Assembly (NCBI RefSeq): GCF_042477335.2 | Contig: NC_091255.1 | Coordinates: forward strand, 33,768,501 to 33,832,500 | From: Ovis canadensis | Taxonomy: Eukaryota; Chordata; Mammalia; Artiodactyla; Bovidae | Length of the DNA: 64,000 nucleotides | Reading direction: 5' to 3' | In this document: positions 1 through 64,000 of the stretch, in pieces | Layout of the letters: every line of letters starts with the position of its first letter | Position numbering within the stretch: position 1 is the first letter of the stretch | Translations under genes and position numbers: made by a program | The notes under the pieces: generated by a model | Database searches by the model: none | What the model was told of the DNA's origin: nothing | What the model saw: only the letters and a program-made list of their open reading frames with translations

Positions 1-239
1 TCCCGGTTTTGTTAAAGCGAGGTAAAATGAGATGTCAATTCCATAGATCTGAAGTGTACGATTCAGTGATTGTACACACTGTATACAACATGTAAGCAGT
101 ACCTTATTCCCATTTCCTAATGCCCTGAAGTTTCTCTTGCCCCTTCTAGGAATCCACACCTTCCTGAGGCAATCGTTGGTATGATTTCTATCACCTTGGG
201 GTGGTTTTGCCTGTTGAAATTCACATCAGTGGAATCATA
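1..239. other. Left-edge intergenic DNA, nothing recognised
   Basis: No exon, conserved protein match or familiar repeat is visible in this short AT-balanced stretch. Confidence 0.4.
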
Positions 240-850
240 CAGTACACACTCTGGTGTCTGAGTTATTTTGTGCAACACCCCTTTAGAAATTCATCCCTGT
301 TGTGTGTATGCATTCCTTCCTTCCTTTGTTGTGCCAAGTGGTTTCTCGTTGTATGACTATGCCACGATTTGTTTATTTTTCTCTGATGGACATTAGTGTT
401 GCTCCAATTGAAGACTATCTGAATAAAGCTGTTGTAAAATTCTCTGCACAAATCTTTTTGGGGACATGTGTGTTCACTTCTCTTGGCTGTGTGCCTAGGA
501 GCAAGCCTCAGTCTTTTTAAAAGCTGTGTAGTATTCCATTGTAAGCGTGTGTATGTGTTTAGTTGCTAAGTCGTGTCCGACTCTTTGCAACCCCATGGAC
601 TGTAGCCCATCAGGCTCCTCTGTCCATGGGATTTTCCAGGCAAGAATACTGGAGTGGATTGCCATTTCCTACTCTGAGGGATCTTTCCAACCCAGGGATC
701 AAACATTGGCAGGTGGATTATTTACCACAAAGCCACCTGTATATTGTATAATAAACAAGACTCCAGTTGCTGGGCATTTGGGTCATTTCCAATCTTTTGC
801 TAAGACTATAGTAAAAATGGCTGTAGTTAAACCTTTGTAAACCTATGTAA
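240..850 (-). repeat. Old L1 (L1M-type) fragment, antisense, split by a SINE
   Basis: The plus strand reads like the reverse complement of the L1 ORF2 3' region. It shows the familiar phrases about a cap of 'gttgtatgactatgccac', 'gatggacattagtgttg' and 'attccattgta', then resumes after the Bov-tA insertion at 548-741. Boundaries are approximate and all reading frames are broken. Confidence 0.55.
548..741 (-). mobile_element. Bov-tA SINE, minus orientation
   Basis: Reverse complement of the ruminant Bov-tA consensus. The BovA-derived tail ('cgtgtccgactctttgcaac' on plus) comes first and the degraded tRNA-Glu-like head last, near 700-740. Non-autonomous, mobilised by BovB. Confidence 0.85.
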
Positions 851-916
851 GTAGAATATTTTTTGAGAATGGCATGCTGGATGAAAAGGTATATGTCTTT
901 AAATCTGGAACAGAGG

Positions 917-1030
917 GGAATTCCTGGTGGTCTAGCGATTAGGACTCTGTGCTTTCATTGCCAAAGGCCAGGGTTTCATCCCTGGTTGGAGAAGTAAGAT
1001 CCCACAAGCCGCAGAAAAAAGAAAAAAAAA
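917..1030 (+). mobile_element. CHR-type tRNA-Glu SINE
   Basis: Matches the cetartiodactyl CHR SINE head ('ttcctggtggtctagcgatt'), contains a B-box-like 'ggtttcatccc', and ends in an A-rich tail. Confidence 0.75.
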
Positions 1031-1169
1031 ATCTGGGACACATATTGCCAACTTGCTTTCTAGAAAGGGTCTGTCAATTTATATTTTCAAGAACTGTGCA
1101 AGAAGCCATATTCTCACATATCCTAAGTAATCAAATTTCTCAATCATTGTTACTCTGATAGTTGCAAAA

Positions 1170-1640
1170 TGCTCTCATGATTTTCACTCCTATTTATTTA
1201 AATTGCAAGTAACACTTATTATTTTTTCACATATTTATTATCCATTTGTGTATCCTTTTTCTTTCTTTCTTTTTTTTTTTTGGTAAACTCCCTTTTTCTT
1301 ATTTTCTAAGAGATTTTTTTTTAAAGGCCTTTTCTTATTCATGTATAGGACCTCTTTATATATTAAGGAAGTTAGTCATTTGTCATAAAAGTATTTATGT
1401 GCTGTGCTTAGTTGCATCTGACTCTTTGTGACCCCATGGACTGAAGCCTGCCAGGCTCCTCTGTCCATGGGGATTCTCCAGGCAAGGATACTGGAGAGGG
1501 TAGCCTATCCCTTCTCCAGTGGATCTTCCCAACCCAGGAATCAAACCCAGGTCTCCTGCATTGCAAGTGGACTCTTTACAAGCTGAACTACCAGGGAAGC
1601 CCCCAAATATTTATAGCGTATGTTATAATCTGGTAAAAAA
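1170..1640 (-). repeat. L1M-type fragment, antisense, AT-rich
   Basis: T-rich antisense L1 language ('cctctttatatattaaggaa') flanks the Bov-tA at 1397-1604. Probably the same old L1 as 240-850. Ends are approximate. Confidence 0.45.
1397..1604 (-). mobile_element. Bov-tA SINE, minus orientation
   Basis: Near full length. The BovA part is at the left and a tRNA-like head ending 'accagggaagccccc' at the right. It is inserted into an antisense L1 fragment. Confidence 0.88.
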
Positions 1641-1737
1641 AAAAAAATTCTTCTTTTTAATCCTTCCCACTTCCTGCCCGCTCCAGCTATTCTCACATAT
1701 TTTTCCATAAGAATTTCTGAATCAGCTTTTCTAGCTC

Positions 1738-1780
1738 AAACAAAACAAAACAAAACAAAACAAAACAAAACAAAAACCTG
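1738..1780 (+). repeat. (CAAAA)n microsatellite
   Basis: About eight tandem CAAAA units with an imperfect edge. Likely length-variable. Confidence 0.9.
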
Positions 1781-2118
1781 GTTCATAGTTACCTCTCTGG
1801 CTATCTCTTCTCCAACTTTGTCTCACTCTCCAGGGTTTCTTGACCTTGTCATGACTGGGATTCCTACACAAATCTTTGTTGTAGGAAGCTGTCTGTGCAC
1901 TGCAGGGTGTTTAACAGCAACCTGGCATCTATTAACCGGATGCCGGCAGCAACCCACACCTCCCACCCCAAGTTGTGTCCATGAAAAATGCCTCCAGGCA
2001 TCCCCAATATCTGAGAACCACTGACACGCTCTGATCTAGCTACACAGGCCTCCTTGGTGCTCCTACAGCACGCCAAGTACGTGGCTGCCTCATCACCTCC
2101 TTCAAATGTCTGCTCAAG

Positions 2119-2305
2119 GGACTTCCCTGGTGGTCCAGTGGTTAAGAATCTGCCTTGCAATGCAGGGGACATGGGTTTGATCCCTGGTGAGGGAACTAAG
2201 ATGCCACATGCCAGGAAGCAACTAGGCTTGAGAGCCACAACTGGAGTCTGTGTACCACAACAAACAATGCAACTAAGATCCGACAGCAGTGCCCCCCAAC
2301 CCAAA
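2119..2305 (+). mobile_element. CHR-type SINE
   Basis: Begins 'gggacttccctggtggtcca', has tRNA-like internal promoter phrases near 2173-2186, and continues into the CHR tail 'agagccacaactggagtc'. Confidence 0.85.
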
Positions 2306-2379
2306 TCTCTGCTCAAGTGTTACTACTACTCAGCCTATTCTAAATGACAACTCCCCATCCACCCCACGCTCTCTATACT

Positions 2380-2590
2380 GTCCTTGATTTTTCTCTCTTG
2401 CATTTCTCATTTAATATACTATATAATTTACTTCTCCAGCTCTTTGTCTCTCTCTCTCCCATCTTTAAAAATTTAAGCCGCACAAAGGCAAAAATTTTCG
2501 TTTTGTTCATTCCTATGTTCCCCTGTGCCTAGAACACACCGAGTATGTAGTAATGACTCCATACATATTAGATGAATAAATGAATCACAG
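2380..2590. repeat. Probable L2-type ancient repeat
   Basis: Ends with the L2 3'-end-like phrase about 'atgaataaatgaatc', preceded by 'cctgtgcctagaacacac'. Highly diverged, so the family is tentative. Confidence 0.4.
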
Positions 2591-2723
2591 CAGGTTTATA
2601 TATTAGGTTAGATGAGAAATGCCATCTTCACCATGTTGATCCATCTTATACAACAAAACGGTATTTTCCCACACATTACAACTTTTTGTCCCCCTGTAAA
2701 GTTTTAAAATTTGTTACAAACAA

Positions 2724-2860
2724 GGGACTTCCCTGGCGGTCCAGTGGTTAAGACTCTGAGCTCCCACTGCAGGGTATACAGGGTTTGATCCCTGATCGGG
2801 GAATTAAGATCCCACATGCCTCAAGGTGTGACCAGAAATAAATAAGAGATACTTAAAAAT
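2724..2860 (+). mobile_element. CHR-type SINE
   Basis: Opens with 'gggacttccctggcggtcca', B-box-like 'gggtttgatccctgatc', short tail with A-rich end. Confidence 0.85.
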
Positions 2861-3867
2861 AAGAAATACTAAATGCTTTTTGCACTAAACATTTGCCCAG
2901 GCTGTTTTTCCCTATTTGTGTACTTAGGGAACTAAACTCCTTGGCTCACAGGGAGGGAGGACAGGCTGTCAGCTGGGAACTAGGCCTGGTGATTTCCTTT
3001 GTCGGTGACCCTTGGGCCTGTGGTCATGTCTAGAGGCCCCTTGCTGTCCATTTTCCCCATCACCCAGACCAGGGAGCTTCTTCACAGGCACCTGGGGGGG
3101 CCTCCACCTTGGATAGTGGCACTTCCTAGGTGTCAATCTCTGTCCTCCTTCCTGAAAGGGGGACAGCTAAGGGACACTGAAGAGATAGTGGCTCAGGACA
3201 ATCCTACTTCTGCAGCCTCTCCGGAGACCCAAGGGCTCGTCTCTGAGCTCTCGTGTGGGGCAGGTGACGGAGGGTGACCTTACCTTTCCTGGTCAGCCTG
3301 ACAGGAGGGGCCTGTGCTAATGGACAGATTGTGCAACAGAGCAAGGGTGTTGGGTGTTGACCTGTCCTTGGCAGGCTCTGTCTGAGAGGAAAGAGGGGCC
3401 TTAAGGAAAGAGGGGCCTTAAGGGGCTTCTCTCCCCTTTCTCTGTGTCCTGAGACCCTTCCAGATGGGCCCCTGCTCTCCACCTCGCACTGCACTCCTGG
3501 CCAGGCCTGAAGTGTGGGAGTAGCGGGGAGACCCAAGGCACAGCGGAGGTCTGGACCTCCCCTCTGGGTGTGGTCTCTTGCCTGTGGAACAATGGTCCTC
3601 CCTCAGTCTGAGAGCTCTGGGCTGGGCACACGGGGGAGCGGGCACTTGGTGAAGGGGGTGCTCTTATATCATCAGCCATGCTCTTGGAGTCTCCTTTCTG
3701 ACAGGGGCTATGAGGATGCCTGTCAGGACCACAGGAGCCTCAGGTCCAGCCCAAGGTCAAGGTGGCCTCCAGATGGATCTGAAGCTGTGACTGGGTACCA
3801 CCCCAGCTGGAGGAAGACCTTTAGAAGTAGTAAGCTCCAACACATTATGGTCCCTTCTCCTCTAGTG
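2861..3867. other. Intergenic unique DNA, no gene seen
   Basis: GC-richer sequence with several open frames of about 90-180 codons on both strands. None resembles a known protein, and the longest (ending 4056) runs into a SINE. A short direct duplication 'aagaggggccttaagg' occurs near 3391-3425. Confidence 0.5.
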
Positions 3868-4059
3868 TGGGGCTTCCCTGGTGGATCAGCAATAAAGACT
3901 AGGCCTGCAATGCAGGAGACGAGGGTTCGATTCCTGGGTTGGGAAGATCCCCTGGAGGGGGGCATGGCAACCCACTCCAGTATTCTCGCCTGGAGAATCC
4001 GATGGACTGAGGAGCCTGGTGGGCTATGGTCCATCAGGTCACAGAGTTGGATATGACTG
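3868..4059 (+). mobile_element. Bov-tA SINE
   Basis: Sense Bov-tA with head 'ggcttccctggtggatcagc', body 'ggcaacccactccagtattc' and end 'ggatatgactga'. It is followed directly by a dinucleotide repeat that probably grew from its tail. Confidence 0.9.
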
Positions 4060-4060
<1 letters not shown>

Positions 4061-4093
<33 letters not shown>

Positions 4094-4110
4094 CTCTCTC
4101 TCTCTCTCTC
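4061..4110 (+). repeat. (AC)n(TC)n compound microsatellite
   Basis: Fifteen AC units followed by ten TC units directly after a Bov-tA tail. Classic polymorphic marker structure. Confidence 0.95.
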
Positions 4111-4894
4111 CTCTTGTGTAAGTCAACATGAAATAAGATGATGTTTGGGGAGGCAAGGCCAGAGGCCCTGACAGTACAAAGTGCTGTGTGCTGTCCTGCC
4201 TGCCCTGCCGCCAGCCAGGCCTGGGACCTCCCAAGGTGAGGGTGCAGCAGCAAAGCTGCTCGGAGTCCGGAGCCGAGCTGGTGGACAGGCCTGGGCTGTC
4301 TCAGAGGCTTGGCGGGCGGCCCTGGAGCTAGCAGGGGGCGGGGAGGCAGGGAGAAGGGGAGAGGCCGGCTCCTGGCCGCTGCGGGGCTGCGGCAGTGTCC
4401 TGTGGCTCACCACTTCACATTTATAGCTCCAGTGCTTCTCAGCTTACTGTCCCTGCGGTGGGAGGCCCGGCTCTCTGGAAACCGCAGCTGTGGGTTGTTG
4501 GGTGCCTGCCTGGGTGCTGAGCTGTGAGGGAGGCTCAGAAGTTTCCCAGGACGGTGAGCCTCAGCCCTAGCCCCCTGTCTCAGGCTTGCCCTGGTCTCTC
4601 TTAGAATATGGCTGGAAGCAGGAGGGACCTGCCATGATACCGAGGGCCCCCTCACCCAGTTGGGTGGGTACCCCTCACCCAGTTGGCCCTCTGTGAGGAG
4701 CAGAAACCTTGCTGGAGAGTGGGGTGCTCCCTAAGGGCCCAATGGGACTCTGGGATGAGGAAGCTGATGGAGGAGGAGAGGGTGAGACTAGAGGAAGAGG
4801 CTCACAGAACCAGGGCGGGGGTGCCCTGGGCTTGATTTTCTCTCTCTTTTCTAAAGACAACTTTTAAAAAAGATTATGTGTTATTTTTCACTCT
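4111..4894. other. GC-rich intergenic DNA, no gene seen
   Basis: The core at about 4190-4420 is GC-rich with several CpGs and G-runs, which could suit a regulatory element. No TATA box, splice-bounded exon or protein match is visible. Confidence 0.4.
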
Positions 4895-5009
4895 TTTTTT
4901 TAGGCCGCACCATGCGGCATGATGGATCTTAGTTCCTTGCCCAGGAGTTGAATCCATGCCCCTGCATTGGGAGCGCAGTCTTAACCACTGGACCCCCAGG
5001 GAAGTGCCT
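4895..5009 (-). mobile_element. CHR-type SINE, minus orientation
   Basis: Reads in reverse: T-rich tail, 'ggccgcaccatgcggcatga', then the tRNA-like head reversed as 'ccactggacccccagggaag'. Confidence 0.8.
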
Positions 5010-6085
5010 GGAGCTTGATTCCTGATGAGCGCACAGAAAGCATGGAGTGGCTGCTCTCCAGTTGGAATTTCTCACCCTGCCAGGTTTCACACATGGCTCC
5101 GGTGCTAGAATGGCCAGCCCTGTGCTTTCCGTGCCTCGTGGCGTGGCCCTCAGTAGACTGGTGCAGCAGGTGTGGCTCCGTTTGGCTAGGGAGGGGTCTG
5201 AGGCTGGGAGAGGGTGGGAGGTAGGTGAGCTGGCTAGATGCTGGCAGCCCAGGAGGAGATAGAGGACCCCAGGCCTGACCCCAAAGCCCCATTCCTATTA
5301 CCGTGCCATGAAGACCTTGAGTTTGGTCTGAACTAGGGAGTAGGGTCCTGTGGCTCAACAGAGACTTGGGAGGAGCAGGGCCTGGCTTCTGGAGCCCTGC
5401 TCTGGCTCAGTTAAGGGGCCGACTCCCTGCCCTGCCCCTCTGCCACCCCATGGGCCGTGGGCCCTGACGAGGGCAGGTCAGGGAGGGAGAGAGGGAGTCT
5501 GGGGCCAGGCAAGGGACAGGCCTCTGGGGCGTCTGGAATCTCTCACCCTGCAATCGAGGGAAACCCCAGAGAGCAAACAGAGGAGGGGATGGGGCAGGTA
5601 GGGCCATGATTACAGGGTGTGTGGGGTGTAGAGGCGCCCTGTGGGAAGGCAGGGCACACCTTGGAGAGGTGAGGCGGGAGGGCAGTTACTAAAATCCCAG
5701 CTGATTTTCGTATAAATAGAATACCTATGGGGCATGTTTCTTTTTTAAAGTCAGGTTTTATTTCTGTGTTCCCTTTCTCAGTGAATATCCTTGGCGCGCC
5801 AGCTCTCGGTGGTTTCAGCCTGGTAACTTGGGCAGCTGGCTGGTTCGGGTCCCGGTGCCCTTGATCTTGGTCTCTGAAGCAAAGAGCAATTCAGTCCTAC
5901 GTTCACTGACCCCTGTGAGATGCCTGCTCTGCGCTGAGAGATGGGGTCACAGGGAATACTGGGGTTCTGTCTCGGCCCCCAAAGGTATACCCAGGTAAAC
6001 AATCCTCCTCCTGGTTGTACTGGAGCAGACATGTTCAGTCAGAATCAGGGAAGGATTCCCAGCATCTATCCCCAGGCATAGTTGT
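5010..6085. other. Intergenic unique DNA, no gene seen
   Basis: Mixed GC content with short open frames (up to about 125 codons, minus strand) that match nothing recognised. No repeat family stands out. Confidence 0.45.
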
Positions 6086-7030
6086 TTTTTTTAAATTATT
6101 TGACTACTTTTCTTGGAGGATAGTTGCTTTACAATGTTGTGTTGCTTTCTATTGTATAGCAAAGTGGATTAACTATACCTATAAACATATCCTCTCTTTT
6201 CTCCCATTTCCTCTTCTCCCATTTAGGTCACCACAGAGTATTGAGTAGATTTCCCTAGGCTGTAGAGTAGGTGTTCATTAGTTATCTATTGCATACATAG
6301 TGGTGTGAATACGTCAATCCCAATCTCCCAATTCATGCTATCCACCACCCCCTTCCCTCCTTGGTAGCTGTCCATTTGTTCTTCATCTGTGTCTCTATTT
6401 CTGCTTTTCAAGTATGTTCCTCTATACCACTTTTTCTAGATTCCACACCTATGCGTTAATAGATGGCATTTGTTTTTCACCTTTGACTTCATTGTGTATG
6501 ACAGTCTCTAGGTCCACCCACGTCTCCACAAATGGCACAATTCCGTTCCTCTTTCTGGCTGAGTAATATTCCATCGTATATATGCACCACATCGTCTTTA
6601 TCCATTCCTCTGTTGATGGACATGCAGGTTGCTTCCATGTACTGGCTATTGTAAATGGTGTTGCAATGAACATTGGGGAGCGTGTATCTTTTTGAATTAC
6701 AGTTTTCTTGGGGTATATGCCCAGGAGTGGAATAATATGGCAGTTCTATTCTTAGTCTTTTAGGGAGCCTCCATGCTGCAATGGCACCCCACTCCAGCAC
6801 TCTTGCCTGAAAAATCCCATGGGCGGGGGAGCCTGGTGGGCTGCAATCCATGGGGTCGCGAGGAGTGGGACACGACTGAGCGACTTAACTTTCACGTTTC
6901 ACTTTCATGCATTGGAGAAGGAAATGGCAACCCACTCCAGTGTTCTTGTCTGGAGGGTCCCAGGGACAGGGGAGCCTGGTGGGCTGCCATCTATGGGGTC
7001 GCACAGAGTCGGACACGACTGAAGCAACTT

Positions 7031-7071
<41 letters not shown>

Positions 7072-7527
7072 GCTCTCCTCCATGGTGACTGCACCAATTG
7101 ACATCCCTGCCAACAGAGTAGGAGGATTCCCTTTTCTGCACACTCTCTCCAGCATTTATTATTTGTAGATTTTTTTGACGGTGGTCATTCTGACTGGTGT
7201 GAGGTGATAACTAACTACAGTTTTGATCTGCACTTCTCTTAGTAATTAGGGATATTGAGCATCTCTTCGTGTGTTTGTTGACCATCTGTACGTCTTCTTA
7301 GGAGAAATGTCTATTTAGGCCTTCTGCCATTTTTTGAAGACCATCTTTTGATTGGGTTCTTTGTTTACTTGGTACTGAGCTGCATGAGCTGTTTGAATAT
7401 TTTGGAGATGAATCCTTTTTTAGCTGCTTCTTTTGCAAATATCTTCTCCCATTCTGACGATTGTCTTTTCTTTTCATTTATGGTTTCCTTTGCTATGCAA
7501 AAGCTTTTAAGTTAATTTAGGTCCCAT
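6086..7527 (-). mobile_element. L1 fragment (3' UTR and ORF2 C-terminus), minus orientation, broken
   Basis: The plus strand starts in the reversed L1 3' UTR ('ttgctttacaatgttgtgtt'). It then enters the reversed ORF2 C-terminal region, where the minus-strand translation around 6449-6673 contains the L1 signature 'MWCIYTMEYYSARKRNG'. The element is cut by a Bov-A2 SINE (6776-7069) and abuts a BovB insertion at 7528. ORF2 is only partial, with no intact reverse transcriptase, so it is a dead copy. Confidence 0.85.
6776..7069 (+). mobile_element. Bov-A2 SINE with (AGC)n tail
   Basis: Two BovA monomers in tandem. The first starts 'caatggcaccccactccagc' and the second 'gaaatggcaacccactccag'. They are joined by the linker 'cactttcatgcattggagaa' and end in about thirteen AGC/CAG units. 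Inserted inside the L1 at 6086-7527. Confidence 0.92.
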
Positions 7528-8238
7528 CTAGCCATAGTTCACTCTTGTCATCTCCTGTTTGACCACTTCCAATTTGCCTTGATTCATGGACCTAACATTC
7601 CAGGTTCCTGTGCAATAGTGCTCTTTACAGCATTGAACCCTGCTTCCATCACCAGTCCCATTCAAAACTGGGTGTTGTTTTTGCTTTGGCTCCATCCCTT
7701 CATTCTTTCTGGAGTTATTTCTCCACTGATCTCCAGTAGCATATTGGGCACCTACCAACCTGGGGAGTTCATATTTCAGTCCGTCTAGTCAAGGCTATGG
7801 TTTTTCCACTGGTCATGTATGGATGTGAGAGTTGGACAATAAAGAAAGCTGAGCTCTGAAGAACTGATGCTTTTGAACTGTGGTGTTGGAGAAGACTTTT
7901 GAGAGTCCCTTGGACTGCGAGGAGATACAACCAGTCCATCCTAAAGGAGATCAGTCCTGGGTGTTCATTGAGAGGACTGATGTTGAAGCTGAAACTCCAA
8001 TACTTTGGCCACCTGATGAGAAGAGCTGACTCACTTGAAAAGACTCTGATCCTGGGAAAGATTGAGGGCTGGAGGAGAAGGGCATGACAGAGGATGAGAT
8101 GGTTGACTTGATGGACATGGGTTTGGGTGGACTCCAGGAGTTGGTGATGGACAGGGAGGCCTGGCGTGCTGCGGTTCATGAGGCTGCAGAGGCGGACACG
8201 ATTGAGCAACTGAACTGAACTGAACTGAACTAGCCATA
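7528..8238 (+). mobile_element. BovB LINE, 3' end in plus with inverted 5' piece; 8-9 bp TSD
   Basis: Positions 7537-7770 are BovB in minus orientation; the minus translation shows the start of the endonuclease domain, 'GTWNVRSMNQGKLEVVKQEM'. Positions about 7785-8230 are the BovB 3' end in plus orientation ('RVPWTARRYNQSILKEIS') and finish in the typical tandem 'ctgaa' tail. The direct repeat 'ctagccata' flanks the whole (7528-7536 and 8230-8238). This supports a single insertion with internal inversion and deletion of the middle of the element. Confidence 0.8.
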
Positions 8239-10607
8239 CTTTTTTTGAAGGATGAATAGCTTTTCAGACTCTCCTTTTTTCTTACAACAAAGAGTAGGCA
8301 GCCACTATGTCCCAGGTGTCAAAATAGTAACTGAGAGATAGGACACAGGCCCTTCCCTTTGAGAAGTCTGGTAGGAGGGTCATGTGAATAGTGACAATAA
8401 TGTCCTAGATGTAAAAACAGAAGTGCAGAAGTGTGTGCAAGATGCATCAAAGGCCAGAGGAAGGAACTGTCCGTTCTATAGCGGGACGTGAGAACAAGGG
8501 TCGGAGCAGGGAGCTGGCTGAGGCAAGGAGCCGTGTGTAGCAGGAGAGCTGTGCTCAGGTACTGCAACTGGACTTTTTTGGGCCCAAGTACTAAGCGAGT
8601 TGCTGGGGGGTGTGAGACCACCACCCAGCTGGGTGCAAGCCTGGTGGTTTCAGGCCAGCTGCCTGTGGACGAGCCATGAGATCTGGGGAGAAGTTTGACC
8701 ACTGGACTCTGGTTCCCACTCCTTCACACATGAACGAGTGGCCTGAAGCCCCACGCTTGACCGCTCAGCTCCACGTCCTCAAGCCTAAACTGGAGATTGC
8801 GATAACACTAGTCACATCTTCTTGGCAGGGGTGACGTGAGTAAATGGGATGATACAAGTGAAGGGCCTCCGACAGAGCCCAGACGTGCAGTTTATGTAAA
8901 GTGCGAGCTAGCTGATCTCCCTGCCAGTGTCCCCTGAAGGCAGGCCTGTGTGTGGGGGCGGGGGGCACAGGGAGGAAGGGCAGTGGGGTTCCAGGTCTGT
9001 GGGCAGGGACAAGCCCACTCTTGCTCTATCAGGGGCTGAGAGGTGGTGTTCTTTGGTGGATCCCAAACCGGGTTAGTCATAGGGGCTGCCTGTGTGAGCC
9101 TGGCTGGCTTGTGCCCTTTGTGCTTTTTCTCACCTCGTTTCTAAACCAGGCTCCTTTTGGCAATGCCAGCCTATCTGTGACAACTGTGCCCAACGGCCAG
9201 GGCTTGGCCTATCTGACCCTGGGACCCTGGTCAAGGTCTGGGGCAGGAATCTTTCAGAGTGCAGAAGCTCCAAGATGGGTCTGACGTGGGAGGCAGGCCT
9301 GCTCCAAGGATGGCACCTCCATAGCTCTCCAGGCCCTGGCTCCAGCCCAAGGCTCAGGCTGGGCAGAGCATCACAGCATCAGGGGTCTTCTCAAGGGCCC
9401 AGTGCTGACCTGGCCTTCGTGCAGGCTGCTCTGGGAGGGGCTCCATTGAGACGGGTCTCGTGAAAGGCCAGTTACCTGCCAGTGCTTGGCGTCCAAAATA
9501 GAATCTGAAGAAGCACCAAAGCCTTTAATTCAATGTGTCTCAACAGTGGGTCGGTGTGGGGATAACTATGATCTGACCGGTCTTGGGCTATAATTACGGA
9601 GTCAGAATAAAAAATTACAGGCATTGTGTGGGCTTGTTTTAAATATAACGTAATCCACACCGTCCTCTCTCTTATTTGCTAGATTTGAGGTGCAGTCTTG
9701 GGCAGTTGGCACAGGTTCTGCCTGACGTGTAGCAGATAAAAATGGCCCTTACCCAGTGAAAAGGGCATGGCAGGAGGCCTCCCCAGACCCCTAATGTTCC
9801 TGACTGCCCACGGCCCGTAACCCACAAGCACACGTGCACAGAGGTCCGCACAGGCCTCTGTCGTCCACGTGATCTGTGCCTGGCATCTCCCCCACCAGCC
9901 TCCCTGCCTCCAGCCTCCCCCAGCCAGTCCACCAGAAATATCTTTGTAAAACACAGTCTTGAGGCTTAAGACCCATTAATGGCGCCCCTCTGTCCATAGG
10001 GTAAATCCATCCAAACTCCTAGTTCTTTCAGGTCTTGGCCCCAAACCACCTTTCCGCATCATGTCTGGTAACAACAAGCAGCCATAGAACTGAGGTGAAG
10101 GGGCCGGGGTTCCTGACTATGTGGGATTAAACTCACAGGCTCCATGTCTCATGAGCTGAGTGAGAGTCTGAACAGGTTATCCCATCCACGTGCTTTAGCT
10201 CCCTGATACTGTAGGTTGTTGAGAGGATGGCATGAGATAACACATTCCTGGGATGACCGCAGGCATGTCCCTTTTCCTCACCGAGTCTCAAATTACCTAT
10301 TAAAAGAAGGCGATAGACTCATTGCTTTTCGGATCAGTAAATGTTTTTAAAGTGATATTTCTTCACGTAGTTGTATGTGGTGAGACAAATACATGTTGTT
10401 AGCTCAACCTTTCTGGCAAGCAAAGTCGAAAGACTAAAAATATGTTTATACCCTATCAGTGTGAATAATCTAAGGGAAAATTCAAATTGTGGACAAGGAT
10501 TTATATTTAAAAGATTTTTACCTCAGTGTTTTCCCGCCACCCCGGTGTGTTTTTACATCCTTGAAAAACAAAAAAAACATAATGACAAACATTGGGATAA
10601 CAGTAAG
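8239..10607. other. Intergenic DNA with ancient repeat traces, no gene seen
   Basis: Mostly unique. About 10080-10290 resembles a plus-oriented MIR. About 9950-10060 resembles another old interspersed repeat, and a similar phrase recurs at 21200-21330. Open frames up to 127 codons are not protein-like. Confidence 0.4.
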
Positions 10608-10684
10608 TATTGGGTTAGCCAAAAGTTCATCTAGGGTTTTCCATAGTAAACCCTGAACAAATTAACTTTTTGGCTAACTTAGTA
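10608..10684. mobile_element. Mariner MITE (BTMAR-like) hairpin
   Basis: The left arm 'tattgggttagccaaaagtt' and right arm 'aactttttggctaac' form an imperfect inverted repeat with TA-type ends. This is the hallmark of the ruminant mini-mariner that founded the bovine miR-2284/2285 family. Whether this copy is transcribed or processed is unknown. Confidence 0.7.
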
Positions 10685-10960
10685 TCTATTTATTTGTGTG
10701 TCTCACTCAAAACTTGTATGTAGGAATTAAAAGTGTTTATGAAGAATATTTCACTATGCTGAAAATGCTTATCATGTATAATTTAAAGTGAATAAAGTAC
10801 ATATTAAATTGTATAATGTATACTGTATGATCTTGGTGATAATGAAAATATTATTTTTATTTATAATTAAAATTATCTTTGGCGAACCTATGGTATTGCA
10901 TTCCCTTCTCTGTTGTTTTCTGTATTTCCCAAATATTTAAGAATGGGCATGCATTTTTAT

Positions 10961-11174
10961 GGGCTTCCTTGGTGGCTCAGTTGGTAAAGAATCTGCCTGC
11001 AATTACGGAGACACGGGTTCGATCCCTGGGTTAGGATGATTCCCTGGAGAAGGGAATGGCTATCTACTCCAGTATTCTTGCCTGGAGAATTCCATGGACA
11101 GAGAATCCTGGTGGCTACAGTCCATGGGGTCACAAAGAGTCAGACGCAAGTGAGCAACTAACACTTTCACTTTT
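10961..11174 (+). mobile_element. Bov-tA SINE
   Basis: Full-length sense copy with tRNA-like head ('ggcttccttggtggctcagt', 'gggttcgatccc') and a BovA body ending 'gcaactaacactttcac'. Confidence 0.92.
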
Positions 11175-14100
11175 TTCATGCATTTGTTATATAATAATCG
11201 TTTTAGAAAGAGCTGAGTTATGTTGGAAACATTAAATGAAAGGGCAGAACACTTGATGTTAGAGTGCCTGTCTGGCTTTTAACAATCTCTCTGATTCTAA
11301 TGTTCTAGGACCATCCACGGAGTCTGAGAGGTGACTGCAGAGGCCCAGACTCCCCCAAGGCCCGTCTACCTTCAGTGACATGTGGCGGCAGGCAGGTCTG
11401 GTGCCTGGAGTCAGCAACTCGCCAAGCACGGGGGTTCACCGAGTGCACGTGCAGAGTTCCCCTTGAGGTCAGCTGCTTTTCTGAAGTCTTTCTGGAATCT
11501 TCCCAAGTGCCCAAGAACCTTCAAGACCATTGGAAGTGGAAAGTGTGCCAGCCCCCCACTCCTGCCACACTATGGAGTGCGGCGTGCTCTCCATCTACCT
11601 GGGGCCAAGCGGCTTTTCTGCCTGAGAAGTGAGCTCTTTCTGCCACTTTGGGCAAAGGGCTCGCTGGAGCCGTTCGCCTCTGTGGGCCCCTCTGCTGTCA
11701 CCCATTTGGACTTTGGGACCCTGCTCACTGGCTCTGTCAGACCCCACATTCCCAACTGCCAGGACATGCAGGTCTGTTTGGTGCGTTGTCCTGAGGATGG
11801 AGAGCCTGGAACACATCATTAAAGGGGCTCATTGAGGAGGGGCAGCCTGGTCATTCCCAGCCATTTCTTGGGAGGTCAGCCCAGAGGAGTCCCCGCTGGA
11901 AGAAAGAACCTCATCTGAGTTCACTGGGGAGGGCCCAGTGTCTGGGTCCAGCCAGCAGCTTATTAGGGCTTGTCCAGGATCGTCACGAATCAGCCATGTG
12001 TCTGCCCAGTTAGAAACCAGAGAAAAACAGGATTCAGAGGTGGAAAGATGGAGACCAGCTTAGAAAGAGAGAGGCCAACACGCAGTCAGTGAGAGGCGGA
12101 GAGAGATAGACACACAGGGCCTACAATGCAGCAGGAAGGCCATCGAAAGAAGGGACCAGTACCTACAACATGCTCATCCTCCATGTAGTCGGGGAAACAG
12201 CACGTTAAAGTAGCTGAATGTGCCACTCCACACCTACTAAATTAGCACTCATTAGGGAAATGATAACATCTCATGCTCTGAGGCTGTGGTAAAGCCAGCT
12301 TAAACACACTGTTAGGGGCCCTGCAAATTAGCACAGTCTTCTAGGGGAGGAATTAGGCAATACAGCTCTTGAGCTATTAAAATGTTCATCCCCTTGCCTG
12401 TGGTAATTAAACTCCTGGGAGTGGGTTGCGAGGAAATAATTCAACAGAAAAATAACAGTCATAAAGAGATGACGAGTGCAGTGTTCTCCATTCTGTCCAA
12501 CACGCTATAGGGAGGCTGCTATAAATATTTACACAAATAGAGAATATGAAGACCGTGGTATGTGCAAATAAACAGAAAATCAAACTATCAGTACATAAAA
12601 AATAATACATACATGATCCCACCATCTGGATGTTTGGGCGGCCCCACCCTTGCTGGGGAACAGTGGTCCTTGGCTCCTCACACACTCCTGTCTTCCCAAG
12701 GGACCTGCCCTGCCACTCCCTGTCTGGAGCTCTCCAACCATGAAGCCTGATCCGCAGACCTCAGACTGGTGGGGAGACAGTCTCAGCTGAGGCTGCCCAC
12801 CTGGCCAGCTCACTTGGGTGGCCCCAGAGAATCTGGGTAATGCCTGCTGAGTCACTCCAAGGTCATACCCCAAGAAGTCAAGCCCGAATTGACACACTAG
12901 AGTTGTATCCTTATTTAAGAAAAGGGATAAAGTTTGATTTTGCAGGCTCTGAAGTGTCTTGCTATTTTCAAGCACAGCAATCTGTTTAAGCCAGCTGCAG
13001 TCTGGACTCTTCAGCTGAAGCATCATGAGGTGAAGGCAACTTATAACAGAAGACAAAGGGAAGGAGGGCTCATGGGGTCACCTTTCCTGGCTTACCCCAA
13101 CAGTAGTCACAGATGTGCTTCTGGACTTGAATCATCCAGTTTCCCTCTTCCCCTAGCTCCTGGCGACCATCTCAGAAGCTGGCACTGAGCAGGAATTCAG
13201 TAAATCGTGGGTGAATAAAATGAAGGGAAAAAGACCATGTAGTATGAGTGAGCATGTGTCATTGAACAATTGTGTCTTTATTCAAAGCCCGTCCGGCTTT
13301 GCAAATGTGTCCTTAATTGTGCTCTGGAGAAGCTACACCCTCTGTGCTTTCCCTGCTTACTGCCAGGGGATGCCCTTGCCTTACAGGGGGGCTGAGAACG
13401 TTCAGTGACCATGCCTGTGTCCAGACAAACCAAACCTTGTTCATTCGGCCCCGGGCATAGTTACTGGGCACAAAGAGGCTTTGTGATAGTCCCTGCCCTT
13501 GATGTGCTTTCAGTCTCATGGGGGAGAGACAGGAGTAAACAACGAGGAGTAATTTAAAGAGCAATCACATGGGTACTATAAACAGAGGGAGCAGCAGTGG
13601 GGAGTGAGAAGATTCGGGAGGTGGGCTCAGGGTCGGGTGGAAGACCAGCCTCCTTGGTGGGGGTGGAAATCGAGCAGGGCTTTGAGGACAAGCAGGATTT
13701 TCTCCTCCATGGAAACCAATGGAGGAGAACATTTCGAGGAGGGGATGCTACAGGAGGTCAAATGCTACAGGAGGATCAGAGAGGATGTGGACCGAAGAGG
13801 CTGCCGGATGTGACGCTGGGACTAGCAGAAAGAGACTTGGGAAAAAAAAAAAAGAAATTAAGGAAAAAAAGAAAGAGACATGGGAAGGCTCTCAGGCTCT
13901 CCAGCCTCTCATGTCAGCAGAAGCTAGCAGTTAAAGAGCACAAGCTCTGGAGTCAGCTTCGGTCTCAGCCCCTCTTCTTGGCTGGTCACTCAGGGTAGGT
14001 GCCTTAACGTCTCTGTGCTCCCGTGTTCTGATCCACCTCATGCTGGTGTGAAGGATACAGGGGTGCTCTGAACAGTGCCTGGGGGAGAGTGAGTCCTCAC

Positions 14101-14693
14101 CACGCGCTGGCTGGTCTCCACTCAAGGCTCCTTTTGGAATGGAACACGAATGTCCTCCCTTAATCAGTGTGGGCGCATCACACGAAGATGCTTTGATTTT
14201 CAAGATGAATGTGGCTGGGCCTAATCCTCAATCACGGGGCCTTAGACTGAGAAGCACCAGACATGGAAGCATCCCCAGGGTGTTGGGAAAAGTTCAGAGA
14301 TGAGAATCCAGCTTGTGGGTGGAGGTTGGGAAGTGGCTGCGGCAGTGCCGCCTGGAGTGCTCCTGGGGAGGGCCAGGGAGCTTCTGGCGCTCTGGTCCCT
14401 CTCAGAAGTGGTCACTGCCGCAGGCAAACAAGCTGGATTGTCTGTTAACAACTGTGATTTTCTGTCACCTCAGGCCTGGCCTCAGGCCTCTCTGCTGCCT
14501 GGCATGCCCCTGAGATTTCTGCTCAGCTAAGAATCAGCCTTTGCTGCCGTGCTGTGTGGGGATGGTCTGACCTCTGCTGTCCACGCTCTGTCATGGCACA
14601 AACTCAGACACAGTCATGGACTCAGAGGATGCATTTTCTTTTTTCAGCTTTCTGGATAGTGACTCCCAATATTAACATATTTTACACTGTGAC
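11175..14693. other. Intergenic DNA, no gene seen
   Basis: Several short open frames overlap at 11305-11835 in both directions (up to 146 codons), but none has splice-bounded or family-like character. About 12220-12590 looks like a degraded L1-type or other old repeat. About 13915-14085 looks like a plus-oriented MIR. The purine-rich run at 13841-13880 is simple sequence. Confidence 0.4.
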
Positions 14694-14894
14694 AGGGCTT
14701 CCCAGGCGGTGCTAGTGGTAAAGAACGCTCCTGCCAATGCAGGAGATGTTGAGAGATCCGGGTTCAATCCCTGGGTTGGGAAGATTCCCTGGAGGAGGAC
14801 GTGGCAACCCACTCCGGTGTTCTTGCCTGGAGAATCCCATGGACAGAGTCCATAGGGTTGCAAAGAGTTGGACACGACTGAGGAAACTTAGCAC
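14694..14894 (+). mobile_element. Bov-tA SINE
   Basis: Sense copy with head 'agggcttcccaggcggtgct', B box 'gggttcaatccc', body, and 'ggacacgactgaggaaac' at its 3' end. Confidence 0.92.
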
Positions 14895-15239
14895 ACTGTG
14901 ACAATACAGAAAAATTTCACAAAGCAATTCTTACCTTTACTATGTGTGAACACTCTAATATATTCTATATTTTCTATTTTTTATTTCATGAGTAAGAAAA
15001 ATGCTGATTACAATACAATAAATAGACCTTACAGTCCCAGGCTTTCTCATGCATCTAAAAAACCATTCACTTAGGGAACTAAATTAGTGCCTCATTTCCC
15101 AAACACTAATCAGTGCGTTCCATATCACTTTCAAATTTTTGGCCACACTGAAGGCCGACTTTTTATGGAATCTATTTTTTCTTTAAATCAATTCATTTAA
15201 ACATTTAAAAATGCCCACTATAGCTGAAGTAAAATATTG

Positions 15240-15330
15240 GTGAAATAACAAGTATGAATGTTAGTTATATACATATTATATATATGTATATAATACATTT
15301 ATATTTATATTATATATAATTCACTATTAA
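15240..15330. repeat. AT-rich low-complexity tract
   Basis: Dense TATA/ATAT runs such as 'tatatatatgtatataatac'. It lies just upstream of a BovB fragment. Confidence 0.8.
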
Positions 15331-15349
15331 AATTCAACATTCAAAAAAT

Positions 15350-15990
15350 GAAGATCATGGCATCTGGTCCTATCACTTCATGGCAAATGGATGGGGAAAG
15401 GAGTAGAAACAGTGACAGATTTTATTTTGTTGGGCTCCAAAATCACTGTGGACAGCAACTGCAGCCACAAAATTAAAAGACACTTGCTCTTTGGAAGAAA
15501 AGCTATGACAAACCTAGACAGAGCATTAAAAAGCAGAAACATCACTTTGCCGACAAAGGTCCAGCTGGCTTTTCCAGTAGTCGTGTATGGATGTGAAAGT
15601 TGGACCATAAGGAAGGCTGAGCGCCAAAGAATTGATGCTTTTGAACTGTGGTGTTGGAGAAGACTCTTGAGAGTCCCTTGGACAGCATGGAGATCAAACC
15701 AGTCAATCCTAAAGGAAATCAATCCTAAATATTCACTGGAAGGACTGATGCTGAAGCTGAAGCTCCAATACTTTGACCACCTGATGCAAAGAGCCAACTC
15801 TCATTGGAAAAGACCCTGATGCTGGGAAAGACTGAGAGCAGGAGGAGAGGGAACGACAGAGGATGAGATGGTTATATAGCATCACTGAGTCAATGGAGTT
15901 TGAGCAAGCTCTGGGAGATGGTGAAGGACAAGGAAGCCTGGCGGGCTGCAGTCCATGGGGTTGCAAAGAGACACAATTTAGTGACTGAAC
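15350..15990 (+). mobile_element. BovB LINE, 3' fragment
   Basis: The plus frame at 15391-15819 translates to the BovB region downstream of the reverse transcriptase, including 'VVYGCESWTIRKAERQRIDA' and 'RSNQSILKEINPKYSLEGLM'. The copy is 5' truncated, lacks the catalytic part and ends near the BovB 3' terminus 'ttagtgactgaac'. Dead copy. Confidence 0.9.
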
Positions 15991-18046
15991 AAAAGAAAAA
16001 CACTGAAATAAATATTTAATTATCAAAATAAAAAATGTTCTCATACCTCCTAAAATCATCCTGAAGCAGTGTCTGCATTCCTCACTTTGGGAATCACATA
16101 TTCAAAGATTGGTCCAAACATCTCATTTTCAGTGGGGGCAGTGAGGCCCAGAGGGATGAATTCACTTATTGGAGGTCCAGTTTCTCAGTCAGTGGGAAGG
16201 TCAGTCTGGTCAGAGGAGAGAAAAGAGAAAATAAAGGAATCAGTGTTATCAGTCTTAACATTTTTGGAGAGAGGCCCTACCCTGTCATCTCATCGGAGCC
16301 CAGATATCAGTGTGGAGCTACCTTGGCAGAGCCATTTTAAGCCTGGATCTTAGATATTCTTATCTTTGGAGGTCCTGATCCATATCACATCACATATATT
16401 ACAAGATGTGCCCATTGACCCTTATTAATTTCAATTTTGCTATTTTCTTCTACTTGTATTTTGAAGCCAATGGATTTTTGAAGCTTCAACAATTTTTGGC
16501 AGGCCCTAGGATTACAGCCTGCCATGCCTAATGGATAAAGTGGCCCTGGGACTGGTAAAGAATCTCATCAGAGACACACTAAAGAACGATTTAATTATTC
16601 TAGCCCTTTCTCCTGGTATCTTTAACGGGTAATGTGGACAGGCCACTGACAACTAAATGGATGAGTTTCCAGTGGTGAAATCTTTGCTGTTCTGCGAGTC
16701 CAGTGGGGGCAGTGCTGCTGCAGGTAGGCTAAGTGCCATGTGACTGGTAAGGTGCTCCCACTCTGTGCCTCAGTCTCCTTATTAAGTAAAACAAACGGAT
16801 TAGATTCCAAGAGAGTCAATCATCTAGAAATCAAGTTCTTGGCTTCTTCACAGTAACCTTTCAACCAGTTTTCCACGTACGACTAATGAGCAGATCAGGA
16901 GCATTTATTGCAGAAAGGTCTAGAAGGGTATACACCAAGTTACTGACACGAATTATTACCAGAGGAGGAAAATGGAAAGCAATGATGACAGATTCTTTAC
17001 ACATCTTGAATTATTTCACTTGTTATATTAAGCACATTATCACTTTGTAATGAAAACATTAATAAAGAACAGTTAAAGAGAAGCAACCACTTTGCTCATT
17101 TAAAAACACTGATAAAGAGTGTGTATCTAATGCACATGGTCTGTTACATTAAAAAGAGTGAGTAAGTTCACCAGAAACTAAAATTCCAAAGTCTAAATAT
17201 TAATCTATAGCAGACATTTGATGAAGCAGAAGCATCAGGGGTGCCTCTGGGGTTTTATGACATTCCCCTGGCCTGAATCCTATTCTGGTGCACTCCCCTG
17301 TAATTAAATGAATTAATGTGAGTAATGAATCACAGTGCCTGCCAACAGCAAGTACTCTATCTCCCAATGAGGTCCCATAGAATCCAGGTCTTTACATCCT
17401 GCTAAATGGGATAAATAGCACATATTGTTGAAAGCAGGGATGTCCCTTCATCCCCAGTCAAGGCCGCCTTGAATGGCTCCACTTACTAATCTGTTAAGAT
17501 TTGCTGATCTAGGGGGTAGCCCTGACCTGCCTTCAGTTGTTGCTAACCAGGTTAACTTAGAAAAACTAGGTACTGGTCAGCATATTCTCTATCACATCAC
17601 CTGTTTGTTTCCTTCGAAGTGCTCATCACAACAGAAAACTCTTGTTTGTCATCTGTTGTCTGCCTTTTCACTAGAGTGTAAGCTCCCCAAGGGCTAGGAC
17701 CTTGTTTGCCTTGTTCACTGCTATAGCCCAAATGCACGCCCGGCACCGAGTAGATGCTCAATAAATATTCCTCCCCTGCACCTCCTCAAATCACAGGTCA
17801 GGTTTCCTTTCCAAGATTATTCTTGATTGTTGACGTTGACCTTCACTTTTCCCTTTGAACTACATGTGACCTCTATTAAAACCTGTGTGTATGGCTACCA
17901 GGCACAAAGACTTGGCATAAAGAGAAATATATTGAAACATAAACACAAGCCAACTAATTAATTAAGGAAAGTCTGTTGCTTGCAACTCAGGTTTGCAGCT
18001 GGCATATAATTCCACTGATTATGATTTGTTTGCTCCTTGTCCCTAA
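15991..18046. other. Intergenic DNA, no gene seen; L2 remnant near its end
   Basis: Mostly unique AT-rich sequence. About 17640-17775 matches the reversed L2 3' end (phrases about 'gtaagctccccaagggctag' and 'gatgctcaataaatattc'). Open frames are short and unconvincing. Confidence 0.45.
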
Positions 18047-18218
18047 GTTTGAAGCAGCCAAGGTCATTCAGTGAGTGAGTGATAGTCGCTGAGTTGTGTT
18101 GAGGTCTCTGTGACCCCATGGATTGTAGCCTGCCAGGCTCCTCTGTCCATGGAATTCTCCAGGCAAGAATACTGGAGTGGGTTGCCATTTCCTTCTCCAG
18201 GTTTGAAGCAGCCAAGGT
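18047..18218 (-). mobile_element. 5'-truncated Bov-tA SINE with 18 bp target-site duplication
   Basis: The SINE body is at 18065-18200 in minus orientation. The perfect direct repeat 'gtttgaagcagccaaggt' flanks it at 18047-18064 and 18201-18218, which marks the exact insertion. The tRNA head is missing. Confidence 0.93.
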
Positions 18219-18569
18219 TATTTAAAGGGCCCGCAATTCAAAACTCACCTGCCTTGGAGGCTCAAACAGTCTCTTTTCCATCAGCTTAACACATACAGTA
18301 TCTAGAGCCTAAAAACTTCTTATGCTGGCTTCAAATTAAAATAGTTCACTGGGTCAAAGGCTTGCCTTTGGTCCAAGGTGCAGGAGGGTCAATGAATGTT
18401 GGCTAAATCCCGAAACCGCAGCTTGGCTCTTTCTTAAATTGATCTGTGGACTGTTTCCAGGAAACCAAAGATGACCGGTCCACCTGGCAGCAGGCAGGCT
18501 GCGAACTGGAGGCGATTCTGCCCTGGCCAAGGGCCATGGCCCCCTCGTGGCCCCGAGGAAGGCAGCATT
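18219..18569. other. Downstream flank of C17orf100, nothing further seen
   Basis: Lies 3' of C17orf100 and may hold its 3' UTR. No clear AATAAA signal on the minus strand was found here. Confidence 0.35.
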
Positions 18570-19398
<829 letters not shown>

Positions 19399-19426
19399 AT
19401 GGCCGCGGCCGTCGCTATGGAGACAG
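19399..19426 (+). CDS. MED31: MED31 coding exon 1
   Basis: Encodes MAAAVAMET plus the first base of Asp10. Donor GTGAGT follows at 19427. The ATG has G at -3 and G at +4. Confidence 0.96.
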
Positions 19427-22400
19427 GTGAGTAGCGCTCTGAGCCTCGCGTTTTGTCAAATAGAAACTGTCCCGGGTCCAGACACCTGCTTCCCGGGATT
19501 TTTTGAGAATCCAGGCCCAACTCCCGGCAGAGTGAGTGATCGGAGCGGGAGGCACCAGGGTTTTTTTTTAGCGACTGGAAGGGCGAAGGTAATTTGGCCT
19601 TTTCAGAGTTTGTTTTGTTGGCCGATCCTTTCTCCCCGTTAGTTATTCAAACAGTGGCCTCACCGGCTTCCAGAAGACTAAAGGAGAGATTTTGGATCAT
19701 AAACCGCTTCCTCGAGTTGTTTTTTTGCATCTCAGATGAGCTTGCCTAAGTTTAAAATATCGTCAGCGAACTCTTGTATTACTGTGCCACTGACGGGTCT
19801 CACGTAAGCACGCGTTTCTTGATACTCACCAGGGTCTCTTTCATCTTGCATTCTGAACGTCTCTTGATGGATTTAGCATTTACTTTGTTTTTGCTAAGCT
19901 TGATCACTTAACAGCTTGTAACGCACTATCAAAATAAGGCAAGGCACATTGCTGCAGCTTATCCTAGTGATCACTGTGAAGTCCCAACATGGTGGCTCAC
20001 GAGTGATTAATGTTCTGCTCCATGTATAATCTTGTTTTCTTTGATAATTTAACTTTAGATAAACCTTTTTTTTTTTTTTTTAATCAGGGCTTTGCTTTCC
20101 TTAGACTTCTAAGGAAGGTGTTTCTCCTCCTACACCCAGTTTAGGAAAACCTTTGCATGCTCTTCTTTATGTAACTCAGCATTAGTCAGATGTCTGTACT
20201 GCTGTTTTCTGTCTAAAAATCAGTATTATATACAGTGACATTTATTTTGGATGATTTTGCTATCTTCTCTCCTAGATGATGCTGGAAATCGACTGCGGTT
20301 TCAGTTGGAGTTGGAATTTGTACAGTGTTTAGCCAACCCAAATTACCTTAACTGTAAGTTGTTGAGCACCTCATTGAAGTGAATAGCTAGTTACGATTTC
20401 TGATAGAAGAGTCAAAATTCATAGTACTGTCGGCCCTTTGTATCCTTGGAGGCAACCTCAGTTGGTGGAATCTGCCCATCCTGAGGGTGACAATACTGTC
20501 ATGGCACTATGTTGTTTTGTACAGGAGATTGGAGCACCTGTGGATTCTCGTGTCTGCGGGGCCTCTTAGAACCAACTCCCTGTGGATTCTGAGAGATGAC
20601 TTTAGTATCTAGTTTTGTACATTCTTAACTGAATGGAATGACTGTTGCACTTATACTGGTATATATAATTGAGCAAACTGGGACTTCTGTTTTGAATTCA
20701 GTGTGTGTTGGTGGTGGGAATGTTATGTAAGTAAATTCTTTACGATTATGTTAGTCACAGATCAGTAGTCCAAGGACTGGTGTGCTCTACAGATGTATTT
20801 TTTTTGTTTTTATGCCTTTCAGTTCTTGCCCAAAGAGGTTACTTCAAAGATAAAGCTTTTGTTAATTATCTTAAGTACTTGCTTTACTGGAAAGAACCAG
20901 AATATGCCAAGTATCTAAAGTAAGTTTAATTTTTATAGTCCTAAACATGTGTGTACTTTTATTATACTCCAAAGCACTGATATTTAATAGACTTCTTACT
21001 TTCATGTTGGAAAAAATACCTGTTGAATCTCCGCTCTCCTTTCAGTTGCCTCCATTTTAATACGAGACACATCATCTCTAACTTAACTGGGATTACTGCA
21101 GTATCTACTCATTGGTATTCCTCCTTTCTCCCTGCCCTGCCAAACAAAGAAGAAACATTTTCTACACAGAAGCCAACTTGGTCTCTTAAAAATAGAAATT
21201 ACATTCCATTAGAACCCTTTGGTCGCTTCCCATTGCATGCAGAAGAAAATCTCGTCTCTTAGCCCTATGTGATCTGTCCCTGTCTTCTCTGACCTTATCT
21301 TGTACCACTCCCTGCATCTCACTGAGTTTCTGACCTCAAGGAACCCGCAGTCCATATATGCAATGACAGCCATAGCCTGAAAATGAAAGAACATAGAAAG
21401 GGGTACTTGTAAGCAAGGGTTTCTGGAGAAGGTAACCATACCCGAGTCTTAATAGCTGCTTTCTTATTTTATATATCTTACATAATAAATACATGAATTT
21501 ATCATTCAGGTTGTGCAATAGATACTCTCGTTTTAAGGCTTACTGAAATGCAAGGAGCATATTGTAATCACAAACATTTCTTTTTAATGATAAAAAATAA
21601 GCCTTGAACACCCACCTCTGCTTTGTCTTAAATAGGTAGTCAAAAAGCAGTGGTGAAACGTCTAGCCTTTTTTTTCCCCTAAACAGACACAAGTTTGAGA
21701 GGAGAATGTTTAAGACTTGTACTTTGGCCAAGCCACTTTTCTCTGTCTAATAACAGCTGCTTTATGAAGTCCACATCCTCCTTTTGCCTGTGGGACCCTT
21801 TCCACCCTTACTGGCCCTTTATAAAAGAACCACTTATTCATTTAATAATCCAGAGAAAATATATATATTTTTTTACTAGATTGCAACATGTTATATGTAT
21901 GTATTATAGACTTAGAGACTCAGTGTTGGACACTGAGCCCTAGACACCGTCAGGTTCAATTTTACCCACAACATTGCTGAGATGGTCATCTGTATACTGG
22001 CTGGAGGTTTCTAGTGAACACATACTACTCATTCAGGGGCAGCCAATTCCGTTGTTAGCTAGATTCCAGAAAGTTCCTCCTTGTATTATTGTGTCCGACT
22101 CTTTGCAACCCCATAGATTGTAGCCTACCGGGCTCCTCTGTCCATGGGATTTTCCAGGCAATAGTACTGGAGTCGATTGCCATTTCCTTCTCCAGGGGAT
22201 ATTCCCAACCCAGGGCTTAAACCCAGGTCTCCCACATTGTAGACAGATGCTTTACTGTCTGAGCCACCAGGGAAGTCCTATAACATGATATACCTCTATG
22301 TAACTTTAACTCATGTTCTGAGTTTTGACCCTGAATTAATCCAGAACCAATCTATGCCTTCTTGAAGAATAACCGTTCAGATATTTAAATTTAAGAGAGG

Positions 22401-25400
22401 CTGCAAATTAACTCCCATTTCATTTCTACACAAGGTTTTTGTTTACTAGTTGTCAAAATTTAAAGATTGTAGAGTTTCATATTTTGATTCAGATTTCTAA
22501 GCTTCTCTTTAAAATTCTGGAAGATCTGATAACCCCAGGTCTTTGTTCTCCCAGGTCAGTCATTGGCTAGAGCAGAGCAGCAGCTACCTCTTCTAGACAA
22601 TGTCCTCCACCATTTCACTAATAGCCATGACCTGCAGCTGTAATTTATCTCTTACATTCAAGGATTCACAATGTTGATTTGCTGGTGGCTCAGACTGTAA
22701 AGCAATGGCACCCCACTCTAGTACTCCTGCCTGGGAAATCCCATGGGCGGAGGAGCCTGGTAGGCTGCAGTCCATGGGGTCGGAAGAGTCGGACACGACT
22801 GAGCGACTTCACTTTTACTTTTCACTTTCATGCATTGGAGAAGGAGATGGCAACCCACTCCAGTGTTCTTGCCTGGAGAATCCCAGGGACGGGGGAGCCT
22901 GGTGGGCTACCATCTACGGGGTCGCACAGAGTTGGACACAACTGAAGTGACTTAGCAGTAGCAGCAGACTGTAAAGCATCTGTCTACAATGCGGGAGACC
23001 CGGGTTCAGTGCCTGGGTTGGGAAGATTCCCTGGAGAAGGAAATGGCAATCCACTCTAGTACTCTTGCCTGGAAAATCCCATGGACAGAGGAGCCTGGTA
23101 GGCTACAGTCCATGGGATCGCAAAGAGTTGGACACGACTGAGCGACTTCACTTTCACTTATGTCAGCTAAAATCCTTCAGTTCTCATTTTCATCAGTGCT
23201 GTTAGTTGAGTTCTCCATTTATTTCTCATTTGTTTTTTAAAAAAATCTAAATGCAAACTTTGCTTTTGTATCTCTATTTCGTCTTGTTGGTTGATGCTAT
23301 AATTGTAGCCTATTAAAATATTTATAGTCCCTTATTTTGAGCATGGTCTTCTCCAAGTCTTATAAGTGATCACTGTATGTCTAAGTTCCAGTTATTGAGA
23401 AGTAGCATTTGCTACTTGAAGACAGTCCTCTTGGTTATCACATTAATTTATTTTACGGAGGAAGAAACTAATCCTTAAGAAAGGTTAAGTACCCTGTTCA
23501 AGGACACCCAGCTGTAGAATGGGCAGAGCTGGTTTCAAACCTAGGTCTTTGTTGATAGAACATCCTCATGAGAAGGAAATAGCTAGAGTAGATGTGAGTA
23601 GGGCTTTCCAGGCTTCAGTTCAGTTCAGTCGCTCAGTCGTGTCCGACTCTTTGTGACCCCATGAATCGCAGCACGCCAGGCCTCTCTGTCCATCACCAAC
23701 TCCTGGAGTTCACTCAGACTCACGTCCATCAAGTCAGTGATGGCATCCAGCTGTCTCATCGTCTATTGTCCCCTTCTCCTCCTGCCCCCAATCCCTCTCA
23801 GCATCAGAGTCTTTTCCATTGAGTCAACTCTTCGCATGAGGTGGCCAAAGCTGCTGACAATTACAAGCAACTATGTATCTCTGGAGTATAGGAAGCAAAT
23901 GTTCAATAAGGAAACATTGTGTTGGGGCCTGCTGTTGTCCTCAGACCAGCAGCATTGAATGCAGAGCTCAGGCTCCACTCCAGATTGATGACCTGGTTCA
24001 GCTGGTGGCTGCTAGTTTTCTCTGTATCAAATTACTTGTTCTTCGCTTTGTATTTAATGCCTATCTTGTGAGGGGGAATGCTTTGAGACGGTAAATATAG
24101 TGTTTCATATTTCAGTTTTTTACCTAACTTTGGCAATCTATGGAAAATACTTGCTTGAAAGCTTTTTCTGTGATTTTCTAATTCCATAATTCTTTATTCA
24201 TTTGTTAGTTGAAATTCAGTTGTAAGGACAGAATATTTCCTTGTTCCTAATTTATTTATTCATTTTATAAAGTTACATCAGTATGGACTCCTGGATTCTT
24301 TATCTTATGGGTTATAATTATGTATCTTCTTGAACTAGTGATGCTGGATACAGCCAATGGGAACACCTTCAAACTGGCTCCTGTGTACTTTCAACAAATC
24401 CCTATATTTTTTGAGCATTTTTCTTTCTGCCACTATGTAATAGTCCAGGCTCATCTTTTACTTTCCCTGTGTTAGCCGTAGCATCAGCCACGTCTCCAAC
24501 CAACCCTGGATAATACTATTTAAAATCCATGATCTGGGTACTCGGTGTGCTCATTGGTCCTGGAGTGTCATTGATTCTAGGCTCTCTCAACACATAAAGC
24601 TAGAAATGGGTCTGTGTGTATCTATTTCTATATCTGTGTGTGTGCGCACGTGTATAAAGCCATGAGTTCATCCTGATGTTTTCAGTTCCAACTTAATAAC
24701 AGGATTCATTCTAGCCTTCCCCCTTCCTTATCTGAAACTACTTTTCTGAGAGCCAGAGGTTTGGCTTTCTGTTTATAGTGTATGTGCTCAACCTCTGAGT
24801 ATATGTACATAATTTCAGAATTGTTATATCCCTGTGGAAAACAGGAATACAATATCTGCATAGTTTTTTCTGAAGTTGACTCACTTTTAAAAGCTGTCTT
24901 ATCATAGTTTATGGAAAACCAATAGGTATTAAACACATAATTATGAAAATAAAGTGTTCCTATCCCTTACCTTGGAAATCACCGAAGAGAATAGTGTGAT
25001 TTGCGCCCAGATGTTGACCAGTTATTGTGTTACCAGTTGACAGTAACGCTATTTACCAGTTACTGTGTGGTCTTAGGTAAATTATTTAATCTTTCTAAGC
25101 TTACATTTTCTCACATTTGAAAATTTTGCTGACTTTTGATGATTAGCTTTTCTGTATATGCAGGAAAAAAAAAGTATTACCAAAGTATACCAAGTTAATG
25201 TTACAGAAATGATAGACTGCAAAAGCATGTTTAAGTGAGTTAACTAAAGCGTGGTATTATTATGTCAATTATTAACTTATAAACTTAACCCCAGGTACCC
25301 TCAGTGTTTACACATGTTAGAACTGCTCCAGTACGAACACTTCCGCAAGGAGCTGGTGAATGCTCAGTGTGCGAAATTTATTGATGAGCAGCAAATTCTG

Positions 25401-25487
25401 CACTGGCAGCACTATTCCCGGAAGCGGATGCGCCTTCAGCAAGCCCTGGCGGAGCAGCAACAGCAGAATAACACATCAGGAAAATAA
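19399..25487 (+). CDS. MED31: Mediator complex subunit 31 (Soh1)
   Basis: Four coding exons join as 19399-19426, 20276-20353, 20823-20919 and 25295-25487. Every intron has GT and AG ends and the phases fit. The result is 396 bases, 131 residues plus stop, the exact length of human MED31. The sequence is almost identical to the family: '[20 protein letters not shown]' in exon 2, '[20 protein letters not shown]' in exon 3, and a Q-rich end '[12 protein letters not shown]'. MED31 is a small helical subunit of the Mediator middle module in the nucleus, which links transcription activators to RNA polymerase II. The start codon shares a GC-rich promoter with C17orf100. The gene runs tail to tail with TXNDC17. 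Intron 3 (4.4 kb) has filled with ruminant SINEs without touching the splice sites. Confidence 0.98.
20276..20353 (+). CDS. MED31: MED31 coding exon 2
   Basis: Acceptor CTCCTAG precedes it and donor GTAAGT follows. Encodes residues 10-35 with split codons at both ends. Confidence 0.97.
20428..20605. mobile_element. MER2-like DNA transposon fossil (Tigger group)
   Basis: Left end 'gtcggccctttgtatccttg' and right end with 'gaaccaactccctgtggatt' resemble the two MER2 termini around a short middle. Lies in MED31 intron 2. Old and non-autonomous. Confidence 0.65.
20823..20919 (+). CDS. MED31: MED31 coding exon 3
   Basis: Preceded by a T-rich tract and CAG. Encodes residues 36-68 with the conserved [18 protein letters not shown] core. 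Donor GTAAGT at 20920. Confidence 0.97.
22086..22278 (-). mobile_element. Bov-tA SINE in MED31 intron 3
   Basis: Reversed BovA body from 'gtgtccgactctttgcaacc' to the reversed tRNA head 'gccaccagggaagtcc'. Confidence 0.9.
22678..23160 (+). mobile_element. Bov-tA SINE interrupted by a nested Bov-A2
   Basis: The outer Bov-tA begins 'gctggtggctcagactgtaa' and resumes at 22965 with its B box and body. The inner Bov-A2 (22705-22964) is a two-monomer SINE with an AGC-rich tail. The 14 bp direct repeat 'cagactgtaaagca' at 22691-22704 and 22965-22978 is the target-site duplication of the inner element, so the insertion order is certain. Confidence 0.93.
23430..23560 (-). repeat. MIR-like ancient SINE
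   Basis: Resembles a reversed MIR with phrases about 'aggaagaaactaatccttaa' and 'acacccagctgtag'. Diverged. Confidence 0.45.
23616..23858 (-). mobile_element. BovB LINE 3' end, minus orientation
   Basis: Starts with the reversed BovB tail 'ttcagttcagttcagtcgct' and runs through 'ccaactcctggagttcactc' to 'cttcgcatgaggtggccaaa'. Only the last part of the element remains. Confidence 0.9.
25295..25487 (+). CDS. MED31: MED31 coding exon 4 and stop
   Basis: Acceptor CCCCAG. Begins [20 protein letters not shown] and ends at TAA 25485-25487. It carries the C-terminal basic and glutamine-rich tail. Confidence 0.98.
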
Positions 25488-26668
25488 AAAGCTGGACCCT
25501 GACCAGGCTCCTAAGACATGTATATATTGCTTTTGTACAGTGAAGACAAAAAAACTGTTCCTATGTACCTTTATTATGGTAGCAGCCAGAACTGTTAGTG
25601 TGCTTATTTAATTGAACTTTTATTGTTACTAGATTATTTCTGTTAAACCAGAATTGTTTTACTTTGATTTTCCTGTGGATTTGTAAGCTTTTATTAGTAT
25701 TTAACACAGAAATGTCTGAAGAACAGAAATGTTAGGTACTGCATACCTATTTAAGGCAGTGGGGCATGAGGTAAGGGGAGGGCCGCCAAGCCAAACCCTG
25801 CTCCTCATGTACAGTGGGGCCTGGGACAGGTCTGTCTCCTGGAGCCTTGCTGTCCCTCACATCAGCTACCCGACCTGTCCTCTGCCAAGTGATAGTCAGT
25901 GACCTCTTGACATCAGACACCAGGAACTGCATTAAGGTTCTTAAATTCTACAGGCCGGAGACATACCTGTGTCACGGGTTGCTTTGCAAGAGAGCTCTAA
26001 GGAAGAATCATTGGTATGTCACTGACCTAGTAACGGCAGGGAGAAAACTGGTGGTTAACTACTAATTGGACTCTTGACCTTGGACTAGAACAAAGGTGAG
26101 GAGCCTCAGATAGTTGTACTCATTTGAGAAAGTTGACATTTATTTGGTAGATACCACAAACCCTGGCCCTAGGCTTAGCTGCATTCTCATTTTATCCTCA
26201 GAATGATCCATGTTCATAAAGGAGGAAACAGGTTTAGACGGGTTAAATAACTCGCCTAGGGTTACAGTTAGTCATAATCAGTGAGACTGACTCACAGAAT
26301 GGAGTCCTTCCCACCACCAGGTTATATAGTCTCTGATCTCTCGGCCACCCACCTCATCCCAGTGAAGCACATCCAGAGAGCTCTAACAACACTGCCAGCA
26401 TTAGGCAGAGGCTGGAGCAGATGGCGCTGGACTTTCCTTCAGTGGTTAGGTTAAGTTCTACATTGTAAAGCCAAAGGTGTTTTAGGAATGATGATTCTTT
26501 GTAAATTCATGCAATTTAAGGTAAAAGATCCTAACTCCTTTAAGATTTGGAAGCTGTCTACTGGACTATTAGGGTCTTTTAGGTATTTGTCATCTCCACT
26601 AATACCTTTGTGCTACTACTGCCACTCTTAAAAGACTACGTTTTATCTACGGTAGCTTAAAAGTACCC
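25488..26668 (+). other. MED31 3' UTR and MED31/TXNDC17 intergenic DNA
   Basis: Probably MED31 3' UTR at first. No canonical AATAAA was found downstream of the stop other than the one overlapping the stop itself. About 26150-26330 resembles a reversed MIR. Confidence 0.5.
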
Positions 26669-26877
26669 TTGTTGTTTAGTTACTAAGTCGTGTCCGTCTC
26701 TGTGACCACGTGGATTGTAGCCTGCCAGGCTCTTCTGTCCATGGAATTTTCCAGGCAGGAATACTGGAGTGGGTTGCCATTTCCTCCTCCAGGGGATCTT
26801 CCCATCCCAGGGATAGAACTCATAACATCCCCTGCATTGCAGGCAGATTCTTTACCGCTAAGCCAATGGAGAAGCCC
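26669..26877 (-). mobile_element. Bov-tA SINE
   Basis: Reversed copy from 'tagttactaagtcgtgtccg' to 'ctaagccaatggagaagccc'. Sits just beyond the TXNDC17 polyadenylation signals, between the two convergent genes. Confidence 0.9.
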
Positions 26878-26972
26878 CAAAATACCCTTATGTTAAAGCA
26901 AACTTGAGGGTTCATGAGCATTTTAATAGTGCTCTATTGTTTAGATATATACCGATTTCTTTTACATCATCC

Positions 26973-26986
26973 TTTATTAATTTATT
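26973..26986 (-). terminator. TXNDC17: TXNDC17 polyadenylation signals
   Basis: On the minus strand two AATAAA hexamers lie at 26986-26981 and 26978-26973, about 85-100 bases past the TXNDC17 stop codon. No other strong signal lies closer. Confidence 0.7.
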
Positions 26987-27071
26987 TGTAAACATGAATT
27001 CAAAGCAGGTATACAGTTTCTTTTATAGTAGAGCAAATCAGGAAATAGACACAGTTTGCCATCAGCACATC

Positions 27072-27140
27072 TTAATCTTCAGAAAACAACATCTCCACAA
27101 GGTTGGCCTGAAGACACTCAGATTCTACCAGTTTTTGAGG
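27072..27140 (-). CDS. TXNDC17: TXNDC17 coding exon 4 and stop
   Basis: Reads [19 protein letters not shown] then SED and TAA. Acceptor TCTTTCAG on the minus strand. Confidence 0.97.
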
Positions 27141-29384
27141 CTGAAAGAGAAGAACAGTCATATCTTAACCCACGGTTACAAAAATGTTATTAGGAAGGGA
27201 ATAAGTTGTTATGCTTTGAATGACACAAGTCTTGGAACAGAGAAATTAGGCCATACAGAAACTAGCAACTAGTTGTAACAAGTTTTATGAAATAGTTAAA
27301 GATATTTACCTTAAGGTGAATCATTAAAATATTTGGTTCTGTGGACTAAAACAGGAGACAGCAAGCCCAATTTCACCCCTTCCCCTTAACTCTAATTGAG
27401 AATCCCAGGGCCATGACTAGAGGAGGTACCCTTTCATTTCCTCCAGGATTATGAATTAAGTTGAAAACAACTATGGATGCCACTCTTTTAAGGAATTATA
27501 TGTGAATCAGCTTTCTTCAGCAGTGCTTACAGAATTTTAAAATAAGAGTGGCTTTTAAAAGGCACGAAAAAAACCCAAGTATTTGCATTATTAGTACATT
27601 ATTGGGATTGGCCATAGGGATGAACGGCCAAGTTGTCTGTTTTGAATGCATTGTGGAGAGCAGTATGATGTTTGGGATGAAATGTGAAGATCTTTTCAAA
27701 TTTGAATCCAGAACAAGTGAAGAGTTTTCATAGGGTGAATTGCATCTCCAAAACAGTTAAAAAGGATACTCACTGTTCCATACTTAAGTAGTGTAGGCAC
27801 TGCAGTTAATTTCAGGTTTTTCCTGAAGTCATTATTTGGATCTTTCCAACTATTTCAAAAAGAGAAAGTGATCATGAAAAAGATTTACTTGGTTTCTTAA
27901 AGTCTGCTTGATATTTGATACATGCCCACTTTTAGCCTTTAGTAATCATTTTTGTTGTAAACATTTAAAAAACCTTGAGGTCTATGACCTATTCTCCTGT
28001 GCAAAATTTCATTTAAGTGAATATATACTTTAAGTGAATATATTTCATTTAAGTGAATATATTTTAAGATAAAATAAATGTAAAGACAATTAAGTTCTGA
28101 ACTAATATCAGGCCAAATTATTGAATTGCCCTTACCTAATACAAATGGCTGAACATTCAAAAATTTAATTTGTATTTAATATCTTTTACTTGCTTGACTT
28201 ATCCATCACTGAACCTTAGAACTCAGAAGCTGAATCACAAAGGCCCTTCTTGCCTGTCTGCAAAAGTCTAGTGCATGTCTGAGAAATAGAGTACCCATTG
28301 CCACTTACTAAGGTTTTTCTCCTACTTGGCAGTAGATGAACACACATCCTTCACCAACATGCTTCAGCCCCTCTCGTACGACGGGTTCAGCTTTTTAAAA
28401 AGTTGATAAAAATGAAAGTAATTACACACCAACTCTACAATCAGGCGCTGACAAACGGCGTCCCTCTCCTTTCCCCTCAGTCTTGGTAAGTACTTAGACT
28501 ACCGTGCAGTTAACTGAGATTAACACAAGTTAGGTGGTTTTTTGTTTTTTTTTTTTTTTTTCTGATTTGAGAAATCAGAAATCCTTTAAGGGTAAGGTCC
28601 GGCTCTCAGTCCTGATTTGTCCTCAGGCCACAGCACCCAGCACAATCAAAGACACATCTTTGCTGAATTACGGAAAGGAGACCATCTCACGTGTCCTGCA
28701 AGACACAAAGTTCTAAAGGACTGCTGCTGCTAAGTCGCTTCAGTCGTGTCCGACTCTGTGCGACCCCACAGATGGCAGCCCACCAGGCTCCCCCGTGCCT
28801 CGGATTCTCCAGGCAAGAACACTGGAGTGGGTTGCTATGTCCTTCTCCAATGCATGAAAGTGAAAAGTGAAAGTGAAGTCGCTCAGTCGTGTCCGACCCT
28901 CAGCGACCCCATGGACTGTAGACTTCCAGGCTGCTTCATCCATGGGATTTTCCAGGCAAGAGTACTGGAGTGGGGTGCCTTTGCCTTCTCCGTCTAAAGG
29001 ACTAGATTCCAAGATTACTTGGATAGAAAGATTAGAAGAGCACTTTTGGTGGGGCGGGAAGGTCTTAATACATTGAGGAGAGTCGGAAAACGATAGGAAA
29101 AGACAAGAGGAAAGCTCAAATCGCCCTGCGGGACTCCGGGAGCAAGACCCTCCGCTTCCTCTCCACCCGGCTATCTGGCTATAACCTCGGCCTTCCAGCC
29201 ACTTCCTCTGGGCTGCTGCCTCCCGAATCCTGGCCTCACCCTGCACGCAGTCTGGGCACCAGCTTTTCCCTTCGGCGTCCTTAGAACCAGAAAAGTAGGC
29301 GAAAATGGTCTTGCCACTGTGCTGTTCCACCACCTGCATGAACTCCTCATAGCCGGACACGCTCACCTCTTCGTAGCTGGCCAT
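27072..29384 (-). CDS. TXNDC17: Thioredoxin domain-containing protein 17 (TRP14)
   Basis: Four coding exons on the minus strand: 29384-29240, 28390-28309, 27849-27774 and 27140-27072. All introns have GT/AG ends. The sum is 372 bases, giving 123 residues, the human length. The thioredoxin-like active site is WCPDC at residues 42-46, the signature that separates TRP14 from classical thioredoxin (WCGPC). The conserved cis-proline segment '[11 protein letters not shown]' lies in exon 3, and the protein ends SED. TXNDC17 is a cytosolic oxidoreductase recharged by thioredoxin reductase 1; it reduces cystine and selected disulfides and dampens TNF-NF-kB signalling. It shares a GC-box promoter with KIAA0753 and converges with MED31. 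Intron 1 has taken up a Bov-A2 SINE. Confidence 0.98.
27774..27849 (-). CDS. TXNDC17: TXNDC17 coding exon 3
   Basis: Completes Tyr75, then [20 protein letters not shown] and LKYGT. Donor GTGAGT. Contains the thioredoxin-fold cis-Pro. Confidence 0.97.
28309..28390 (-). CDS. TXNDC17: TXNDC17 coding exon 2
   Basis: Encodes [20 protein letters not shown] and QVGEKP between split codons. Donor GTAAGT. Confidence 0.97.
28712..29003 (-). mobile_element. Bov-A2 SINE in TXNDC17 intron 1, 11 bp TSD
   Basis: Two reversed BovA monomers with a GCT-repeat tail at the left ('ctgctgctgctaagtcgctt'). The perfect duplication 'tctaaaggact' flanks it at 28712-28722 and 28993-29003. Confidence 0.93.
29240..29384 (-). 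CDS. TXNDC17: TXNDC17 coding exon 1 with active site
   Basis: Starts [20 protein letters not shown] and ends [10 protein letters not shown] plus one base. Donor GTGAGG on the minus strand at 29239. Confidence 0.97.
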
Positions 29385-29830
29385 CGGGAAAGCGTGCCTT
29401 GGAACACAGGCGATGTCTCGGGTTCCGCCACTGCGGGGCGGGGCAAAGCAGCTTCTGAATGGGCGGGGCGTGGGGCGGGCCCTGGGGGAGCCCGCCCGGC
29501 TCTGCGGTGCTATAGGAGCCTCTGAGGGCCAAAACGCCTCCGCACAGTCTTATCTGCTCTGGTTTGTCAGATCTTTCTGCGCCGGTGGCACCCCGAAACC
29601 CCGGCTTCTGCCCCAGTCTGGTCCCGGTTCCAGCCCCATATGCAGTGGCTGCAAAACCTGCCGCGGCGTGGTCCCTGAGCCCCTTGGTGGCCCCGGAGTT
29701 TTAACGGCTCCCAAGTTGCCCTGGGCCTGTTGCCATGGCGACTGGGCCAGCGGCCGGAAGCGGGGCCTAGTCGCGACCCACCCCCTGCCGGCTTCCTGGT
29801 AGCCGCGACGCTCCCCAGGCCAGGTGGGCT
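29385..29830. promoter_or_regulatory. Bidirectional GC-box promoter of TXNDC17 and KIAA0753
   Basis: GC- and CpG-rich with at least three GC boxes (29434-29444, 29461-29470, 29471-29480) and no obvious TATA box. TXNDC17 leaves to the left. KIAA0753, whose first coding exon is at 35290, must start to the right. Its non-coding exon 1 probably lies in this stretch, but its ends cannot be fixed from the sequence. Confidence 0.7.
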
Positions 29831-30129
29831 CCAGCTAGAGCTGGGGGGATTCTGGGAAGCTGCGTTAGGAGTCAGGGATCTGAGGGAGAGGAGACTTTGA
29901 CCCGGGGCGGATCCTGCCGCTTGTCGGCACTAGTTACCTTTTCTTCTGCCGAGACGTTAGTTGGGGGCGGGCGTCCGGGACTGGGCGGGAGTAGGGGGCT
30001 GGGAGGGAAGAAGGCTTCGAGGGCCAGAGCTGAGTGTGTGAGAGCGCGTGCGGAGCCGCCCTCGGAGCTGGTGCTGAGACAGAAAGTGCCCCGGGGCTGT
30101 GTTGGGAAGGCGGGAGTCATCCTGGAGCG

Positions 30130-33100
30130 ATGAGTGGGGCGGCTGGCCAAGGGGCCTTGCCCGGGTCGAGCGTGCGCGAGCTCGCGGCAGAGAGACCGGG
30201 CCTATGCGTGGGACCCAGCCGGTCCGGACGCGGAGTCCGGCGGCCTTGGGGGAAGAGATGGGGTGCAGGGTTGTTCCGAGGCCGTGGAACTAGGCGCCGG
30301 GCGAGGTGTTCCGTGCGGGAGACGCGCTGCGTGAGTGCGGACAGGCTGCCGAACCGTCGGCGGCCATGGGGGAGAAGACAAGCAGCGGGAAGAGCCCAGG
30401 CCTCGGGGGAAAACGAGGCTGCGGGAACACCTGGCTCTGCAGTCTCGATGGAGGCTGCACGAGACCGTGGGACCGTGTGGGTAAACGGGGCTGTGGGGGA
30501 ACCGCAGGTGGTGGGGCCTGTCGGCTCTGTATGGGTGACTGGCACTGGGGAGGAGGAGACGGTTTACAGGAGTCCCCCGGGCTGTGAGAGAAAAGGTCGT
30601 CCGGGATCCATGGGGCATGGGAGCATTCTGGAACTGTGGTTGAAGGTGCAGGCCATGAGGGCAGCTTCAGGAGGTGGGCAACGAAGCAGAGTCGAGCTTC
30701 ATCCTGTGCCCGCAGGAGAGGGGCCGATTGAAAGAGGGGTTCCTGGCCGGGCTTCGTGGGTAGAGACCAGCCGTGAAGGTCTCACTGGACCCTGGGTGAA
30801 AGGACAGGCTGGGGCAGCCCCCCGGGGCCGGGGACTATCCATCCCTCCGGGCGCAGGGGCAGGCTGTGAGAGGGCCATGGGCTGCTGTGGGCAGGGCCAG
30901 GCTGTGAGGATGCCACCTGTGGCTGTGCCTGGAACTCTGGAGGCAAGTTCCGGGATTGCCCCACACCTGCCTGGGAGGGGACAAGCTGTGGGGGTGCCTG
31001 GGCCCTTGGAGGGGATTGGCTATGGGGTTGCCCCCCGCTCTTCAGTAAAAGGACTGACTGTGGGGGTGTCCGGGGCCACAGGGTGGCCTGAGGCTGTGGA
31101 GGTACCCAGAGCTGTGGCGAGAGAGCTCTGCTGTGGAGGGGCTCCGGATCCTTGGGGGAGACAGCGGGCAGCACAGATGCCCGGGGCTGTGGCACAGGAG
31201 GTGATCTGTGGGCAAACCCCAGGCTTCTGGGGGAGAGGGCAGACCGCAGCTGTGCACAGAGCGGCCCAAGGGGACACCCCCTCTGTGGATGCCCCAGCTG
31301 TGTGGTGGAGGAGACAAGCTGTTGGGGAGACAGGCCCCGGGACACTTCCTGGCCTGTGGGGCACCAGACAGCCTGTAGAGGTGCCTTGTGCGATTGAAGA
31401 GGGAGTGAGATGTGGGGGTGACCCATGCTGCAGGGAAAGGGGACAGGCCGGGTGGGCAGAGACAGGCTCTGGGGGCAACTCAGGGTCCTGGGAAGCTGCC
31501 CAGACTGTGGGCTGGGCAATGTGTGGTCCCCAGGAGCAGGAGGCAGGCCCTGGCAGTGTTCCAGGCCACTGGGGTATAGGACAGGCTACAGGGCTACCTT
31601 GGGCTCCCGGGACAGAGACAGGGTGTGGGTGTGTCCTGGGTCTGTGGGGAACACAGCAGCCATTGGGGGTGTCCCAGGCTGTGGGATTATCGGCGGCCAG
31701 AGGAGTGCAGACCAGCTGCTGCTGTGTCCCGGGCCTGTGGGCTAGACAGCAGGCTCTGGGGGTGCCTCTGGCTGAGGCAGTGCCGGCCGTGGTCAGAGAG
31801 GAGACCTACGGTGGGAATGTCTTGGGTCTCCTGGACAGGAGGCAGGCTCTAGGGGAGCAGGAGGCTGTAGTGCCCGCCGCTGTAGGGGGTCCTGGATCTG
31901 TGTGTCAGGAGACTGGCTGTGGGGACTCTTCCTGTCTCTGCCTGAGGAGACAGGCTGTAGGGCTGTCTGAGCTTGTGAGGGTACCAGAGACAGCTGGGGT
32001 GTCCAGCTACAGGTGTGCCCTAGCTCCGTGTGTGCCAAGTTCCGGGAGTGAAGCTGCCAGGGTGCCTGCCGCTGTGTGGGTGTCTGACTCTGTGGGTCAG
32101 GAAGGCAGCTCCAGGGAGGACTGGAACCTGTGGGCAGGGCTTCATCCTGCCGGGAGACCCACGGCTTCAGGGGTACCCATGGCTCCCCAGGAGCTGTGGT
32201 TGGCGGGGGAGGATGCTGGCTCTTGGGGAAGGAGACAGAGTGCCAGGGTGCCCATGGCTGCTGAGGTGCCCCGGGCTCCTGGGGTGTGTGGTTCCCTGGG
32301 GGTGGAGACTGGCCCTGGAGATTTCTCGCACTTGCCAGGGAGGAGACAGACGGCAGGAGTTTCTCTGACTGCAGGGGTGTTTGCAGATGCGGGAGTGCCC
32401 GTGGCCCTCAGGGCGCCTCGGCCTGTGCAGGAGTTGGCTGGTTCTGGAGGTGTCTCAGGCTTGTGTGGGGAGAGAGAGACAGTGTGGGGACCTATGGCTG
32501 CCGTGGATCCCACCAGAATGGGGATGCCCACCACTGCCAGAGTGCCTGGGCCCATGAATGAAGAGATGGGGCCTGGGGGCATCTCAGGCTTGGCGGGAGG
32601 GAGACAGTCTCGGGGAGCATGTGTGGCCATGGGGCTGCACACAGCCATGGGGATGCCAGGGCCTGTGGGGGAGGAGATGCTCTCTGGGCATTTCTCAAGC
32701 TTATCAGGAAGTAGACAGACTGCTGAGGTGCCGGTGGCGGCTGCCAGCATTTCCCTGACAGTGGGGGTGCCCCCAGCTGCCAGGGCCCCTGGACCGCTAG
32801 TGGGCGATGTTGTCTCTGGGGATGGCTCAGGTGAATGGGGAAGGAGACCCTTGACTGAGGTGCCTGTGGCTGCCAGGGCTGCAGGACTTGTGGACAGGGA
32901 GACTGGCTCTGATGGCGTTGCAGACCCATGGAGGAGACCTGATGGAGCCGTCCGTGAGGCTGCGAGCGTGCCTCTGTCTTTGGGGGTGCTTGCAGCTGTA
33001 GGAGTTCCCATGGCAGGGCCCAGGCCTGCGGTGGTGTGGGTGACTGGGCCTGCAGGAGAAGAACCCAGGGCAGCTGTTTCTGACCTCCTGGGGGTGAGGA

Positions 33101-33489
33101 GACAGTTCACAGAGGGCCCCAGGGCTCCCCCCACAGGGGAGATCGGAGGTAGAAATGTCCTGGGGCTGGCCGGGAGGAGCCAGCCAGTGGGGGTGTCTTA
33201 CACCTGTGGGCACGGGACCAGGTTATGGAGGTGCCTGAGGTCAGCGGGGGAAGAACTGGACTATGAGAACATGCCAGGAGTGTCCAGAACAGGTGCAACT
33301 GTGGGGGAGAACGAAGCTGAGGAGGTGCCCCCAATTTCACAGGAGGAGACAGGCAGCGGCCTCATCAGAGATCACGCACAGCAGGGTGGGAGGAGACAGG
33401 CTGGAGGAGAGTCTGCCGTCAGGGCGGGGGAAAGCAATCTGGGAGACAGTTTTGAGGGGGAGGACAGATTGAGGGGGGCGTTCCACTAA
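30130..33489 (+). CDS. Giant unrecognised ORF (1,119 codons) in a diverged tandem repeat
   Basis: One open frame runs from the first ATG (30130, G at -3) to TAA (33487-33489). The frame is closed upstream by TGA at 30031-30033. I do not recognise the protein. It is rich in Gly, Val, Pro, Ala, Glu and Arg with few Lys, and has no signal peptide or membrane helix that I can see. From about residue 90 onward it is built of about 27 diverged units marked by a (W/G)-x-R-R-Q-(A/T)-x-x-V-P core. The units are often preceded by E-E-T-G-x-G and followed by a variable number of V-P-x-A pieces, with mean spacing near 39 residues (about 118 bases). It lies between the shared promoter and KIAA0753 exon 2, on the KIAA0753 strand. 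It may be a real protein, part of an alternative KIAA0753 transcript, or non-coding minisatellite DNA whose units lack stops in this frame. I assign no function. Confidence 0.4.
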   Translation: MSGAAGQGALPGSSVRELAAERPGLCVGPSRSGRGVRRPWGKRWGAGLFRGRGTRRRARCSVRETRCVSADRLPNRRRPWGRRQAAGRAQASGENEAAGTPGSAVSMEAARDRGTVWVNGAVGEPQVVGPVGSVWVTGTGEEETVYRSPPGCERKGRPGSMGHGSILELWLKVQAMRAASGGGQRSRVELHPVPAGEGPIERGVPGRASWVETSREGLTGPWVKGQAGAAPRGRGLSIPPGAGAGCERAMGCCGQGQAVRMPPVAVPGTLEASSGIAPHLPGRGQAVGVPGPLEGIGYGVAPRSSVKGLTVGVSGATGWPEAVEVPRAVARELCCGGAPDPWGRQRAAQMPGAVAQEVICGQTPGFWGRGQTAAVHRAAQGDTPSVDAPAVWWRRQAVGETGPGTLPGLWGTRQPVEVPCAIEEGVRCGGDPCCRERGQAGWAETGSGGNSGSWEAAQTVGWAMCGPQEQEAGPGSVPGHWGIGQATGLPWAPGTETGCGCVLGLWGTQQPLGVSQAVGLSAARGVQTSCCCVPGLWARQQALGVPLAEAVPAVVREETYGGNVLGLLDRRQALGEQEAVVPAAVGGPGSVCQETGCGDSSCLCLRRQAVGLSELVRVPETAGVSSYRCALAPCVPSSGSEAARVPAAVWVSDSVGQEGSSREDWNLWAGLHPAGRPTASGVPMAPQELWLAGEDAGSWGRRQSARVPMAAEVPRAPGVCGSLGVETGPGDFSHLPGRRQTAGVSLTAGVFADAGVPVALRAPRPVQELAGSGGVSGLCGERETVWGPMAAVDPTRMGMPTTARVPGPMNEEMGPGGISGLAGGRQSRGACVAMGLHTAMGMPGPVGEEMLSGHFSSLSGSRQTAEVPVAAASISLTVGVPPAARAPGPLVGDVVSGDGSGEWGRRPLTEVPVAARAAGLVDRETGSDGVADPWRRPDGAVREAASVPLSLGVLAAVGVPMAGPRPAVVWVTGPAGEEPRAAVSDLLGVRRQFTEGPRAPPTGEIGGRNVLGLAGRSQPVGVSYTCGHGTRLWRCLRSAGEELDYENMPGVSRTGATVGENEAEEVPPISQEETGSGLIRDHAQQGGRRQAGGESAVRAGESNLGDSFEGEDRLRGAFH
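30400..33480 (+). repeat. G-rich degenerate minisatellite
   Basis: Recurring DNA words such as 'gagacaggctgtgggg' and 'gggggtgcc' build irregular units of roughly 75-130 bases. The units are so diverged that no two look identical. G clearly exceeds C on the plus strand. Confidence 0.75.
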
Positions 33490-34787
33490 TAAGGATGGTG
33501 TTGGGGGATCCTGGGGCTCTTGGGGAGGGATCAGGTTGGGGAGAGATTTGTCCTGGGGTGTAGGGATGTCTCGGGATGGAGGAGAGAGGCTTTGTGGAGA
33601 CACCTCACCACATATGGGATGGCAAATGGGGAGGTTTCCCGCATGGGAAAGGGACAGGTTGCAAGGAGAGGGATGTCCTCTCCTTTGTATGGGAACTTTG
33701 TGTGGGGGAAAGGCTTGGGGGTCGGTGTCCCTGGACTTTGTGTGTGTATGTGTTTGTGTGTATGTGTAGCACCACTTGAGGTATTCTGGAACTGTGGGAT
33801 CACCTAGTTTTTTCCTGTTGGAGAATGGACCCATAGGCCTTTGGCATCCAGCCAGGGAGTACTGACATCGTAAAAGTCCCAGCTGCCGAGAGCCCGCCTC
33901 TGCAGGCTCCTTCCTTCTGCGGCTCCAGCCCCTGAACTGTGTTGACGTCAGGCCATTGGGATGGCCTCACTTGTGTTCCTCATCCCGTCTTCGCTTTTGA
34001 TCGTATCTCTACAGCCTTAGAAACAAGGAATCTTTATATTCCTACTCGTGTATCAGCTCTAAGCAAATCTAGTCTACAGTCCTTGGCTTTATTCAGAAGT
34101 TTGGGAAATCCCGAGTTTTCCGGTTCTTATTGAATTCTTTAAGAGGACAAGCTCTCCTCATACCTTTAACACTGGTCAACTTATGGAAAATCTGCTTAAT
34201 TCGACAAATGTTGAGTTGAATTGTCTACTGTGCTCAAAACCTGTGTTGGGGGAAATCTCAGAGAAGCACATGACAAAGTCCTTCCCCTCAAAGAACCTTG
34301 TCTAGCTGGGAAGCTGAGACAGATACGTGTGAAATAGGTAAATAACAACACAAGCAAGTGGGTGAGTACAGGGGGCGTGGTGTCTATAAGGAGGCATTCA
34401 GAACAGGGAGAGCCCCTCCCATGTGGTTTACAAAACACTTTCCTATCTTTAGACAGCTGTAGGGTGGGGGGGAGTTAGGGTGAACCTGAAGAGGTACAGA
34501 GATCATTCCGCTAGTTCCTGGCCATTTCTGGCATCTGTCTAGGTATTCTGATGCCACTGGTTTATTTAGAGTCATTCAGAGTTAGATCCTTTTGAGCTAC
34601 CTAGAAGAGTGAAGTGTACTGCTTTTTGATTAGAATTTATTAACGTAGGCTGTATATCCATAAAACTTCCTGCTGGAAAGTGCTTGTTACCATAGAAGAG
34701 CTCTGTTTTTGGAATAACTTCTTATTGGCAACCCCTGAGATGTGAAATTTGGAATGAGAAGAACTCAAGAAGTAGTCATTAGGCAAG
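33490..34787 (+). other. KIAA0753 intron 1 remainder, nothing coding recognised
   Basis: 33490-33720 stays G-rich and then gives way to a short (TG)n-like run at 33738-33768. About 34240-34330 resembles an old L2/MIR-type repeat. No splice-bounded exon is evident. Confidence 0.45.
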
Positions 34788-35005
34788 TTGTTGTTTAGTT
34801 GCTCAGTCATGTCTGGGACTCTGCGACCCTGTGGATTGTAACCTGCCAGGTCCCTCTGTTGGTGGGATTTCCCAGGCAAGAATACCTGAGTAGGTTGCCA
34901 TTTCCTTCTCCGTCGGATCTTCTCGACTCAGGAATTGAAGTACAGTTCCTGTGTCTTCTGCATTGGCAGGCAGATACTTTACCACTGAGCCATGAGGAAT
35001 GCCCA
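34788..35005 (-). mobile_element. Bov-tA SINE in KIAA0753 intron 1
   Basis: Reversed copy from 'gttgttgtttagttgctcag' to 'ccactgagccatgaggaatg'. It is the last repeat before coding exon 2, about 215 bases upstream of the predicted acceptor. Confidence 0.9.
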
Positions 35006-35289
35006 TGCCATTAGGCTGGTGTGTCCTCTGTACTCATGGAACGTAGACTTTCAACAGTGTAGTTGCTTTAGTATATGAAAGAAACCAGCAACACAAGCAT
35101 TCGCTCTGTAGTGTGAGGTTGCCATGGACTACTAGAATACTCTTACATGAGCATAGCATTGTGTTTTACTTATTCTTTCACTTTGAAAAGATTGGTCTAA
35201 AAGTGCTTTCTTTTATGTCAGGTAGTGATTTTAGGGGAAAACTTGGCCAATGACTGAGCTTTCACTATCCGTCTACACTGTCTGACACC

Positions 35290-62619
<27,330 letters not shown>

Positions 62620-62863
62620 GTAACTGTCTGTTTTCTGAGGTAGAGAAAAACACAGCAGACCTATTTTATATCATCTAGCTATTTTTACAACTTGTTGGGA
62701 TTGTTTTTTGGTGTAGTCACACTTTTCATGTCTCTTGTCCATCAGACTGTTTAAAGTTCTTTGAAGTCACCTAAGAAGCCAACAACGGAGCTCAGACAGG
62801 AGCCCCTGGGAGTCCTGGCTGGTTTGGGGAGAGTTGGGGTGACTCTGTGATAGTATCCTTTAG

Positions 62864-62950
62864 GCTCCATTAGCTTGATGCTGAAACTTCCAGAAGAACA
62901 AAGGAATTAAATGAGCTGAAAACTGAAGAAAGGGATAGTTGTCAGAAACT
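62864..62950 (+). pseudogene. KIAA0753: KIAA0753 exon-12-like sequence with in-frame stop
   Basis: After acceptor TTTAG at 62859-62863 the phase expected from exon 11 gives L-H-stop-LDAETSRRTKELNELKTEE. The human exon 12 motif has a Trp where TAG stands (62871-62873). The match fades after QKL (about 62950) and no strong donor follows. Either a decayed duplicate of exon 11/12 lying in the intron, or a disabled exon 12; the true exon could lie beyond the window. Confidence 0.7.
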
Positions 62951-64000
62951 GAGATATGTGTTAGCTTCTGAAGGGTGGTGCATGCTTGCCTATTCTTAAA
63001 TTGGTCTGGACACTTTCACCACCATCCTGGACTGTGTGGGCCTGACCTCACCAAATGAATGAATGAATGAGTGTCTGCATGCCTGCATGTATTTTGCACA
63101 GTATTTTTTCTAGGAAGTATTTCTTTTGTGTGCAGTTTGAATGATATCTACAGTTTAGGGGGAGTTTTATCTGAAAGATCAGTGTTATGTCTGTTTGTGT
63201 TTCCGCTGGAGATGCTTGTCTCCTGGCCAGGTGGGGTGTACATGTGCAGCCTGCTAGGATACTTCTGCTTCACAGGTTAGCTTGAGCACAGCCTAAGGTT
63301 TTCGAGTGAGGTTGCTTTTCCCATTTGCCCCCAAGAGTGTCACCACCTAAATCCAGGCACGAAGAAGTTCATGAGCGGGCTTAGTTGTTACTGCTGCAGT
63401 TGGCTCATCTGTCTTGCTCTCATAATGAGTCACCCTGAAGTCACGTGAACAGAATCCTCATTGACACAGCTGTGCATTCTATCACCAGTCATGAGAGAGC
63501 GTCCACTCCCAGGTTAAAAGGGCTGTGGCCCTTTTGTTAGAGGGTGAGTGTCGTGAACCACTACCACCCCCAAACCAAGAGATAGGTCAGCACCCCTACT
63601 CTCAAACTCCCTGTGGGTCCCTCCTCAGTTGCATCTCTTTCTTTTTTCCCACAGTTCACCACTGTCCTGATTCCTGTCTTCATCTTTTCATTTCTTGTAT
63701 TCATAAATCTGTTACCCTGTGTGTGTCCCTAACGGCATATTATTTCATCCGGGCAGCTGAGAAGCAGGCCCAAACCTGGAAAGGCAGTGCTGCTGGGATT
63801 AGATGAGGATTCCCGGGAAAGCAGGCAACGCAGGGTCCTTCCTAAACTTCCTGGGAGTTTTTAGGTGCCCGTCCGGAAAGTTTATAGATCATGAATGAGT
63901 CCTGGCAAATGTAGGGCTTACCACATTTGGGGCATCTGGAGATGAGCGAGGTGCAGTGGACCTCTGGAAGAGGCCTGGTCAGGGGAACAGTGGGCTGCCT
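62951..64000 (+). other. Right-edge KIAA0753 intron
   Basis: Contains a short (AATG)n at about 63054-63070. I looked for another LDAETS-type exon in frame and found none up to the window end. Confidence 0.45.

Follow-up and report, generated by a model that had tools for sequence, protein, structure and literature searches.

The 1,119-codon open reading frame (ORF) that lies close to TXNDC17 in the 64-kb stretch of DNA analysed here (the window) is, with a probability that we place at roughly 0.6, a genuine and presumably unannotated protein-coding sequence, born of a GC-rich 38-nt minisatellite by a CpG island. A coding role is favoured because the diverged units of the repeat differ less at amino-acid-changing sites than in a neutral simulation, and because this is the only plus frame free of stops. 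The frame probably encodes a real repeat protein, disordered in structure (that it is unannotated being assumed), and is probably not a chance gap between stops. A fuller version, to which we give somewhat less than an even chance, is that an unannotated protein of ~1,000 aa arose from an intronic 38-nt minisatellite whose monomers are paired in two alternating frames, the openness of the whole being kept by selection. Coordinates of the features are listed in Table 1.

Table 1. Features of the TXNDC17–KIAA0753 interval (window coordinates).
Feature	Coordinates	Strand	Details
CpG island between TXNDC17 and the array	29251..30750	.	CpG o/e 0.51-0.94 (250-bp bins)
Putative KIAA0753 intron 1, with the ORF inside	29824..35221	+	donor CAG/GTGGGC at 29824; acceptor before 35222
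Open reading frame	30130..33489	+	first ATG 30130; stop 33487-33489; 1,119 aa; no internal stop
Most likely coding part, 1,013 aa	30448..33486	+	ATG 30448; codon score positive from scoring window 30334-30633
Diverged repeat array, 26 units	30841..33423	+	units cut on a protein motif
Dimer-consensus matches in 38-nt steps	33124..33275	+	starts 33124, 33162, 33200, 33238; phases 0, 2, 1, 0
KIAA0753 exon 2	35222..35382	+	start codon 35290; 31 codons; putative end 35382

The ORF is flanked by two conserved genes, as the earlier note had stated: TXNDC17 exon 1 matches PDB 1wou (E 1.5e-23) and KIAA0753 exon 3 matches the Pfam family MNR (E 2.3e-107). The TXNDC17 start codon is at 29384 on the minus strand, 746 bp from the start of the ORF, in agreement with the 0.75 kb given previously. 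KIAA0753 (moonraker), a cilia gene and a ciliopathy gene, would contain the ORF within its first intron; the limits of this intron were deduced from the sequence with splice-site matrices. The 31 codons of exon 2 agree with the entry of exon 3 into the MNR profile at position 31. Judging from the arrangement of the genes, the CpG island may be a shared promoter; the array beyond it (30751-33500) has a CpG o/e of 0.16-0.33 at 58-68% GC. Repeats near the ORF resemble what we take to be ruminant SINE and BovB elements, and a search of 28500-36000 against Rfam at gathering thresholds gave no match.

Re-reading the frame from its ATG to its stop recovered exactly the uninterrupted 1,119 codons described previously; it is open further upstream, back to 30034, and counts 1,151 codons from a GTG start. 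The other plus frames, said to be broken roughly every 100 codons, are interrupted about every 36-40 codons, with 32 and 29 stops within 1,150 codons. The longest plus-frame open stretch in 6,000 Markov sequences (orders 1-6, 1,000 sequences per order, trained on 29900-33700) was 631 codons. From the near-stop codons of the ORF frame (frame 0) and the rate in the other two plus frames, ~25 stops would be expected in frame 0, where there are none; this expectation is optimistic because the repeat copies are related, and the tree simulation described below is safer. A very small probability calculated on the assumption of independent stops was set aside since the repeat copies share ancestry, and the tree simulation was relied on instead. 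By the Markov null, the stop counts and the tree simulation alike, the uninterrupted frame exceeds chance.

GC3 of the ORF is 0.61, lower than GC2 (0.64) and GC1 (0.70), the TA dinucleotide is present at 0.33 of expectation, and the sequence is G-skewed. The two strongest windows of three-base periodicity in the 64 kb fall within the ORF, the repeats contributing to this periodicity. Whether begun at ATG 30130 or ATG 30448, the product contains 17% Gly, 12% Ala, 10% Val, 9% Pro and 0.4% Lys.

A 28-codon block is common to 22 of the 26 units of the array, with the consensus GPVGEETGSGDVPGLWGRRQAVGVPVAA. The protein units vary largely in 6-aa steps, and 15 of the 25 start-to-start spacings are exactly 19+6n codons. 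At the DNA level the unit consensus is dimeric, being two copies of a single 38-nt monomer: a shift of 38 nt brings 34 of 48 positions (0.71) into agreement, as against 0.39 or less at all other shifts from 30 to 45 and 0.60 in the best of 2,000 shuffles, and in the raw sequence lag 38 is the second-highest among lags up to 399, between 93 and 75. Because the monomer length is 3n+2, each half of the protein unit translates the same monomer in a different frame; two of the three frames of the consensus are open. A scan of 29850-34000 with the dimer consensus found 53 places with at least 40 of 86 matches (33 in phase 0, 11 in phase 2 and 9 in phase 1), and a scan with the 38-nt monomer found 33 places in the same interval (22, 10 and 1 across the three phases). 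The run of dimer matches at 38-nt steps near the end of the array (Table 1) traverses all three phases without a stop; its four sites match at 49, 55, 42 and 47 of 86 positions, the 99.5th percentile of the dimer-consensus score over all positions being 49, and only two of the four exceed the threshold of the separate monomer scan. Despite the 38-nt monomer, spacings mostly fall in multiples of 3: this is so for 27 of 28 pairs of similar 60-nt stretches (at least 38 matches), for 27 of 29 over 29850-33900, and for 24/35, 32/42, 12/14, 16/19 and 30/34 at five looser or shorter settings.

The divergence of the units, with a mean mismatch of 0.54 among the 22 blocks, allows codon-level selection to be examined within the array, using Nei-Gojobori dN/dS counts together with simulation. 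Four units (u03, u08, u22 and u25) have no gapless fit and were left out beforehand, and block dN/dS was taken from the 60 nearest of the 231 unit pairs, some neighbouring blocks overlapping by up to 10 codons. The neutral tree simulation contains neither indels nor CpG context, and its branch scale of 0.75 was fitted to the observed divergence (0.539 against 0.542). In frame 0 the dN/dS is 0.577 against a simulated 0.93 +- 0.12, and there are no stops against 11.2 +- 3.9; none of 1000 simulations was as low in the one or had as few of the other, and 9 of 1000 attained the third-position excess, for which a plain column permutation gives p 0.018. Because delimiting the units by a protein motif could lower dN/dS, the comparison was also run with codons masked: without the four anchor codons the observed values were reached by 2 (dN/dS), 0 (stops) and 37 (third position) of 1000 simulations, and without all ten consensus codons by 19, 13 and 104, so that the third-position excess loses significance in the latter run. 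With kappa set to 4 the corresponding numbers are 0, 0 and 6 of 1000. The same blocks in frame 1 have 14 stops against 21 simulated (90/1000 as low) and a dN/dS of 0.84 against 0.98 (130/1000 as low), and in frame 2 they have 13 stops against 15 (399/1000 as low) and a dN/dS of 1.07 against 0.84 (27/1000 as high).

Pairs chosen by nucleotide similarity give a similar picture. Only pairs spaced by a multiple of three were used, and these pairs overlap; in two settings (54 and 44 pairs) frame 0 has a dN/dS of 0.66-0.67, as compared with 0.87-0.88 in frame 1, 1.00-1.04 in frame 2 and 0.74-1.10 on the antisense strand, where one frame (0.74-0.78) is little above frame 0. When substitutions were moved randomly among sites with the same base, the dN/dS rose to 0.88-0.89, and 0 of 100 relocations were as low in either setting. 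Purifying selection at the codon level is thus seen in frame 0 between internal repeat units, and the previous suggestion of a repeat-born protein gains support from the diverged units in combination with this constraint. Constraint measured between internal copies is historical. CpG is most depleted in the phase of arginine codon positions 1-2 (0.16, versus 0.23 and 0.32), which is the reverse of what strong arginine constraint would leave and speaks against a coding role.

Codon composition was scored after training on 30910-33400, the tested window being left out. The score is positive and highest in frame 0 in scoring windows from 30334 to 33633, except that frame 2 has a slight lead at 31534-31833 (0.7 against 1.3). 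Before 30334 the score is negative for every frame; the interval 30334-30933, which favours frame 0, lies almost wholly outside the training stretch. By this score ATG 30448 is the best candidate for the start codon; ATG 30130, with G at -3, and ATG 30877, in the strong context GCCATGG, are possible alternatives. In a scan by 150-nt windows, whose training reaches 33400 so that earlier windows are flattered, the signal is absent at 33400-33549, the window that holds the ORF stop. Overall, the codon signal spans ~30.35 kb to shortly before the stop.

No relative of the ORF product was found in Pfam (at E up to 10 and up to 1), NCBIfam or PDB, in line with the earlier remark that the translation matches no known family. 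A profile of the unit had four matches in PDB, all to antibody heavy chains (best E 0.49), which were taken as chance, and an elastin- or collagen-like repeat family was dismissed as there was no profile match in Pfam. Viral contigs scanned with the frame from 30850 on gave three pattern matches, none of which was confirmed. In the 2.97-Gb genome to which the window belongs, a search that scored the best candidates and skipped very common words gave no second locus for the 1,119-aa protein among the best 41 of 87 candidates, and none for the unit consensus (one candidate scored). The repeat array is thus without a detectable homologue in its own genome, Pfam or PDB. An AlphaFold2 model of a 167-aa stretch of four units has a mean pLDDT of 45.6, with no helix of 4 residues and no strand of 3; its alignment consisted of the query and five other stretches (six of the seven cut), one of which overlaps the query and is partly identical to it, and a low-confidence model from six rows is weak evidence for disorder. 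Among the literature matches listed, nothing concerns the KIAA0753 intron frame or such frames, and the passages of PMC12523943 in which KIAA0753 is named in sheep do not include it.

The neutral explanation offered in the earlier note, repeat units without stops, stays a rival to a coding role, although it is disfavoured by the absent stops and by the dN/dS between units. According to it, a 38-nt repeat, rich in G and poor in stops whatever the phase, was amplified by chance as 75-nt dimers, and its frame is open by luck and was noticed as the extreme of many loci. The doubly open consensus, the low TA and the G skew are in keeping with such an origin, as are a CpG decay that is blind to codon meaning and a gene end that is not evident; however, the 22 blocks differ on average by 54% and still have no stop in frame 0, where the other frames have 14 and 13, and the dN/dS and third-position tests favour frame 0 independently of how the locus was picked. 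We regard a neutral minisatellite as unlikely, if the most credible of the alternatives. Less probable again is a gene that died recently: under constraint as coding sequence through most of its past, it would now be untranslated in the lineage while still unbroken. The tests based on the units register past constraint, and frame 0 reopens for 104 codons after TAATAA, where a lost C-terminus could lie, but more than 1,000 codons are without a stop and the codon signal ceases at the position of the stop.

The relationship of the ORF to KIAA0753 also has to be weighed, it having been suggested previously that the frame might extend the first exon of a KIAA0753 isoform. It cannot lengthen the N-terminus by way of exon 2, because there is a stop in the KIAA0753 frame upstream of ATG 35290, and the ORF has no match to MNR (Pfam search, 0 families), whereas exon 3 does. 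The ORF could possibly reach KIAA0753 by way of a bicistronic transcript or of exon 2 skipping. For the latter, a donor inside the ORF would join exon 3 and generate a fused protein; a donor-like site at 33094 and the putative exon 2/3 junction (31 whole codons in exon 2) share phase 0, but with the route through exon 2 stopped, the codon signal continuing beyond 33094 to ~33450, and a donor score of only 8.0, we consider a fusion isoform highly improbable. Weak donor scores mean little, because the matrix also misses the putative donor of exon 2 itself.

If the frame is a translated gene in its own right, as we prefer, its transcript would start in the CpG island and run in the direction of KIAA0753, with the 5' part of intron 1 retained as a long first exon. 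It would then either be joined to exon 2 through a donor near 34362 or end at a non-canonical poly(A) site, the ORF being carried upstream of KIAA0753 or in its place. There is no AATAAA or ATTAAA in 33490-35300, where single CATAAA and AAGAAA variants are present, and the transcript end is not evident. The predicted product is a flexible, lysine-poor protein rich in Gly, Ala, Val and Pro, of 1,013 to 1,119 aa, and its composition suggests that it could act through multivalent weak binding; we infer that the product is most simply seen as a disordered, multivalent repeat chain.

Some known systems offer partial parallels. The codfish antifreeze glycoprotein genes arose where no older gene was, and their repeat is a 9-nt in-frame unit. 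They are described as de novo genes that expanded out of short tandem repeats (PMC8622921). As in those genes, the repeat array would supply most of the new protein, but the repeat described here, at 38 nt, has a length not divisible by 3 and is read in two frames, and it is known only as sequence. Ohno is said to have proposed that coding sequences first consisted of oligomer repeats with a length not divisible by three. The ORF is similar in that its 3n+2 monomer is used, and stays open, in more than one frame; it differs in that, over most of the array, the frame is regained after every two monomers, which makes the dimer the polypeptide period. By analogy, the ORF would seem to resemble Ohno's idea more closely in mechanism than it does the codfish antifreeze glycoproteins.

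In GNAS, the XLalphas/ALEX exon is long, GC-rich and internally repetitive and lies near a CpG island, upstream of a conserved gene to which XLalphas is spliced in frame. Elastin-like repeats have the form VGVPx. The ORF shares with the GNAS exon, a system treated in PMC2671723, its length, GC-richness, repeats, nearby CpG island and position upstream of a gene, KIAA0753, but it ends at its own stop and KIAA0753 exon 2 has an upstream stop. With the elastin-like repeats it has in common short steps rich in Gly, Val, Pro and Ala and a low-confidence unstructured model; it has no Pfam match, and this likeness is compositional only.

The mismatch between units corresponds to ~0.96 substitutions per site, and mammalian substitution rates are 2-3e-9 per site and year. 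Separation of the units well before the ruminants would follow, but the interval could be considerably shorter given CpG decay and repeat mutation. The deep divergence between units suggests an origin older than the ruminant-specific one considered in the earlier note, in which case traces would be expected in pig, whale or further. Were the frame translated, a large and apparently overlooked protein would lie in the first intron of a ciliopathy gene, and the idea that non-multiple-of-three repeats suit proteins, being open in several frames, could be tested; the locus would, if our reading is true, offer a present-day example of new proteins arising by Ohno's oligomer-repeat route. The presence of many diverged units lets selection be tested from a single genome.

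Past the ORF stop, frame 0 is weakly favoured again in the 150-nt window at 33652-33801. In the reopened stretch following TAATAA the other frames are also rather open; the chance of such a reopening is ~1% for one given frame.

Beyond the double stop TAATAA that closes the 1,119-codon plus-strand open reading frame (ORF), the same frame opens again for 104 codons, an event with a chance of ~1% for any one given frame. The remaining frames are likewise fairly open over this segment and the reopening may therefore be meaningless, or it may represent a lost C-terminus. Lysine codons are rare in the ORF frame between positions 30877 and 33486, with one among 870 codons, whereas the two alternative plus-strand frames contain 15 and 10. 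Within the array of diverged minisatellite-derived repeat units inside the ORF there is an antisense open frame, and the antisense frames differ in their stops per 1000 weighted near-stops, one having 21 and the remaining pair 42 and 64.

Open and read-through segments in and around the ORF
Feature	Coordinates	Strand	Length	Location
Reopened ORF frame	33493-33807	plus	104 codons	3' of ORF stop
Antisense open frame	32142-33134	antisense to ORF	330 aa	within array
Open fragment	37718-38263	minus	181 codons	
TXNDC17 exon 1 read-through	28740-29240	minus		

The GC skew is +0.23 to +0.43 across ~4 kb (29750-33999) downstream of the CpG island, a known setting for R-loops. Nearby, the 181-codon fragment resembles a BovB-type LINE reverse transcriptase, and the TXNDC17 exon 1 frame, when read through, enters sequence resembling a ruminant SINE.
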